Of a stretch of 64,000 nt of DNA, positions 1-64,000 are shown in pieces. The DNA lies in NCBI RefSeq assembly GCF_900103365.1, contig NZ_LT629703.1, positions 1 through 64,000 of the forward strand, given 5' to 3'. A program made the position numbers and the translations under genes. Origin of the DNA: Afipia sp. GAS231. GTDB lineage: Bacteria; Pseudomonadota; Alphaproteobacteria; Rhizobiales; Xanthobacteraceae. Within the stretch, counting starts at the first letter, position 1, and the number at the start of each line of letters is the position of its first letter. The notes under the pieces are model-generated. The model ran no database searches. It was not told the DNA's origin and was given only the letters and a program-made list of their open reading frames with translations.

Positions 1-1
1 G

Positions 2-280
2 CCACTTCAGAAGTCGAGCGGTGGCAAAGAGCGGCTCGGTCGTATCAGCAAGATGGGCGACAAATACCTGCGCAAGCTGCTCATTGTCGGCATGACGGCG
101 CTTGTGCGCCGTGCAAAGCAAAATCCCGAAGGCGATCCACGGCTGGCAGATCTGCTTGCGCGAAAGCCCACAAGGGTCGCCACGGTCGCGATGGCGAACA
201 AGACCGCACGGATTGTCTGGGCGATCATGGCACGCGGCGAAATCTATCGTCCAGGCCACCGGCCTGCACTGGCCGCATAA
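2..280 (+). CDS. IS110-family transposase, C-terminal part (5' end outside window)
   Basis: The reading frame is open from the first bases and ends at TAA 278-280. The visible 92 residues read KERLGRISKMGDKYLRKLL and continue with LIVGMTALVRRAK. This is the typical end of IS110/IS116/IS902 transposases (Transposase_20 domain), in which a G-D-x-Y-L-R-x-L-L stretch follows the helix-hairpin-helix-like segment. The N-terminal DEDD catalytic part lies left of the window, so completeness cannot be judged. Neighbouring gene fragments suggest a decaying mobile region. Family assignment is by recognition of the motif. Confidence 0.8.
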   Translation, partial: PLQKSSGGKERLGRISKMGDKYLRKLLIVGMTALVRRAKQNPEGDPRLADLLARKPTRVATVAMANKTARIVWAIMARGEIYRPGHRPALAA

Positions 281-681
281 CAAGGATACACGATTTAGCT
301 GAAGAGGAGATCAGCTTCACGAGGTTGCGAGCGCGATGCGATGTGATGGCAGACCGGTCAGACCGGGAACGGGGACAACCCAAGTGATGTCCAAGGCGTC
401 ATAGCCTGAACAACAGAATGGGACCTTGTTCGCGGACTCCATCAGGGCCAGCAGTCTCAACCGACTGCATCAACAGGCCGGACAGAAGACTGCACCCGAC
501 CAATGCCACTGCGTCAATTTAGCCCTTGCAACGCGGGAGCCATCCACAGAGGACATCCCGGCCCCGTGCTGGCTGGTCCGTTTGGTGCCAAGAGGCGACA
601 TGACTGCAAGAGGCCGCCAACTGGGGCGGCCTGTGTCGGAACAATGCTGTCTGCAGGAGCTTGGCAATCTGGAGGTTCGCG
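281..681. other. Non-coding flank of the IS110-type element
   Basis: About 400 bases without a convincing gene. The first part (281-430) looks like the non-coding 3' flank that IS110-type elements carry after the transposase stop. I could not define the element end, because IS110 elements lack clear terminal inverted repeats. The rest (430-681) has only short overlapping ORFs on both strands. A minus-strand ORF here (470-667) contains a MSPLGTKRTS-like segment reminiscent of repeated degenerate ORFs in Bradyrhizobium genomes, so it may be an old interspersed repeat. Confidence 0.4.
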
Positions 682-837
682 ATGCCCCGCTACTTTTTTG
701 ATGTTAAGGACGGCCACAGGCTTTTTGATCCATCGGGCTTTGTTTGCGACGACGATACGGGGCAACGTGGTCGGATGATCATGATGCTTCGCCTTGGGTT
801 CAGGCGGGAGCGTTACAGAACTCTCAGTCACCGGTAG
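682..837 (+). pseudogene. Truncated DUF6894-type small protein
   Basis: ATG 682 is preceded by GGAGG (671-675) and opens a 51-codon ORF starting MPRYFFDVKDGHRLFDPSGF. This matches the N-terminus of the DUF6894 family (MPRYFFxVxDG), small proteins very common in Bradyrhizobium. Family members usually run 70-90 residues with a conserved LPD(x)3A segment after the start. Here homology fades after about residue 28 (DDDTGQRGRM) and the tail looks unrelated, so the gene appears truncated or frameshifted. Its function is unknown even for intact members. Confidence 0.55.
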
Positions 838-1029
838 ATACCGAAGGGGCGGTGATGAAGCCAGCATGGAGCCTTCGTGATCCCGCCCGATGTCGGTTTG
901 GGGTCAAACGCTACAAGTGGTTTATCGACAAGCCTGACCCCGGAGTCCGCTTTGATCCGAAAACCGACCCGATTCCAATGGCCCATCCGGTGGCTCATGC
1001 TTCTCGACTCTGTAACCGAGCCGAGGAGT

Positions 1030-1410
1030 ATGAACATGCAGGATCAAGTGATTGCGACCTCTGCGCCTAAGCGAGCGCCGTGGAACAAGGGAAAGATGAC
1101 CGGGGCAAAGCCCCCGCTGCGCCCCAAACACGTATGGTCCATTCGGACAAAGCTCCAGATCGAGGGTCGCGCTCGCGACCTGGCCATGTTCAATCTGGCA
1201 ATCGACAGCAAACTTCGTGGCTGTGATGTCGTCGCTATCCGGGTCGAGGATATCGCCGCTCAATGCCGTAGGCGAGACCGTGGGTTTGGCCATCTTGAGC
1301 TCGGAAAAACAAATAAAATCAATGTGGTTGACAAGACACCCCTTCCGCCAGATAGCTATAATCTCAACGTTACATGCCCCATCAGTCCCCCGATCTCACG
1401 CTCGAAGTAA
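1030..1410 (+). pseudogene. Tyrosine-type integrase, N-terminal fragment
   Basis: From ATG 1030 the frame reads MNMQDQVIATSAPKRAPWNK, then KGKMTGAKPPLRPKHVW and DLAMFNLAIDSKLRGCDVVA. This is the recognisable start of a widespread short tyrosine recombinase family. Homology stops at VEDIAAQ (about residue 78, near base 1263). In place of the catalytic R..H-x-x-R..Y region there is an unrelated tail ending at TAA 1410. All catalytic residues of the C-terminal half are absent, so this is a dead remnant. It supports past integration in the 1-1.9 kb region. Confidence 0.75.
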
Positions 1411-1790
1411 ACGGTACGCCGCCGGAGATTGTGGGCCGCGCATGCCAAGGCTTCATTTGCGAGTCGTACACGTTCGAGGGTGAACGTGTGGCGTCGGCCA
1501 ACGTCACGTACCTCAAGTTCGGTAGCGGCTGGTTTCGTCTCTACTTTGAGTTCCGCCTTGTCTTCTGGCGCCCGTTCACTGATGAGCCAAAGCCAAGGGA
1601 AGTCAAAGAAGAAACATGGGCCTACGCGCACACCGACGTAGGCGCACTTGCCGGAGTGCTCGGTCAGCCTTTGGTATCGTATGAGATGCTGCCCACGCTT
1701 AAGGGAAGCAAAGTTGTATTTCGCTTCGGGAACGGCCGTTGTGTGGAAATCGAAGACAAAGATGACGCTACCTCGTATGCGGTCATCTAG
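1374..1790 (+). CDS. Hypothetical protein (138 aa)
   Basis: ATG 1374 opens 138 codons ending in TAG 1788-1790, overlapping the tail of the integrase remnant. The product (starts MPHQSPDLTLEVNGTPPEIV) has alternating beta-like segments, for example GWFRLYFEFRLVFWRPF and VVFRFGNGRCVEIEDKDD. It has no signal peptide and no transmembrane helix. I do not recognise the family. It is probably a small all-beta cytoplasmic protein. Codon choice is less GC-extreme than in the long operons nearby, which fits acquired DNA. The start is uncertain because no clear Shine-Dalgarno is visible. Confidence 0.5.
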   Translation: MPHQSPDLTLEVNGTPPEIVGRACQGFICESYTFEGERVASANVTYLKFGSGWFRLYFEFRLVFWRPFTDEPKPREVKEETWAYAHTDVGALAGVLGQPLVSYEMLPTLKGSKVVFRFGNGRCVEIEDKDDATSYAVI

Positions 1791-1837
1791 CCCTTCCATC
1801 GAGCGGGCGTTAGTGCGTCCACCACCCGTCCTACAGA

Positions 1838-1868
1838 CTGGATTGCTTCGCTGCGCTCGCAATGACGG
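1838..1868. repeat. Short palindromic interspersed repeat fragment
   Basis: The sequence ctggattgcttcgctgcgct followed by cgcaatgacgggg is a motif I associate with abundant intergenic palindromic repeats of Bradyrhizobium and relatives. It lies 8 bases beyond the 3' end of the minus-strand deacetylase gene, a usual position for such elements. Confidence 0.5.
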
Positions 1869-1876
1869 GGAGAGAC

Positions 1877-2902
1877 CTACCTCGCTCCCTCAAAACCACC
1901 CAGGAACGCCGTGAGATTATCGCCGAGCACATCGGACAGATACCCGCCCTCCTGAACGATGACCGTCGGCAGGCCGATCCGCGCGATGACGTCGCCGATC
2001 CGGCTGAAACCGCTGGTGGTGATCGACATGCCCTTGAGCGGATCATGTTCGGAGGCGTCGAGACCCAGCGCCACGACCAGCGCGCCCGGCGCAAACGCCT
2101 CGATGGTCTTTTTCGCGTCCGCCAGCGCTGTCAGATAGGTATCGTCGCCGGTGCCGATCGGCAGCGGGATGTTGAAATTGGCGCCGAGGCCGGCGCCCTC
2201 GCCGCGCTCGTGCGCGTAGCCCCACACGAACGGATAAAAATCGGAGGGGTCGGCGTGGATGGAAACCGTCAGCACGTCCGGCCGCGCATAGAAAATGCCC
2301 TGCGTGCCATTGCCGTGATGCACGTCGACATCGAGGATCGCCACGCGCTCGTGCCGGAGCCGCAGGTGGGCTGCGGCAATCGCGGTGTTGTTGAGGAAGC
2401 AGAAGCCGCCGGCCATGTCGGCATAGGCGTGATGGCCCGGCGGACGGCACAGCGCGTAGCTGGCATCTTCGCCGTCCAATACGAGCTGCGCCGCCGTGAC
2501 CGCGACGTCGCTGGCCGCACAGGCGCCGGCCCAGGTGCCCGGGCCGATTGGGCACGCCGTGTCGGCGGTGTGCCAGCCGAGCTTGCCGACAATGCTGGTC
2601 GGATAGGTCGCGGCCTGCCGCACCGGATGGATGTTGGCGATCATCTCCGGCCCGGCGTCGCCAAGCGCCGACCACTCGTTCCAGGCGTCGGCCAGAAAGC
2701 GCAGATATTCCGCGCTGTGCACCCGCGCGCGCGGTCCCTGACCGAATGCGGTGGGTTCGATGATGTCATGCGATCCGGCGGCAAGACCCTTCAGCAACCG
2801 GTCGGCCCGCTCGGGCTGTTCGGTGGTGCGCTTGATAACGCCGCGCACCAGAAAGAATTGCGGATCATGGCTGCGATGCCGCTCGGTGTAGACCGCTTTC
2901 AC
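1877..2902 (-). CDS. Histone deacetylase-like / acetylpolyamine amidohydrolase
   Basis: A 341-residue zinc hydrolase of the arginase/deacetylase fold. It starts MKAVYTERHRSHDPQFFLVR and carries the classical deacetylase signatures: PPGHHA (paired His of the charge relay), ILDVDVHHGNGTQ (Asp and His zinc ligands), LGLDASEHDP (third, Asp, ligand) and VQEGGYL (transition-state Tyr). Bacterial members with this N-terminus are class II-like deacetylases or acetylpolyamine amidohydrolases, which remove acetyl groups from polyamines or other acyl-amines in the cytoplasm. It stands alone, with the next gene divergent. The substrate cannot be decided from sequence. Confidence 0.85.
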   Translation of the reverse strand: MKAVYTERHRSHDPQFFLVRGVIKRTTEQPERADRLLKGLAAGSHDIIEPTAFGQGPRARVHSAEYLRFLADAWNEWSALGDAGPEMIANIHPVRQAATYPTSIVGKLGWHTADTACPIGPGTWAGACAASDVAVTAAQLVLDGEDASYALCRPPGHHAYADMAGGFCFLNNTAIAAAHLRLRHERVAILDVDVHHGNGTQGIFYARPDVLTVSIHADPSDFYPFVWGYAHERGEGAGLGANFNIPLPIGTGDDTYLTALADAKKTIEAFAPGALVVALGLDASEHDPLKGMSITTSGFSRIGDVIARIGLPTVIVQEGGYLSDVLGDNLTAFLGGFEGAR

Positions 2903-3172
2903 TTCAATACCTCAAGGACACGTTTGGAAGCCGAACTAGATCAACATCCGCGCGGCCTAGCAATCCGGACTGCGCGCACTTCGGGGATGAGGCACGGGCT
3001 GTGCATAAATTGAGCGTCGAATGTCGTTCATTTCATCGCGGAACAGCGGGACCTTGTCGAAATTGCCCAATGCCCATTCGGGTCTCTGCCCGGCATCCTT
3101 TTTGCAAGCCATTACACAGGTAAAGCCACGCAATAATGTGCCGTTACGCGCCTCGAATCGGAAAGAAAAATC

Positions 3173-4723
3173 ATGTTGAAGCGAGTGTTGGTCGGTTTGG
3201 TTCTGGTCTGTGGCGCATCTGCCGCCGCGCTCGCGCAGGAGCCGAGGACCGGCGGCGTTATCAATGCCGTGATCCAGCCCGAGCCACCGGGCCTGATGAT
3301 GGCGATGGTCCAGAACGGTCCGACCCAGATGGTGTCAGGCAATATCTTCGAGGGCCTGCTGCGCTACAGCCCGAAACTCGAGCCGCTGCCGGGGCTGGCC
3401 GAGAGCTGGACCGTCAGCGAGGACGCCAAGACCTACATCTTCAAACTCAAGCCGGGTGTGCTGTGGCACGACGGCAAACCATTCACCTCCGCCGACGTTC
3501 TGTTCTCGATCGAGATGCTGAAACAGACGCACCCGCGCGCGCGCAACAATATGGTGCAGGTCGAAAAGATCGAGGCGCCTGACGACCTCACCGTCGTCTT
3601 CACGCTGAAGCAGCCGTTCGGGCCGTTCCTCGGCATCTTCGAAGTCGGCTCGATGCCAATGATCCCAAAGCATCTCTATGAAGGCACCGACTTCAAGACC
3701 AATCCGAACAACAACGCGCCCATCGGTACCGGCCCGTTCATGTTCAAGGAATGGCAGAAGGGTTCGTTCATTCACCTCGTGAAGAACCCGAACTATCACG
3801 TTAAAGGTATGCCCTTTATCGATGGCATCTACTGGCAGATCATTCCGGACGCCGCGGCGCGCTCGGTAGCGTATGAGACCGGCAAGGTGGATGTGCTGCC
3901 CGGAGGCTCGGTGGAAAATTTCGACGTGCCGCGCATCAGCAAGTTGAAGGACACCTGCGTCACCGGCGCGGGCTGGGAATTCTTCAGCCCGCTGGCCTGG
4001 ATGTGGCTCAACAACCGTTCCGGCCCGACCGCGAACAAGAAGATCCGCCAGGCCATCATGTACGCGGTCGACCGCGATTTTGCCAAGGACGTGATCTGGA
4101 ACGGGCTCGGCAAGGTCGCCACCGGTCCTTCGGCGTCCACCATCAAGTTCTACACCGATGACGTGCCGAAATATCCGTTCGATCCGGCCAAGGCCAAGGC
4201 GCTGCTGAAGGAAGCCGGCTACAATGGCGAGAAGGTGCGCCTGATGCCCCTGCCCTATGGTGAAACCTGGCAGCGCTGGGGCGAAGCCGTGAAGCAGAAT
4301 CTGGTCGACGTCGGTTTCAACATCGAGACCATCGCCACCGACGTGCCGGGCTCGAACCAGAAGATCGGCGACTGGGACTACGATATCGCCTTCACCTATC
4401 TCTACCAATACGGCGATCCCGCGCTCGGCGTCGGCCGCAACTACGTCTCCAGCCAGATCGTCAAGGGCCAGCAGTTCAACAACGTCGAGGGATATTCGAA
4501 CCCGGAGATCGACCAACTGTTTGCCGAAGGCGCGGTCGCGACGCCGGATTCCAGGCGCAAGGAGCTCTACGACAAGGCGCAAAAAATCCTGGTCGAGGAC
4601 GTGCCGGTGGCCTGGATGTTGGAGCTACAATTTCCGACCATCACCCGCTGCAAGATCAAGAACCTGATCACGACCGCGATCGGCGTCAATGACGGCTTTC
4701 GCGAAGCCTGGATCGACAAGTGA
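3173..4723 (+). CDS. ABC importer substrate-binding protein, family 5 (peptide/nickel type)
   Basis: A 516-residue periplasmic binding protein of the SBP_bac_5 family. The N-terminus MLKRVLVGLVLVCGASAAAL is a signal peptide, with cleavage probably after ALA. Family hallmarks are visible: LAESWTVSEDAKTYIFKLKP, VLWHDGKPFTSADVLFS and the APIGTGPFMFKEW region. The ATG is preceded by GGAAAG. It heads a four-gene importer operon (binding protein, two permeases, a fused double ATPase) that runs to 8209. Likely cargo is a di/oligopeptide or similar small molecule, but members also bind opines, glutathione or nickel, so the ligand is open. Confidence 0.9.
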   Translation: MLKRVLVGLVLVCGASAAALAQEPRTGGVINAVIQPEPPGLMMAMVQNGPTQMVSGNIFEGLLRYSPKLEPLPGLAESWTVSEDAKTYIFKLKPGVLWHDGKPFTSADVLFSIEMLKQTHPRARNNMVQVEKIEAPDDLTVVFTLKQPFGPFLGIFEVGSMPMIPKHLYEGTDFKTNPNNNAPIGTGPFMFKEWQKGSFIHLVKNPNYHVKGMPFIDGIYWQIIPDAAARSVAYETGKVDVLPGGSVENFDVPRISKLKDTCVTGAGWEFFSPLAWMWLNNRSGPTANKKIRQAIMYAVDRDFAKDVIWNGLGKVATGPSASTIKFYTDDVPKYPFDPAKAKALLKEAGYNGEKVRLMPLPYGETWQRWGEAVKQNLVDVGFNIETIATDVPGSNQKIGDWDYDIAFTYLYQYGDPALGVGRNYVSSQIVKGQQFNNVEGYSNPEIDQLFAEGAVATPDSRRKELYDKAQKILVEDVPVAWMLELQFPTITRCKIKNLITTAIGVNDGFREAWIDK

Positions 4724-4765
4724 GGCGTTTGGTGCACGCGCCAGGCCGGAAGAGATGAGCCTCTG

Positions 4766-5737
4766 ATGCTGTCGTTCATTGGCCAGAGGATCGTCAAGGG
4801 CGTGATCGTGCTGTTTGCGATCATCGTGCTGAACTTCTTCCTGATCCGGCTCGCGCCGGGCGATCCCGCCATGGTGATGGCGGGTGAAGCCGGTGCCAGC
4901 GATCAGATCTTCGTGGCCCAGCTCCGGGAGAAGTTCGGGCTCGATCGTCCGCTGCCGGAGCAGCTATTCCGCTACGTCAAAGGCATTGCCAGCTTCGATC
5001 TCGGCTTCTCGTTTCGGCAGCAGATGCCGGTGTCCAGGCTCATCATCGACCGCCTCCCCGCCACCTTGCTGTTGACGATGACGGCGTTTGCGATCTCGTT
5101 GCTGTTCGGCATTCTGTTCGGCGTGCTCGCGGCGCGCTTCGCCGGAACCTGGGCCGATACCGCCATCACCGTGCTGGCGCTGGTGTTCTACGCCACGCCG
5201 CTGCCCTGGATTGCGCTGATGGCGATCCTGCTGTTTTCGGTGGTGATGGATTGGCTGCCGAGTTTTGGCTATGAGACCGTCGGCGCCAATTACACCGGCC
5301 TTGCGCACATCCTCGACGTCGGCGCACACCTGATCATGCCGGCGGCGACCATCGGCCTGTTCTTCATGGCGACCTATGCCCGCATGACCCGCGCCTCGAT
5401 GCTGGAGGTAAACCGGCTCGATTTCGTCAAGACCGCCCGCGCCAAGGGCCTCACCAACAACCTGATCCAGCGCCGCCATGTGCTGCGCAACGCCTTGCTG
5501 CCGGTGGTGACCTTGGCCGGCGTCCATTCCGGCACGCTGATCGGCGGCGCGGTGCTGACCGAAACCGTGTTCGCCTGGCCCGGAATCGGCCGGCTGATGT
5601 ACGAAGCGCTGTTGCAGCGGGACTATAACCTGCTGCTCGGCGTCTTCGTGGTCTGTTCGGCGATGGTCTTGATCTTCAACCTCGTGACCGACCTGGTCTA
5701 TCGCCTGGTCGACCCGCGCATCGAGTTTTCCGCATGA
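4766..5737 (+). CDS. ABC importer permease, DppB-like
   Basis: A 323-residue inner-membrane permease with about six hydrophobic segments. The N-terminus (MLSFIGQRIVKGVIVLFAII then LNFFLIRLAPGDP) is typical of DppB/OppB proteins. The EAA loop is visible as VKTARAKGLTNNLIQRRHVL. It pairs with the next gene to form the transmembrane channel of the importer. It lies 42 bases after the binding-protein gene and overlaps the next permease by 4 bases (ATGA), which implies translational coupling. Confidence 0.92.
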   Translation: MLSFIGQRIVKGVIVLFAIIVLNFFLIRLAPGDPAMVMAGEAGASDQIFVAQLREKFGLDRPLPEQLFRYVKGIASFDLGFSFRQQMPVSRLIIDRLPATLLLTMTAFAISLLFGILFGVLAARFAGTWADTAITVLALVFYATPLPWIALMAILLFSVVMDWLPSFGYETVGANYTGLAHILDVGAHLIMPAATIGLFFMATYARMTRASMLEVNRLDFVKTARAKGLTNNLIQRRHVLRNALLPVVTLAGVHSGTLIGGAVLTETVFAWPGIGRLMYEALLQRDYNLLLGVFVVCSAMVLIFNLVTDLVYRLVDPRIEFSA

Positions 5738-6573
5738 AGCAGTTCTGGAAAACCATGTTGCGCAATCCCGGCGGAATGATCGGCCTGGTCATTCTCGTGA
5801 TTGCCGTTTTGGTCGCGCTGTTCGGGCCGTGGGTATTCCCGAATTCGCCCTGGCGCATGGTGCAGCGGCCGTTCCTGCCGCCCTTTACGCTGGCCAAGGT
5901 GCCGCTCGGCACCGACGCGCTCGGACGCGACGTGTTTGCCGGCATCATCTACGGCGCCCGCGTCTCGCTGCTGGTCGGCCTGGTGTCGACGCTCGTCGCC
6001 TTGGCCGTCGGCGTTCCCCTCGGCGCCGTCGCCGGCTATTTCGGCGGCAAGATCGACGATGCCTTGATGCGGTTCACCGAGTTCTTCCAGACCATCCCGA
6101 GTTTTGCGCTGGCCATCGTGCTGGTCGCGATCCTGCAACCGTCGATCTATTCGATCGTCGGCTCGATCGCGATCGTCAGTTGGCCTCCGGTGGCGCGGCT
6201 GGTGCGCGGCGAGGTGTTGTCGCTGCGCACGCGCGAATATGTCCAGGCCGCCATCGTCACCGGGCAGACCCGTTCATGGATCATCTGGCGCGAGATCCTG
6301 CCCAATGCGCTGTCGCCCGTCATCGTGCTGGCCTCGCTGATGGTGGCAACCGCGATCCTGCTCGAATCCTCGCTGTCGTTCCTGGGGCTGGGCGATCCCA
6401 ACCTGATCTCCTGGGGCTACATGATCGGTGCCGGGCGAACCGTGGTGCGGCAGGCCTGGTGGATCACGGTATTTCCCGGCTTCGCCATCCTGCTGTCGGT
6501 CCTTGGCCTGAACCTGATCGGCGAAGGCCTTAACGACGCGCTCAACCCGCGACTTGCCAAAGGCGGGCGCTGA
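5734..6573 (+). CDS. ABC importer permease, DppC-like
   Basis: A 279-residue permease with an N-terminal transmembrane segment (GGMIGLVILVIAVLVALFGP), then the DppC-type signature HPLGTDxLGRDxxxxxxYGAR seen as PLGTDALGRDVFAGIIYGAR. The EAA loop is YVQAAIVTGQTRSWIIWREI. It forms a heterodimer with the upstream permease. ATG 5734 overlaps the previous stop (ATGA). Confidence 0.92.
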   Translation: MKQFWKTMLRNPGGMIGLVILVIAVLVALFGPWVFPNSPWRMVQRPFLPPFTLAKVPLGTDALGRDVFAGIIYGARVSLLVGLVSTLVALAVGVPLGAVAGYFGGKIDDALMRFTEFFQTIPSFALAIVLVAILQPSIYSIVGSIAIVSWPPVARLVRGEVLSLRTREYVQAAIVTGQTRSWIIWREILPNALSPVIVLASLMVATAILLESSLSFLGLGDPNLISWGYMIGAGRTVVRQAWWITVFPGFAILLSVLGLNLIGEGLNDALNPRLAKGGR

Positions 6574-6574
6574 G

Positions 6575-8209
6575 ATGTCCGGCACTGCATCCGTATCGAT
6601 CAAAAACCTGAAGATCGCGCTGCCGCCAGGCAGCGAACGCCCCTACGCCGTCGACGGGGTTTCGCTCGATCTGGTTGCCGGCGAGATCGTCTGCGTGGTC
6701 GGCGAGTCCGGTTCGGGCAAATCGATGTGTGCCCATGCCCTGATGGGATTGCTCCCCGATACGGTCGCGACCGAGAGCGGTGAGATCGCGTTCGAAGGCC
6801 GCAACCTGCTCGCCTGCAGTGAAGACGACTGGCACGACATCCGCGGCCGACGCATCGCCATGGTGTTTCAGGAGCCGATGACGGCGCTCAATCCGCTGAT
6901 GCGGATCGGCGACCAGATGATGGAAATGTTCGAGGCCCACGGCCTGCTGACGCCGCGCGAGCGCCGCGACAAGGCGCTCGGACTCGCCCGCGAGGTCGGC
7001 CTGCCCGAGCCCGAGCGCATCGTGCGCGCCTACCCCCACCAACTGTCCGGCGGCCAACGTCAACGCGCGATGATCGCGATGGCGCTGGCGCTGGAGCCGG
7101 CCGTGCTGGTGGCGGATGAACCGACCACCGCGCTCGATGTCACGACGCAGGCGCAGATCCTCAAGCTGATCCGCGACCTGCAGCGCCGCCGCAACATGGC
7201 GGTCATGTTCATCACCCACGATTTCGGCGTGGTCGCCGACATCGCCGACCGCGTCGTGGTGCTGCGCCATGGACAGGTGGTCGAACAGGGCACGGCAGCA
7301 GAAGTGCTCGGCCGGCCGCAGCATACCTACACCAAGGCCTTGCTCGCGGCGGTGCCGTCCATCCATCCTCCCGCTCGCGCGCCGCTGGGCGACCGCGCCA
7401 AGGCGGTCGAGGTCGTAGGTCTCGACAAGACCTACGTCACGTCAGGCGGCTGGTTCCGGCCCGATCGCAAGGTGCAAGCCGCCAACGCGGTCAGCTTCGA
7501 TATTCTCAAGGGTGAAACCCTGGGTCTGGTCGGCGAATCCGGATCGGGCAAGTCCTCGGTCGCCCGACTGGTGATGCGGCTGATCGAGTCCGACCGCGGC
7601 ACCGTCCGGCTCGGCGACGTCGACCTGATGCGTCTCGGCTCACGGGCGCTGCGCCAGCAGCGGCACCGGATCCAGATGATCTTCCAGGATCCTTTCGCGT
7701 CGCTCAATCCGCGCCGCAAGGTCGGCGCCATCATCAGCGATGGGCCGATTGCCAAGGGCACAGCGCCCGATGCGGCACGGCAGCGTACCCGCGAGCTGCT
7801 TGCGCTGGTCGGCCTCGACGCCGGTGCGATGGAACGCTACCCGCATGAATTCTCCGGCGGCCAGCGCCAGCGTATCGGCATTGCCCGCGCGCTCGCGCTC
7901 GATCCCGAGGTCATCGTGGCGGATGAGGCCGTCTCCGCGCTCGACGTATCCGTGCAGGCGCAGGTGCTGGCGCTGCTGGAAGACCTGAAGGCGCGGCTTG
8001 GTCTCTCGATGCTGTTCATTACCCACGACCTGCGCGTCGCCGCCCAGATCTGCGACCGCATCGCCGTCATGCAGCGTGGCGTGATTGTCGAGTTGAAATC
8101 GACCGCGGCGCTGTTCGCAGCGCCCGAACATCCCTACACGCGCGAACTGCTTGCTGCCGTCCCCGGGCAAGGAGCGCCCGTAGCGACGCCTCGCGCCGCA
8201 AGTGCCTGA
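6575..8209 (+). CDS. ABC importer ATP-binding protein, fused DppD-DppF type (two ATPase domains)
   Basis: A 544-residue protein with two complete nucleotide-binding domains. Domain 1 has Walker A GESGSGKS near residue 43, signature LSGGQRQR and Walker B VLVADEPTTALD. Domain 2 has Walker A GESGSGKSS near residue 320, signature FSGGQRQRIGIARAL and Walker B VIVADEAVSALD. Both have the C-terminal extension typical of oligopeptide transporters (YTKALLAAVP and YTRELLAAVP). I chose ATG 6575, one base after the upstream permease stop; a TTG at 6554 would extend it by seven residues into that gene. In many bacteria the two ATPases are separate genes; fusions are also common in rhizobia. Confidence 0.92.
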   Translation: MSGTASVSIKNLKIALPPGSERPYAVDGVSLDLVAGEIVCVVGESGSGKSMCAHALMGLLPDTVATESGEIAFEGRNLLACSEDDWHDIRGRRIAMVFQEPMTALNPLMRIGDQMMEMFEAHGLLTPRERRDKALGLAREVGLPEPERIVRAYPHQLSGGQRQRAMIAMALALEPAVLVADEPTTALDVTTQAQILKLIRDLQRRRNMAVMFITHDFGVVADIADRVVVLRHGQVVEQGTAAEVLGRPQHTYTKALLAAVPSIHPPARAPLGDRAKAVEVVGLDKTYVTSGGWFRPDRKVQAANAVSFDILKGETLGLVGESGSGKSSVARLVMRLIESDRGTVRLGDVDLMRLGSRALRQQRHRIQMIFQDPFASLNPRRKVGAIISDGPIAKGTAPDAARQRTRELLALVGLDAGAMERYPHEFSGGQRQRIGIARALALDPEVIVADEAVSALDVSVQAQVLALLEDLKARLGLSMLFITHDLRVAAQICDRIAVMQRGVIVELKSTAALFAAPEHPYTRELLAAVPGQGAPVATPRAASA

Positions 8210-8210
8210 G

Positions 8211-8230
8211 GCCGCACCTGACGGTGCGGC
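8211..8230. terminator. Stem-loop between convergent importer and adhesin genes
   Basis: GCCGCACC (8211-8218), loop TGAC, GGTGCGGC (8223-8230): a perfect 8-bp stem starting one base after the importer stop codon. No T-run follows on either strand. It may therefore protect the mRNA end or work with Rho rather than act as a full intrinsic terminator. Confidence 0.5.
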
Positions 8231-8254
8231 TCTCCCGGGGCATCCCCTGCTCGC

Positions 8255-11200
8255 CTACGCCAGCAGGAAGTTGGAACTGTGCAGCGTTCCCGTCAGGTTG
8301 GCGAGGTTGACGACCATATCGGCAGAGTCCATCACGCCATCGCCGTTGATATCGATATTCAGCACGTCGTTGCCCGGGCCGAAGTTCTGCAGCACCGCCG
8401 AGGCGTGACCTGCGCCTTCGAAAGCGCCTGCCCCGACGTAGTCGATCGAACCGCCTGCGACCGTGATGCCGGCGAAGGTGAACGTGTCATGGCCGGCATC
8501 GAAGTTCGTGATCGTGTCGGACTGGCCGTTGATGGTGGAATCCGCCACGCTGGTGAAGCGGAAATTGTCCTGGCCGGCGCTGGCCGTGATGTTATCGGCA
8601 CCGGCGCCGGCGGTGATCGTGGTGCTGCCGGTAACGGCGTTGCTGATCGTGATGGTGTCGAAATTAGCGCTGCCGTTGATCGTTTCAGTGTTAGCGACCG
8701 TGAGGCCGAACGACCCTCCATTCAGGTTCAACGTGTCGTTGCCGCCGCCGAGATCGATCGTACCACCGGTGTTGCCCTGGATCGTCAAGGTGTCGTCCGA
8801 CGACGTGCCGTTGACGTGATTGATGTTGAAGAGATTGTCGAACGAGTTGCTGCCGGCAGCGAGGTTCAGCGTGTTGTTGCCGTCGCCGAGATTGACGGTG
8901 ACGCCGCTGACATCGTTGAGCAAGGTGAGTGTGTCGTCACTGGGGTTAACACCACCGGTAAAGTCGCTGCCGTAGATATTCGTTACGTTCGCAAGACCAA
9001 TCGAATTGGTCCCGTTGGCGAGCGCGAGCGAATTGTTTCCGCCTCCGAGGTCGACCGACAGGCCGGTCACGTCGCTCTGCAGCGTGACGAAGTTGTCCGA
9101 CGCGTTGCCGTTGAGATGCTCGACATTGACCAGGCTCGCTGAGAGATTGGCCGTGTAGGCATCGACGGTATTGTCACCGGCGCCGAGATCGATGGTCACG
9201 CCGGTCGGAGCGCCAAGGTTCCCCGTTATCGTCAGCACGTCGTCTCCGGCGCTGCCGTTGATATGCTGGACATCGAAGACATCGCCCAGGGTATTGGCTC
9301 CCGCCGCCAGATTCAGGGTGTTGGTGCCATTGCCGAGATTGACCGACAGCCCCGTGACGTCGTTGAGCAGCGTCAAGGTGTCGTCGGAACTTCCGCTGAA
9401 ATCGGTGCCGAAGATCTGCTCGACGTTGTTGAGCGTCAACGTATTGAAGCCGTTGGCGAGGTTGAGCGTGTCATGGCCGCTACCGAGATCGACCGACAAC
9501 CCGGTGGCATCATTGGTAAGGTTGACAGTGTCGTCGCCGCTGCTGCCGATGACGTGCTCGACGTTAAGCAGGTTCAACTGCACGAAGCCGGCGTTGGCAG
9601 CGACAATAACGGTATCGTTCCCTGCCCCAAGGTCGATCGGGTGGCCGAAGGCGTTGTTTCCAATCACGAGGTAGTCGTCACTTCCGGTTCCCGTTATTGT
9701 ATTGGTGTTGCCGAACAGGTTCTGACCCGAAATATCGATCGGGCTTCCTGCAGAACCCGAAGCGATCATCATGTATTTGTCGCTGAACTGAAGCACCTCG
9801 ACATTGGTCAGCGTATCGGTGCCATCAGGCGTTCCTGACCGGTTGTCAGCCACCGTTCCGGCCACGAGGTTGATGGTGTAGCTTGCGGACGGACCGGTGT
9901 AGATCGCCATATCGGTGCCGGCGCCGCCATCGATGATGTCGTTGCCTGCGCCGCCGGTAATGGTGTCGTTGCCGCCTCCCGCGCTGATGCTGTCGTTGCC
10001 GGAGCCACCGAAGAAGGATTCGTTGGCGGCGCTGCCGATCAGGGTGTCGTTGAAGTTCGAGCCCTGTACGCTGTTGACGCCGCCGGTGATCGTGTCCGTG
10101 CCGACGTTGGCAACATCACCGCCGGCCGTGCCGTGCGCGGTGCCGAGCGACAAGTCGACCGTGACCGCCGCGGCAGCGTTGGTATAGGTGATGCGGGTAT
10201 TGCCGTTGCCGGTAATGGTGTCGTTGCCTCCCTGGCCTTCGAACAGGTTGAAGTTCCCGCTGCCGAACGGTCCGGTATCGATGGCAAATCCGGTGGCGAC
10301 GTAGGTGTCGGCAAGGTTGCTTCCGAATACGCTGTTGACGCCGTTGAACGTGTCGGTTCCGACGGATGCGTCACCAGTCACGGTGCCGGCCAGCATGTTG
10401 ACGTTCACGCCGCCGGTCGCGGAGCTGTAGATCAACCGGGTGTTGCCGTTGCCGGTAATCGTGTCGTTGCCGCCAAGACCCTCGAACTGATTGAACGTGC
10501 CGTTGTTGCCGATGTTGAGGGCACCGGCGGTGCCGTAGGTGCTGGCATCGTACACGTCGTTGAAGTTGGTGCCCTGGATCGCCTCGATCGACCGCAGCGT
10601 GTCGTTGCCGATCGAAGCATCACCCGTTGCCGTACCCGCCCCCATGTTCACGGTGACCGGCCCGGTCGAGAAGTAGATGTTGTTGTAGGTCGCAAGATCG
10701 AAGCCGCCGCGGCCGTCGATAAAGTCGTTACCGGCCCCGCCATAGAAGGTTTCAGTGCCAGTGGCGTTGTTGCTGCCGTGTATCGTGTCGTCGAACATCG
10801 ACCCCTGGACGGCATTGACGCCGCTGAAGCTATCGGTGCCGGTCGAGGCGTCGCCCGTGGCGGTGCCGGTGCCCGGCGTGGAGCCGGTCTGCATGTCGAC
10901 GGTGACCCCGCCGGTCGCATTGATGTAGGAAATGCGGGTATTGCCGTTGCCGACAATGGTGTCGTTGCCGCCCATACCGTTGAATTCGTTGAAGGTGCCG
11001 TTGGAGCCAGCATTGGTGCTGGTTCCCGAAAAACCGGTCGCGGTGTAGCTATCGGCGAAGTTGGTACCACGCACGGATTCGACCGAAAGAAGGGTATCGG
11101 TGCCGACCGTGGCATCACCGACCACTTGGCCGGCGGCCATGTTCACGGTGATGCCCGACGTCGTTGTCGGATCGAGCGCGTAGTCCGCCCGATCGAAGCC

Positions 11201-14200
11201 ACCCCTGCCGTTGATGGTGTCATTGCCACCCCGGCCCTCGAACACCTCGACGGTTCCGGATGGATTGTTGGAGCCGAGCAAGGTGTCGGCACCTGCGGAC
11301 CCAACTACGCCCGCAAATCCCGAGCCGACCAGCGTGTCCGTTCCGACCGAGGAGTCGCCAGTTGCCGTGTGCGCCTGCAGGTCGACCGTGACGCTTCCGG
11401 TGGCGCTGACATAGGAAATTCGCGTCAACGGAGCGCCCTGGCTGTTGAAGGCCCCCGTGATCGTATCGTTGCCGCCCTTGCCCTCGAACTCGTTGAAGCC
11501 GACGTTGGTTCCGGCAACGCTGGTATCGCCGGCAAAACCGGTGGCATCGTAAGTATCGGCAAAGTTGGTGCCGACGATGCCTTCGATCCCGATCAGGGTG
11601 TCGGTGCCGACGCCGGCAGCGCTACCGTTGACCGTGCCGGACGCCAGATTGAAGGAAATGCCGGCAGTCGCATCCGTATAGATGGCCCGATCGAACCCGA
11701 TACCGCCGTCGAGCGTGTCGTTGCCGGCCAGACCCTGAAGCCGGTCGTTACCGGCGAGGCCCTGGATCAGGTCGTCGCCCGCAGTGCCGACCAGTGTGTT
11801 GTTGGTCGCATCGCCGACGATTGTCGCACCGCTGCTCACGTTGATCGTAAGGGTCTTGTCGAAGGTCAAGCCGCCCGAGTCGGTGTCACGCACGACAATC
11901 TGTTGGGCTCCGGCCGTCAACGATCCTGCGACCACGAGATTGTTGCCGCTGACCGCGAATTGGCCGCCGGCGTTGTCGACCAGCGAGAACGTCGCCGTAT
12001 CGCCGGCGTCGGGATCGACGGCCGACAGGACGCCGATGACAGTATTGTTGGCCGTGCTCTGCCCGATCGTGCTGTTGGACAGCGAGATGTCGGTCGGGGC
12101 TTCGTTGACGTTGGTGATGGCGAGATGGAAGTTCTGCGACGCGTCGGGAGCGACGTGATTGCTGGCGGTGACGTCGTTGACGTTGACCGTCACGTCGTAG
12201 GACGTCTTGGCCTCGAAATTCGCGCCGCCGAGGAAGTGCAGTTCAGTGCTGTTTTCGATCGCGAACGAGGCCGCATCGGCGCCGGACAGCGACAGCACGT
12301 TGGTACCGAGCGCGTCGTCGGTGATGGCGATGTCGGCGACCTTGACGTCGCCGCCGTTCTCCGCCGTGGCAGTCACCTGGTTGTTGAGCGCAACGGCCGT
12401 CGGCGCCTCGTTGACGTCGATGATGCTGACGGTCACGGCCTTGCTGTCGAACAGAGCTCCGCCGTCGGTTGCGACGACATTGATGCTGTAGGAGTTCTTG
12501 GCCTCGAAGTTCGCCGGGCTGTTCAAGGTGACATTGCCGCCGGCGTCGATGCTGAAGGCTGCTGCATCGGTTCCGGTCAGACTCCAGGTAATGACATTGT
12601 TCGGCGCGGTCGTATCCGGATCGCTGGCGACAGCCTGGTACACGACCGTGCTGGTCGGCGCATTCTCCGCCACGCTGGCGGTCGTGCCCGAGGTGATCGT
12701 CGGCGCCTCGTTGACGTCGGTAATGATGAGATGGAAGGCCTGCGAGGCGTCGGGTGCGACGTGATTGCTGGCCGAGGCATCGTTGGCGTTAACGGTGACG
12801 TTGTAAGAGGCTTTCGCCTCGAAGTTGGCCGAACCAATGAAGTGCAGCTCAGGTCCGCCGGCGCCGGCCACGATCGAGAACGAGCTCGCATCGGCTCCGG
12901 ACAGCGACAGCGTGTTGGTGCCGAGCGCATCGTCGGTGACGGCGATATCGGCGACCTTGACGTCGCCGCCATTTTCCGCGGTTGAAGTGACCTGGTTCGA
13001 CAGCACCACGGCCGTCGGCGCTTCGTTGACGTCGGTGACGGCGATGGTGAAATTCTTGTCATGGGTCAGCCCGCCGGAGTCGGTGACACGGATCGTCACC
13101 TGCTCCGAGGACGCGGCTTCGTAGTTGAGCGGACCATTGACGACGAGATTGCCGTTCGAAATCGCAAACAGGCCGCCGGCATCGTTGACCAGGCTGAAAG
13201 TCGCGGTATCGCCGGTATCCGGGTCGATCGCCGACAGCGCGCCGACCACAGTCCCGTTGGCACTGTTTTCCGCCACGGTGGCTGCGGACAGCAGGATGTC
13301 CGTCGGGGCATGGTCGATGCCCACAGCCACGAAATTGGCGTCACTCAGCGTGCCGATCAGGCCGTTGAGGTTGAGCTCCATGTCCCCGGCGCCGAACTGG
13401 CCGTCGCCGTTGACGTCGATCTGCAGGTAGTTCCCGGTCAGCCGGGCTTCCGCCCCGGCCCCGTCGAAGCCGGCGCTACCGACGAAGTGAATGCCGCTGG
13501 CCAGTCCGCCGACGTGATCGAATATGAAGGTGTCGTTGGCGGCGTTGAAATTGTTGACGGTATCCCCGCCCCCGTTGGCATACGAATCCGCGGCGCTGGT
13601 GAAGCGGACGTTGAGCGGCGCCGAGCCTGCGGTGATGCTGTCCTGACCGAGGCCGCCGGTCACGGTGGTGGTCCCGGCGCCGGTCACGACGATACCGTCG
13701 TTGCCGTTGCCGCCGGTCACGTTTGCGACGTTGGCAACGGTGACGTTGTTGCCGCCGTCCGCTAGGTTCAGCGAATTGTTGCCGCCGCCGAGGTCGATCG
13801 TCGTGCTGAAGATCTGGTTCTGCAGCGTCAGCGTGTCGTCTGACGCGCTGCCGTTGATGGTCTGCACATTATAGGCGGTCAGCGAATTGGTTCCCGCCGC
13901 GAGATCGAGCGTGTTGTTGCCCTGCTGCAGGTTGATGGTGATGCCGCTGACGTCGTTGAGCAGCGTCAGCGTGTCGTCCGATGCCGCGGCGGGGCCGCCG
14001 AAATAGTCCGCCGAGTTGACGTTCTCGACGTTGGACAGGCTCACGGAATTGGTGCCGCTCGCCAGATTCAGGGTGTCGTTGCCGAGGCCGAGGTCGACCG
14101 CAAGACCGGTGACGTCGTTGTTCAGGGAAATGAAGTTATCCAGCGAACTGCCGTTGAGATGCGCGGTGTTGAGCAGGCTCAAGCTCGCGTTGTTGCCGGC

Positions 14201-17200
14201 GATATTCAGCGTGTTGTTGCCGCCGCCGAGATCGATCACGAGATCGTTGTTGGGCGTATAGATGCCCATCCCGAGCGACAAGGTGTCGTCGCCGGCGCTG
14301 CCGTTGACGACATCGACGTTGAAGAGGTTGTCGAGCTGGTTGTTTCCGGCAGCAGCGAGGTTCAAGGTGTTGAAGCCTTGCTGGAGATTGACGCTCAGAC
14401 CGCTGACATTGTTAGTCAGGGTCAGCGTGTCGTTGGACGCGGGTCCGCTGAAATCGCTCGACTGGATATTTTCGACGTTGGTCACGCTGAGCGAATTGAC
14501 GCCGTTGGCCAGGTTGAGGTTGTCGTTGCCGAGGCCGAGATCGATCGCAATGCCGCTGACATTGTTGTTGATGTTGACGAAGTTATCGAGCGCATTGCCG
14601 TTCAGGTGCTGGATATTCAGCGCGGTCAGGGTCAGTCCCTGCATGCCGAAGTTGAGGGTGTTGTTGCCGGCGCCGAGATCGACGACCGGATTGTTGCCGG
14701 GTTCGAAGAATCCGTTCGATATCGACAGCGTGTCGTCGCCGGCGGTGCCGTTGACGTGCTGAACGTTGAAGATGTTGGTGAAGGAGTTGGGGCCGGCCGC
14801 CAGGTTCAGCGTGTTGTTGCCCTGCGCCAGGTTCACGCTGAGGCCGCTGACATTGTTGGACAGCGTCAGCGTGTCGTTCGATGCGGTACCGGAGAAATCG
14901 GTCGCATTGATGTTCTCGACATTGGTCACGCTCAGCGTATTGGCGCCGTTGGCGAGATTGACGAAGTCATTGCCGGCGCCGAGATCGACGTTGAGCCCGT
15001 TGAGATTGGTCGTGAAGTTCGCGGTATCGTTGCCGGCGCTGCCGACGAGATTTTCGACGTTCACGAGGTTGAGGTTGTAGAATCCGGTCTGGCCGAGAAT
15101 GACGGTATCGCCGGTTCCTGCCCCCAGATTGATGAGGTGGCCGGAAAGGCTGAAGCCGATCTTGACGAAGTCGTTGTTGGACCCGGTCAGCACATTGAAC
15201 GGATTGGCGGTCGCGCCGAAGAACAGCCGGTTGTCGGAAAGGTCGATCGGGGAGCCCGCGCTGCCCGATGCGATCAGGTCCGACTGGTCGCTGAATTGCA
15301 GCACCTCGATGTTGGTGAGGGTATCCGTGCCGTCACGCCCCGCCGTGTTGTCCTGAACCTGGACCTGACCGGCTGACGGCGTGTTGAACGAAATCGTGTA
15401 GCCGCCCCTCGCGCCGGTATACAAGGCAAGATCGGCGCCGCCACCGCCATCGATGGTGTCGTTGCCGCCGCCGCCGGTCAGGGTGTTGCTGTTGCCGTCA
15501 CCGATGATGGTGTCGTTAAAGGCCGAACCGGTGACGCTGTTGACGCCGGTGAAGGTGTCCGTCCCGACCGAGGTGTCGCCGGTCGCAATGCCGGTCGCAA
15601 TATTGACGGTCACACCCGCTGTCGCGTTGAAATAGCCGAGGCGCGTATTGCCGTTTCCGGTGATAGTATCGTTGCCGCCCATACCTTCGAACTGGTTGAA
15701 GGTGCCGTTGTTGCCGACGTTGAGCGCACCTGCCTGGCCGTAACCGGTCGCCACATAGGTATCGTTGAAGAACGTGCCCTGGATGCCTTCGATCGAGCGC
15801 AGGGTATCGGTGCCGTTGGAGGCATCGCCGATCACGACGCCGGACGCCATGTCGACGCTGATGGCGCCGGTAACATAGGTGAGGTTGTTGTACTGGGCGG
15901 TGTCGAAGCCGCCGCGGCCGTCGATATAGTCGTTTCCGGCGAGGCCCTGGAAGGTGTCGTTGACGGCGCTGCCCAACAGGGTGTCGTCGAACATCGAGCC
16001 CATCACGGCGTTGACGCCGGTGAAGGTGTCGGTGCCGACGTTGGCGATGTCGCCTGGCGCCGTGCCGTGCGCGGTGCCGGCGGCCAGGTCAACGGTCACG
16101 GCAGCGAGCGACTGCGAATACTGAATTCGCGTATTGCCGTTACCAATGATGGTGTCGTTGCCGCCCTCGCCGTCGAAGTTGTTGAAGGTGCCGGACGAGC
16201 CCGCATTGGTGCTGGTGCCGCTGAATCCGGTGGCATCGTAGACGTCGGCGAAATTGGTGCCGCGCACGGCCTCGACCGAACGCAACGTATCGGTGCCGAT
16301 CGTCGCATCGCCGGTAACGATGCCGGCCGCGAGATGCACGGTAATGCCGGTGGTCGTGTTGGGGTCGAGGTTGTAGACCGCGAAGTCGTAGCCGCCCCGG
16401 CCGTCGATGTAGTCGTTGCCGGCACGGCCGTCGAACTGCTCATAGGTGCCGTTCGGATTGTTGCTGCCGAGCAGCGTGTCGTCATAGGCCGACCCGACGA
16501 TGGCGTTGACGTGGTCGAACGTATCGTTGCCGACCCCTGCGACGTCGCCCGCCGCGGTCCCATGCCCCGTACCGGCCGCGATGTCCACCGTGACGGCTGC
16601 CGCAGCGCTGACATAGGAAATGCGCGTCAGAATTTCGCCGGACGCGTTGACGGTTCCATGGATAATGTCGTCGCCACCCCGGCCCTCGAACTCGTTGAAG
16701 CCCGCAGGACGCCCGGGGAGCTGGGTTGAGCCCGTAAAGCCTACGGCACTGTAGGTATCGGCAAAGTCGCTGCCGCTGACGGCTTCGATCGACACCAGCG
16801 TGTCATTGCCAACGCCGGGGCCGGAGGCGGTTCCGGCCGCAAGGTCGACGGTGATGCCGCCCGTCGCATCTGCGTAGGTGGCACGATCGAAACCGGGGCC
16901 GCCATCGAGGCGGTCGTCGCCGGCGCCGCCCGTCAGGGTGTCATTGCCGAGATTGCCGTAGAGCTGATCGTTGCCGGCGCCGCCGATGAGCGTATCGTTG
17001 CCGTCCAACCCGTCGATGGCATCGTTGCCGGGCCCGCCGGTCAGGACGTCCGCTCCCAGCGTGCCGACGAGCGCCAGACCGGTGACGCCGACCACCGCAT
17101 TGGTGACCTGGGTGCCGAGATCGGTGACGTAAGTTTGATGAAGCGCGTCCACCTGCGCCGAGTTGCTGAAGTCGGTATTTGCCAACTGCGTGGTCGCCGC

Positions 17201-20200
17201 ACCCTGGGCCACGACGGCGGCCTGCGCCAGCGCAGTTACATCGGCGCCCGCGGACTGGATGCTGCCGTTCGCGGCCGACACGACGTCCGCCACGGCCGAA
17301 GCCGCGTCTGCACTGACGCCCGAATTCGAAACGATGTCGTGGACCGTGGACGACGCGCTGAGGTCAACCGTGGTGGAACTGCTCACGCTGGTCGTGACGG
17401 TGCTGGCAATCGCGGTGAAGACCTGGTCGGCCGAGCCTCCGACCGCGGAAACCTGGGCGACCGTGCTCTGAACCTGGATTCCCGCCGAGAGAATGGCGCT
17501 TGCCGAGGCAGCGTCCGCGCCGCCTGAAACGGCGGCAGCGACCGGATCGAAGGTCGTCAGATCCTTGGAGGGATCGAGGCCGAACGCCGTCGAGACCTGG
17601 GTTGCGGCATCGGCGGTCGAAACGGTGGGATTGGCCGTGGTGATCGCCACGATCAGCGTCGTCAACGGCGTGACGACGGTCGATCCCTCCGGCGCCTTCA
17701 ACACGCCATTAAAGGTCAGATTGGTGGAAATATCCGTGCCGCCGAACATCACGAGCGGACCGCTTCCTCCGTTCAGCGTAAAGCTGCCGTCGGCATTGGT
17801 GGTCGTGTGCGCCTCGCCGGCATCGAGAATGCCGTTATTGTTCGCGTCGGCGAACACGGTGGCGCCGGCAACGTAACCGTCCAGTGCAAAGCCGTTGAAC
17901 TCGTTCGGATTTGCCGTGACAGTGACGGCGATATCCGCGCTGGTCGAGGCGGTGTGCGTGCCGTCGCCCGAAGATGCCACGACGTGGAGGCTGAAGTTTC
18001 CGGGCTTGGCAAGGCCACCAACGGGCTGCAGGGCCAATCCGGTCAGGTCTGTCGAGCTCAGGACATACGTCGATCCGTCGTCCGACAGCGTGCCGTGATT
18101 CAACGTGTAACCCGACGGAACGTTCTGGATGGCGATCGACAGCGCATTGCTGGTGTCGATCAGCCCGGCGGTCACGGCCAGCGAAATATTGGCGTTATCC
18201 GCGCCGGTCGCCGATGTTCCGACGGACAAGGTCGGGGCATCCTGCGTCCCGTGAATGTTGAAACTGACCTGCTTGCTGGTGCCGTCCACCGCCGTCACCG
18301 TGAAGGTATCGGTCTTGGTGTCGTTGGCGCCGAGATACTGTGTGAGGCTGTCGGCGACCGTGTAGGTGTAGGTGCCGTTGGCGGCAAGTGCGAGAGAACC
18401 GAGATTTCCAACCGCGCCGTTGACGCCAGCCTGGAACGCGGCCGTGCTATCGACATCCGAGATCGAGATCGAGCCAGATGCGACCAGAGTCCCGGCACCG
18501 TTGACGGAGACATCTTCGGTGACGTCGGCCACGGATGGCTGGCCGATCACGGCGGCATCGTTGGTGCCTGTGATGTTGACGGTCAGCACTTGCGGGGTGC
18601 CGTCCGCGGTCGTTACCGTCAGGGTATCGGTATAGGTCGTGCCGCTGACGAACTCGTTGTGCGCCGTGTCGGTGCTGTAGGTCCAGACGCCGTTGGTGCC
18701 GATATTGAAGTGACCATAGGCGTTGCTACCGGCGACGTTGTTCTGCGCCACGAACGTGTTCGGGCTGTCGACGTCGGTCGCGGCCAGCGTGCCGCCGGTG
18801 GTCAGCACCGCGTTGGTCTCTGTCAGATTGACCGTGCTGGTGCCGGTGATGACGGCGGCATCGTTGGTGCCTGTGATGTTGACGGTCAGCACCTGCGGGG
18901 TGCCGTCCGCGGTCGTTACCGTCAGGGTATCGGTATAGGTGGTGCCGCCGACGAACTCGTCATGCGCGCTGGTAGTGGCATAAGTCCAGACGCCGTTGGT
19001 ACCAATGGTGAAGTGACCATAGCCGTTGCTGCCAGCGACGTTGTTCTGCGCGACAAAGGCGTTCGAGCTGTCGACGTCGGCCGCGGTCAGCGTGCCGCCG
19101 GTGGACAGCACGGCGTTGGTTTCGGTCAGATTGACCGTGCTGGTGCCGGTAATGACGGCGGCATCGTTGGTGCCTGTGATGTTGACGGTCAGCACCTGCG
19201 GGGTGCCGTCCGCGGTCGTTACCGTCAGGGTATCGGTATAGGTCGTGCCGCCGACGAACTCGTCATGCGCCGTGTCGGTGCTGTAGGTCCAGACCCCGTT
19301 GGTGCCGATATTGAAGTGACCATAGCCGTTGCTGCCGGCGACGTTGTTCTGCGCCACGAACGTGTTGGGGCTGTCGACGTCGGTCGCGGCCAGCGTGCCG
19401 CCGGTGGTCAGCACGGCGTTGGTTTCGGTCAGATTGACCGTGCTGGTGCCGGTAATGACGGCGGCATCGTTGGTGCCTGTGATGTTGACGGTCAGCACCT
19501 GCGGGGTGCCGTCCGCGGTCGTTACCGTCAGGGTATCGGTATAGGTCGTGCCGCCGACGAACTCGTCATGCGCCGTGTCGGTGCTGTAGGTCCAGACCCC
19601 GTTGGTGCCGATATTGAAGTGACCATAGCCGTTGCTGCCGGCGACGTTGTTCTGCGCCACGAAAGTGTTGGAGCTGTCGACGTCGGTCGCGGTCAGCGTG
19701 CCGCCGGTGGTCAGCACGGCGTTGGTTTCGGCCAGATTGACCGTACTGGTGCCGGTGATGACGGCCGCATCGTTGGTGCCTGTGATGTTGACGGTCAGCA
19801 CCTGCGGGGTGCCGTCCGCGGTCGTTACCGTCAGGGTATCGGTATAGGTGGTGCCACCGACGAACTCGTCATGCGCGCTGGTGGTGGTATAGGTCCAGAC
19901 CCCGTTGGCGCCGATGGTAAAGTGACCATAGCCGTTGCTGCCGGCGACGTTGTTCTGCGCCACGAACGTGTTGGGACTGTCGACGTCGGTCGCGGCCAGC
20001 GTGCCGCCGGTGGTCAGCACGGCGTTGGTTTCGGTCAGGTTGACCGTGCTGGTGCCGGTGATAACGGCGGCATCGTTGACGCCGTGAATGGTGAAGGAGA
20101 CCTGCTTGGTCGTGCCGTCCACCGACGTGATGGTAAAGGTATCGACCTTGGTATCGCCCGTGCCGAGATACTGCACGGCGCTGTCGGCGACCGCATAGGT

Positions 20201-22285
20201 ATAGTTGCCGTTGCTGGCGAGGACGAGTGAGCCGAGATTTCCGCTGGCTGACGTCGTCGTGGTCTGGAAGGCGGCCTGCCCCACGTCGGGATCCGAGATC
20301 GAAATAGTGCCGACCGCCGTCAGGTTTCCGGCGCTGTTGACGGACGCATCCTCCGTCACATCGTGGACGGTCGGATCGCCGATCGTCGCCGGGTGATTGA
20401 CCGCGCCTGCGCCGTGGACTGTAAAGGTAATCTGTTTGGTGGTGCCGTCGAACGAGGTGACCGTAAAGGTGTCGACCTTGGTGCCGCCGGTGCCAAGTTG
20501 CGCCGCGGCGCTTTCCGCCACGGAATAGGAATAGGTGCCATTGCTGGCGAGCGTGAGGTGGCCGAGATTGCCCGATGCCGATATCACCGACGTCTTGAAG
20601 GACGCCTGTCCCTGGTCGACATCGGTGATCGAGATCGAACCGGTCGCCGTCAGTGTCACTTTGCTCGGATCGGCAGTGACGTCGTGGACCGTCGGATTGC
20701 CGATCACGGCGGCATCGTTGACGCCGTGGATCGTAAAGCTCACCTGCTTGGTGGTGCCGTCGAGCGATGTCACCGTAAAGGTGTCGACCTTGGTGTCGCC
20801 TCTTCCCAAATACTGCACCGCGCTGTCAGCGACCGAATAGCTGTACGAGCCGTCGGCCGCAATCGTCAGGTTCCCGAGACTATCGGCGGCTGAAATCACC
20901 GAGGTCTGGAACGCGGCCTGGCCCTGATCGGCATCCGTGATTGAGATCGTGCCGCTCGCGGTCAAAAGCGGCTGGGTGGTATCTTCGGTCACGTCGTGGA
21001 CGGTCGGCGTGCCGATCACGGCTACGTCGTTGACGCCGTGGATGGTAAAGCTGATCTGTTTTGTTGTGCCGTCGGTCGACGTCACCGTGAATGTGTCGAC
21101 TTTTGTGTCGCTGGCGCCGAGATATTGCACCGCGTGGTCAGAAACCGAATAGCTGTACGACCCGTTCGTCGCGAGCGTGAGGTGGCCCAGATTGCCGGCG
21201 GCCGAAATGACCGATGTCTTGAATGATGCCTCGCCCTGATCAACGTCCGAAATCGAGATCGCGCCACTCGCCGTCAAGGACGGCTTGGTCGCATCCTCCG
21301 TCACGTCGTGCACGGTCGGCGCGCCGATCACCGCCGCGTCGTTGACGCCGTGAATCGTAAAACTCACCTGCTTGGTGGTGCCGTCGAGCGACGTCACCGT
21401 GAAGGTGTCGACCTTGGTGTCGCCGGCGCCGAGATATTGCACGGCGCTGTCGGCGACAGAATAGCTGTAGCTGCCGTTCGCGGCCAGCGTCAGCGTTCCC
21501 AAATTGCTGGCGGCAGAAACCACGGTGGACTGGAACGCGGCCTGGCCCTGATCGACATCCGTGATCGAGATCGTGCCGTTGGCGGTCAAAAGCGGCTGGG
21601 TGGCATCTTCGGTCACGTCGTGAACGGTCGGCGTGCCGATCACTGCCGCGTCGTTAGCGCCGTGGATGGTAAAACTGATCTGTTTGGTTGTGCCGTCGGT
21701 CGACGTCACCGTGAAGGTGTCGACTTTGGTGTCGCCGGCGCCGAGATACTGCACGGCGCTGTCGGCGACTGAATAGCGGTACGACCCGTTGCTCGAGAGC
21801 GTCAGGGTTCCGAGATTGCCGCCGGCCGAAATCACCGACGTCTTGAACGTTGCTTCACCCTGGTCCACGTCCGAAATCGAAATGGAACCCGCCGCGATCA
21901 GGTTCGGCTTGGTCGCATCCTCGGTGACGTCGTGCACCGTCGCGTTGCCGATTACAGCCGCATCGTTGACGCCGTGGATGGTGAAACTTACCTTTTTGGT
22001 TGTGCCGTCGACCGACGTCACCGTGAAGGTGTCGATTTTGGTGTCGCCCGCTCCCAAATATTGTACGGCGCTGTCGGCGACCGAGTAACTATAGGACCCG
22101 TTGGCGGCGATCGTTAACGAGCCGAGATTGCCGGATGCGGAGATGACCGTCGTCCTGAACGCGGACTGGCCGGGATCGGAATCACTGATGGAAATCAGCC
22201 CGGCAGCGATCAAAACCTGCAAATTCGTGTCTTCGGTGACGTCGCTGACCGTCGGTGCGCCAATAATTGCTGCCGAATTTGCCAT
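8255..22285 (-). CDS. Giant VCBS/RTX/cadherin-like repeat protein, probable type I secreted adhesin (4676 aa)
   Basis: One uninterrupted frame of 4676 codons; ATG 22283-22285 follows GGGGAA on the coding strand. Approximate architecture: residues 5-740, seven VCBS-type repeats of about 105 aa (TVHDVTEDAT...GSYSYSVADSAVQYLGAGDT); 741-1245, five near-identical 101-aa VCBS repeats (VITGTSTVNL...); one more VCBS repeat to about 1352; a segment with ADANNNGILDAGE near 1461; RTX nonapeptides (GGxGxDxL) near 1742; long RTX-like and LxNGxNTLxxxNVE beta-roll repeats to about 2896; an M10-C-like block; cadherin-like repeats (VTDVNEAPT) about 2990-3480; then a second RTX/beta-roll/M10-C block to the end. 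The C-terminus ends LHSSNFLLA, as in type I secretion substrates. No signal peptide and no secretion genes are visible here. Likely a calcium-binding surface or released adhesin; the ligand is unknown. Confidence 0.9.
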   Translation of the reverse strand: MANSAAIIGAPTVSDVTEDTNLQVLIAAGLISISDSDPGQSAFRTTVISASGNLGSLTIAANGSYSYSVADSAVQYLGAGDTKIDTFTVTSVDGTTKKVSFTIHGVNDAAVIGNATVHDVTEDATKPNLIAAGSISISDVDQGEATFKTSVISAGGNLGTLTLSSNGSYRYSVADSAVQYLGAGDTKVDTFTVTSTDGTTKQISFTIHGANDAAVIGTPTVHDVTEDATQPLLTANGTISITDVDQGQAAFQSTVVSAASNLGTLTLAANGSYSYSVADSAVQYLGAGDTKVDTFTVTSLDGTTKQVSFTIHGVNDAAVIGAPTVHDVTEDATKPSLTASGAISISDVDQGEASFKTSVISAAGNLGHLTLATNGSYSYSVSDHAVQYLGASDTKVDTFTVTSTDGTTKQISFTIHGVNDVAVIGTPTVHDVTEDTTQPLLTASGTISITDADQGQAAFQTSVISAADSLGNLTIAADGSYSYSVADSAVQYLGRGDTKVDTFTVTSLDGTTKQVSFTIHGVNDAAVIGNPTVHDVTADPSKVTLTATGSISITDVDQGQASFKTSVISASGNLGHLTLASNGTYSYSVAESAAAQLGTGGTKVDTFTVTSFDGTTKQITFTVHGAGAVNHPATIGDPTVHDVTEDASVNSAGNLTAVGTISISDPDVGQAAFQTTTTSASGNLGSLVLASNGNYTYAVADSAVQYLGTGDTKVDTFTITSVDGTTKQVSFTIHGVNDAAVITGTSTVNLTETNAVLTTGGTLAATDVDSPNTFVAQNNVAGSNGYGHFTIGANGVWTYTTTSAHDEFVGGTTYTDTLTVTTADGTPQVLTVNITGTNDAAVITGTSTVNLAETNAVLTTGGTLTATDVDSSNTFVAQNNVAGSNGYGHFNIGTNGVWTYSTDTAHDEFVGGTTYTDTLTVTTADGTPQVLTVNITGTNDAAVITGTSTVNLTETNAVLTTGGTLAATDVDSPNTFVAQNNVAGSNGYGHFNIGTNGVWTYSTDTAHDEFVGGTTYTDTLTVTTADGTPQVLTVNITGTNDAAVITGTSTVNLTETNAVLSTGGTLTAADVDSSNAFVAQNNVAGSNGYGHFTIGTNGVWTYATTSAHDEFVGGTTYTDTLTVTTADGTPQVLTVNITGTNDAAVITGTSTVNLTETNAVLTTGGTLAATDVDSPNTFVAQNNVAGSNAYGHFNIGTNGVWTYSTDTAHNEFVSGTTYTDTLTVTTADGTPQVLTVNITGTNDAAVIGQPSVADVTEDVSVNGAGTLVASGSISISDVDSTAAFQAGVNGAVGNLGSLALAANGTYTYTVADSLTQYLGANDTKTDTFTVTAVDGTSKQVSFNIHGTQDAPTLSVGTSATGADNANISLAVTAGLIDTSNALSIAIQNVPSGYTLNHGTLSDDGSTYVLSSTDLTGLALQPVGGLAKPGNFSLHVVASSGDGTHTASTSADIAVTVTANPNEFNGFALDGYVAGATVFADANNNGILDAGEAHTTTNADGSFTLNGGSGPLVMFGGTDISTNLTFNGVLKAPEGSTVVTPLTTLIVAITTANPTVSTADAATQVSTAFGLDPSKDLTTFDPVAAAVSGGADAASASAILSAGIQVQSTVAQVSAVGGSADQVFTAIASTVTTSVSSSTTVDLSASSTVHDIVSNSGVSADAASAVADVVSAANGSIQSAGADVTALAQAAVVAQGAATTQLANTDFSNSAQVDALHQTYVTDLGTQVTNAVVGVTGLALVGTLGADVLTGGPGNDAIDGLDGNDTLIGGAGNDQLYGNLGNDTLTGGAGDDRLDGGPGFDRATYADATGGITVDLAAGTASGPGVGNDTLVSIEAVSGSDFADTYSAVGFTGSTQLPGRPAGFNEFEGRGGDDIIHGTVNASGEILTRISYVSAAAAVTVDIAAGTGHGTAAGDVAGVGNDTFDHVNAIVGSAYDDTLLGSNNPNGTYEQFDGRAGNDYIDGRGGYDFAVYNLDPNTTTGITVHLAAGIVTGDATIGTDTLRSVEAVRGTNFADVYDATGFSGTSTNAGSSGTFNNFDGEGGNDTIIGNGNTRIQYSQSLAAVTVDLAAGTAHGTAPGDIANVGTDTFTGVNAVMGSMFDDTLLGSAVNDTFQGLAGNDYIDGRGGFDTAQYNNLTYVTGAISVDMASGVVIGDASNGTDTLRSIEGIQGTFFNDTYVATGYGQAGALNVGNNGTFNQFEGMGGNDTITGNGNTRLGYFNATAGVTVNIATGIATGDTSVGTDTFTGVNSVTGSAFNDTIIGDGNSNTLTGGGGNDTIDGGGGADLALYTGARGGYTISFNTPSAGQVQVQDNTAGRDGTDTLTNIEVLQFSDQSDLIASGSAGSPIDLSDNRLFFGATANPFNVLTGSNNDFVKIGFSLSGHLINLGAGTGDTVILGQTGFYNLNLVNVENLVGSAGNDTANFTTNLNGLNVDLGAGNDFVNLANGANTLSVTNVENINATDFSGTASNDTLTLSNNVSGLSVNLAQGNNTLNLAAGPNSFTNIFNVQHVNGTAGDDTLSISNGFFEPGNNPVVDLGAGNNTLNFGMQGLTLTALNIQHLNGNALDNFVNINNNVSGIAIDLGLGNDNLNLANGVNSLSVTNVENIQSSDFSGPASNDTLTLTNNVSGLSVNLQQGFNTLNLAAAGNNQLDNLFNVDVVNGSAGDDTLSLGMGIYTPNNDLVIDLGGGNNTLNIAGNNASLSLLNTAHLNGSSLDNFISLNNDVTGLAVDLGLGNDTLNLASGTNSVSLSNVENVNSADYFGGPAAASDDTLTLLNDVSGITINLQQGNNTLDLAAGTNSLTAYNVQTINGSASDDTLTLQNQIFSTTIDLGGGNNSLNLADGGNNVTVANVANVTGGNGNDGIVVTGAGTTTVTGGLGQDSITAGSAPLNVRFTSAADSYANGGGDTVNNFNAANDTFIFDHVGGLASGIHFVGSAGFDGAGAEARLTGNYLQIDVNGDGQFGAGDMELNLNGLIGTLSDANFVAVGIDHAPTDILLSAATVAENSANGTVVGALSAIDPDTGDTATFSLVNDAGGLFAISNGNLVVNGPLNYEAASSEQVTIRVTDSGGLTHDKNFTIAVTDVNEAPTAVVLSNQVTSTAENGGDVKVADIAVTDDALGTNTLSLSGADASSFSIVAGAGGPELHFIGSANFEAKASYNVTVNANDASASNHVAPDASQAFHLIITDVNEAPTITSGTTASVAENAPTSTVVYQAVASDPDTTAPNNVITWSLTGTDAAAFSIDAGGNVTLNSPANFEAKNSYSINVVATDGGALFDSKAVTVSIIDVNEAPTAVALNNQVTATAENGGDVKVADIAITDDALGTNVLSLSGADAASFAIENSTELHFLGGANFEAKTSYDVTVNVNDVTASNHVAPDASQNFHLAITNVNEAPTDISLSNSTIGQSTANNTVIGVLSAVDPDAGDTATFSLVDNAGGQFAVSGNNLVVAGSLTAGAQQIVVRDTDSGGLTFDKTLTINVSSGATIVGDATNNTLVGTAGDDLIQGLAGNDRLQGLAGNDTLDGGIGFDRAIYTDATAGISFNLASGTVNGSAAGVGTDTLIGIEGIVGTNFADTYDATGFAGDTSVAGTNVGFNEFEGKGGNDTITGAFNSQGAPLTRISYVSATGSVTVDLQAHTATGDSSVGTDTLVGSGFAGVVGSAGADTLLGSNNPSGTVEVFEGRGGNDTINGRGGFDRADYALDPTTTSGITVNMAAGQVVGDATVGTDTLLSVESVRGTNFADSYTATGFSGTSTNAGSNGTFNEFNGMGGNDTIVGNGNTRISYINATGGVTVDMQTGSTPGTGTATGDASTGTDSFSGVNAVQGSMFDDTIHGSNNATGTETFYGGAGNDFIDGRGGFDLATYNNIYFSTGPVTVNMGAGTATGDASIGNDTLRSIEAIQGTNFNDVYDASTYGTAGALNIGNNGTFNQFEGLGGNDTITGNGNTRLIYSSATGGVNVNMLAGTVTGDASVGTDTFNGVNSVFGSNLADTYVATGFAIDTGPFGSGNFNLFEGQGGNDTITGNGNTRITYTNAAAAVTVDLSLGTAHGTAGGDVANVGTDTITGGVNSVQGSNFNDTLIGSAANESFFGGSGNDSISAGGGNDTITGGAGNDIIDGGAGTDMAIYTGPSASYTINLVAGTVADNRSGTPDGTDTLTNVEVLQFSDKYMMIASGSAGSPIDISGQNLFGNTNTITGTGSDDYLVIGNNAFGHPIDLGAGNDTVIVAANAGFVQLNLLNVEHVIGSSGDDTVNLTNDATGLSVDLGSGHDTLNLANGFNTLTLNNVEQIFGTDFSGSSDDTLTLLNDVTGLSVNLGNGTNTLNLAAGANTLGDVFDVQHINGSAGDDVLTITGNLGAPTGVTIDLGAGDNTVDAYTANLSASLVNVEHLNGNASDNFVTLQSDVTGLSVDLGGGNNSLALANGTNSIGLANVTNIYGSDFTGGVNPSDDTLTLLNDVSGVTVNLGDGNNTLNLAAGSNSFDNLFNINHVNGTSSDDTLTIQGNTGGTIDLGGGNDTLNLNGGSFGLTVANTETINGSANFDTITISNAVTGSTTITAGAGADNITASAGQDNFRFTSVADSTINGQSDTITNFDAGHDTFTFAGITVAGGSIDYVGAGAFEGAGHASAVLQNFGPGNDVLNIDINGDGVMDSADMVVNLANLTGTLHSSNFLLA
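18551..20065. repeat. Tandem array of five 303-bp direct repeats inside the adhesin gene
   Basis: The landmark gcggcatcgttggtgcctgt recurs near 18551, 18854, 19157, 19460 and 19763, exactly 303 bases apart, giving 5 x 303 = 1515 bp. The copies differ at only a few positions and encode the 101-aa repeats that start VITGTSTVNL. Flanking VCBS repeats are clearly more diverged. Such arrays change copy number by recombination and are prone to assembly collapse. Confidence 0.92.
20066..22270. repeat. Diverged VCBS-coding repeats of about 315 bp (seven copies)
   Basis: The motif for the SFTIHGVNDAAVIG junction recurs about every 315 bases on the minus strand (around 20066, 20391, 20709, 21024, 21339, 21646 and 21961). 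These are seven VCBS-type domains at the protein N-terminus. They are much less alike than the adjacent 303-bp units, so they are an older expansion. Confidence 0.85.
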
Positions 22286-22548
22286 GATTTTCGCTTCCCC
22301 AAATGAATTCTGAAATTCAAAATCGGGAGCGACTCTGCTGACGCTGCGTTACAGGAGCGCAAAAAAAACGTGAAATCGATAACCATTTATTAAATATAAG
22401 CTTGCTCCGGCAGACACACTTCGTAGGATCAATTCGAATATTTCTGGCGGGCCGTCAAAAACGACGAACCGACCCAAAAAAATCATTCATCATTTTGATA
22501 CACAGCCAGGTTTGAAGTTCCGAAGTCATCTTTGATGCAAAGTCACCC
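22286..22548. promoter_or_regulatory. Divergent control region of adhesin and SARP-type regulator
   Basis: 263 bp, clearly more AT-rich than the surroundings (for example ccatttattaaatataagct near 22383-22402 and runs of A at 22360-22368 and 22475-22481). It holds the start regions of both divergent genes, so promoters must lie here. I cannot assign a specific -35/-10 pair or an operator. The shared region makes regulation of the adhesin by the divergent gene product plausible. Confidence 0.5.
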
Positions 22549-24795
22549 ATGACATTGCCTGTGATGCGTCTGCGTTTGCTCGGCCGGTTTGGCGTTACCG
22601 CTCCGGATAGCGAATCCACGTCGATTCAGCTTCCGACCAGGAAGACCGGGGCCGTGTTGGCCTATCTCGGCATGAGCCGCGATTACGCGGCAAGCCGCGA
22701 GGAACTGGCGGCATTGCTCTGGGGCGGCTGTACCGATCAGCAGGCGCGGCAGAGTTTGCGACAAGCACTGGCTTTGTTGCGCAAGGAACTCGCGCCGGAC
22801 GTGTTCATCACCGACACCAAGATCGTGCGGCTCGATCCCGCGTCGTGGTCGATCGATGCCCGCGAGTTTGCGACCTTTGCCTGTGCGCAGAGCGCCGAGG
22901 AACTCGCGCGTGCGGCGCGTTTCTTCACCGGCGATTTTCTCTCCGGCTTCATCCTCGAGGAAGAAGCGTTCGAGGAGTGGGTCGGCGGACAACGAACGCA
23001 CCTGCAGCACGCCGCCGCGCAGCTCTGCGAAACCTTCGTGCGGCGCCCGGATCTGGTGATTGACCCGAACCAGGCGTTGGCGGCCATCGACCAGTTGATG
23101 GCGCTCGATCCGCTCCGGGAAGATTGGCATCGCCTCGCGATCGCCTTGTACGCCCGCTATCGCGGCAAGAACGAAGCGTTGTCGCGCGCCAGCGCCTTTG
23201 CCGGTTTGCTTCAGCGTGAACTCGGGGTCACCCCCGAACGCGAAACCCGGATGATGCTGGAAAATCTTCGCAGCGCCGATGTCGCGGATTGGGTCAATGG
23301 GCCATTGCAAGACGCTCAGCACAGCACCAACCTGTCGCCCGCCGAAAGCAACCCTGATGCCTCGGCATTCGCTCCGGCCACGACACCCGTCGCCGCGCCT
23401 CGACGGAATTTTCTGACACCGCGCCTCGATGGAATGACTTTGGCGGCGCTGGCGTTGGCCGGGATTCTGGTGGCCGCGGGAACTTTCGCTTCCGAGTCTC
23501 TCCATACGATTTTGAGACTCGGCCCGGCGTCTTCGTTCCAATCGCCCGCGGCGCTCGGCGCCCTGCCCGACCCATGGCGGTCGCCGGCGGTCGCCCACGA
23601 GGCGCAACTGCCGAAGGGCATTACCCCTATTGTGGTGCTGCCGTTCGCAAGTCTCGGCGGAAACGACGAACCGGGTCAGTTGATCGCCGACATGCTGACG
23701 GATGATCTGACCAATACATTGTCACGCATTCCCTCGTTCAGGGTGATTTCGCGCCAAACGGCGCACAGCTACCAGAACCAGGCCATCGACGTCGCCAAGC
23801 TCGGCACCGAACTGCAGGTAAGATATGTGCTGGAAGGCAGCGTCCGGCTTCAGGATGACAATCTTCGGGTCAACGTCGAACTGATCAATCCGGTCACCCG
23901 CCTGTCGGTGTGGAGCGGCCGTGTCGAGCGTCGCGGCGCCGACCGCCAGGGCGTCCGCGACGAAATCGTCAGCCGGTTGGCGCGAGAGCTTCAGTTTGAA
24001 GTGCTTCCGATCGAAAGCCAGCGGTTGTCGAACGATTTCGACGCCGATGCGCTGGCCTATCGCGGCTGGGCTGCGCTGTCCCAGGTCAATCTCGAAGGTT
24101 ACAAGCAGGCGCTTGCACTGTTCAACAAGGCGCTGGAGCGCGATCCGAATACCTTGTCGGCACAGGTTGGCATCGGCGCCTATCACGCCCGGATGGGCGC
24201 ACAGGTTCTGGATACCGATCCGGCCGGCCATCGCAACAAGGCGGAAGCCATCCTGCGCCAGGTGCTGGTACGTGATCCCGAGTCGAGCCAGGCGCATTTC
24301 TATCTGGCGCTCGCGCTCAACCGGTTGCCGACATTGCCTGAAGCCCTGCAACATCTGGAACGGGCGATCAGGATCGATCCCAGCGACGCCAGTGCCCACG
24401 CCCAGATCGGCAACGGTCTGATCCGTTCCGGGAAAGTTTCCGAAGGCCTCGAACACGTCCGCTATGCGATGTTGCTGTCTCCGCGCGACCCGATCATGCC
24501 GGTCTGGCTCGAGTTCGCAGGCAATGCGGAACTGGAGCTCGGCGACTACCGCGAGGCGATTGCCTTGTTCGATCGCTCGATCGCGATCAATCCCGGCTAT
24601 CCCAGAAGCTGGGCGGGCCTTGTCGCCGCCTACGCGCTGGCCAACGAACCCGCTGAGGCCCGGCGCTTTGCCGCCCAACTCAAGACCTTCGCGCCGAACC
24701 TGGAAAACGACGATATGCCCCGGCAATTCGGTCGCAGCGAGAACTCCAAGCTGCACGAAGGCCTGATGCTGGCCTTCGGCTCGCCGGAACGATAG
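22549..24795 (+). CDS. SARP/BTAD-type transcription regulator with membrane anchor, TolB-like and TPR domains
   Basis: 748 residues. Residues 1-100 resemble an OmpR-like winged helix of the SARP class (MRLRLLGRFGV, then QARQSLRQALALLRKEL). Residues about 100-250 resemble the bacterial transcriptional activator domain, ending LLQRELGVTPERET. A single hydrophobic helix lies near 299-312 (LAALALAGILVAAGTF). Next is a TolB/FlgO-like domain beginning ITPIVVLPFASLGGND near 357. From about 498 to 718 are TPR-like repeats (ALFNKALERDPNTLS, LERAIRIDPSDASAHAQIG). This layout suggests a ToxR/CadC-like regulator: DNA binding inside, sensing part outside. It is divergent from the giant adhesin, its most likely target (inference). 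Confidence 0.82.
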   Translation: MTLPVMRLRLLGRFGVTAPDSESTSIQLPTRKTGAVLAYLGMSRDYAASREELAALLWGGCTDQQARQSLRQALALLRKELAPDVFITDTKIVRLDPASWSIDAREFATFACAQSAEELARAARFFTGDFLSGFILEEEAFEEWVGGQRTHLQHAAAQLCETFVRRPDLVIDPNQALAAIDQLMALDPLREDWHRLAIALYARYRGKNEALSRASAFAGLLQRELGVTPERETRMMLENLRSADVADWVNGPLQDAQHSTNLSPAESNPDASAFAPATTPVAAPRRNFLTPRLDGMTLAALALAGILVAAGTFASESLHTILRLGPASSFQSPAALGALPDPWRSPAVAHEAQLPKGITPIVVLPFASLGGNDEPGQLIADMLTDDLTNTLSRIPSFRVISRQTAHSYQNQAIDVAKLGTELQVRYVLEGSVRLQDDNLRVNVELINPVTRLSVWSGRVERRGADRQGVRDEIVSRLARELQFEVLPIESQRLSNDFDADALAYRGWAALSQVNLEGYKQALALFNKALERDPNTLSAQVGIGAYHARMGAQVLDTDPAGHRNKAEAILRQVLVRDPESSQAHFYLALALNRLPTLPEALQHLERAIRIDPSDASAHAQIGNGLIRSGKVSEGLEHVRYAMLLSPRDPIMPVWLEFAGNAELELGDYREAIALFDRSIAINPGYPRSWAGLVAAYALANEPAEARRFAAQLKTFAPNLENDDMPRQFGRSENSKLHEGLMLAFGSPER

Positions 24796-24878
24796 CCCCC
24801 ACGACCCGGGTTTTGCCTTCGAGAGCTGTAGAAGGTAAACCGGTTCCGCGGGGAATGATGGGGGCATCGACCCCACCA

Positions 24879-25535
24879 ATGTTGCTCCGGAGTACCCCGT
24901 TGACCGTTCGTCGCCGTACCATTTTCGTCGTTCTGCTCGCTTTCGCAGCCCTCGCCTGCACCGCTCCCGCCAACGCGCAAAGCGCCGTTGCCGTGGCCGT
25001 CGCCAAGCCGGTATCGCTGCCCGACATCGTGATCGGCTCGGCGAAGGCACCCCTGACCATCACTGAATACGCCTCGATGAGCTGCCCGCATTGCGCCGCC
25101 TTCGGCGAGAATGTGTTTCCGATGCTGCGGTCGAAATTCATCGACACCGGCAAGGTGCGCTTCGTGTTTCGCGAGTTCCCGCTCGACCCCAAGGCCGCGG
25201 CGGCCTCGATGCTGGCCCGCTGCATCGCCAAGGATGATTCCGAAAAATACCTCGATGCGGTCGAGACCCTGTTCAGGCTGCAGGAGCAGCTGGTGGCGCA
25301 CACAAAGGAGACGCTGTTCTTTGTCGGCAAGATGAAGGGAATGAGCGAGCCGGAAGTCGAGGGGTGCGTCAAGGATCAGGCCCAGCTCGACCGGCTCGCC
25401 GCCGACCAGCAATATGCGCTGAAACAGTTGAACGTGGTTTCGACACCGACCTTCTTCCTGAACGGCGTCAAGCTTCAGGGCTCGATGTCGTACGAGGAAC
25501 TCGAAGAGCGGCTCAAGCCGATGCTGCGGAAATAG
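24879..25535 (+). CDS. DsbA-family periplasmic thioredoxin-fold protein
   Basis: With start ATG 24879 the product is 218 aa: MLLRSTPLTVRRR, a hydrophobic signal segment (TIFVVLLAFAALAC) and a predicted cut near ANAQ. The active site CPHC lies in EYASMSCPHCAAFGENVFP. The conserved cis-proline is in VVSTPTFFLNGVKL. It belongs to the DsbA/DsbG-like thioredoxin_4 group that oxidises or isomerises disulfides in the periplasm. A longer frame starting at 24813 would put charged residues before the signal, so the downstream start is preferred. It is not clearly linked to its neighbours. Confidence 0.87.
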   Translation: MLLRSTPLTVRRRTIFVVLLAFAALACTAPANAQSAVAVAVAKPVSLPDIVIGSAKAPLTITEYASMSCPHCAAFGENVFPMLRSKFIDTGKVRFVFREFPLDPKAAAASMLARCIAKDDSEKYLDAVETLFRLQEQLVAHTKETLFFVGKMKGMSEPEVEGCVKDQAQLDRLAADQQYALKQLNVVSTPTFFLNGVKLQGSMSYEELEERLKPMLRK

Positions 25536-25635
25536 CCGGGGCAATAGTCAAGGCCGGCCCACGCGGTTTCCCCTTGTCCGGCGCGGCGCCCTCGCCGATG
25601 ATGGCGCCAACAAACATATATCGGGGGAAGTCGCC

Positions 25636-26604
25636 ATGGCCGCCATCTTGCGCGTATTGTTCGCGGCCATGTGGCTAGGGTCCGCCGTCGCAGCGGCGAC
25701 GGCGCAAGGTTATCCCAACAAGCCGGTCCGCATCGTGGTCGGGTTTACCGCGGGCGGGCCGACCGACGCCATTGCGCGGATCGTGGCGCAAAAACTTTCC
25801 GACAGCCTCGGTCAGCAGTTCGTCGTCGAGAATATCGGTGGCGCCGGCGGCAACACGGCGGCGGGCCAGGTGGCACGCGCCACGCCTGATGGCTACACCA
25901 TCATGGCGATCAGTACCGGCTTCGTCGTCAATCCCACCCTTTACGCCAAGGTGCCGTACGACCCGATCAAGGACTTTGCTCCGGTGACGTTGGTCGCGGT
26001 CTCGCCCAATGTCGTCGTGGTCAATCCCTCGGTCCCGGCTAAAACGCTGCCCGACCTGGTGCAGCTCATTCGCGACAATCCCGGCAAGTATAGCTTTGCC
26101 GGACCCGGTGTCGGCTCGACGCCGCATCTCGGCGGCGAACTGTTCCGCCTGGCATTCAATCTCGATCTCGTGCACGTGCCGTTCGCCGGCGCGGGTCCGG
26201 CGGTCCAAGCCACCGTCGGCGGCCATACCCCGATCGCGTTCACCGCACTGCCGCCGTCGCTCTCGGCAGTCCAGGCGGGCCAACTGCGTGCGCTCGGCAT
26301 TGCGGCCAGCAAACGCGCTGCGGGGATGCCCGACGTGCCGACCTTTGCCGAACAGGGCATCAAGGATCAGGATGCCGAAACCCTGACCGGTATCGTAGCG
26401 CCGGCGGGAACCCCGAAAGAAATCGTCGACCTGCTCTATCGCGAGATCGCGAAGGCCGTTTCCCAGCCGGATGTAAAAGAACGTCTTACCACGCTCGGCT
26501 TCGACCCGGTCGCCAATACACCTGACGAATTCGGCGCCCGCATCAGGCTGGAGATCGACAAGTGGGGCAAGGTGGTGCGGGACGCCAAGCTGCGGATCGA
26601 GTAG
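25636..26604 (+). CDS. Bug-family (TctC-like) tripartite transporter binding protein
   Basis: 322 residues with a signal peptide (MAAILRVLFAAMWLGSAVAA). The family core follows: YPNKPVRIVVGFTAGGPTD, then VVENIGGAGGNTAAGQVA and ATPDGYTI. These periplasmic proteins bind carboxylates for tripartite tricarboxylate transporters. No membrane subunits (TctA/TctB) are nearby, so this is one of the many orphan Bug proteins found in such genomes. The ligand is unknown. Confidence 0.9.
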   Translation: MAAILRVLFAAMWLGSAVAAATAQGYPNKPVRIVVGFTAGGPTDAIARIVAQKLSDSLGQQFVVENIGGAGGNTAAGQVARATPDGYTIMAISTGFVVNPTLYAKVPYDPIKDFAPVTLVAVSPNVVVVNPSVPAKTLPDLVQLIRDNPGKYSFAGPGVGSTPHLGGELFRLAFNLDLVHVPFAGAGPAVQATVGGHTPIAFTALPPSLSAVQAGQLRALGIAASKRAAGMPDVPTFAEQGIKDQDAETLTGIVAPAGTPKEIVDLLYREIAKAVSQPDVKERLTTLGFDPVANTPDEFGARIRLEIDKWGKVVRDAKLRIE

Positions 26605-26753
26605 ATGCGGACGCCAATAGCGCCGTGAGGCAGCGACACATGGCCTGATCGCCATCGCGGCGCGCCGCCGACCCATTTTCTACTTTGCATGGGGTTGTTT
26701 TCGCGATTTTGAGTCTCGGCCTTGTGGTGTGCCGTCCTCGCCTATCTCGCGGC

Positions 26754-27005
26754 TCACTTTGAATCGATGAAAGTCAGGCCGATCCGGTTCTTCTGGATCC
26801 AGGCAACCCGGCACTCATGAACGATCGACGAGTCGTTCGCCATCACCAGACGGAAGCGTTGCGGGACGAAGGCCGCGTTCTCCACGTCGATCGCCGCGCC
26901 TTCGAGTGAAACATTCCGTACCACGCAGCGCATCACCGAGCCGCCTGACGACACAAAGGCCGGCTCGTCGGTTTCGGTTCGTGGATATCTTCGTTTCTCT
27001 TCCAT
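26754..27005 (-). CDS. Small PilZ-domain protein
   Basis: 83 residues if started at ATG 27003-27005 (MEEKRRYPRTETDEPAFV). It carries the PilZ signatures for cyclic-di-GMP binding: an R-x-x-x-R-like motif (KRRYPR) and D/N-x-S-x-x-G (RNVSLEGAAID). The end is VAWIQKNRIGLTFI. A longer frame to 27134 adds a Cys/Pro-rich stretch untypical of the family, so the shorter start is chosen. Probably a stand-alone receptor of cyclic-di-GMP; no partner is evident next door. Confidence 0.82.
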   Translation of the reverse strand: MEEKRRYPRTETDEPAFVSSGGSVMRCVVRNVSLEGAAIDVENAAFVPQRFRLVMANDSSIVHECRVAWIQKNRIGLTFIDSK

Positions 27006-27316
27006 CCCGCTTGGTCCCGGATGTCGCTCAATCGACGATGATATCGGCAAAACATTAAACAATGGCCGCGTGCGCTGCAGCAGTACCGGCTGATAGCAAC
27101 ATGGAGACCTGCAGGATGGTTGCACCCGATTCAAGCCGCCTGCGCAATTGTTTTTGTGCAGGGCAGTACGAGGGGCTCTATTGTTCGCACGCAGATGTGC
27201 CCCGCGTCAGCGCAGGCTTGCCGATCGCGCCGGTAGCACGATAGCCTTTCGGCAGATGCGGTGCGCAGGCGCGACGCCCGCTGAGACAAAATGAACAGGC
27301 GCCGTGGGGGAACGCC

Positions 27317-28720
27317 ATGTTCGAGATACTCGACCGCCGGACGAGTCTGACCGGCAACCAGATCAAGATCCTTGCAGCCGCCATCATCGGTGACGCCCTC
27401 GAATTCTTCGATTACTTCCTGATCGGCTTCGTGCTCGCCTTCCTGATCGGCCCCTGGAAACTCACGTTTGGCCAATCGGCTACCGTGCTGATGAGTTCCG
27501 GCATCGGCGCCATCATCGGCGCCTATGTCTGGGGCTGGCTCGCCGACCGCATCGGCCGCCGCGTGGTGTTTATCGGGACCGTGCTGAATTTCTCGATCGC
27601 GACCGGTCTGCTCTATTTCACGCCGGAAAACGGCTGGGTCTATCTGGCGATCATGCGCTTCTTCGTCGGAACCGGTGTCGGCGGCCTGTATTGCGTGGAC
27701 CTGCCGCTGGTGCAGGAATTCATGCCCTCCTCGAAGCGTGGCTGGGTCGGCGGCCTCGTGACCTGCGTGATCCCGCTCGGTGTTGGTCTCGGCGCCGTCA
27801 TGGGCGCCATGATCGGCAGTGGTGAATGGCGATTGCTGTTCGCGATCGGCGTGTTGCCGGCCTTTCTCGTCCTGCTCGTGCGGCTCTGGGTTCCGGAGTC
27901 GCCGCGGTGGCTGTGCCGCCAGGGCCGTTACGCGGACGCGCGCAAGTCGCTCGCCTGGGCCTTGCAGATGGAGCCGTCGGCGCTGCCGATGCCGACCGCG
28001 GCCGATGCGGGTCCGGTCATCAAGACGAGCTGGTTCGATCTGTTCAAATATCCGCGCAGCCTGCTGGTTTCGTGGCTCGGCAATGCCGGCGCCCAGACCG
28101 GTGTCTACGGCATCACGTTGTGGGCGCCATCGCTGTTCGTGCTGCTGTTGAAGGTGACGCCGCAGGAAGCCGCCAAGATGATGATCCTGCTCAGCGTCTC
28201 CGGCTTCATCGGCCGCCTCTCCTTCTCCTATTTCTCGGAGCTTATGGGGCGGCGTACCGCCGGCGGATTACTTGGCCTTGGCGCAGGCATCCTGACCATC
28301 GTCGCCGGATACAATTACGATACGACGCTGTTCGGCCTGTCGGCGTTCTGGCTGATCCTGGCGGTGACCTTCTTCTTTGCCGATGGCGGCTTTGCCATCG
28401 TCGGGCCCTATGCAGCGGAGGTTTGGCCGTCCCATCTTCGGACCACCGGCATGGGATCGGCCTACGGCTTCGGCGGCATCGGCAAGATCATCGGACCCGT
28501 AGGGCTTGCCCTGATCGTCGGCTCCAACAACTACCTCAAACCCGACGTGCCGCTGACCCAGATTCCGACAGCCTTTATCTATCTCGGTTGCTGGTTCCTG
28601 ATGGCCGGGATCGTGTATTATTTCATCGGCTTTGAGACCAGGGGCAAGTCGATCGAACAGATCGACAGGGAACTGGCCGATGGGCTCGAACTTTCGACCG
28701 CTCAGGTTCGTCAGGCCTAG
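27317..28720 (+). CDS. MFS transporter, sugar/aromatic acid:H+ symporter type
   Basis: 467 residues with about 12 hydrophobic helices. The family motifs are present: an N-terminal GDALEFFDYFLIGF and the loop 2-3 motif [13 protein letters not shown] (G-x-x-x-D-R-x-G-R-R). The central loop contains PESPRWLCRQGR. It starts an operon with a flavin-dependent oxidoreductase (2-base gap) and a VOC protein, so it probably imports the substrate they act on. The substrate class, aromatic or organic acid, is inferred from context. Confidence 0.87.
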   Translation: MFEILDRRTSLTGNQIKILAAAIIGDALEFFDYFLIGFVLAFLIGPWKLTFGQSATVLMSSGIGAIIGAYVWGWLADRIGRRVVFIGTVLNFSIATGLLYFTPENGWVYLAIMRFFVGTGVGGLYCVDLPLVQEFMPSSKRGWVGGLVTCVIPLGVGLGAVMGAMIGSGEWRLLFAIGVLPAFLVLLVRLWVPESPRWLCRQGRYADARKSLAWALQMEPSALPMPTAADAGPVIKTSWFDLFKYPRSLLVSWLGNAGAQTGVYGITLWAPSLFVLLLKVTPQEAAKMMILLSVSGFIGRLSFSYFSELMGRRTAGGLLGLGAGILTIVAGYNYDTTLFGLSAFWLILAVTFFFADGGFAIVGPYAAEVWPSHLRTTGMGSAYGFGGIGKIIGPVGLALIVGSNNYLKPDVPLTQIPTAFIYLGCWFLMAGIVYYFIGFETRGKSIEQIDRELADGLELSTAQVRQA

Positions 28721-28722
28721 TC

Positions 28723-29934
28723 TTGATTACACAAGTCTTGGATACAGCGATCGCAACCACTGCCGAGCTTGCGGGCGATCCGACCGTGATCGCCCGGGCT
28801 GAAGCCGTGCGGCCACACGTTGCGGCGGCTTCCAACGCCATCGAGACCTCGCGCCGGCTGCCGCCGGCGCTGCTGGACAGGCTGCACGAGGCGCAGCTGT
28901 TCCGGCTACTGTTGCCGCGCTCGTCCAGCGGGATCGAGACCGACCCCGTTACTTTCTTTCACGTCATCGAAACCATCGCCAAGGCCGATGCTTCCACAGC
29001 CTGGTGTCTGAGCCAGGCCGGCGGCTGCGCGATGTCGGCGGCCTATCTCGACCTGCCGGTGGCGCAGGCCATTTTCGGCGATCCCCGCGCGGTGCTGGCC
29101 TGGGGTCCCGGTCCCAAGGTCAAGGCGATCGAATGCGAGGGCGGCTACCGCGTCACCGGCGTGTGGGCGTTTGCCTCCGGCGGCCGTCACGCGACCTGGC
29201 TCGGCGCGCATTGTCCGATCTATGCGGCCGACGGTTCGCCAAGACACGAAGCCAACGGCGCGCCGCTGGAACGCACCATGTTGGTGCGCACCGAGGATGT
29301 CGAATGGACCGACATCTGGAACACGGTCGGCCTGCGCGGCACCGCCAGCGACCAGTTCGCGCTGAAGGATTATTTCGTCCGCTCCGATCACTCGATGACC
29401 CGCGAATTCGACCGCGAGTGCCGCGAGAGCGGCCCGCTCTACCGCATGGGCGCGGGCACCTGCTATCAGGTGGGCTTTGCCGGCGTCGCCTGCGGCATTG
29501 CGCGGATCGCGCTCGACACCTTTGTCGAAACCATGCGCAACAAGGTGCCGCGCGGCGCCAGGGGCCTGTTGCGCGACAACGCGGTGGTCCAGTGCAATCT
29601 CGCGCAGGCCGAGGTCAATCTCCGCGCCGCGCGCGGCTATGTGCTGCAGTCGATGGCCGACACCTGGAAAGATCTCACCGCGGGCGCAACCATCACCGTT
29701 GCCCAGCGCATCAATATGCGGATGGCCTCCACCAACGCCATTCACAAGGCGCGCGAGGCGGTCGATTTCGCCTACAACGCCGCCGGCGCTACCGCAATCT
29801 TCGAGGATCATCCGCTGGAGCGCCGCTTCCGCGACATGCACACGGTCACCCAGCAGCTGCAGGGACAGATCAGGCATTTTGAAACCGTCGGCGCCTGGAT
29901 GCTGGGCGCCGACGCCGACCTCACTTTTGTATAA
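28723..29934 (+). CDS. Acyl-CoA dehydrogenase-fold flavin-dependent oxygenase/oxidoreductase
   Basis: 403 residues starting at TTG 28723, two bases after the transporter stop. The fold is of the acyl-CoA dehydrogenase superfamily, in the branch containing flavin monooxygenases such as HsaA and DszC. Hallmarks are LPPALLDRLHEAQLFRLLLP, the KADASTAWCLSQAGG helix, YRVTGVWAFASGG (substrate/flavin loop) and the C-terminal HPLERRFRDMHTV. The usual catalytic glutamate of true acyl-CoA dehydrogenases cannot be confirmed. With the flanking transporter and VOC protein it suggests breakdown of an aromatic or related compound. Confidence 0.82.
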   Translation: MITQVLDTAIATTAELAGDPTVIARAEAVRPHVAAASNAIETSRRLPPALLDRLHEAQLFRLLLPRSSSGIETDPVTFFHVIETIAKADASTAWCLSQAGGCAMSAAYLDLPVAQAIFGDPRAVLAWGPGPKVKAIECEGGYRVTGVWAFASGGRHATWLGAHCPIYAADGSPRHEANGAPLERTMLVRTEDVEWTDIWNTVGLRGTASDQFALKDYFVRSDHSMTREFDRECRESGPLYRMGAGTCYQVGFAGVACGIARIALDTFVETMRNKVPRGARGLLRDNAVVQCNLAQAEVNLRAARGYVLQSMADTWKDLTAGATITVAQRINMRMASTNAIHKAREAVDFAYNAAGATAIFEDHPLERRFRDMHTVTQQLQGQIRHFETVGAWMLGADADLTFV

Positions 29935-29978
29935 ACCTCTCTGCGTTTGAACCCATCTACCCAATAAGGAGAACAATT

Positions 29979-30380
29979 ATGGGACTTGGCGGACTTCAGC
30001 ATTACACCATTGAACCCTCCGACCTCGAGCGCACCAAGGACTTCTATTGCGACGTGCTTGGCCTCGAGAACGGCGATCGCCCGCCGCTCGACTTCGCCGG
30101 CTACTGGCTCTATTCGGGCGGCACCGCCACGGTACATCTGATGGGCACCCGCAAGCCGCGCGAAGGCATTGTGGTGCGGGGAACCGAGAAGAAATACGAG
30201 GACACCGGGCGGCTCGACCACATCGCCTTTGCGGCTGAAGATGTGGACGGCATGCGCAAGCGCCTGCAGTCCAAAGGCGTCAAGTTCCGCGAGAGCATCG
30301 TGCCGCGCACCGGCGACACCCAGTTCTTTCTCTACGATCCCGACGGCGTCGGCGTGGAACTGAATTTCCCCAAGCCATAA
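29979..30380 (+). CDS. VOC-family protein (glyoxalase/ring-cleaving dioxygenase fold)
   Basis: 133 residues preceded by AAGGAG. It has the paired beta-alpha-beta-beta-beta modules of the vicinal oxygen chelate fold: LQHYTIEPSDLERTKDFYCD with VLGLENG, and LDHIAFAAEDVDGMRKRL with FFLYDPDGVGVELNF. Putative metal ligands are His in LQHYT, His in LDHIAF and Glu in GVELNF. It is the last gene of the operon with the transporter and flavoprotein. It could be a dioxygenase, isomerase or lyase. Confidence 0.85.
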   Translation: MGLGGLQHYTIEPSDLERTKDFYCDVLGLENGDRPPLDFAGYWLYSGGTATVHLMGTRKPREGIVVRGTEKKYEDTGRLDHIAFAAEDVDGMRKRLQSKGVKFRESIVPRTGDTQFFLYDPDGVGVELNFPKP

Positions 30381-30440
30381 CTTCGAAGCCATAAACTCCG
30401 GGCGCGACGCCGCAGTCTTGCCCGGTGTTCGACATCAATT

Positions 30441-30472
30441 CGGCCAGCCCTCCGCTGGCCGGATTCGTTTTT
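30441..30472 (+). terminator. Intrinsic terminator after the VOC gene
   Basis: CGGCCAGC (30441-30448), loop CCTCC, GCTGGCCG (30454-30461), then attcgttttt. A perfect 8-bp GC-rich stem followed by five T. The remaining bases to 30697 hold only a doubtful 48-codon ORF (from ATG 30492) without a good ribosome site. Confidence 0.75.
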
Positions 30473-30697
30473 GCGATGCCAGCGTGGATTCATGAGTGAT
30501 GTGGCCGCGCAACACCCGGCCGTTAAAGACCGGGTTCCCGACAAGGCCGCCAGTCAGCCATCACTACGGCACGAGTCGGTCAGGGTTTGCACATCATTGC
30601 ATGACGATTGGAAGGGCCGCGCCGCTGCGGCAGGATAGCCGGGTGCCGCGCCTTCAACCCTACCCCAGGGCATGCGTACCCGGCTATTCGGCCGGCA

Positions 30698-31432
30698 TCA
30701 GTCCAGCCCGCGCTCGTGGCTGAGATTGACCATCTCGAGGATGAAGATCGTCTTTTGGTTGTCGTCCAGGCTGGCAAACAACGGCTCGGCAGCATCGGCC
30801 ACGTTGCGCTGATCGACGGCACGGTCGTTGAGGAACTGGGCTTCGTTGCGCATCTGTTCGATGATGTCGTCCGGCGGATCGCGTTTCGCGCGCGCGATGC
30901 GCAGATTGAGGCGATCGGCACCGTTATGTCCGAGATAGTGCATTGCACTATTGAATCCGGCCCAGTTCTTCTCCTGCTCGGGCGTGAGGTTCAATGATTT
31001 CTTGATCCGTTCGATATTGGCGTCGCTGTTGGCGACGATCTGTTCGGCGGTCAGCGTCGGCGCACCGTTCTGGGTGAGGACGGCCGCCTGCTTGGTGCCT
31101 TTCGCCCCCTTGGCGGCCTTCGCGGTTTTCGCAGCGTCGCCCTGTTTGGCATCCTTCGCCGCCGGCTGCTGGCCCTGCTGCTGCCCACCCTTGGCGCCGC
31201 CCGTTAGAACGCCGGTGACGCCAGTCACCACGCCAACAACGCCGCCGATCGCGCCACCCAGCACGCCACCGACCGGGCCGGCCGCCTTGTTGCCCTCGCG
31301 CGCGCCTTTCTCGACTCCTTGAACCACCTGCGCATCCACGCTTGCGGATACGCCGAGCGCAAGCAGAACCATGGCGCCGAGTGCGACACGCAACCGCGAC
31401 CGCGGGCGCGCAAGCTTTGTAGGACTGGTCAT
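30698..31432 (-). CDS. Periplasmic protein with glycine-zipper and LTXXQ/Spy-like C-terminal domain
   Basis: 244 residues. A basic N-terminus and hydrophobic stretch (LRVALGAMVLLALGVSASVD) form a signal peptide. Then come a Gly/Val-rich region (VGGVLGGAIGGVVGVVTGVT), an Ala/Lys-rich linker with QQQGQQPAAKD, and a C-terminal helical domain. That domain contains SLNLTPEQEKNWAGFNSAM, the L-T-x-x-Q-like motif of CpxP/Spy-related proteins, and ends FILEMVNLSHERGLD. Possibly an envelope-stress chaperone-like protein; function is inferred only from the domain. Confidence 0.7.
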   Translation of the reverse strand: MTSPTKLARPRSRLRVALGAMVLLALGVSASVDAQVVQGVEKGAREGNKAAGPVGGVLGGAIGGVVGVVTGVTGVLTGGAKGGQQQGQQPAAKDAKQGDAAKTAKAAKGAKGTKQAAVLTQNGAPTLTAEQIVANSDANIERIKKSLNLTPEQEKNWAGFNSAMHYLGHNGADRLNLRIARAKRDPPDDIIEQMRNEAQFLNDRAVDQRNVADAAEPLFASLDDNQKTIFILEMVNLSHERGLD

Positions 31433-31899
31433 TATTTAGGCTCCATAGTCGATCGCGAGATTTGGCGAGGGCAATGTCTTAGGGGTGCGTGAATCCTGCG
31501 GTGTCTAAACTATCGTTTTCGCCCCGAGCCCGTCCACCGTTGCGCTGACCTGTCCACGACAGCGAAACAGCTTTCGTGCGAAGGAGTTACGCACGTAGCA
31601 TATTGACTGTGGCACAATCGCATCCCGTTACAGCGATACCGGAACGAGAAGTGTGCAGCGCAATAGGGACGATCCGATTATTGACGATCCTCTCTGCGTC
31701 GAAACGCCGCCGCTGACACCGGGAGTCCGTACGCAACGTTAGTTCAATACATGCGACCGACGTGTTTTCTCGACAGATGCAAACAATTCTGCTCTGATCT
31801 CACTACAAAATATCCGCTGACGCGTCGTTCTCATCCGGCGTGGCAAGTGACGGAAAATAAAAAAGGAAGCAAAATCCGGCTCAACAAAGGGGAAACACC
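31433..31899. promoter_or_regulatory. Divergent intergenic region before the sugar ABC operon
   Basis: 467 bp without a convincing gene. The last part (about 31740-31899) is AT-richer and ends with aaaggggaaacacc before ATG 31900, a good ribosome-binding site. It must hold the promoter of the sugar importer operon and probably that of the divergent LTXXQ-like gene. I cannot name specific boxes with confidence. Confidence 0.4.
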
Positions 31900-33240
31900 A
31901 TGTCACGCAAGACGCTTTCTCGCCGACAATTTGTTGCTGCTACCGCGCTATCCTCTGCTGCACTGATCACTGCACCGTACATTCGCGGCGCCCACGCCGC
32001 CGGCAAACTTACGATTGGTTTCTGGGATCACTGGGTGCCGGGCGCCAATAAGGCCTCGACCGATCTGGTCAATGAATGGGCCGAAAAGGCCAAGGTCGAG
32101 GTTACGGTCGACTATATCCCGAGCCAGGGTAACAAGAACCTCCTGACCATCGCCGCCGAGGGGCAGGCGAAGTCCGGCCACGATATCATCGCGATGCCGA
32201 CCTGGTGGGCGCACGCCAACTCGGAGCAGCTCGAGCCCGTCAACGACATCATGGGGCCGATCGTCGCCGAGAACGGCGAAGTCAACGGCACGGCCAAGTA
32301 TCTCGGCCAGTTGGATGGCAAGTGGCTCGGCGTTCCCGCCTGCGTCGGCAGCCAGATCAAGGGCCCCTGCTCGCGCATCGACCTGATGAAGAAGCATGCC
32401 GGCATCGACGTGCAGGCCATGTACCCGGCCGGTTCGGAACCGAAGGCTGACAATTGGACGCTCGATACGTTCCTGAAAGCGGCCGAGGCCTGCCACAAGG
32501 GAGGATTCCCGTTTGGTATCGGTCTTGGCGAGACCACCGACAATGTCGATACCGCAGGCGCAATCTTCCTCTCGTACGGTGCTGCGCTGGTGGACGCGAA
32601 GGGCAATCTCACCGTCAAGACCGACGCCGTCCGCCAGGCGCTTGAGTACTACAAGAGGCTGATCGCCTTCCTGCCGCCGGATGCCGCGGCCTGGGATGAC
32701 GCGTCCAACAACAAGTGGCTGGTTTCCGGCAGAGGCGCGCTGATCATGAATCCGCCGAGCGCCTGGGCGGTGGCCAAGCGCGACGCGCCGCAGGTTGCCG
32801 AACAATGCTGGACCCACGGCTTCCCCGCCGGGCCAAAAGGTCGCTTCGCACCGTACCTGCCTTATTTCTGGAGCATCTGGAATTTCTCCAAGAACAAGGA
32901 AGCCGCCAAGAACCTCCTGGTAGCGTTGTCGAAGCCGGCTGCGATCGAGAAGATGGTGACGGCGTCAGGCGGCTACGACCTGCCCGCCTACGAGAAGCTG
33001 ACGACCTTGAAGGTTTGGCAGGAGGAAGGGCCGCCGAAGGGCACGCTCTATCACTATCCTAACCCCTACAAACATCAGATCCTGTCGATCGCAGCGTCGC
33101 CGGCACCGCCGAAGATCGCACAGCAGATCTACGCACAGGCTACACTGACCAAGATGTGCCTGCGCTATCACCAGGGCGAAGCGATGGAAAAGACGCTCGC
33201 CTGGGCGGAAGGCGAGTGCGAAGGCTTCATGCGGAGCTAG
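31900..33240 (+). CDS. Sugar-type ABC importer substrate-binding protein (Tat signal)
   Basis: 446 residues of the family 1 extracellular solute-binding proteins. The N-terminus MSRKTLSRRQFVAATALSSA has a twin-arginine-like motif (SRRQFVA) and a predicted cut after AHA. The mature part begins GKLTIGFWDHWVPGANKAST. The TLDTFLKAAEACHKGGFPFG region is typical for carbohydrate binders. It is the first gene of an importer with two permeases and a MalK/UgpC-type ATPase. The sugar or polyol bound is unknown. Confidence 0.88.
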   Translation: MSRKTLSRRQFVAATALSSAALITAPYIRGAHAAGKLTIGFWDHWVPGANKASTDLVNEWAEKAKVEVTVDYIPSQGNKNLLTIAAEGQAKSGHDIIAMPTWWAHANSEQLEPVNDIMGPIVAENGEVNGTAKYLGQLDGKWLGVPACVGSQIKGPCSRIDLMKKHAGIDVQAMYPAGSEPKADNWTLDTFLKAAEACHKGGFPFGIGLGETTDNVDTAGAIFLSYGAALVDAKGNLTVKTDAVRQALEYYKRLIAFLPPDAAAWDDASNNKWLVSGRGALIMNPPSAWAVAKRDAPQVAEQCWTHGFPAGPKGRFAPYLPYFWSIWNFSKNKEAAKNLLVALSKPAAIEKMVTASGGYDLPAYEKLTTLKVWQEEGPPKGTLYHYPNPYKHQILSIAASPAPPKIAQQIYAQATLTKMCLRYHQGEAMEKTLAWAEGECEGFMRS

Positions 33241-33255
33241 GATGCGAGATATCTT

Positions 33256-33285
33256 GCGGCGGCCTGCCGGATGGCGGGCCGCCGC
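33256..33285 (+). other. Strong intra-operon stem-loop after the binding-protein gene
   Basis: GCGGCGGCCTGCC (33256-33268), loop GGAT, GGCGGGCCGCCGC (33273-33285): a 13-bp stem with one G-T wobble, 15 bases after the stop codon. No T-run follows, so read-through to the permeases is expected. The position matches hairpins that stabilise the binding-protein message and lower downstream expression (inference by analogy with malE-malF). Confidence 0.7.
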
Positions 33286-33418
33286 GGCATATCCGCCGCC
33301 ATATCGCTTCATCTGCAATCGGCGTGAACGCCGGTTCCAGTACTGCTTCACGACAAGAGCTCGCTTCAAGAGCCGTTATCTTTGGCCTTTGAGATGAATC
33401 GCGCGAGGAATATCCATC

Positions 33419-34357
33419 ATGGTTGATGTCGCATTTCAGCCGAACAGCGCCACCGCTGCGCCGCCTGCGCGCAAACGTTCGAGTTTGCAGAAGGCACTGA
33501 AACGCAAATCGACCGCGGCGTTCCTGATGACGTTGCCGCTGATCATTCTCATCGTGCTGCTGGTGCTGTATCCGGCGATCTATTCGATCCACCTGGCGAC
33601 ATTGAACAAGTCGATGCAGCGATTTATCGGCCTCGGCAATTTCGAGTTCCTGTTCAAGCGCGATACCTTCTGGCTGGTGGTCAAGCAGTCCTGTATCTTC
33701 GCGATCTCGGCCGTCATTTTCAAAGCGCTGATCGGTTTCATCGTCGCGCACTTCGTTCACAACATTCCCGCCAAAGGTCAGCGCAAGTGGCGCGGCATGC
33801 TGCTGGTGCCTTGGGTGATCCCGCCGGCGATGAGCACGCTGGCGTGGTTGTGGCTGTTCGACCCCTCCTACAGCGCTTTCAATTACACCCTGTCGTTCTT
33901 CGGCATCGGCCCGATCCCGTGGACAGGAGACGCGGACTGGGCGCGCTTCTCGGTCATTCTGGTCAACGTCTGGTACGGCGCGCCGTTCTTCATGATCATG
34001 TACCTGGCTTCGCTGAAGTCGGTGCCGGACCAGCTCTATGAAGCCGCCGCCATCGACGGCGCCAACTGGTGGCAGCGGATCTGGTACATCACGCTGCCGA
34101 TGATGCGCAACATCATCGCGATCACGACGCTGTTCTCGCTGATCGTCACCTTCGCCAATTTCGACATCGTGCGAATTCTGACCGCCGGCGGCCCGCTCGA
34201 TCACACCCACATCTTCGCGACCTGGGCGTTCCGGATCGGCATCGAGGGCAGCGACATTCCGCTCGGCGCCAGCGTCTCGCTGTTCATGGTGCCGATCCTT
34301 GCGGTCGCGGCGATCTTCATCCTGCGGGATGTCAACAAGCGCGGGAATGAAGCCTGA
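33419..34357 (+). CDS. Sugar ABC importer permease, MalF/UgpA-like
   Basis: 312 residues, about six transmembrane helices after a 35-residue polar N-terminus. The EAA loop is seen as YEAAAIDGANWWQRIWYITL. It partners with the next gene, whose start overlaps its stop by one base (TGATG). A 178-base gap with a strong stem-loop separates it from the binding-protein gene. Confidence 0.92.
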   Translation: MVDVAFQPNSATAAPPARKRSSLQKALKRKSTAAFLMTLPLIILIVLLVLYPAIYSIHLATLNKSMQRFIGLGNFEFLFKRDTFWLVVKQSCIFAISAVIFKALIGFIVAHFVHNIPAKGQRKWRGMLLVPWVIPPAMSTLAWLWLFDPSYSAFNYTLSFFGIGPIPWTGDADWARFSVILVNVWYGAPFFMIMYLASLKSVPDQLYEAAAIDGANWWQRIWYITLPMMRNIIAITTLFSLIVTFANFDIVRILTAGGPLDHTHIFATWAFRIGIEGSDIPLGASVSLFMVPILAVAAIFILRDVNKRGNEA

Positions 34358-35268
34358 TGAGCACTGTAACCATCGACAAGGCCGCGCCGACGCGTAACGT
34401 CAAATACGGCAGCATGAGCCGCGACCGGACCTGGGCGCTGCGCTGGTCCTATTTTTTTCTCACCTTGTTTGCGATCTTTTCGCTGGTGCCGCCGATCTAC
34501 ATGCTGATCACCTCGCTCAAGAGCAGCGCGGAAATTTCAGCAGCCACCAATCCCTGGTGGGTCTTTCATCCCACCCTTGAAAACTACGTCGGCCTGCTGA
34601 CGTCGAACCAGTTCCTGCGCTTCTTCCTGAATTCCGCGATGGTTTCGATCTTCGTGGTGACCATTACCATGCTGATCAGCGTGCCGGCGGCGTTCGCGCT
34701 GGCGCGGATGCGATTCTGGGGTTCGGCGACACTCGCGACCGGCGTGTTCCTGACCTATTTGATCCCGGACAGCCTGCTGTTCATTCCGCTGTTCAAGGTG
34801 TTCGCCATGTTCGGCGACTGGACCGGCATCCAGCTGATCAATCGCTGGTACGTGCTGCTGTTCATCTACCCGACGCTGACGGTGCCATTCTGCACCTGGA
34901 TCATGATCGGCTATTTCGCCTCGATCCCGAAGGAGCTCGACGAAGCCGCCATCATCGACGGCGCCTCCTGGTTCCAGACCCTGACCCGGATCTTCATTCC
35001 GGTCGCCCTGCCCGGCCTGATCGCCGCCACCATCTTCGCCTTCACCGTCTCGTGGGCGCAGTTCCTTTATCCCTTGGTGTTCACCACCTCGACCGATCAG
35101 CTGGTGCTGCCGGTCGGCATCATCACCACCCTGATCAAGGGCGACGTGTTCAACTGGGGTCAGATCATGACCGGCGCCCTGCTCGGCGCCGCGCCGCCGC
35201 TGATCATCTACGCCTTCCTGATGGACTACTACATTGCCGGCCTGACCGCCGGTGCGACAAAGGGTTGA
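34357..35268 (+). CDS. Sugar ABC importer permease, MalG/UgpE-like
   Basis: 303 residues, six predicted helices. It starts with a cytoplasmic stretch (RDRTWALRWSYFFLTLFAIF) typical of MalG-like proteins. The EAA loop is LDEAAIIDGASWFQTLTRIF. The end is IAGLTAGATKG, the usual C-terminus of this family. Confidence 0.92.
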   Translation: MSTVTIDKAAPTRNVKYGSMSRDRTWALRWSYFFLTLFAIFSLVPPIYMLITSLKSSAEISAATNPWWVFHPTLENYVGLLTSNQFLRFFLNSAMVSIFVVTITMLISVPAAFALARMRFWGSATLATGVFLTYLIPDSLLFIPLFKVFAMFGDWTGIQLINRWYVLLFIYPTLTVPFCTWIMIGYFASIPKELDEAAIIDGASWFQTLTRIFIPVALPGLIAATIFAFTVSWAQFLYPLVFTTSTDQLVLPVGIITTLIKGDVFNWGQIMTGALLGAAPPLIIYAFLMDYYIAGLTAGATKG

Positions 35269-35289
35269 ACGCGACAAAGGGTAGAACTC

Positions 35290-36390
35290 ATGGCTGACGT
35301 GACGTTGCGTAAGGTTATCAAGCGCTATGACGACGTCGAAGCGGTGCGCGGCATCGATCTCGACATCGCCGACCATGAGTTTGTCGTGCTGGTCGGGCCA
35401 TCCGGCTGCGGCAAGTCGACCACGCTGCGGATGATCGCGGGGCTGGAGGACATCTCCGGCGGAGACATCATGATCGGCGGTGACGTCGTCAACGACGTTC
35501 CGCCCAAGGACCGCGATATCGCGATGGTGTTCCAGAACTACGCGCTCTATCCGCACATGACGGTCGCCGAAAACATGTCGTTCGGACTGCGGCTGAAGCG
35601 CTATCCCAAAGCTGAGATCAAAAGTCGGATCGACGAGGCCGCGCGCATGCTCGACATCGTGGAACTGGTCGACCGCAAGCCGAAGCAACTGTCCGGCGGC
35701 CAGCGCCAGCGCGTCGCGATGGGCCGCGCCATCGTGCGTAACCCGAAAGTGTTTCTGTTCGACGAGCCGCTGTCCAATCTCGACGCCAAGCTGCGCGTCC
35801 AGATGCGGATCGAGATCAAGAAGGTGCACCAGAAAGTCCGCACCACCACGGTCTACGTGACCCACGACCAGGTCGAGGCGATGACGCTTGCCGACCGCGT
35901 GGTGGTGATGAACCACGGCCGCATCGAACAGATCGGGACCCCGAACGAGCTCTACCACAAGCCGGCAACGAAATTCGTCGCGAGCTTCATCGGCTCGCCG
36001 GCGATGAATTTCATTCCGTGCCGGCTCGAGGATGTCGGCGGCAAGCTCAACATCCGCATCACCGACCGTATCTCCTTCCCGCTACCATCCGCGCGCGCCG
36101 CGCGATACAACGCCATTCCGCGGACCGACAAACTGCTGCTCGGTATCCGGCCCGAGCACATTACCGAGGCCAAGGCCCACCCGGAGCCGGGTATCGAAGC
36201 CTTCGACGCCGTGCTCGACGTCACCGAGCCGATGGGAATGGAGACCCTGATCTATTTCACGCTGGAAGGCGCGCAGGTCTGCGGCCGGGTCAATCCGAAT
36301 GCCGGCGCGCAGGATGGCGCCCCGCTCCGATTGGCAGTGGACCTCAACAATATGCACCTGCTAAACGAGGTGACCGGCGCCGTCCTATGA
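35290..36390 (+). CDS. Sugar ABC importer ATPase, UgpC/MalK-like
   Basis: 366 residues. Walker [11 protein letters not shown] near residue 38, the Q-loop [12 protein letters not shown], signature [15 protein letters not shown], Walker [17 protein letters not shown] and switch His VTHDQ. The C-terminal beta domain (residues about 240-366, [10 protein letters not shown] to [10 protein letters not shown]) is the regulatory TOBE/OB region of MalK-like ATPases. It energises the importer encoded just upstream (21-base gap). Confidence 0.93.
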
Positions 36391-36421
36391 CGGCGTAAAA
36401 AACAGCGACCAAGGGCAGGAA

Positions 36422-37411
36422 ATGGCTACCAACAAGAAGAAAATCTTCGTCACGGAATCGATGTCAAACCAAGGCCGCGCACTGCTCCACGCGCGGGACG
36501 ACATCGAACTCGTCGAATTTCCCAACATGATTTCGGCCAGGGATTTCGAAGCCAAGCTGAAGGAGCACGCGCCGGTTCATGGCGTTGCCCTCGGCGGAAC
36601 GCGCTTCGGCGAGACCGAACTCGAGGCCTCCAAGGACATGCTGGTGGTGACGCGGATCGGTGTCGGATTCGATGCCGTCGACGTCCCCGCGCTGAGCCGC
36701 CGCAAGGTTCCGCTGATGGTGGCGGGCACGGCGAATTCGCCTTCGGTCGCCGAACAGGCGCTGTTCATGATGCTGACGCTGGCCAAGCGCGCGGTGGAAA
36801 TGCATGCGATCGTCCGCGACGACAAATGGCCGAGCCGGCTCGGCATGCTGCCCTATGATCTCTTCGGCAAGACGGTGCTGATCATAGGCTTCGGCCGTAT
36901 CGGCACCCGGACCGCCAAGCGATGCCTGGCGATGGAAATGAACGTCCTGATTTTCGATCCCTACAAGCCCGCGGCCGATATCAAGGCCGCCGGTTGCGAG
37001 CCGGTCTCCAACCTCGACGCGGCGCTGCCGCGCGCCGATTTCGTCAGCATCCATTGCCCGAAGAACCCCGAGACCGTCGGCATGTTCAATGCGGCGCGGC
37101 TGAAGCTGATGAAGCCGACCGCTTACCTGATCAACACCGCCCGTGGCGGCATCGTCGACGAGGCGGCACTGCATGACGCACTGGTGTCTGGCAAACTTGC
37201 CGGTGCCGGCCTCGACGTGTTCGAGCAGGAGCCGCCGCTGGCCGGCCACAAGCTGTTCGCACTTCCCAACGTCATCATGGCGCCGCACGTCGCCGGCGTG
37301 ACGCGGGAAGCCGTCGATCGCATGAGCGAGCAGACCGCGCGCAATATTTTGAGCGTGCTGGACGGCGAACCGCTACGCCAGAACGTGATCAACCAGGACG
37401 TCTTCGGCTGA
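36422..37411 (+). CDS. D-isomer specific 2-hydroxyacid dehydrogenase
   Basis: 329 residues. NAD-binding motif IGFGRIGTRTAK (G-x-G-x-x-G). Catalytic residues of the family: Arg in NTARGGIVDE, Glu in DVFEQEPP and His in MAPHVAGVT. It resembles phosphoglycerate dehydrogenase-like enzymes but lacks the ACT regulatory domain of SerA. It sits 31 bases after the importer ATPase and before an amidase, so a catabolic role on an imported hydroxyacid or sugar acid is more likely than serine synthesis (inference). Confidence 0.87.
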   Translation: MATNKKKIFVTESMSNQGRALLHARDDIELVEFPNMISARDFEAKLKEHAPVHGVALGGTRFGETELEASKDMLVVTRIGVGFDAVDVPALSRRKVPLMVAGTANSPSVAEQALFMMLTLAKRAVEMHAIVRDDKWPSRLGMLPYDLFGKTVLIIGFGRIGTRTAKRCLAMEMNVLIFDPYKPAADIKAAGCEPVSNLDAALPRADFVSIHCPKNPETVGMFNAARLKLMKPTAYLINTARGGIVDEAALHDALVSGKLAGAGLDVFEQEPPLAGHKLFALPNVIMAPHVAGVTREAVDRMSEQTARNILSVLDGEPLRQNVINQDVFG

Positions 37412-37497
37412 GAAGCCGGAAACGATGACCCAAATCACCCAATGATCCCGGGCTGTCGGGCCGATCGTCGATCGGCCCGCTCAATGAGGTGGCGGAT

Positions 37498-38922
37498 ATG
37501 GCCTTCAAGGAATACGGCAATTTCGATGCGGTCGGTTTGGCCGAACTGGTGCGGAACAAGCAGGTCACGCGGCGCGAGCTACTCGACGAGGCGATTGCCC
37601 GCACGACCAAGGTCGATCCGCACATCAACGCTGTTGTCGTCAAGCATTACGACTATGCCGAGCAGCAGATCGATCGCGGTCTTCCGGACGGTCCGTTCAC
37701 CGGCGTCCCGTTCCTCCTGAAGGATCTCGATCTTCTGCAGGGCACCCGCACGACATCGGGAGCGACAATCCTGAAGGATTTCGTCGCCGACCACACCGGC
37801 ACGCTGGCGCAGCGTTTCCTCGATACCGGTGTCTCGATCTTCGGCAAGAGCTCCAGCCCCGAATTCGGCCTGATGCCGACGACGGAATCCCGCCTGCACG
37901 GGCCGACCCGCAATCCCTGGAATCTCGCGCACTCCTCCGGCGGATCATCCGGCGGCGCGGCAGCGGCGGTTGCTGCCCGCATTCTTCCCGTGGCCCATGC
38001 CAGCGATGGCGGCGGTTCGATCCGGATCCCGGCTTCGGCCTCCGGCGTGTTCGGTCTGAAACCAAGCCGGGCGCGCAATCCGCTCGGTCCCGATCGCGGC
38101 GAAGGCTGGGGCGGGTTTTCCTGCGGCCATGTCGTCAGCATCAGCGTCCGCGACAGCGCCGTGATGTTGGACGCGGTCCATGGTCCTGAACCGTCGAGCC
38201 CCTATGTCGCGCCGCTCCCGGCGCGGCCTTTTTCGCAGGAGGTCGGCCGCGACCCCGGCAAGCTTCGTATCGCCTTCACCGACCGGTCGCCCTATGGCGA
38301 CGCCATCGATCCGGAAATCGCCGCGGCGGTGCGCGACATCGCCGGCCTGCTGGCGGGGCTCGGCCATCATGTCGACGAACGCGCGCCCAAGCTGGCCGCC
38401 GATCCGGCCGCCGTCATGGCAACCATCGTGGGCGGCAATACCGCGCTGACGGTGCGGCTGATCGAGCAGCGGATCGGCCGCGAGATGACCGACAACGATC
38501 TCGAGATCCTGACGTTGGCGAGCTCCCACAACGCGAAAAATACAAGCGCGACCGATTACGTCGCCGCCCAGCTCGCGGCATTCCAGATCTCACGCGCGCT
38601 GGCGGACTTCTTCGAGACCTGCGACGTCTTCCTGTGTCCGACGCTGTGCTCACCGCCGCTGCGGATCGGCGAACTCAACACGATGTCGAGCGATCTGTCG
38701 CATATCGCGCCGATCCTGCGCCGCTACATGCCCGCGACCGCGATGTTCAACATGTCCGGCCAGCCGGCGATGTCGGTGCCGCTGGCATGGAACAAGGCCG
38801 GTTTACCGCTCGGCATGATGTTCTCGGCCAAGTTCGGCGACGAAGGAACCTTATTCCGTGTCGCGGGCCAGCTTGAACAAGCGCGGCCGTGGCGAAGCAA
38901 ACTGCCGCCGGTATCCGCTTAA
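37498..38922 (+). CDS. Amidase, amidase-signature family
   Basis: 474 residues from ATG 37498; a GTG at 37489 would add three residues. The catalytic Ser-cisSer-Lys triad region is present: Lys in VPFLLKDLDLL, cis-Ser in the glycine/serine stretch AHSSGGSSGGAAAAVAA, and the nucleophile in ASDGGGSIRIPAS. It hydrolyses an amide to acid and ammonia in the cytoplasm. It lies 86 bases after the dehydrogenase and may be the last step of the same operon. The substrate is unknown. Confidence 0.88.
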   Translation: MAFKEYGNFDAVGLAELVRNKQVTRRELLDEAIARTTKVDPHINAVVVKHYDYAEQQIDRGLPDGPFTGVPFLLKDLDLLQGTRTTSGATILKDFVADHTGTLAQRFLDTGVSIFGKSSSPEFGLMPTTESRLHGPTRNPWNLAHSSGGSSGGAAAAVAARILPVAHASDGGGSIRIPASASGVFGLKPSRARNPLGPDRGEGWGGFSCGHVVSISVRDSAVMLDAVHGPEPSSPYVAPLPARPFSQEVGRDPGKLRIAFTDRSPYGDAIDPEIAAAVRDIAGLLAGLGHHVDERAPKLAADPAAVMATIVGGNTALTVRLIEQRIGREMTDNDLEILTLASSHNAKNTSATDYVAAQLAAFQISRALADFFETCDVFLCPTLCSPPLRIGELNTMSSDLSHIAPILRRYMPATAMFNMSGQPAMSVPLAWNKAGLPLGMMFSAKFGDEGTLFRVAGQLEQARPWRSKLPPVSA

Positions 38923-39043
38923 GGTCAGGCTCGAAAACGCTGGGCAAAGACAAAACTCAGCCTTAATCGGAGACGAGGACAGCAATCCGGGCGGCAACGG
39001 GACCACCGCTTCCGCAGACGGAGTTCGATCCGGAGGCTGAATC

Positions 39044-39508
39044 GTGAGTCAAGGCGACCCGACCGATAATGCGCTGGCGGCGATCGCCAGCATTCTCGAT
39101 CAACCGGAAACCCATCGCGAGCCGGTCCGGCCGGCGGCTGACGAGCGGCCGGTTACGCCTCCGCCGCTGCCTGCCTCTGAGGTGCAAGCCCCGATCCAGC
39201 CCCTCGCATCCGCGGAGGTCCGCGCGCCGATCGAGGCGCACGGCTACTCCAGGGTCGGACCCGGGCCGATGGCTGCAATCCGCTTCCGGTGGACCGTCCG
39301 CGCCGACAATGGCGAGTACTATGTCGATGAGACCATCGGCGAGAATTCAAATCCCGTCGTCTCCGGCCCGATGAGCCGGGATGCCGCAGTCCAGATGGTT
39401 CACGACCGCGAAGCCGAAGCGCACCGCCGCTTCGAGCAGTTGAAGAGCGAGATGACCGGTCGCGGCGCCGCCGCCAACCTGGTCCGCCGGGACGGCGGCG
39501 AAGCATAG
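39044..39508 (+). CDS. Hypothetical protein with proline-rich N-terminus (154 aa)
   Basis: GTG 39044 starts 154 codons. The first 75 residues are low-complexity and proline-rich (RPVTPPPLPASEVQAPIQPL). The C-terminal part FRWTVRADNGEYYVDETIGE and DREAEAHRRFEQLKSEM looks like a small folded domain with a terminal helix. No signal peptide or transmembrane helix. I do not recognise a family, but GC-typical codon use and frame integrity argue that it is real. Confidence 0.6.
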   Translation: MSQGDPTDNALAAIASILDQPETHREPVRPAADERPVTPPPLPASEVQAPIQPLASAEVRAPIEAHGYSRVGPGPMAAIRFRWTVRADNGEYYVDETIGENSNPVVSGPMSRDAAVQMVHDREAEAHRRFEQLKSEMTGRGAAANLVRRDGGEA

Positions 39509-39525
39509 TCCGCCGACTTTTGCGT

Positions 39526-40038
39526 CTATCGCGGCGGCCCCAGAAAATCCTTCTTGACGAGATCGACGCCAGCGTGACGCAGGATGTCGTAGGCCGTCGT
39601 GATGTGAAAGAAGAACTGCGGAACGCTGAACGTCAGCAGCAGTGACTTTCCGGTGAAGGCACGCGTCGCGCCGCTCTTGAAGGTGAACACGACTTCCTTG
39701 TCCGCTGCGGTATCGATCGCCGCACGCGGCAAGCCCTGCACGAAATCGATCGCCGCTGAAATCCGCAACTTGAGCTCTGGGATGTCAGGGTCCGTCGTTG
39801 GAAAGACGTGAGGCGCGTGACCGGCCAGCAGCGCGCCGGCAACGACCGCATGGCGGTTGGCCTCGCCGACCTGCTGTTTCAGGCTGTACATGTTGGGATA
39901 GAGCCGCATGTTGAGCAGCACTGCGGGATCGATGTTGCGGGTCTTGGCATGGGCTGCGGCGTGGTCGAGAAGCGCTGACAGATTGCCGAGATAGGGGACG
40001 AAAACGCCGACGGAGGCGTCGTAAAGCGGGATGGTCAC
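39526..40038 (-). CDS. DUF1993 family protein
   Basis: 170 residues from GTG 40036-40038 (TIPLYDASVGVFVPYLGNLS). The helical bundle and the segments LYPNMYSLKQQV and FFHITTAYDILRHAGV are typical of DUF1993 (DinB-like four-helix fold). A longer frame to 40101 adds residues not seen in the family. Function unknown. Confidence 0.8.
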   Translation of the reverse strand: MTIPLYDASVGVFVPYLGNLSALLDHAAAHAKTRNIDPAVLLNMRLYPNMYSLKQQVGEANRHAVVAGALLAGHAPHVFPTTDPDIPELKLRISAAIDFVQGLPRAAIDTAADKEVVFTFKSGATRAFTGKSLLLTFSVPQFFFHITTAYDILRHAGVDLVKKDFLGPPR

Positions 40039-40124
40039 GATTTCGGTTTCTCCGGCTGGCACTGCGCGGGCATCTGGTCTAAATCCGGCGCCAAAGTGCA
40101 ATAGAATTCGCCCGGGGAGAAGAC

Positions 40125-40910
40125 GTGATGTTTCGAATGCTGGCCGGCCTCGTCATGGCTGCTCTGTGGATCGTATCAGCGTCAGCCCAGCAGCCCGCGG
40201 CCTCCTCGCGCCTCGACGACATCATCAAGCGCGGCACGCTGCGTGTCGGCATGACCGGCGACTATCTGCCGTTCACCTATTTCGACAAGGCGACCGCCAA
40301 ATTCCGCGGCTTCGACGTCGACATGGCCGAAGCGCTCGGCAAGGCGCTCGGCGTCAAGGTCGAGTTCGTTCAGACCGCATGGCCGCAAATGATGAAGGAT
40401 TTTGAAGCCGACAATTTCGACGTCGCGATGGGCGGCGTCTCGATCACGCTCGACCGGCAGAAAAAGGGAATGTTCTCGACGCCGATCATGCGTGAGGGCA
40501 AGACCCCGATCGCGCGCTGCGCCGACAAGGGCAAATTTGAAACCATTGCCGATATCGACAAGGCCGGCACCCGCGTGATCGTCAATCCTGGCGGCACCAA
40601 TGAGCGCTTCGCCAAGGCCAATATCAAGAGCGCCGAGATCAAGGTCTGGAACGACAACGTCACCATCTTCGACGAAATCGCCAAGGGCAATGCCGACCTG
40701 ATGATGACCGATGCCGCCGAGACCCGCTACCAGCAGAAGCAGCACGCTGGCGTGCTCTGCGCAGTGCATCCGGACAAGCCGTTCGACTTCGCCGAGAAGG
40801 CCTACTGGCTGCAACGCGATGTCGCATTGAAAGCGTTCGTCGATCAGTGGCTGCACATCGCCACCGAGGACGGCAGCTACCGGAAGATCTACGCCGCCTG
40901 GTTCGATTGA
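40125..40910 (+). CDS. pheC: Periplasmic cyclohexadienyl dehydratase (PheC-type)
   Basis: 261 residues: signal peptide MMFRMLAGLVMAALWIVSAS, then a type II periplasmic-binding-protein fold. Several stretches match Pseudomonas PheC closely as I remember it: LRVGMTGDYLPFTYF, then WPQMMKDFEADNFDVAMGG, VNPGGTNERFAKAN, ADLMMTDAAETR and LCAVHPDKPFDFAEKAYWL. PheC converts prephenate or arogenate to phenylpyruvate or phenylalanine outside the cytoplasm. The alternative is an amino-acid ABC binding protein, but no permease or ATPase is nearby and the family-specific segments favour the dehydratase. Confidence 0.78.
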   Translation: MMFRMLAGLVMAALWIVSASAQQPAASSRLDDIIKRGTLRVGMTGDYLPFTYFDKATAKFRGFDVDMAEALGKALGVKVEFVQTAWPQMMKDFEADNFDVAMGGVSITLDRQKKGMFSTPIMREGKTPIARCADKGKFETIADIDKAGTRVIVNPGGTNERFAKANIKSAEIKVWNDNVTIFDEIAKGNADLMMTDAAETRYQQKQHAGVLCAVHPDKPFDFAEKAYWLQRDVALKAFVDQWLHIATEDGSYRKIYAAWFD

Positions 40911-40913
40911 ACA

Positions 40914-41040
40914 TAGCGTTTTCGAGCGAAGCATGCCCTCGGACTTGATCCGTGGGTGGATGCCGGTTCGCGTGAAGAAAACGCGTCAAAACGAAAAACC
41001 AGAGCCCGGTTCTGAATCATCAGAACCGACAAGGCTCTGG
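40914..41040. repeat. Interspersed palindromic repeat, long copy
   Basis: Begins tagcgttttcgagcgaagc, contains gaagaaaacgcgtcaaaacg (inverted gcgttttc/gaaaacgc) and ends in a strong hairpin: CCAGAGCC (40999-41006) with GGCTCTGG (41033-41040), and GGTTCTGA (41008-41015) with TCAGAACC (41020-41027). A shorter copy of the first half occurs at 47033-47082. The type is familiar from Bradyrhizobium intergenic regions. Confidence 0.75.
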
Positions 41041-41215
41041 AATCGATTTTCCCGGGAAATTGACCGCTGATCGGCCGCAAATTAGACTGGCCGGACCATC
41101 TTTGAACCAAAGCCGCTAGTATACGACTCATAGTTTGAAAGTGATCTGGATCACGTTGCGTGAAGCTGCCGACGCGTAGCTTCGGGGACTGGGATTCCCT
41201 GTTCAGGAGGTCGTT

Positions 41216-42061
41216 ATGAAGAAGCTTCTGGCTATTGCTGCCCTGTTGCTCGCAAGCACCGCGGCTCAGGCCCAGTACTCCTTCGAATATGGCGGCCGCA
41301 CCATTCGCGTCGATCCCGACCGCGGGACCGTCTCGATTCCCGGCGTCTACGACAATACCGGCCGCAAGGCCAAGCGTTCGCGGAATGAAGACAGCGACCG
41401 TTCGCGCAAGCAATCGCCGCAACAGGCCAAGACCGATCCGCAGCCGCCCGCTCCCGACGCTCCGGCGCCAGCCGCCACGACGCCGGCGCCATCCGACCAG
41501 GCCGCGGCGCCTGCAGCGACCGCTCCCGTTCCCGCGGCTCCAGCGCCGACCGCGCCTGCGGCAGCAACGACGCCTGAACCATCGACCACAACAGCAGCCG
41601 CAACGCCTGCGGATAGCGCAACCGCAACTCCGCCCGCGCCGCCGGCCCCACCGGTTCAGCAGGAAGCGGCTCCGGTCGCAAAACCCGCACCCGCACCGGT
41701 CGTCGCCGCCGCGCCGCCTGCAGCAGCCCCTGCTCCGGCGCCGGCAGCGGTTCAGGCCGCCAACTCACCGCTTGGCCTGTGGCTGACGGAAGAGAAGGAA
41801 GGCAAGGTCAGGATCGAGCAATGCGGCGCCAATCTCTGCGGCTATTCGGTCGACAAGAAATCGAACCAGAACGGCGAACAGGTTCTGATCAACATGAAGC
41901 CTGCCAAGGACGCCAAATGGAGCGGCCGGATCCTCGATCCGAACACCGGCAGCACCTATGATTCGACGATCGCGCTGAAGGGCTCCGACAGCCTGCGCGT
42001 CCAGGGTTGCGCCTTCGGCGGCGTGTTCTGCGGCGGCCAGACCTGGACCCGCGTCAACTGA
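41216..42061 (+). CDS. DUF2147 protein with long Ala/Pro linker
   Basis: 281 residues preceded by CAGGAGG. A signal peptide (MKKLLAIAALLLASTAAQAQ), then about 140 residues of low-complexity Ala/Pro/Thr sequence. The C-terminal domain (from SPLGLWLTEEKEGKVRIEQC) with CGANLCGYSV, GRILDPNTGSTYDSTI and GCAFGGVFCGGQTWTR is a DUF2147-like beta-barrel. Likely periplasmic or envelope-associated. The linker is unusually long and may span the cell wall. Confidence 0.82.
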   Translation: MKKLLAIAALLLASTAAQAQYSFEYGGRTIRVDPDRGTVSIPGVYDNTGRKAKRSRNEDSDRSRKQSPQQAKTDPQPPAPDAPAPAATTPAPSDQAAAPAATAPVPAAPAPTAPAAATTPEPSTTTAAATPADSATATPPAPPAPPVQQEAAPVAKPAPAPVVAAAPPAAAPAPAPAAVQAANSPLGLWLTEEKEGKVRIEQCGANLCGYSVDKKSNQNGEQVLINMKPAKDAKWSGRILDPNTGSTYDSTIALKGSDSLRVQGCAFGGVFCGGQTWTRVN

Positions 42062-42088
42062 CGCACCCGCCATCAGGCACTTGACGAA

Positions 42089-42118
42089 AGCCTCGCCTGA
42101 TCGGCGGGGCTTTTGTTT
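42089..42118 (+). terminator. Intrinsic terminator after the DUF2147 gene
   Basis: AGCCTCGCC (42089-42097), loop TGATC, GGCGGGGCT (42103-42111) then TTTGTTT. Nine pairs with one G-T wobble and a T-rich tail. Confidence 0.85.
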
Positions 42119-42251
42119 GGGGGGCGTGCCGGCTTCTCGTCGCACTGGACGTCATTGGGGTTCACGTTCGGCCGTTACCGGCGTGATGTCAGTCACAGTC
42201 GCCCCCGATCCACCGTGTGAGCTTGGTCATGTTCAAACCAGGGGGCTCGTC

Positions 42252-42599
42252 ATGGGACAATTTCAGAATTCAACTATCGCCGCGATCGTGATTGCTGCGC
42301 TCGCAACACCAGCTACCGCCGCGACCTTCGATGGCGAATGGAATGTGCAGATCGCCTCGTCGAACGCCGCCTGCACCAACGGCACGTCGGTTTCGATCGG
42401 GATCAGCAACGGCCAGGTCGCCTCGACCAATGCGGTCGTGACGGCGTCCGGCCGCGTCGCCGAAGCCGGCGCCATTCAGGTGACGCTGGCTAGCGGCATC
42501 AAACGCGCGGTCGGTTCGGGTCGCCTCAACGGCACCTCCGGATCGGGTACCTGGCGTGCCGCGCTGTGCTCGGGCACCTGGACCGCACAGCGGATTTAG
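42252..42599 (+). CDS. Small secreted hypothetical protein (115 aa)
   Basis: ATG 42252 gives 115 codons. The start MGQFQNSTIAAIVIAALATP followed by ATAATFDGEW is a signal peptide with a probable cut after TAA or ATA. The mature part has a beta-rich pattern with WNVQIASSNAAC and GTWRAALCSGTWTAQRI (two cysteines). The pattern resembles a single small beta-barrel found in many rhizobial secreted proteins. Function unknown. The open frame extends upstream to 42081, but the signal peptide decides the start. Confidence 0.65.
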   Translation: MGQFQNSTIAAIVIAALATPATAATFDGEWNVQIASSNAACTNGTSVSIGISNGQVASTNAVVTASGRVAEAGAIQVTLASGIKRAVGSGRLNGTSGSGTWRAALCSGTWTAQRI

Positions 42600-42613
42600 A
42601 CCGCGTCCCCTGA

Positions 42614-43060
42614 TCACATTGCTGCTGCCACCAGAAGCACCAGCGACAAGACGGCGACCGAACTGCAGATCGCAATGTTGACACGATCGCCGGGAAATGC
42701 CGCCTGGAGTTTTGGAAAACGCGCCACCGCTGCAATGGACACCACCAGCAGCGGCAGCAAAACCGGTCCGATGACAGCCCATTTGATATGGCGTGAGCAC
42801 GCGTCGATGGCGACAAAGGTTGTCACGCCGGCGAGCGGTACCAGCAAGGCGCTGATCACCACGATCCGGCGCGGCATTTCGCCCATCATCGCGGCAACGG
42901 CGACCAGCAGTGCCAGCACGATCCAGAGCGCGACCGTGAACATGAAGCTCGCGATCGCCTCGCCCATCGCAGCATCGCCACCGCCTGCCGAAAAAGAGAC
43001 GGTGGAGAGCATCGCGACGTAAAGCGCCGACGCGAGCACGATCAGAATGATCGTGCCCAC
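42614..43060 (-). CDS. Small integral membrane protein (148 aa)
   Basis: 148 residues with four or five hydrophobic helices: MGTIILIVLASALYVAMLST, FMFTVALWIVLALLVAVAAM, IVVISALLVPLAGVTTFVAI, VIGPVLLPLLVVSIAAVA and NIAICSSVAVLSLVLLVAA. No recognised family motif. It lies just upstream of, and on the opposite strand from, no obvious partner; its stop faces the end of the 115-aa secreted protein gene. Confidence 0.65.
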   Translation of the reverse strand: MGTIILIVLASALYVAMLSTVSFSAGGGDAAMGEAIASFMFTVALWIVLALLVAVAAMMGEMPRRIVVISALLVPLAGVTTFVAIDACSRHIKWAVIGPVLLPLLVVSIAAVARFPKLQAAFPGDRVNIAICSSVAVLSLVLLVAAAM

Positions 43061-43090
43061 CGGGATCGGATGGTTTTCCTGTGACAGGGG

Positions 43091-43495
43091 TTAGCCGACC
43101 TTGGCCGAATATTCCTCGTCCGTGACCTTTTCCATCCAGGTCACGGCATTGCCGTCTTGCGCTTCCTGCATCGCCAGATGCGTCATGCCGTTGGTTGGCG
43201 AAGCGCCGTGCCAGTGCTTTTCACCCGGCGGAATCCAGACCACGTCGCCGGGGCGAAGTTCGCGGATCGGTCCGCCCTTGGCCTGGATCCGGCCGAGCCC
43301 TGCGATCACATAAAGCGTCTGGCCGAGCGGATGCGTGTGCCATGCGGTGCGGGCGCCCGCCTGGAACGAGACGGAATTCGCCACCAGCCGCGCCGGGGCG
43401 GAGGTCGCGATGATCGGGTCCTGCATCACGTTGCCGGTGAAATATTCAGGCGGCGCGACGCGGGTTGGCCGCGAGCCGGCGGGATGGAAATCCAT
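43091..43495 (-). CDS. Cupin-domain protein
   Basis: 134 residues, single cupin. Metal-binding motif 1 is seen as GARTAWHTHPLGQTLYVIAG (His-x-His and more) and motif 2 as PGDVVWIPPGEKHWHGA. The N-terminus ANSVSFQAGARTAWH resembles the carboxymuconolactone decarboxylase-associated cupins. It follows the RraA-like gene on the same strand (32-base gap), suggesting a shared pathway. Confidence 0.85.
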   Translation of the reverse strand: MDFHPAGSRPTRVAPPEYFTGNVMQDPIIATSAPARLVANSVSFQAGARTAWHTHPLGQTLYVIAGLGRIQAKGGPIRELRPGDVVWIPPGEKHWHGASPTNGMTHLAMQEAQDGNAVTWMEKVTDEEYSAKVG

Positions 43496-43527
43496 GGGTT
43501 ACCTCTCTTCGTTGATCTTTGTTCTTG

Positions 43528-44226
43528 TTACTTCTTGCTCGCCGCGTAGCGCGCCTTGGTCTCGGCGTTCATCGGATAAAGGCCCGGCAATGCCGCGCCG
43601 TTATTCACCTCGTTGACGATCCAGGCTTCCATCCGCTCCTGCTCCGGCCCCTCGGCCAGCACGTGGTCGAGCAGCGCCTGCGGGATCAGCACCGCGCCGT
43701 CCTGGTCCGCGACCACGATGTCGTTGGGAAATACGGCCACGCCGCCGCAGCCGATCGGCTCGCCCCAACCGACGAAGGTAAGGCCCGCCACCGACGGCGG
43801 CGCCGCAAAACCGTCGCACCAGACCGGAAGGTTGGTGCCGAGCACGCCTTCGACGTCGCGCACCACGCCGTCGGTGATCAGCGCGGCCACCCCGCGCTTG
43901 ACCATGCGGGCGCAGAGAATGTCGCCGAAGATGCCGGCGTCGGTGATGCCCATGGCGTCGGTGACGCAGATGCAGCCTGCCGGCATCGCTTCGATCGCGG
44001 TGCGGGTCGAAATCGGTGACGACCATGACTCGGGTGTCGCCAGGTCTTCGCGCGCGGGCACGAAGCGCAGCGTAAAGGCCGGTCCGACCAGCCGCGGCAA
44101 TCCCGGGCGCAGCGGTTTGGCGCCGCGCATCCAGACGTTCCGCAGGCCCTTCTTGAGCAGAACGGTGGTGATGGTGCCGGTGGAGACTTTGGACAGGGTT
44201 GCGACGGCTTCGGGGGACAGGGACAT
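43528..44226 (-). CDS. RraA-like / 4-hydroxy-4-methyl-2-oxoglutarate aldolase family protein
   Basis: 232 residues from ATG 44224-44226 (MSLSPEAVATLSKVSTGTIT). It carries the RraA/HMG-aldolase core: GDILCARMVKRGVAALITDG followed by VVRDVEG (the R-D pair that binds substrate and metal) and VFPNDIVVADQDGAVLIP. Family members are aldolases or oxaloacetate decarboxylases; the RNase E inhibitor role applies only to a subgroup. With the downstream cupin gene a catabolic role is likelier. A longer frame to 44295 lacks family similarity. Confidence 0.82.
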   Translation of the reverse strand: MSLSPEAVATLSKVSTGTITTVLLKKGLRNVWMRGAKPLRPGLPRLVGPAFTLRFVPAREDLATPESWSSPISTRTAIEAMPAGCICVTDAMGITDAGIFGDILCARMVKRGVAALITDGVVRDVEGVLGTNLPVWCDGFAAPPSVAGLTFVGWGEPIGCGGVAVFPNDIVVADQDGAVLIPQALLDHVLAEGPEQERMEAWIVNEVNNGAALPGLYPMNAETKARYAASKK

Positions 44227-44454
44227 CTGGAATGCGGGCTCCGGGAGGGAATTGATGAAGGCAGCGCATCTTGCGGGGCGCGAGCATCGCGTCAAGGGTC
44301 TGCTGGATATGCGCCGATCACAACATCTTATCGACGCAATGCAGATTAATTTATTGAACTTGCAGGCTGATTTCGCACGAAGCGAATTCCACTTCGCCGC
44401 AAAACACGCTACAGGTTGGCTCTCGCCCAGAAGCTACGAGGCAGTTACGAGGCC

Positions 44455-45186
44455 ATGGCCGCGCCGCTATCCCCGCCCCGCCTTTTGCCCAGTGGCGACA
44501 GCGCCATCACGGTGGAATTCAGCCGCACCATCGACGATGCCGCCAACCAGCGGGTGCTGGCGCTCGACCGCGCGTTGGCAGCCGAGCCGATCGCCGGCGT
44601 GACCGAGGCCGTGCCGACCTACCGGTCGCTGCTGGTGCATTACGATCCCCTGCAGGTCGGTTTCGACGATCTCGGCGAAAAACTTCTGGCGCTCGCACAA
44701 CGGCCTGTTCCGGAGACAGCGGCGGCCCGACGCTGGCGCATTCCCGTCGTCTATGGCGGCGAGCATGGCATCGACCTCGAGGATGTTGCAAAAACCCTCG
44801 ACACCACGCCCGACGACATCGTGGCACGGCACACGGCCGGCCACTACCGCGTCGCGATGATCGGCTTTACGCCGGGCTGGTCCTACCTCAGCGGGCTGGC
44901 GGATTTCCTGCACCTGCCGCGACGTCAGAACCCGCGGCTGCTCACCCCCGCCGGCACGATTTCCATCGGCGGCGTGCAAACCGGCGTGCAATGCCTCGCC
45001 GGGCCCAGCGGCTGGCATCTGCTCGGACAAACCGCGGTCCGCACCTATCAGCTCCACCGCGATCCGATCTTCCTCTTGGAGCCGGGCGACCAAATTACCT
45101 TTGCCGCTGTCGACGCCAAAACCTTCGCGGAGCAGGATCGCGCTGCTGATGCCGGCGAATTCATTGCCGAGTTATTGGCCTCATGA
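44455..45186 (+). CDS. pxpB: 5-oxoprolinase subunit PxpB
   Basis: 243 residues from ATG 44455 (a TTG at 44416 would extend it). Core: RLLPSGDSAITVEFSRTIDD, then TYRSLLVHYDPL and the strongly conserved GFTPGWSYLSGL, LPRRQNPRLLTPAGTISIGG and QTGVQCLAGPSGWHLLG. This is the KipI-like carboxyltransferase subdomain. It forms the PxpABC enzyme with the next two genes, which opens 5-oxoproline to glutamate with ATP. Its stop overlaps the next start (ATGA). Confidence 0.92.
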   Translation: MAAPLSPPRLLPSGDSAITVEFSRTIDDAANQRVLALDRALAAEPIAGVTEAVPTYRSLLVHYDPLQVGFDDLGEKLLALAQRPVPETAAARRWRIPVVYGGEHGIDLEDVAKTLDTTPDDIVARHTAGHYRVAMIGFTPGWSYLSGLADFLHLPRRQNPRLLTPAGTISIGGVQTGVQCLAGPSGWHLLGQTAVRTYQLHRDPIFLLEPGDQITFAAVDAKTFAEQDRAADAGEFIAELLAS

Positions 45187-46226
45187 GCAAGCTCGTCATC
45201 GCATCGATCGGTCCGGCAAGCTCGATCCAGGACAACGGACGTCCCGGCTCCCAGCGCTATGGCCTGGTGCCGAGCGGCGCGATGGATCGCCTGGCGCTGG
45301 CGACGGCGAATACGCTGGTCGGAAACGCGCCATTTGCCGCCTGCGTCGAAATCGGCCCGTTCGGGGCGGCGCTTACGGCGCGCGGCAGCGCGGTCCGGAT
45401 CGCACTCGCCGGTGCCTCACGAAATGCCGATATCGCCGGGCGCCCGGTGGCGCCGGATACGTCCGCGACGCTGGCCGATGGCGAAACGCTGACGCTCGGC
45501 TTTGCCCGCAGCGGTTCGTTCAGCTACCTCGCCATCGAAGGCAGCATTGCCGGCGAGCCGACCTTCGGCAGTCTTGCCGTCAACGCGCGCGCCGGCCTCG
45601 GCAGCCCCTATCCGCGTCCGCTGCAGTCGGGCGACGAATTGCAGACCAAGGCCGCCAGCGGCGCGGCCGAGCGGCGGATCGAACTGCCGGCCACATCGGA
45701 CGCGCCGATCCGGGTGGTGTGGGGACCGCAGGACGACGAATTCGCCGACGACACCAAGAAGCTGTTCGTCGACAGCGAGTGGAAGATATCGGCTACCAGC
45801 GACCGCATGGGTTACCGGCTCGAAGGCCCTGTTCTCAAACATCTGCACGGCCACAACATCGTTTCCGACGGCACCGTGAACGGCAGCCTGCAGGTGCCCG
45901 GCAATGGCCAGCCGATCGTGCTGATGCCGGACCGCGGCACCAGCGGCGGCTATCCCAAGATCGCGACCGTGATATCAGCCGATTTCGGCCGGTTCGCGCA
46001 GACCCCGGCCGGGCGGCCGTTTCGCTTCCAGGCGGTCAGCATGGCCGAGGCCCACGCCGAAGCGCGCAGGTTTGCCGAGCTGCTGCGCTCCCTGCCGGAC
46101 CGGCTGCGTGCCATCGAAAGCGTTGATCTCAACCTCGACGCGCTGCACGATGCCAATGTCGCAGGCTATGCCGTCAGCGCGATCGACGCCGGTACCTGGC
46201 AGGCCGAGATAACGGGGCCGGACTAG
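45183..46226 (+). CDS. pxpC: 5-oxoprolinase subunit PxpC
   Basis: 347 residues of the biotin-dependent carboxyltransferase-like (KipA) family: [20 protein letters not shown], then [17 protein letters not shown], and near the end [20 protein letters not shown]. No biotin is used in this branch. It is translationally coupled to pxpB and followed by pxpA, which gives a complete PxpBCA operon. Confidence 0.92.
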
Positions 46227-46264
46227 CCGCCACAGCATCCAGAGAAGAAAAGCGGACGGACATC

Positions 46265-47035
46265 ATGACAACGATCGACCTCAATTGCGATCTCGGCGAA
46301 AGCTTTGGCCCGTGGGAAATGGGCAATGATGCCGCCATGATCGAACTCGCGACATCGGTCAACGTCGCCTGCGGCTTTCATGCCGGCGATGCCGACATCA
46401 TGCGCAAAACGGTCGAACTGGCGAAAGCGCGCGGCGTCAGCGTCGGCGCGCACCCCGGCTATCGCGATCTGCATGGTTTCGGCCGGCGACCGGTGCCGGG
46501 TCTGACGTCGTCCGAGATCGAGAACCTGATCGCCTACCAGATCGGCGCCTTGCAGGCGATCGCAACCGCGGCCGGCCACAAGGTGACCCACGTCAAGGCG
46601 CACGGCGCCATCTCCAACGTCGCCTGCGAGGACGACATGACGGCACGGGCCATCGCCAACGCCATCAAGGCGGTCGATCCCAATCTGATCTTCGTGGTGC
46701 TGGCCAACTCAAAACTGGTGACGGCCGGCGAAGCGGCCAATCTGCCGATGGTGCACGAGGTATTCGCCGACCGCGCCTACGAGGACAACGGCAATCTGGT
46801 CTCGCGCAAGAAGCCCGGCGCCGTGCTGCACGACGCCAGGGAAATTGCCGATCGGGTGGTGCGGATGGTGCAGGACGGTGCCGTGGTCTCGGTTACCGGC
46901 AAGGTCATCAAGATGCGCACCGACACGGTCTGCATCCATGGCGACAACCCGACCGCGGTCGAGATCGCCCGCGGGGTTCGTCAGGCATTGGATAAAGCCG
47001 GGATCAAGGTGGCGCCGTTCAGGACGGGCGCGTAG
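46265..47035 (+). CDS. pxpA: 5-oxoprolinase subunit PxpA (LamB/YcsF family)
   Basis: 256 residues beginning [20 protein letters not shown], with [20 protein letters not shown], then [19 protein letters not shown] and [13 protein letters not shown]: all signatures of the YcsF family. The stop TAG (47033-47035) is also the first bases of an interspersed repeat. Confidence 0.93.
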
Positions 47036-47082
47036 CGTTTTCGAGCGAAGTTGGATCCGGTCCGCGCAAAGAAAACGCGTCA
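47033..47082. repeat. Interspersed palindromic repeat, short copy
   Basis: tagcgttttcgagcgaag at the pxpA stop and gcaaagaaaacgcgtca at its other end match the first half of the element at 40914-41040. The inverted gcgttttc/gaaaacgc arms allow a stem-loop that could end or protect the pxp transcript. Confidence 0.7.
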
Positions 47083-47100
47083 GATATAGACCACCAATCC

Positions 47101-47253
47101 CTAGAACGGATGTACCGAAAACGTGCCGAACACGACGGCTGCGATGACCGCAAGCGCGCTGTACAGCGCGGCGGTGTGAAATCCGGTTCCGGTCTTTCGC
47201 GACAGCGAGCGCGCATACAGGTGCAGGCGGGCTTCCGCCGATATTTCGCGCAT
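47101..47253 (-). CDS. Small single-pass membrane protein (50 aa)
   Basis: ATG 47251-47253 is preceded by GGAG seven bases upstream on the coding strand. The 50-residue product starts MREISAEARLHLYARSLSRK and ends with a hydrophobic helix (AALYSALAVIAAVVFGTF). The amphipathic basic N-terminus followed by one transmembrane helix is typical of real small membrane proteins, and the site is otherwise non-coding. Function unknown. The frame can extend to 47283, but without a ribosome site. Confidence 0.6.
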   Translation of the reverse strand: MREISAEARLHLYARSLSRKTGTGFHTAALYSALAVIAAVVFGTFSVHPF

Positions 47254-47364
47254 GGTGGATCTCCAACGCAGCATGGGATGCATATGGAATATCGTTTGCG
47301 CCCGGATTCAAGCCGGCCGGAAAAATAGCGATGCGGATGCTTCCCCGGACTCGCTTTTCGGATG

Positions 47365-47398
47365 AAAATTCTCCGGTCGGGATTCCCGTGAGAATTTT
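47365..47398 (-). terminator. Terminator-like stem-loop downstream of the nirA operon
   Basis: AAAATTCTC (47365-47373) pairs perfectly with GAGAATTTT (47390-47398), with an inner CGGG/CCCG stem. Read on the minus strand it ends in a T-rich arm, 86 bases after the reductase stop codon. The flanks 47284-47364 and 47399-47483 hold no convincing gene. Confidence 0.65.
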
Positions 47399-47483
47399 AT
47401 TCGGGCCGATTTGAGCTAATCGGAACCCGAATTTACTATTTTGGCGGGTGAATGGGGACCGCTTCGCCCGAAAGCGCTACGCG

Positions 47484-49079
47484 CTAGTACACGTCCTGCT
47501 GGAACCGGCCCCTCTTCTTCAGGTCCGCGACAAACAGGATGGCCTCGTCGGTCGAGCGTGCGCCGAACTGGGCGACGATGTCGACCAGCGCCCGCTCGAC
47601 GTCCTTGGCCATCCGCTTGGCATCGCCGCAGATGTAGACGTGGGCGCCTTCGGCGAGCCACGTCCAGACCTCGCGGCCGACCTCGCGCATGCGATCCTGG
47701 ACGTAGAACTTCTTGTCGCCGTCGCGCGACCACGCCAGCGACAATCGGGTCAATAGACCTGAGGTCTTCATCCCATTCAGTTCGTCGGCATAGAAGAAAT
47801 CGCAGTCGCTGCGCTGGTGGCCGAAGAACAACCAGTTCTTGCCGGGCGCCCCGGTGGCGCGGCGGTCGTGCAGGAAGGCGCGGAACGGCGCAATGCCGGT
47901 GCCCGGACCGACCATGATGATCGGCGTCTTCGTATCTTCCGGCAGCGCGAAGCCATGGGCCTTCTGGACGTAGACCTTGAGTTCGTCGCCCGGATTGATC
48001 CGCTCCGAAAGGAATGTCGATGCAAGTCCGAGACGCTGGCGCTTGTTGATCACGTAACGCACGCAGTCGACCGTCAGCGACAGCTTTCCCGGTGTCGCAT
48101 TGTGCGACGACGAGATCGAATAAAGCCTGGGCTGCAGAGGTTCCAGCGCCTCGACAAAGGCCTCGGGGTGCGGACGGACGCGCGAAAACTTCTGCAACAC
48201 CGCCATCACGTCCAGCGTGGCGGCGTCGCCATCGGGGTCTTCGCCTTGCGCCAGCGCGCGCGCCTTCTCGCGCAGCGCGCCGCCGGTGAGGTACGAGATC
48301 AGCTCGAACAGCGAGTCCGGCGCCGGAGACAACGAGACATCGTCGAGCAAGACCTCGCGCAATGTCTTGCCCCTCACCGCCGTGGTATGCGACGCGCCGA
48401 GCAGCGCGATGACCTGGTCCACCAGGCCGAGATCGTTGCGGGCAAAGATGCCGAAGGAATCTCCGACGACGTAATCGAGTCCGCAGCCGGACAAGTCAAA
48501 TTCAATATGCCAGGTTTCCTTTTCCGAACCCTTGCCGTTCAGCAACCGGCGCGACAGGAATTTTGCCGGCGCCGGATTGTCTCGCGAGCGTCCCGCTTCC
48601 GCGACCACGGCCGGTGCCACGGGCGCGGCTGCCGTTGCCGACGACGGCGATGGTGGCGCTTTGTCGATCTCCTCATAGAGCGACTTCAGCATCCGCGCGG
48701 TTTCCTTGCCGCCGGGGACGCAGAGATTGAGGCGCGCTTCGCTCTTGCTGGCGATCGCTTCGGAATAGTTATGGCAGTCGTAGCCGCACTGGCCGCAATC
48801 CTGCTGCGCCATCGCCGCCATGAACTTTCGTCGCAACGGGCGGCCTTCGGCGAGCTTCATGCGATCGGCGATCGGCATGGTCTGGTCGTGCCAGGGCGCT
48901 TCGCCGTCGTCGCCATCGCCGCCGGCCATGACGGCGGCACCCTCTTCGGCCGACAACGGCGTCGGTGCGTCCGACAACAGGCCGGCAAAGAAGCCGTTCA
49001 GCCATGACCGCTGCGCTTCCGAAAACGGCGCGCTGCCCGGAATGATCTCGATCTTCGGCGGGGGCGTGATCTGGTTCAT
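47484..49079 (-). CDS. CysJ-like FAD/NADPH reductase with N-terminal Fe-S domain
   Basis: 531 residues. The N-terminal part has a four-cysteine motif at about C95, C98, C102 and C120 (QQDCGQCGYDCHNYSEAIAS), resembling the FeS domain PF04060. A variable linker follows. Residues about 165-531 form a sulfite-reductase-flavoprotein-like module: FAD loop PRLYSISSSHN, then NADPH-binding MVGPGTGIAPFRAFLHDRR and ICGDAKRMAKDVERAL. The FMN-binding flavodoxin domain of classical CysJ is absent. The start overlaps the nirA stop by 4 bases (ATGA), so it is most likely the electron donor of NirA rather than of sulfite reductase (inference). Confidence 0.87.
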   Translation of the reverse strand: MNQITPPPKIEIIPGSAPFSEAQRSWLNGFFAGLLSDAPTPLSAEEGAAVMAGGDGDDGEAPWHDQTMPIADRMKLAEGRPLRRKFMAAMAQQDCGQCGYDCHNYSEAIASKSEARLNLCVPGGKETARMLKSLYEEIDKAPPSPSSATAAAPVAPAVVAEAGRSRDNPAPAKFLSRRLLNGKGSEKETWHIEFDLSGCGLDYVVGDSFGIFARNDLGLVDQVIALLGASHTTAVRGKTLREVLLDDVSLSPAPDSLFELISYLTGGALREKARALAQGEDPDGDAATLDVMAVLQKFSRVRPHPEAFVEALEPLQPRLYSISSSHNATPGKLSLTVDCVRYVINKRQRLGLASTFLSERINPGDELKVYVQKAHGFALPEDTKTPIIMVGPGTGIAPFRAFLHDRRATGAPGKNWLFFGHQRSDCDFFYADELNGMKTSGLLTRLSLAWSRDGDKKFYVQDRMREVGREVWTWLAEGAHVYICGDAKRMAKDVERALVDIVAQFGARSTDEAILFVADLKKRGRFQQDVY

Positions 49080-50854
49080 GAGGACACCTCGGCATCGGCG
49101 AGCCTGCGCAGCGTCTCGCCGTCATGGCGGCGCGCAAACGAAAGGAAGGTTTCATCGGGCGATGAGCGATGTGCGAGATACGCTTTCAGCAGCCGCTCGA
49201 CCGCCTGCGGCGCATCCTCGGCCTTGAGATCGTGGAAGACCTCCTGCCCGACATCCGCGTTGGGACCGAAGCCGCCGCCTGCGAACAGATGATACCCTTC
49301 GACGGTGTCCTCCTCGCCGACTGGCACCCGCGCCCCGATCAACCCGATATCGCTGATGTAGTGCTGGGCGCAGGAATGGTGGCAACCGGTGAGATGGATG
49401 TTGAGCGGCGTCTCGATATTGACCCGCGGCTCGCACCAGTCGCCGATTGCGGCGGCGTGCAGCTTGGTATTGGACGCCGCGAACTTGCAGCCGGCATTGC
49501 CGGTGCAGGCGATCAGGCCGGCACGAATCTGCGAGGCCTCGACCGCCAAACCAACCGCCTTGATCGCCGCGATCGCGAGTTCGACATTTTCGTCGCGCAC
49601 GCCAGGGATCAGCAGGTTCTGCCAGACCGTCAGACGGATATCGCCGTCGCCGAGGTCCTGCGCAATCTTGGCCAATCCGCGCATCTGCTCGCAGGTAACC
49701 TTGCCGAGCGGCAGCGCGACGCCGATCCAGTTCAGGCCTTGCTGCTTCTGCATGTGAACGCCGATATGGGCCATGCGGTCGAACGCCGGTCGCGGCGCCA
49801 ACGCTTCCGCCGGCACCCGCGTAAAGGCCTGCCCGAGCCGCGCTTCGACCAGTTCGAGAAACTTGTCGTGCCCCATCGCGTCGAGGACATACTTCAGGCG
49901 CGACTTCTGCCGGTTGGTGCGGTCGCCGGTGTCGATATAGGCGCGGACGATCGCGTCCGACACTTTGGTTGCGTCGGCCGGCTTGACGATGATGTCGCCG
50001 TATTTGGCGAAATCGCGGTGACCGGTGATGCCGCCGAGGCCGAGGCGAAACCAGACGCCGGGCTCGACGCCGAAACCGTCCTTCACCTCGACAGCCGAAA
50101 ACGCGATGTCGTTGGTGTCTTCCAGCACCGCGATCTTGCCGGCGCCGTCGAAGGCGACATTGAACTTGCGCGGCAATCCCGTCAGCGAGCGATCGTTGAG
50201 GATGTGGTAGTGCCACTCGCGGGCATAGGCGCGGGTGTCGAGTATTTCCTGCGGATCGATCCCCGCCGTCGGCGTGCCCGTGACGTTGCGGATGTTGTCG
50301 GCGCCGGAGCCGCGCGAGCACAGGCCGAGGTCCTGAATACCCTCGATCAACGCCGCCGAATTCTTGAAGGGTATCTCGCGCACCTGCAAATTGGCGCGCG
50401 TGGTGACGTGACAGAACGGCCCGCAAAGCTGTTCGGCGAGATCGGCGAGGCCCGCGAACTGCCAGTGCTTCACGATCCCGTTCGGAATCCGCAACCGGCA
50501 CATGTAGGAGTCTTGCGCCGGCGCGACGTAGAACAGGCCGTAATAGCGCCAGCGAAAATTATCCGCAGGCGACGGCGGCTTGTCGTCGAGCGCCTGCTGC
50601 CGTAACCGCGGATAGGCATCGAACGGATGCTCTTCGCGCTTTACCTTCTCCATGTCGGCGAGCTTCTTGCCCGCTGCAACGACCTTGTCCTGGGCCTTGA
50701 TATGCGCGGCTTCCGGTCCGGTCGGCTCGGCGTTCGCCTTGCTGCCGCCGCCGAGACCACGCCCAACGCGGCTGATCTGCAAGCCCGTGGTGAAGCCTTC
50801 GAGATAGCGCTTCTGCTCGTCCGAAAAGTCGACTGAAAGTGTTTCGATTTTCAT
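49076..50854 (-). CDS. nirA: Ferredoxin/flavoprotein-dependent assimilatory nitrite reductase (NirA-type)
   Basis: 592 residues from ATG 50852-50854 (MKIETLSVDFSDEQKRYLEG). It has duplicated ferredoxin-like and sirohaem domains: CRLRIPNGIVKHWQFAGLAD, then the 4Fe-4S/sirohaem ligands C-x5-C in CTGNAGCKFA (about residues 450-456) and C-x3-C in GCHHSCAQHY (about 490-494). It reduces nitrite to ammonium with six electrons. Sulfite reductases share the fold; the assignment rests on the nasS-nasT genes directly upstream, the arrangement reported for Bradyrhizobium. A long structured leader precedes it. Confidence 0.85.
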   Translation of the reverse strand: MKIETLSVDFSDEQKRYLEGFTTGLQISRVGRGLGGGSKANAEPTGPEAAHIKAQDKVVAAGKKLADMEKVKREEHPFDAYPRLRQQALDDKPPSPADNFRWRYYGLFYVAPAQDSYMCRLRIPNGIVKHWQFAGLADLAEQLCGPFCHVTTRANLQVREIPFKNSAALIEGIQDLGLCSRGSGADNIRNVTGTPTAGIDPQEILDTRAYAREWHYHILNDRSLTGLPRKFNVAFDGAGKIAVLEDTNDIAFSAVEVKDGFGVEPGVWFRLGLGGITGHRDFAKYGDIIVKPADATKVSDAIVRAYIDTGDRTNRQKSRLKYVLDAMGHDKFLELVEARLGQAFTRVPAEALAPRPAFDRMAHIGVHMQKQQGLNWIGVALPLGKVTCEQMRGLAKIAQDLGDGDIRLTVWQNLLIPGVRDENVELAIAAIKAVGLAVEASQIRAGLIACTGNAGCKFAASNTKLHAAAIGDWCEPRVNIETPLNIHLTGCHHSCAQHYISDIGLIGARVPVGEEDTVEGYHLFAGGGFGPNADVGQEVFHDLKAEDAPQAVERLLKAYLAHRSSPDETFLSFARRHDGETLRRLADAEVSS

Positions 50855-51031
50855 GGTGCGCGACGAAGCTCCTGCGGCCACGATCGGTGGCAGAACGAAG
50901 TTGGTGGGGCGACCGCTTCGAACCCGGCTCAGCGGTTACGCTGGGCCATTTCCGGGAGACGATCCGACCAGCTTCGTTGCTGCGAAAATCCATCTTGGAC
51001 GTAGGCCAGCCGGCTTCTCCGACGTCTGGCT
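50855..51031 (-). promoter_or_regulatory. Structured nirA leader, candidate NasT (ANTAR) target
   Basis: On the coding strand AACGAAGCTGGT (50967-50978) can pair with ACCAACTTCGTT (50894-50905; 11 of 12 pairs), or its part ACGAAGCT with AGCTTCGT (50863-50870), which lies at the presumed ribosome site GGAG. Other stems: GGCCCAGCG/CGCTGAGCC with one mismatch (loop TAAC), CCAC/GTGG within CTGC...GCAG before the start, and GCCAG/CTGGC early in the leader. NasT-type ANTAR proteins bind leader RNA hairpins and prevent termination. I could not identify the canonical pair of six-base-loop hairpins, so this is only a candidate. Confidence 0.4.
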
Positions 51032-51042
51032 GCACTGCAACA

Positions 51043-51058
51043 TACAAGTTGCGTGCCA
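51043..51058 (-). promoter_or_regulatory. Sigma54-like -24/-12 promoter before nirA
   Basis: The minus strand reads TGGCACGCAACTTGTA: -24 box TGGCACG is perfect and, at standard spacing, the -12 box is TTGTA instead of TTGCA (one mismatch in the usual GC). A start about 12 bases downstream (near 51031) would give a leader of about 177 nt. Confidence 0.45.
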
Positions 51059-51131
51059 CACTGAGTCGATTTGAATACGCAGTTATTTCAGATGGTTATG
51101 GGATGGCTTGGGAAACAATGAAGACAAATTC

Positions 51132-51150
51132 ATTGCTGTATGCAAGCAAT
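51132..51150. promoter_or_regulatory. Inverted repeat upstream of the nirA promoter, possible activator site
   Basis: ATTGCTGTATGCAAGCAAT has 6-bp arms ATTGCT/AGCAAT and a 7-base spacer. It lies about 75-100 bases upstream of the -24 box, where sigma54 activators such as NtrC bind. It fits the NtrC consensus only loosely. A further palindrome TATGCGCATA follows at 51150-51159. Confidence 0.3.
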
Positions 51151-51213
51151 ATGCGCATAAATTAGGCAACTATGCTCGACGCCCAATTTCTTATCAGAAG
51201 AAGAGATCAGGCG

Positions 51214-52383
51214 TTACGGCTTCCAGTGGCCGATCTTGAACGCCGCCAGATGCCCGGCGATGTCGGCCGGGTCAAAGGCAGGCCCGGCAAACGCGCCGAC
51301 AGCGTCCGAGGGGCCGGCCGCTTTCGCCTGTTGCTGCCCCATGGCGGTGTCGTAGAGATCCGGCCGGAACACGTCCATCGCGGTCTTCAGCGCCTCCGGG
51401 CGCATCGCGGTCTGCCCCCATCGCACCATCTGGGCGTAGAGCCAGGCAGCCTGCACCGGATCCGGCCGGGCCGCGCCCTCGCGTCCGACCAGGAGATAAC
51501 GGCTGCTCTCGCGCCGCGCGCCGTCGGGCGAAACCTTCAGGCGGCCGTCGAGGGTCCGTTGGATCACTTCCGCATCGACCCCAATCCGCTCCGGCTGCGC
51601 CAGGATGCGCGCGGCCTCGGCGCGGTTTTCAGGCTGCTCGATGAATACAGCGGCGCGCGCGGCCGCCCGGATCAGGGCTGCCAGCACCTCCGGATTCTTT
51701 TCCGACCAGCTCTGCCGAACCGCGAGCACCTTCTCCACGGCACGCTGCAGGATATCGGACACAAAATGCAGGATGTGACCGATGCCGAGATCGACGGCGA
51801 CCGAGTTCCAGGGCGCGCCGACGCAGAACGCGTCGACATGTCCATTGGCGAGGCTGTCCACCATGTAGGGCGGCGGCAGCACCACGAGGCGAACGTCCTC
51901 ATCGGGATCGACCCCGCCCGCGGCCATCCAGAAACGAAGCTGGTAGTTATGGGTGGAGAACGGGAATGTCATGCCGAAGGTCAGCGGCTCCGCACCGCTG
52001 GCGCGCCGTTTGGCGACGACCCGGGACAGCGCCAGCGCGGTCGCCATCGGATTTGTGGCCTCACCCTCGAGTTCGCCCATGATCGCCGCGTGCAGCGCCG
52101 GCGATACCGTAATGGCATTGCCGTTCAGCCCGAGATTGAACGGCGCCACAATGGGAACCTTGACGTGCCCGAGCCCGAGGCTCGAGGCAATCGCCACCGG
52201 CGCCAGCAGATGCGCGGCATCGAACAGGCCGATGTTGAGCTTGTCGCGGACGTTGGACCACGACACTTCCCGCACCAACGTGACATCGAGCCCTTCGGCC
52301 GCGGCAAACCCCTTGTCGACGGCGATAATCAGCGCGGAGGCGTCAACCAGCGGAATGAAGCCGATGTGGAGCGGTGTGGTCAT
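51214..52383 (-). CDS. nasS: NasS-type nitrate/nitrite sensor (NrtA-like, cytoplasmic)
   Basis: 389 residues of the NrtA/CmpA binding-protein family: PLHIGFIPLVDASALIIAVD, then TFPFSTHNYQLRFWMAAGGV and ANGHVDAFCVGAPWNSVAVD. It lacks a signal peptide, as expected for NasS, which stays in the cytoplasm and binds NasT when nitrate/nitrite is absent. Its start overlaps the nasT stop by 4 bases. A 359-base leader region separates it from nirA. Confidence 0.88.
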   Translation of the reverse strand: MTTPLHIGFIPLVDASALIIAVDKGFAAAEGLDVTLVREVSWSNVRDKLNIGLFDAAHLLAPVAIASSLGLGHVKVPIVAPFNLGLNGNAITVSPALHAAIMGELEGEATNPMATALALSRVVAKRRASGAEPLTFGMTFPFSTHNYQLRFWMAAGGVDPDEDVRLVVLPPPYMVDSLANGHVDAFCVGAPWNSVAVDLGIGHILHFVSDILQRAVEKVLAVRQSWSEKNPEVLAALIRAAARAAVFIEQPENRAEAARILAQPERIGVDAEVIQRTLDGRLKVSPDGARRESSRYLLVGREGAARPDPVQAAWLYAQMVRWGQTAMRPEALKTAMDVFRPDLYDTAMGQQQAKAAGPSDAVGAFAGPAFDPADIAGHLAAFKIGHWKP

Positions 52384-52970
52384 TTCAGCAACTCCGACGC
52401 GGTCAGGATCGACTGCGCGATCTCGCCGATCTTCTTTTTCTCGCGCATCGCGGTGGAGCGCATCAGCACATAGGCCTCGTCCTCGGTGAGGCCCTTCACC
52501 TTCATCAGGATTCCCTTGGCGCGATCGATCACCTTGCGTTCCTCGAGCGCGGATTTGGTGCGGTCGAGTTCGTCCTGCAGCTTCGAGAACGCATTGAAGC
52601 GGGAGATGCAGAGGTCGAGGATCGGCTTGATCCGCTCCTTCTTCAGGCCGTCGACGATATAGGCGGAAACGCCGGCATCGACGGAGGCCTGGATCGAGGC
52701 CGCATCGCTCTGGTCGACGAACATGGCAATCGGCCGCCGAACCGCGCGGCTGACCTGGAACATCTGTTCCAGAACGTCGCGGCTGGGGTTTTCGAGGTCG
52801 ATCAGGATGACATCAGGATCGAGCGCGTAAATGCGCGCCAAAAGGCTCTGCATTTCGCGGATATGGACGACGCCGGTAAAGCCCGCCTCCCGCAACCCCT
52901 CTTCCAGGATGGCCGCGCGGATCGGGCTTTCGTCGACTATGACGATCTTCGGTGACGACTCAGCGCTCAT
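52380..52970 (-). CDS. nasT: NasT-type ANTAR antiterminator
   Basis: 196 residues. The N-terminal receiver-like domain (KIVIVDESPIRAAILEEGLR; acidic residue in VILIDLENPSRD) is followed by a coiled stretch and the C-terminal ANTAR domain, ERKVIDRAKGILMKVKGLTE then DEAYVLMRSTAMREKKKI. ANTAR proteins bind nascent leader RNA and stop premature termination. Together with NasS it should control nirA. Confidence 0.9.
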   Translation of the reverse strand: MSAESSPKIVIVDESPIRAAILEEGLREAGFTGVVHIREMQSLLARIYALDPDVILIDLENPSRDVLEQMFQVSRAVRRPIAMFVDQSDAASIQASVDAGVSAYIVDGLKKERIKPILDLCISRFNAFSKLQDELDRTKSALEERKVIDRAKGILMKVKGLTEDEAYVLMRSTAMREKKKIGEIAQSILTASELLK

Positions 52971-53021
52971 CGATCAACTCTTTACCCGGTCGGGCATCCA
53001 TAGCACGTCAAGGCCGGCCGC

Positions 53022-53057
53022 AAAGCCTTGTAATTATGAGCAATTGGGACTAGCTCG
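53022..53057. repeat. Left 36-bp direct repeat of the DUF4238 cassette
   Basis: AAAGCCTTGTAATT followed by ATGAGCAATTGGGACTAGCT and CG. It matches 31 of 36 positions of the copy at 54049-54084. It lies 93 bases before the DUF4238 start codon. Confidence 0.8.
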
Positions 53058-53150
53058 GGGAAACCTGCTTCCCGCAAGTCGCAAACGTCCAACGCACAAC
53101 TTTCTCACCTAGGATGCTCTTAGCGCGCGGCCGGCCAATATATTCCCAGC

Positions 53151-54050
53151 ATGAACGCTGCAAATCCTCCAACCAAGCATCATTACATCCCTGCCTTCTA
53201 CTTGAGGCGTTGGCTTGGTTCTGATGGCAAGGTAATCGAATTCACCAAGCCGTATCACGACATCGTCGTTAAGCCGATCGTACCCGAGAGGACTGGTTAT
53301 CAAGAAAGGCTGTATGAGCTGAAGGGCTACGAGCCAGAGCTTGCACAGCAGATCGAGGAAAGCTTCTTCAAGCCTCTCGACACTTGGGCATCTAACGCGC
53401 TCGATATGCTCGAGCGCTATGGCCACAACGCTCCTTGGGACGCCGACAGTCGATCCGCATGGACGCGCTTCATCCTTTCACTGCTACTGCGTTGCCCCGA
53501 AGATATCGCTCTGTTTCGGGAACGGTGGCACGGAGATTTTGGTCAAACCGATGAAGCTGCCGAGGCGAAGTATCGAGGTGCGCGGAAAGACGGCGACCCA
53601 GACACGTTTGCAGAATTCCTCGATCGTCAGCCATTGAGTTTGAAAGAGCGGTATCAATTCAAGGTTCTGCTCAAGCTGATCGACCATGGGGAAATCGGCC
53701 AAGAAATGAACAACATGTATTGGCGCGTGCTGCAGACACCGGCCGACGCCCCGACATTGCTGACCTCAGACCGCCCCATCATGCGAACCAGGAACCTCAA
53801 AAGGCCCGAGGGGCATATTGCTCTTCCTATAGGTCCAAGGCTGCTCTTCATTGCGTCAGCCGACACCGATTTCCTAAAGCAGCTCCTTAAAGTAGGCCAG
53901 CTAAAGCTAGTGAAAGAGGTTAACCGGCAAATTGTCGAGAGCGCCACTAGGTTTGTCTACGGTGTCGACGACAAACAATTTCGCTTTGTGCAGAATCATT
54001 TCGGAAAAGCGCCGCAGCCAAGGCTGATGGAGAGCCTGATGAAGGGATAA
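53151..54050 (+). CDS. DUF4238 protein (299 aa)
   Basis: 299 residues beginning [20 protein letters not shown], the hallmark K-x-H-Y-I-P-x-F-Y-L-R of the DUF4238 family. Other family-like segments are [20 protein letters not shown] and [10 protein letters not shown]. No signal peptide or transmembrane helix. Base composition is visibly lower in GC than in rimO or nasT, and codons such as ata, aat and tta are more frequent, which suggests transfer. The gene stands alone between two imperfect 36-bp direct repeats; the right repeat overlaps its stop codon. Function is unknown. Confidence 0.82.
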
Positions 54051-54084
54051 AGCCTTGTAATTGCGAGAAAATAGGACTAGCTCG
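54049..54084. repeat. Right 36-bp direct repeat of the DUF4238 cassette
   Basis: AAAGCCTTGTAATT followed by GCGAGAAAATAGGACTAGCT and CG. Five differences from the left copy at 53022-53057; spacing between copies is 1027 bp. It starts inside the DUF4238 stop codon and ends 25 bases before rimO. Confidence 0.8.
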
Positions 54085-54109
54085 TGCCTATCAATCAGGC
54101 AGATGTGAC

Positions 54110-55435
54110 ATGCAACAGGCCGCCGCGCCCAAAGTCAGCTTTGTATCGCTGGGATGCCCCAAGGCGCTGGTGGATTCCGAGCGCATCATCACGCGGCTGC
54201 GCGCCGAAGGCTATGAGCTCGCACGCAAGCATGACGGCGCCGACATCGTCATCGTCAACACCTGCGGCTTCCTCGACAGCGCCAAGCAGGAATCGCTCGG
54301 CGCCATCGGCGAGGCCATGGCCGAGAACGGCAAGGTCATCGTCACCGGCTGCATGGGCGCCGAACCCGAGCAGATCGAGGCGGCCTATCCCGGCGTGCTC
54401 TCGATCACGGGTCCGCAGCAATATGAGAGCGTGCTGGAGGCCGTGCACCGCGCGCTGCCGCCGGTCCACAACCCGCATCTCGACCTGGTGCCGCCGCAGG
54501 GCATCAAGCTGACGCCCAGGCACTACGCCTATTTGAAGATTTCCGAGGGCTGCAACAACCGCTGCAGCTTCTGCATCATTCCGAAACTGCGCGGCGACCT
54601 GGTGTCACGCCCGGCGGGTGACGTGCTGCGCGAAGCGGAAAAGCTGGTCACCGCCGGCGTCAAGGAACTGCTCGTTATCTCGCAGGATACCTCGGCCTAC
54701 GGCGTCGATATCAAATATGCCGAGAGCCCGTGGAAAGACCGCCAGGTCCGCGCCAAATTCTTCGATCTCGCCAAGGAGCTCGGCGAGCTCGGCGCCTGGG
54801 TACGGCTGCAATATGTCTACCCCTACCCGCATGTCGACGAGGTCATCGGCCTGATGACCGAAGGCAAGGTTCTGCCCTACCTCGACATTCCGTTCCAGCA
54901 TGCGAGCCCGGAAGTTCTGAAAGCGATGAAGCGCCCCGCCGCGCAGGAAAAGACGCTGGCGCGGATCAAGAAGTGGCGCGAGGAATGCCCCGACCTGACG
55001 CTGCGCTCGACCTTCATCGTCGGTTTTCCCGGCGAGACCGATTCCGATTTTGCGTATCTTCTCGACTGGCTGGAAGAGGCCGAGATCGATCGTCTCGGTT
55101 GCTTCAAGTATGAGCCGGTCGCGGGCGCGCCGTCGAATGCGATCGGCAATCCGGTGCCTGACGAACTCAAGCAGGAGCGCTGGAACGCGCTGATGGCGCG
55201 GCAGCAGAAAATCTCCGCGCGGCGCCTCAAGCGCAAGGTCGGCACGCGGCAGCAGGTCATCATCGACGAGGTCGGTCCGACCGTCTCGAAAGGCCGCTCC
55301 AAGGCCGATGCGCCGCAGATCGACGGTTCGGTCTATCTGTCGAGCCGTCGCCCACTCAAAGTCGGCGAAATCGTCACTGCCAAGATCGAACGCGCCGACC
55401 AATACGATCTGCACGGCAGCGTCGCGGGATTCTGA
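54110..55435 (+). CDS. rimO: Ribosomal protein S12 methylthiotransferase RimO
   Basis: 441 residues. N-terminal UPF0004 domain with three cluster cysteines ([30 protein letters not shown]). Radical-SAM motif C-x3-C-x2-C at about C148, C152 and C155 ([17 protein letters not shown]). C-terminal TRAM domain (residues about 370-441) ends with [12 protein letters not shown]. It adds a methylthio group to an aspartate of ribosomal protein S12. [11 protein letters not shown] and its length separate it from MiaB. Confidence 0.95.
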
Positions 55436-55451
55436 AAGTAGTCTCATCCAG

Positions 55452-55856
55452 ATGTCCGATCACCTGAAAGAAATTCCGCCCGCAGCCCAGTTGCTCGGTC
55501 GGGAAATCATTTCGGTCGATCCACAATCCGGCGAGGTGACACTGCGATTCACGGCGAAAGAGGAATTCGCCAACCGCCACGGCACCGTGCAAGGTGGCAT
55601 GCTGGCGGCGATGCTGGATTCCGCGACCGGCAATGCGATGATGGCGAGATTACCGTCGCATTTGACGGCGGTCACGACCCGCCTCGACACGCAGTTTCTG
55701 AAGCCGGCTGCGCTCGGCCCGATCACGGCGACCGCGCGCCTCATTCGCCAGGACGAACGCAACGCCGAGGTGCAGGGTGAACTCACCGACGGCAACGGCA
55801 TCGTCGTCGCAACCGCCCGCGCCGAATTGCGCCTTCGCGAGCGCAAGGTATCCTGA
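55452..55856 (+). CDS. PaaI-like hotdog thioesterase
   Basis: 134 residues from ATG 55452, 16 bases after rimO. Hotdog-fold motif: EFANRHGTVQGGMLAAMLDS, the family pattern H-G-x-x-x-G-G-x-x-x-x-x-x-D. End: IVVATARAELRLRERK. Likely an acyl-CoA thioesterase. The open frame continues upstream inside rimO, but the family begins here. Confidence 0.85.
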   Translation: MSDHLKEIPPAAQLLGREIISVDPQSGEVTLRFTAKEEFANRHGTVQGGMLAAMLDSATGNAMMARLPSHLTAVTTRLDTQFLKPAALGPITATARLIRQDERNAEVQGELTDGNGIVVATARAELRLRERKVS

Positions 55857-55893
55857 CATCAGCCCGAAACGATCCGTCACCTTGCAAAGCCGC

Positions 55894-55923
55894 TTGACAT
55901 CATCAGCCGTTCGGCTGTATGGC
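55894..55923 (+). promoter_or_regulatory. Sigma70-type promoter with palindrome in the spacer
   Basis: Consensus -35 TTGACA (55894-55899), 18-bp spacer, -10 TATGGC (55918-55923). The spacer contains the perfect inverted repeat CAGCCGTTCGGCTG (55904-55917), a possible operator. The start would fall near 55930, almost on ATG 55932. Confidence 0.5.
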
Positions 55924-55931
55924 CCTCGCCC

Positions 55932-56021
55932 ATGAACCTCAACCGGACCAACCGCCGCGCATCTTTCCGTCGTCGCTCCAGCGACGATGATGGGTTGCGC
56001 CGTGTCCGACGAGACAGCTGA
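55932..56021 (+). CDS. Arginine-rich leader peptide (29 aa), putative attenuator ORF
   Basis: ATG 55932 to TGA 56019-56021. The 29-residue product has ten arginines, in runs R8-R9, R13-R14-R15, R23-R24 and R26-R27 (MNLNRTNRRASFRRR ... LRRVRRDS). No Shine-Dalgarno is present. The predicted transcript start lies within 2-3 bases of the ATG, so it may be leaderless, as known for the trp leader peptide of Sinorhizobium. Codons CGT CGT CGC form one arm of a hairpin (TCGTCGC-TCCA-GCGACGA). A terminator-like stem follows 24 bases after the stop, then the argD-like gene. All of this fits control by arginine-dependent ribosome stalling (inference). Confidence 0.5.
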   Translation: MNLNRTNRRASFRRRSSDDDGLRRVRRDS

Positions 56022-56045
56022 TTAACTAGATCAGCAACTTTTCGA

Positions 56046-56074
56046 GAAGGCCGCACCCAAAAAGTGCGGCCTTC
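56046..56074 (+). terminator. Terminator/attenuator stem-loop before the argD-like gene
   Basis: GAAGGCCGCAC (56046-56056), loop CCAAAAA, GTGCGGCCTTC (56064-56074), then TTGCGTT: a perfect 11-bp stem with a weak T tail. Its left arm GGCCGCACCC (56049-56058) can instead pair with GGGTTGCGCC (55992-56001) in the leader ORF: nine pairs and one bulge on each side. That gives an alternative antiterminator. Confidence 0.65.
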
Positions 56075-56120
56075 TTGCGTTCAAGCCCGCCTCTTCACCA
56101 GACCTCGACAGGAGACCAAC

Positions 56121-57317
56121 ATGACCAACGCCATCCATCCGTATGACGCGCTGATGAACATCACCGCGCGACCGCCGACCGTCTTCGTCAAGGGAGACGG
56201 CGCCTATCTCTGGGACGATAGCGGCAAGCGCTATCTCGATTTCATGCAGGGGTGGGCCGTCAATTGCCTCGGCCACTCGCCGGCCATCGTCGCCGACGCG
56301 CTGGCAGCGCAGGCGAAGCAACTGCTGACCCCCAGCCCGGCCTTCTTCAACGGACCGAGCCTGAAACTCGCCAATGCGCTGGTCGCCAACAGCTGTTTCG
56401 ACCAGGTGTTCTTTGCCAATTCCGGCGCCGAAGCTAATGAAGGCGCGATCAAGCTGGCGCGCAAATTCGGTACGCTTTACAAGGGCGGCGCGCATGAAAT
56501 CATCACCTTTGTCGGTGGCTTCCACGGCCGTACGCTGGCGACCATGTCGGCATCGGGCAAGAAGGCGTTCGAACCGCTGTTCGAACCCAAGGTGTCAGGC
56601 TTCCCGAAGGCGCAGCTCAACGATATCGAGTCCGTCAAGCGACTGATATCGACCAAGACGGTGGCCGTGATGCTGGAGCCGATCCAGGGCGAAGCCGGCG
56701 TCTGGGCGGCGACCGATCAATTCCTGCGGCAGTTGCGCGCGCTGACCCAGGAGCGCGGCTTGCTGCTGATCGTCGACGAGATCCAGACCGGCATGGGCCG
56801 GACCGGCAAGCTGTTTCACTACGAACATGCCGGCATCGAGCCCGACATCATGACGCTCGGCAAAGGCATCGGCGGTGGCGTGCCGCTGGCGGCGTTGCTG
56901 GCCACCGAATATGCGTCCTGTTTCGAACATGGCGACCAGGGTGGCACGTTTAACGGCAATCCGCTGATGTGCGCGGCGGGACTGGCGGTGCTCGAACATG
57001 TCGCCGCGCCGGCGTTCTTGAAATCGGCTGTCGAAGCCGGGCTATTTCTGGAAAGCGAGTTGCAAAAGTTGTCGGCGCGGCATGGTCTCGGCGAAGTGCG
57101 TGGCCGCGGCCTGTTGCTGGCACTCGATCTCAAGCTGCCGATCGGCGCCTCGATCGTGGCACAAGCGTTTGCGGAGGGCGTGCTGTTGAACTCGCCTCAG
57201 CCGGATGCGCTGCGCTTCATGCCGGCGCTCAATGTCTCCAAGGAGGAGATCGCGGACATGATCGGATGTCTGGATACGATCCTGACCAAGGCGGGTGCGG
57301 CGCGGATGGTGGCGTAG
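56121..57317 (+). CDS. argD: Acetylornithine aminotransferase-like class III aminotransferase (ArgD-like)
   Basis: 398 residues from ATG 56121 (AGGAG seven bases upstream). PLP enzyme of the ArgD/aspartate aminotransferase family: [44 protein letters not shown] (Asp contacting PLP) and [11 protein letters not shown] (Schiff-base Lys). Probable role is the N-acetylornithine step of arginine synthesis. Related enzymes act on succinylornithine or other omega-amines, and no other arg genes are adjacent. The arginine-rich leader upstream supports the arginine assignment. Confidence 0.8.
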
Positions 57318-57325
57318 TTGAGTTC

Positions 57326-57405
57326 GTCATTCCGGGATGGTCCGAAGGACCAGACCCGGAAGTTCGAGATTCCGGGTTCGATGCTACGCATCGCCCCGGA
57401 ATGAC
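57326..57405. repeat. Palindromic intergenic repeat with CATTCCGGG ends
   Basis: Begins gtcattccgggatggtccga and ends atcgccccggaatgac. It contains nested palindromes GGTCCGAAGGACC and CGATGCTACGCATCG. It lies between the convergent argD-like and quinone oxidoreductase genes. I recognise this element as common in Bradyrhizobium. A degenerate partial copy may lie at about 62697-62740. Confidence 0.8.
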
Positions 57406-57415
57406 CTGCCCAAAC

Positions 57416-58390
57416 CTACGGCCTTAAAATCGCGGCCCCCGTGGTCGCCCTGCCCTCGAGCTCGATATGCGCCTTCGCCGCATCCTTCAGCGCGTAGGCG
57501 TGATTGATCGGCACATGGAGCTTGCCGTTGATGACGGCGGCGAACAGCGTGTCGGCGCCTTCGAGCAATTCCTTGCGGGTGCCGACATAGTCGTTGAGCT
57601 TCGGCCGCGTCGCGAACAGCGAACCGTGGTTGTTGAGTTCGGCGAGCGCGAACGGCGGCACCGGGCCCGACGCGTTGCCAAAACTCACGAACAGTCCGCG
57701 TGGCTTGAGACAGGACAGCGAGCCCGGAAACGTGGTCTTGCCGACGCCGTCATAGACGACGTCGCAGAGTTCGTTGCGGCTGATCTGCTTGACCCGGTCG
57801 ACGAAATTTTCCTCGTTGTAGAGGATGACATGGTCGCAGCCATTGGCGAGCGCGAGATCGGCCTTGGCCTTGGAGCCGACCGTCCCGATGACATGCGCCC
57901 CCATCGCGCGCGCCCACTGGCAGGCGAGCAGGCCGATGCCGCCGGCCGCCGCATGGATCAGCACGCGGTGGTGCGGCTCGACCTTGAAGGTCTTGTGCAG
58001 GAGATACCAGACCGTCAGTCCCTTGAGCATCAGGACGGCGCCCTGCTCGTAAGTGATGTGGTCGGGCAGCTTTACGAGTTTGTCCGCGGGAATCACCCGC
58101 TCGGACGCGTAGCCGCCGAGATTGAAATAGTAGGCGACGCGGTCGCCGAGGTGGAAATTGGTGACGCCTGGTCCAACCTCAATCACTTCGCCCGCGGCCT
58201 CATTGCCGGCGATGAACGGCAGGCTGGGTGCCTTATAGAGGCCGGTGCGGAAATAGACGTCGATGAAGTTGAGGCCGACGGCGTGCTGGCGGATGCGAAC
58301 CTCGCCCGGTCCGGGCGCCGCGACCACCACGTCCTCATACACGAGCGCTTCCGGGCCCCCCACCTTGTGCACCCGCACGGCCTTGGTCAT
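57416..58390 (-). CDS. NADPH:quinone oxidoreductase (zeta-crystallin-like)
   Basis: 324 residues from ATG 58388-58390 (MTKAVRVHKVGGPEALVYED). Medium-chain dehydrogenase without zinc ligands: NFIDVYFRTGLY, then AGNEAAGEVIEVGPGVTNF and the nucleotide-binding HAAAGGIGLLACQWARAMGA. It probably reduces quinones with NADPH in the cytoplasm. An upstream extension to 58462 lacks similarity. Confidence 0.9.
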   Translation of the reverse strand: MTKAVRVHKVGGPEALVYEDVVVAAPGPGEVRIRQHAVGLNFIDVYFRTGLYKAPSLPFIAGNEAAGEVIEVGPGVTNFHLGDRVAYYFNLGGYASERVIPADKLVKLPDHITYEQGAVLMLKGLTVWYLLHKTFKVEPHHRVLIHAAAGGIGLLACQWARAMGAHVIGTVGSKAKADLALANGCDHVILYNEENFVDRVKQISRNELCDVVYDGVGKTTFPGSLSCLKPRGLFVSFGNASGPVPPFALAELNNHGSLFATRPKLNDYVGTRKELLEGADTLFAAVINGKLHVPINHAYALKDAAKAHIELEGRATTGAAILRP

Positions 58391-58480
58391 GACGGTTCTC
58401 TCCCTCGGTATTTCCTTGAACGCCGACCTTCGAAGCGAAAGCCATCGCCGCTGCGTTGTCAACTCGCCGGCCGAAGCCGG

Positions 58481-59206
58481 CTAATTGGCAGCCCTCTTAC
58501 GGTTGCGCTTGACGAGCACATTGAACATTTCGACGGTGGCCGAGAACGTGATGGCAAAGTAGATGTAACCGCGTGGAATGTGGAACTTGAATCCGTCCGC
58601 CACCAGCGCCACGCCGATCAGCACCAGAAACGCCAGCGCCAGCATTTTCGTGGTCGGATGTTCAGCCACGAACCGCGCCACCGGGCCGGACGAGACATAC
58701 ATAATGATGCAGGCGATCACGACGGCGGCGATCATGATTGCGAGATCCTGCGCCATGCCGATCGCGGTGATGATCGAGTCCAGCGAGAACACCATGTCGA
58801 TGACGATGATCTGGACGATCACCCAGAAGAACGCGCTGGCCTTGCCGGCGCCTTCGGGCTCCGCGTCGCGCGCCTCGACTTCGGCGTGAATTTCGTGGGT
58901 CGCCTTGGCGATCAGGAACAGTCCGCCGCCGATCAGGATGATGTCGCGCCAGGATAGCGCCACGCTCTTCACGGTCAGAACCGGCTCGGTCAGGCCGATC
59001 AGCCAGACCAGCAGGCTGAGCAGGATGATGCGGAACACCAGCGCCAGCAGCAGGCCGATCTGACGGGCGCGCTTGGCCTGGGCTGCCGGAATCCGCGAGA
59101 CGATCACCGACAGGAAGATGACGTTGTCGATCCCGAGCACGATCTCCAGCGCCGTCAGGGTCAGCAACGCCGCCCACGCTTCCGCGCTGGTCAGTAATTC
59201 CATCAT
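58481..59206 (-). CDS. TerC-family integral membrane protein
   Basis: 241 residues with about seven helices. Characteristic acidic membrane motifs: ALEIVLGIDNVIFLSVIVSR and IVIDMVFSLDSIITAIGMAQ. TerC proteins are linked to metal (manganese) export and tellurite resistance. Its start overlaps the stop of the pcs gene by 4 bases (ATGA), so the two are co-translated. Confidence 0.9.
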   Translation of the reverse strand: MMELLTSAEAWAALLTLTALEIVLGIDNVIFLSVIVSRIPAAQAKRARQIGLLLALVFRIILLSLLVWLIGLTEPVLTVKSVALSWRDIILIGGGLFLIAKATHEIHAEVEARDAEPEGAGKASAFFWVIVQIIVIDMVFSLDSIITAIGMAQDLAIMIAAVVIACIIMYVSSGPVARFVAEHPTTKMLALAFLVLIGVALVADGFKFHIPRGYIYFAITFSATVEMFNVLVKRNRKRAAN

Positions 59207-59937
59207 GCCTTGAACGCCTTGATTCGCCTGATGACGGCATCGCTGCCGACGATATAGGCGGCGATGAAACAGAGCCCGGCTGTGATGGGAACGCCGACAT
59301 TGAAATCACAGGCCAGCGTGTAGATCGCGAGCCCGGCCCATACCGCCAGCAGCCACAGCGTCAGCCAGCGCAGCCGCACCACGCGAACCGGATGCAGCGT
59401 GTGAAACGGCGCGAACGTCAATACGATCAGGACCGCGATGCCGAGGCTGGACCAAACCGGCGGCCAGTGCAGCAGGAACAGATAGAACGCCGCCGCATTC
59501 CACAACGCCGGAAAGCCGCGAAAATGATTGTCCGATACCTTCATGCGCTTGTCGGCGAAATACAGCGCCCCTGACACCACGACGCCGATACCGAGCAGCG
59601 GCGCCGCCAGCGGCAGCAGCAGCCCGCTCGCCGTAATCGCATAGGCCGGAACGAAGACGTAGGTGACGAAATCGACGACGAGGTCGAGCACCTCGCCCGA
59701 CCAGTTCGGCTGCAAGCGCACCACATCGAGCTTGCGCGCGATCGGCCCGTCGATGCCGTCGACGATCAGTGCCACGCCAAGCCAGCCGAACATGTTGGCC
59801 CAGTGCTCGCGCACGGCTTCCAGCATCGCGATCAGCGCAAAGCCGGCGCCCAGCGCCGTGAAGACATGCACGCCGAATGCGGCGAGCCGCATCCGGGCCG
59901 ATCCCGGGGCTGAAATGGGCTGACTGATCTGGTTCAT
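59203..59937 (-). CDS. pcs: Phosphatidylcholine synthase (CDP-alcohol phosphotransferase)
   Basis: 244 residues from ATG 59935-59937. About eight hydrophobic helices. The CDP-alcohol phosphotransferase signature is present as DGIDGPIARKLD followed by GEVLDLVVDFVTYVFVP (D-G-x2-A-R ... G-x3-D-x3-D). The pattern fits Pcs, which condenses choline with CDP-diacylglycerol in one step, as in rhizobia where phosphatidylcholine matters for symbiosis. Overlaps terC downstream. Confidence 0.88.
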   Translation of the reverse strand: MNQISQPISAPGSARMRLAAFGVHVFTALGAGFALIAMLEAVREHWANMFGWLGVALIVDGIDGPIARKLDVVRLQPNWSGEVLDLVVDFVTYVFVPAYAITASGLLLPLAAPLLGIGVVVSGALYFADKRMKVSDNHFRGFPALWNAAAFYLFLLHWPPVWSSLGIAVLIVLTFAPFHTLHPVRVVRLRWLTLWLLAVWAGLAIYTLACDFNVGVPITAGLCFIAAYIVGSDAVIRRIKAFKA

Positions 59938-60071
59938 TGTCCGGGCAGTGCTATCAGGAATCGCCGTGATTTGCATATCCGCGCTTGCGGCGTTCCGCCG
60001 CGCAAACCAGTGGAAACAATTATGCCGGTTAACGCCTTGAAAATGCATTCGAGAACGTCAATTGTCCCGGG

Positions 60072-61262
60072 ATGAACGATACATCGCCAATTTATGACAC
60101 CGTTGTGATCGGCGGCGGTCCGGCGGGATTGACCGCGGCCATTGCGCTGGCCGGGACCGGTGCACGAACCGCCCTGCTCGCCCGCCGCACGCCCTATGCC
60201 GACAATCGCACCACCGCGCTGCTTGGCGCGTCCGCCGACCTGCTCGAACGCCTCGAGGTCTGGCCGCGCTGCCGGGACAAGGCCGCCACCTTGCAGACCA
60301 TGCGCTTGGTCGACGACACCGGCCGGCTGATCCGTGCGCCGGAGGTGCGGTTTTCCTCCAAGGAAATCGGGCTCGAACAGTTCGGCTACAACATCGACAA
60401 CCGTTCGCTGATAGCAGCACTCGAGGAACGCGCCGGCGAATTGTCCAACCTGACACGCCACGACGACGAGGCCGCAGCGATCGAGCCTGATGACGCGGCG
60501 GTTACGATCCGCACCAGCCGGGGGCAGGTTCTGACGGCACGGCTGGTGGTCGGCGCCGATGGTCGGCAGTCGCCTTCCCGCGCCGCCGCCGGCATCGACG
60601 TTATCAGGCGCGACCTGCATCAGTCGGCGCTGACGTTTAACATCGCCCATTCGCATCCCCACAACAACATCTCCACCGAGTTCCACACGCCGCAGGGCCC
60701 GTGCGTGTTCGTGCCGCTGCCCGGCAACCGCTGCAGCGTGGTGTGGGTGCAGGCCACGAAGGAGGCCGAACGGCTGATGGCACTCGGCGACGACGAACTG
60801 TCCGAGGCCGCCGAAAAGCAATCGCACTCCATCCTCGGCCGCGTTCAGGTTGAGGCCGGACGGAATGTCTTTCCGCTGACGATCGAGAGCCCGAAGCAAT
60901 TCGCCAGCCATCGCGTCGCGCTGGTCGGTGAATCCGCCCATGTGCTGCCGCCGATCGGCGCACAGGGCCTCAACATGGGACTGCGCGACGCCGCCGATCT
61001 CGCCGAGATCGCAGGGAATGCGATGTCGCTGGGCGAAGATCCCGGTTCGCCGCAGGTATTGGCACGCTATCAATCAGCCAGGCGCGCCGACGTCGCCAGC
61101 CGCACGATCGCGATCGACATCGCCAACCGCTCGTTGCTCAGCGACTTCATCGCCGTGCAGTCGCTGCGCGCGGCCGGCCTGCATCTGCTCAGCTCATTCG
61201 GCCCCTTGCGGCGACTGGCGATGCGCGAAGGGCTGGCGCCCTCATGGAAACGGGTGAGCTAG
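60072..61262 (+). CDS. UbiH/UbiF-family FAD-dependent hydroxylase
   Basis: 396 residues. N-terminal FAD motif VVIGGGPAGLTAAIALAGTG, mid motif LVVGADGRQSPSR (D-G), and the second FAD motif ALVGESAHVLPPIGAQGLNM then GLRDAADLAE. These flavoproteins hydroxylate the ubiquinone ring. Which position this one modifies cannot be told. Confidence 0.88.
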   Translation: MNDTSPIYDTVVIGGGPAGLTAAIALAGTGARTALLARRTPYADNRTTALLGASADLLERLEVWPRCRDKAATLQTMRLVDDTGRLIRAPEVRFSSKEIGLEQFGYNIDNRSLIAALEERAGELSNLTRHDDEAAAIEPDDAAVTIRTSRGQVLTARLVVGADGRQSPSRAAAGIDVIRRDLHQSALTFNIAHSHPHNNISTEFHTPQGPCVFVPLPGNRCSVVWVQATKEAERLMALGDDELSEAAEKQSHSILGRVQVEAGRNVFPLTIESPKQFASHRVALVGESAHVLPPIGAQGLNMGLRDAADLAEIAGNAMSLGEDPGSPQVLARYQSARRADVASRTIAIDIANRSLLSDFIAVQSLRAAGLHLLSSFGPLRRLAMREGLAPSWKRVS

Positions 61263-61288
61263 GCGCAACGCCGGACTGGGGATGCGAG

Positions 61289-61711
61289 ATGGTCGCCAGC
61301 GACAGCTTTGCCGATTTCCTGCGCGAGCAACTCGCGCCGTTGGGCCGCGTCGCGATGCGGCGCATGTTCGGCAAGACCGGCGTCTTCTGCGACGGGCTGA
61401 TGTTCGCCATGGTCACCGACGATACGCTTTACTTCCGGGTCGACGACCACAACCGGGAGGCCTTTAGGGAGGCCGAGTCGTTTTCGCCGCTCAGCTACGA
61501 AAAGAACGGCGAAACCATCGATCTCTCGTTCTGGCGCGCGCCGGAGCGGCTATTCGATCAACCCGAAGAGCTGGTGAGCTGGGCGCACGAAGCCATGGGC
61601 GCGGCGCACCGGGTCGCGGCGAAGCGAAAACGCCCCGTGCCAAAGCGCAAAAGCGAGCCGCGGGAGGCCATCTCCAAATCCGGCAAGCGCCGACCGGCAG
61701 CGCGTCGATAA
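61289..61711 (+). CDS. TfoX/Sxy N-terminal domain protein
   Basis: 140 residues from ATG 61289; ATG 61244 inside the hydroxylase gene is an alternative. TfoX-N pattern: FLREQLAPLGRVAMRRMFGK, then GVFCDGLMFAMVTDDTLYFR. Ends with a lysine/arginine-rich tail (RKRPVPKRKSEPREA). The alphaproteobacterial stand-alone domain has no proven competence role. Confidence 0.83.
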   Translation: MVASDSFADFLREQLAPLGRVAMRRMFGKTGVFCDGLMFAMVTDDTLYFRVDDHNREAFREAESFSPLSYEKNGETIDLSFWRAPERLFDQPEELVSWAHEAMGAAHRVAAKRKRPVPKRKSEPREAISKSGKRRPAARR

Positions 61712-61723
61712 ACTCCACGCCGT

Positions 61724-62677
61724 TTACGGAAACACCAGCCGTCCGGTCTGGATGAACCACATCACGCTGGTCAGCGTCACCACCGACGCAAACGTTCCGA
61801 TCAGCACGGCAACCGACGCCGGCTCGATCCAGGTGTTGTTCTGCCGGGCGATCACGAACACGTTGAGCGCCGGCGGCAATGAGGCCATCAGCACGGCGGT
61901 AGCCGCCCATGGCTGCGCGAACGGCCCAAACAGCAGCATCAATCCGAACACCAGCAACGGATGGATCAACAGCTTGATCGCGATCACGCCGGGCACTTCC
62001 CAGGGCACGCGGTCGAACGGGCGCAACGCGACGGTGACTCCCAACACGAACAATGCGGTCGGCGCCGCGGCGTTCTGCAGGAACTGCAGCGTCTTGTCGA
62101 TCGCGACCGGCAATTCAAGGTGCAGCGCTGCCGCCAGCGCGCCGGCGGCAGCCGACATGATCAACGGGTTGAGCACGATCTGCCGCGCCGCCACGCCGAT
62201 CGCGTGCCACGGCGACGGATGATCGCGGTCGGTGAGCGCAATCAGCAGCGGCACGATCGAAAACAGGAAGATGCTGTCGCAGCAGAAGATCAGCGCGGTG
62301 GGCGCCGCCGCCTTGGCGCCGAGCACCGCGAGCGCGAGACCCGGTCCCATATAACCGATATTGCCGTAGGCGCCGGCAAGCCCCGCCATCGTGGCCTTGC
62401 GCAGCGAGAGCTCGCCGACAACCCGGCCTGTCACCATGGCCAGCATGAACGCTGTCACGGTGCCGAGCGTGGTCGCAATCAGGAACGGCGGGTTGTTCAA
62501 TTCCGAAAACGGCGTCTTCGACATGATGCCAAACAGCAATGCCGGCAGCGAGACATACAGCAGGAAGAAATTCATCCAGGCGAGGCCCGCTTCCGGCAAC
62601 CCCTTACCTTTGCCGCAAGCGAATCCAATGAAGATCAGGCCGAAATAGGGAATCGCAAGGTTGAGGATATCGGCCAT
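61724..62677 (-). CDS. AEC-family transporter (auxin efflux carrier type)
   Basis: 317 residues with ten or so helices. Typical N-terminus ADILNLAIPYFGLIFIGFAC and conserved GAYGNIGYMGPGLAL; near the end LPPALNVFVIARQNN, a common AEC motif. Substrate unknown; bacterial members often move malonate or malate. Confidence 0.88.
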   Translation of the reverse strand: MADILNLAIPYFGLIFIGFACGKGKGLPEAGLAWMNFFLLYVSLPALLFGIMSKTPFSELNNPPFLIATTLGTVTAFMLAMVTGRVVGELSLRKATMAGLAGAYGNIGYMGPGLALAVLGAKAAAPTALIFCCDSIFLFSIVPLLIALTDRDHPSPWHAIGVAARQIVLNPLIMSAAAGALAAALHLELPVAIDKTLQFLQNAAAPTALFVLGVTVALRPFDRVPWEVPGVIAIKLLIHPLLVFGLMLLFGPFAQPWAATAVLMASLPPALNVFVIARQNNTWIEPASVAVLIGTFASVVTLTSVMWFIQTGRLVFP

Positions 62678-62800
62678 CGCGTAAACGTCTTTTCGTCAGT
62701 CATTCCGGGACCATGGCGCCGGGTCTGGCCACCATGCGTGAGGGTTAAATCGTCCTTTTGCCCCTAGCATCGGCCACAATCATGGTCTATTCGACGAGAC

Positions 62801-63133
62801 ATGATTAAAGCGCGCACCGCCAAATTTCAGATCGGGCAGATCGTCCGCCACCGGGTGTTTTCGTTCCGGGGCGTGATTTTCGACATCGATCCGGAATTCA
62901 ACAATACCGAGGAATGGTGGTTGTCGATCCCGGAGGAGGTTCGGCCCCACAAGGACCAGCCGTTCTATCACCTGCTCGCCGAGAATTCGGAGTCCGAATA
63001 CGTCGCCTATGTCTCCGAGCAGAATTTGCTGCCCGACGATTCCGGCGAACCGATCCGTCATTCGCAGGTCGCCGAGATTTTCGTGAAGGACAAATCGGGC
63101 GGCTACCGCCCGCGCAATCCGTCGCTCAACTGA
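62801..63133 (+). CDS. hspQ: Heat shock protein HspQ
   Basis: 110 residues: AKFQIGQIVRHRVFSFRGVI, then FDIDPEF and PFYHLLAENSESEYVAYVSE. This is the HspQ/YccV family, which binds hemimethylated DNA in vitro and acts as a specificity factor of the Lon protease. Single gene with its own terminator. Confidence 0.93.
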   Translation: MIKARTAKFQIGQIVRHRVFSFRGVIFDIDPEFNNTEEWWLSIPEEVRPHKDQPFYHLLAENSESEYVAYVSEQNLLPDDSGEPIRHSQVAEIFVKDKSGGYRPRNPSLN

Positions 63134-63180
63134 GTCCGGCCAATCGATCGTTCGGCAAAACCAACATTCGGCTCAACTAA

Positions 63181-63207
63181 AAAGGCGCCCACCCGGGCGC
63201 CTTTTTG
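63181..63207. terminator. Bidirectional terminator between hspQ and the IalB-like gene
   Basis: AAAGGCGCCC (63181-63190), loop ACCC, GGGCGCCTTT (63195-63204) then TTGTTT. A 10-bp perfect stem with A-rich left and T-rich right flanks, serving both convergent genes. Confidence 0.92.
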
Positions 63208-63225
63208 TTTGTCTCGCGACCAGCG

Positions 63226-64000
63226 TTACTTCGATGCCGGATTTGCAGGAGCCCCACCCGCGGGCGTGTTGGCTTCCAGCTTCTTGCGCGCTTCTTCAGC
63301 CCGCTTCTGCAGTTCTTCCTGCAGCTTCTTCTGGTTTTCCTCGAACACCTTCGGATCGGTCGGCGGGCCGTCATAGGCCTTGGCGAATTCGCCGGCCAGC
63401 GGCAGCGGCAGCGTCAGCGGTGCGCCGTTGGAATTGATCGCCTGGACCACGAGGGTCTGGCCCTTCTTCAGGTTGGCGATCAGCTCGGGCGTTGCTTCAT
63501 AGTCGGACATGCAACCGTTCTGGAAGCAGATCACGTAGGGGCTCTGCTGCGGCGCGTTGGCGTCGACGATGATCCGGGTTCCGTGCACGAGCTGCATGCC
63601 AAGCGGCAGCGTCACGCGCAGGATCTTCTTCGGCTCGCCTTCGGGCTCGATGATGACGGCGGCAATGACCGGCTGGCCGGACTCGATGCGACCGTCCTTG
63701 CCGGTAAAGCAAACCTGCTTGGCGCCGGCATCCTGCCCCTTCAGGCAGAACTTGGTCCAGGGCGCATAAATCAGCTGAACCTGCTGGTCCGCAGGCTGTG
63801 CACCAGCGGCAGGCGCGCCAGCGGCCGGCGGCGGCGCCTGTTGGGCGGCCGGCGCAGGTGCCGGAGCGGGCGCCTTGGGAGCGGCTTTCGGGGCGGCCTT
63901 GGCTTTGGGAGCCGCCGTGGGCGCGCCAGGCGCGGGGGCCGGCGTCTGGGCCTGCACGGCGGAAGCGACCAGCGTCGCGGACAGTGCCGTCGCCGCCAAC
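63226..64000 (-). CDS. Invasion-associated locus B (IalB) family protein, start beyond window
   Basis: The frame is open to the right edge; 258 codons are visible. It begins within a signal-like stretch (AATALSATLVASAVQAQ), then about 60 residues of Ala/Pro/Lys low complexity. The IalB domain contains IYAPWTKFCLKGQDAGAKQV with CFTGKDGR, and VICFQNGCMSDYEATPELIA (paired cysteines). The C-terminal end is a charged coiled coil (QKKLQEELQKRAEEARKKLE). Likely periplasmic or envelope-associated. True start not visible. Confidence 0.88.
   Translation of the reverse strand, partial: LAATALSATLVASAVQAQTPAPAPGAPTAAPKAKAAPKAAPKAPAPAPAPAAQQAPPPAAGAPAAGAQPADQQVQLIYAPWTKFCLKGQDAGAKQVCFTGKDGRIESGQPVIAAVIIEPEGEPKKILRVTLPLGMQLVHGTRIIVDANAPQQSPYVICFQNGCMSDYEATPELIANLKKGQTLVVQAINSNGAPLTLPLPLAGEFAKAYDGPPTDPKVFEENQKKLQEELQKRAEEARKKLEANTPAGGAPANPASK

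Follow-up and report, generated by a model that had tools for sequence, protein, structure and literature searches.

A putative ribosome-mediated and mostly leaderless arginine attenuator upstream of argD in Pseudomonadota

Organization of the argD locus

The window is the whole 64,000-nucleotide stretch of the Afipia sp. GAS231 genome that was analysed (contig NZ_LT629703.1, positions 1 to 64,000), and it holds, between a thioesterase gene and an argD-like gene, a promoter-like sequence, a short arginine-rich ORF and several potential RNA stems. The features are:

55452-55856, + strand, thioesterase gene upstream of the leader
55894-55899, + strand, promoter hexamer TTGACA (direct read), with TATGGC at 55918-55923 after an 18-nt spacer
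55932-56021, + strand, leader peptide ORF MNLNRTNRRASFRRRSSDDDGLRRVRRDS, stop included, 29 codons, without a Shine-Dalgarno-like motif
55944-55948 with 56004-56008, + strand, outer arms of hairpin 1 (CGGAC with GTCCG; span 55944-56008)
near 55957-55960 with 55997-56000, + strand, middle helix of hairpin 1 (GCGC), which closes over segment 2
55968-55976 with 55981-55989, + strand, inner part of hairpin 1, CGTCGTCGC (codons 13-15) with GCGACGATG
55992-56001, + strand, segment 2 (putative antiterminator) GGGTTGCGCC, able to pair with 56049-56058
56043-56056 with 56064-56077, + strand, terminator-like stem with a 7-nt loop and a T-poor tail
56110-56114, + strand, Shine-Dalgarno-like AGGAG of argD, outside the terminator-like stem
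56121-57317, + strand, argD-like acetylornithine transaminase gene, PRK03715 type, 398 aa (NF002985, PF00202)

The gene that follows the leader belongs to arginine synthesis, and what had been called argD-like can be specified as a PRK03715-type acetylornithine transaminase, which scores 640.8 bits with NF002985 against a cut-off of 568. The same genome encodes a second ArgD elsewhere (locus L002; 43% identity, PRK01278 type), directly before the ornithine carbamoyltransferase (ArgF) gene, and the region upstream of this second argD contains no Arg-run ORF. In a tblastn search with the organism's own ArgF, which covered flanks of 1.5-3 kb where the contig allowed and left out L195-L234 (~0.5 kb around the gene start), ArgF was found at L002 and beside none of the PRK03715-type argD genes searched. 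At ~1310-1400 of L002, a terminator-like hairpin (CGTGCCGCCTCAAAAGGCGGCACGTTTTGTTTT) comes immediately after a promoter-like TTGACA...TAGAAT, leaving no leader peptide in the interval, and this canonical argD may carry its own attenuator of another kind. Right behind the argD gene of the window, a palindrome-like stretch was noticed by eye at 57327-57406 (ATTCCGGGATGGTCC ... CCCCGGAATGAC), which is perhaps a dispersed repeat or a terminator.

The original prediction had described the parts of a trp-style attenuator, and all of these are present. The consensus -35 box lies where it was placed, the leader ATG at 55932 follows the first T of TTGACA by 38 nt (direct read), and on sequence grounds the transcript is predicted to start at ~55930-55932, i.e. 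at the leader ATG. Ten of the 29 leader codons encode Arg, as claimed, and they form four clusters (R8-9, R13-15, R23-24 and R26-27) plus one single (R5); the peptide has no Pfam match. The CGT CGT CGC run is indeed the left arm of a hairpin, the perfect 11-bp stem (56046-56056 with 56064-56074) extends to 14 bp through three further pairs, including a G-U, and segment 55992-56001 can pair with the left arm of that stem, through a helix that contains a bulged U and a break. The short T tail, already named as the weak point, is a real one: the stem is strong but its U run is broken, whereas long T runs follow the stem in many distant members of the group. A consensus promoter and terminator scan of the window lists neither the promoter, because its second hexamer is poor, nor the stem at 56043-56077, because its T run (TTCTTGCGTT) is interrupted.

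Folding of the region from the leader to the argD start gave an MFE z of -6.07, with 0 of 200 shuffles as low, and z values of -3.28 for the ORF stretch and -4.90 for the terminator stretch. The antiterminator stretch (55992-56058) had a z of -3.58 (2 of 200 shuffles as low), and the antiterminator fold and the terminator are of about equal stability (-25.6 versus -26.8 kcal/mol). No Rfam family reached its gathering score in the window, which therefore yielded no riboswitch, no T-box and no match to RF02884, the family discussed below.

Conservation among Bradyrhizobium-type loci

The close-relative set comprised 94 loci, made up of 80 out of a larger number of related loci plus 14 found among 149 genomes of the family (own genome included). 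An ATG-initiated ORF that spans 20-34 codons and includes seven or more Arg lies upstream of argD in 92 of the 94 (among the matches listed), and the two exceptions are L033, which meets a contig end, and L064. At L064 (1-480) the leader and promoter are gone, and another ORF, which we take to be a transposase end, stops just before a terminator-like stem that has been kept in front of argD; this locus offers a natural test of leader loss. One of the 92, L025, has a divergent leader (MQYASTNARRRRRARRFSAGAWDMRTR) and was excluded both from the alignment described below (A1) and from the promoter and Shine-Dalgarno count, which covered 91 loci. Among the matches listed, TTGACA occurs 36-39 nt 5' of the leader ATG in 91 of these 91 loci (at 38 in 74), and a Shine-Dalgarno-like 4-mer precedes one of the 91 leaders versus all 91 argD genes. 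In B. japonicum, 320 transcription starts were mapped 0-10 nt before annotated start codons, as given in the available part of the report (PMC4842269), so leaderless mRNAs are ordinary in the genus.

Among the matches listed there are 84 distinct leaders, with ORFs of 87, 90 or 93 nt that contain 8-12 Arg each, and the spacer between leader and stem takes seven lengths (25-32 nt); since the ORFs differ by entire codons and the spacer varies freely, the reading frame is held and the spacer is not. At four loci (L035, L080, L089 and L091), R15 has become His and the opposite arm carries the compensating change, such that pairing is kept and the Arg is lost.

R1, a covariance model built on the leader, gave 13 matches of at least 114 bits in the 149 family genomes, each ~30-60 nt before an argD ortholog, and a strong match was missing from one of the 14 ortholog-bearing genomes (G037, divergent leader). 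At an E value of 0.01, weak matches (at most 33 bits) appeared in 40 further genomes, together with some second matches (at most 37 bits); none of those read at G043, G003 and G046 is a leader, and no R1 match above 37 bits beyond the 13 pointed to a second leader copy before another gene in the 149 genomes. Taken with the conservation, the TTGACA spacing and the in-frame length changes, the specificity of R1 excludes a chance ORF for the Bradyrhizobium type.

Covariation and alternative pairing

An alignment of 85 leaders (A1) contains three nested helices with Arg codons in the 5' arm, followed by the terminator-like stem, and 96.8% of its cells are paired. Changes on both sides of a pair were seen in 28 cells, compared to 3.8 in shuffles, and at six pairs, compared to 2.3, and structures slid by 1-3 columns did worse (at most 55.7% paired and at most nine such cells). 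The outer helix, with 99.5% of cells paired, is nearly invariant, the middle helix is paired in 90.3%, the inner helix of hairpin 1 has three pairs changed on both sides, and the terminator helix has 97.6% of cells paired and likewise three pairs changed on both sides. Because they hardly vary, the outer helix and the stop-codon hairpin say little. Hairpin 1 (1:2) and the terminator (3:4) covary modestly, with the inner helix and the terminator helix supplying the support.

Pairing of segment 2 with the left arm of the terminator reaches a mean of -15.9 kcal/mol in the 85 leaders (-12.3 to -19.4), versus -11.5 for a shuffled segment. In 210 of 5000 trials, partners swapped between species did equally well, which makes covariation of the antiterminator (2:3) weak. 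The predicted potential to form the mutually exclusive hairpins 1:2, 2:3 and 3:4 is conserved. A lack of conservation of the ORF or of either stem, which had been named as grounds for refuting the prediction, is contradicted by the Bradyrhizobium-type loci: the ORF and both stems are kept there and the stems covary modestly. Covariation of the antiterminator helix is weak.

Leaders before distant argD orthologs

The original prediction was framed around Bradyrhizobium, and the element is conserved there; an element confined to that genus is ruled out, however, by the Arg-run leaders found before distant orthologs. At a threshold of E 1e-110 or better, orthologs were found in 8 of 385 genomes of the class (2 from the own genus), in 26 of 299 genomes of the phylum (7 from the own genus), and, for two other orders, in 17 of 120 and 8 of 15 genomes, some of which recur between these searches. 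The resulting distant set comprised 44 loci, L025 included. An ATG ORF with at least three consecutive Arg codons (RRR) lies within 340 nt upstream in 23 of the 44, compared to 72 of 1760 dinucleotide shuffles, and such an ORF with a terminator-like hairpin behind it occurs in 14 of the 44, compared to 6 of 1760. By the criterion used, 9 of the 23 RRR leaders have no terminator-like hairpin, and 21 of the 44 orthologs have no RRR ORF, leaders with RR only being excluded from these counts. Upstream of 11 paralog matches from the own genome, an RRR ORF was found in 3 and the combination with a hairpin in 0; since 3 of 11 paralog upstreams stand against 23 of 44 orthologs, an Arg run by itself counts for little in DNA this rich in G+C, and the combination of run and hairpin is the better test for distant loci.

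The distant leader peptides differ widely (MLNLANRNRRRRSPAALARAR, MSPRTRIRVSRRRACV, MKKLNTLTNITSLRRRRS, MNMIRTLLRRRSPLPLPGKPCA, MNTKFNDALRRRITTSGMRSCGRRQP), as do the terminator sequences, while the layout is kept, which supports the trp-style reading first proposed. In 18 leaders that were picked by hand, with the best hairpin behind each taken and L107, L108, L110, L119, L127, L128, L144 and L146 among those left out, complementarity between the leader and a terminator arm beat the shuffle mean in 18 of 18 (mean z -1.39), with P at or below 0.05 singly in 5 of the 18. In leaders of the L143 type, the complementary segment starts right behind the stop codon.

One family (f212) has the gene in 175 of 200 genomes, and an Arg run was seen in 40 of 68 upstream regions read, one of them (L201) doubtful; the 68 combine 28 that came with the search itself and 40 selected to cover a range of genera. 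In 33 of these 40 leaders, the ATG is preceded at a distance of 36-37 nt by TTGAC or TTTAC. In one genus (g409), by comparison, the 19 loci read have the argD ortholog and no Arg-run leader; these loci (L120-L122 and 16 of L167-L191) come from genomes of ~1.7-2.2 Mb, and other genera of the same family have the leader. On a tree of 60 rows, with leader labels set by eye (L119, L127, L128, L134, L135, L136 and L141 counted as leader-bearing), the label needs eight changes, at least four of them forced by well supported branches, and both one early gain with losses and several gains would accommodate this history. Downstream of argD at L133 (2777-2953) there is a Mn2+ riboswitch (RF00080, 106.2 bits), which is unrelated to the leader.

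Arg codon choice and the distribution of ArgR

In 21 distant leaders (the 23 RRR leaders without the doubtful L135 and L136), CGT, CGC or CGA accounts for 75 of 76 run codons, versus 227 of 403 Arg codons in their argD genes, and 20 of the 21 begin their run with CGA, versus 14 of 403, although the P values of this comparison overstate its significance because the rows are related. Of all 64 RRR ORFs, L135 giving two, 59 open their run with CGA, and the 241 run codons include 3 CGG, the rest being CGT, CGC or CGA. The A of the first CGA has a mean pairing probability of 0.66, so structure may itself ask for CGA at this position. In the Bradyrhizobium type the main run begins with CGT or CGC, and CGA is codon 26 in 88 of 89.

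One tRNA, tRNA-Arg(ICG), reads CGU, CGC and CGA. It is possible, though we hold this to be doubtful, that the element is a phylum-wide sensor of tRNA-Arg(ICG) rather than of arginine generally, and the main arginine control of argD in organisms without ArgR. Under such a one-tRNA reading, placing CGA, with its inosine:A codon pairing, first would fix the stall at the first run codon, and the switch would respond to this tRNA's charging, supply or A-to-I editing. ArgR (PF01316) was found in 1 of the 57 ortholog-bearing genomes examined (G713), and the same search was positive in 9 of 14 controls, including E. coli and B. subtilis. At the argD locus of G713 (L124) there is no RRR leader upstream, and a strong hairpin with a T run lies just before the gene.

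Relation to the Rfam family RF02884

The argD leader at L125 matches RF02884 (BcKCsr7) with 92.6 bits. This family is filed in Rfam as a Burkholderia sRNA gene with no role given, and its consensus contains AUG AAC CGC UUC CUG UCC GCU CUC CGA CGC CGC CGC UCG CCG CUC CUC, which can be read as the peptide MNRFLSALRRRRSPLL. The window itself does not match the family. L125 was the one match among 14 leader loci, and its genome the one above cut-off among 150 genomes of that order, with six weaker matches; RF02884 is therefore ruled out as a name for the whole leader family.

The Bc_KC_sr7 RNA, also called nc5U30 or RIT34, is described in the accessible part of its report as an expressed sRNA of 147 nt at 2,967,641-2,967,787 of Burkholderia cenocepacia J2315 (PMC10987360). 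The portion of a second study available to us reports 82 short transcripts that derive from 5'UTRs via processing or attenuation, and the words arginine and ornithine are absent from its main text (PMC5688073). If the 147-nt RNA and the 157-nt model share a 3' end, the RNA would start ~4 nt before the AUG. As the L125 leader matches RF02884, a short expressed leader RNA of a homolog is thus already on record (Bc_KC_sr7/nc5U30).

A model for attenuation of argD

The leader parts, their conservation and their mutually exclusive pairings are observed, and the same logic is carried by other sequences before distant orthologs. In our judgement, these features make it probable that the leader is a ribosome-mediated, mostly leaderless arginine attenuator of argD that is distributed over Pseudomonadota, for which we infer the start site, stalling, termination and arginine response set out here. 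RNA polymerase would start on the leader ATG or no more than a few bases from it, so that ribosomes would load on the 5' end of the transcript. When Arg-tRNA is scarce, a ribosome would stall at R5, R8-9 or R13-15 and cover the left arm of hairpin 1, and the freed segment 2 would pair with the left arm of the terminator, allowing polymerase to read into argD. When Arg-tRNA is ample, the ribosome would pass the Arg codons, hairpin 1 would reclose behind it over segment 2, the stem at 56043-56077 would form and transcription would end. In other lineages, a ribosome at the stop codon would cover segment 2; for the L143 type, the complementary segment would stay open with a ribosome at the first Arg codon and be covered by one at the stop codon. 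Stalls were placed with general values for the ribosome footprint. Since codons 23-27 overlap segment 2 or follow it, the early Arg clusters are the likelier stall sites; a role in release does not suit R23-R27, which might hold the ribosome over segment 2.

Other explanations of the locus have to be weighed against this model. The filing of RF02884 as an sRNA gene, the place of Bc_KC_sr7 among expressed sRNAs (PMC10987360, in its accessible part) and the trans roles that available sections of two reports describe for the Sinorhizobium trp leader products rnTrpL and peTrpL (PMC10117765, PMC7298713) could mean that the leader RNA is mainly a trans-acting sRNA, or that the peptide acts in trans, with the position before argD being secondary. 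We regard this as improbable, since the peptide and RNA sequences change almost wholly between lineages while the Arg run, the hairpin and the position before argD stay; a trans role may also be added to argD control rather than replace it. A comparably small likelihood attaches to direct sensing of a metabolite or protein by the RNA (an arginine or polyamine riboswitch, or an RNA-binding protein), with the Arg codons a by-product of a G+C-rich stem: several Arg codons do lie in paired arms and the four loci with R15 replaced by His keep the pairing, but ORF length varies by whole codons only, promoter spacing is leaderless with no Shine-Dalgarno motif, distant leaders have the Arg run in common and lack overall sequence similarity, and the window has no Rfam riboswitch match.

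That control acts through Rho or through translation of argD, instead of an intrinsic terminator, seems still less probable: the weak T tail of the Bradyrhizobium type and the 9 of 23 distant RRR leaders without a terminator-like hairpin would suit it, whereas the argD ribosome site at 56110-56114 lies outside the stem and long T runs stand behind the stem in many distant members. Least credible is a stem that simply terminates the thioesterase gene, with an ORF produced by chance. Gene and stem do share a strand, the stem being ~190 nt downstream, and chance RRR ORFs occur in 3 of 11 paralog upstreams, yet a conserved strong -35 box separates gene and stem, and the conservation of the ORF in 92 of 94 loci (among the matches listed) and the shuffle results point away from chance.

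Significance and comparison with known systems

If the attenuator model is true, bacteria without ArgR (56 of the 57 ortholog-bearing genomes examined) gain a way to sense arginine, and the Rfam sRNA family RF02884 gains a role. The natural series of leaders around one gene makes codon choice (CGA first) and ribosome geometry testable, and the leaderless start simplifies a reporter test of the argD leader.

The fungal arginine attenuator peptide, a nascent peptide that senses free arginine on the eukaryotic ribosome, resembles the argD leader in exerting arginine control through a leader peptide, and we know of no sequence that the two have in common. A bacterial arginine attenuator of this kind was not found in the open-access literature, and arginine would be a new amino acid for the classical proteobacterial attenuators as that literature presents them: it is not among the amino acids named for the attenuators of Vitreschak 2004 in the available parts of two papers that cite them (PMC1262725, PMC10117765), one of which names T-boxes for arginine in other species (PMC1262725). 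The Salmonella speF leader likewise combines Arg codons in a leader ORF with alternative RNA folds, a likeness by description drawn from part of the report, but controls ornithine decarboxylase (PMC6386406). Pseudomonas carAB is also an arginine-pathway gene with a proposed attenuator, though one that the accessible text ties to pyrimidines and ArgR, and the authors saw no leader peptide start in P. syringae, according to the same text (PMC4997734).

The closest parallel is with Sinorhizobium meliloti trpL (rnTrpL), for which the available part of PMC10117765 describes a short ORF with codons for the product of the pathway that starts at the RNA 5' end, alternative hairpins and a gene of the same pathway behind. 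The argD leader differs from trpL in its amino acid (arginine, not tryptophan), its gene and its sequence, and its response to arginine is a prediction. By the model proposed here, the argD leader would work by the same kind of mechanism as the histidine, threonine, phenylalanine and branched-chain amino acid attenuators of proteobacteria.
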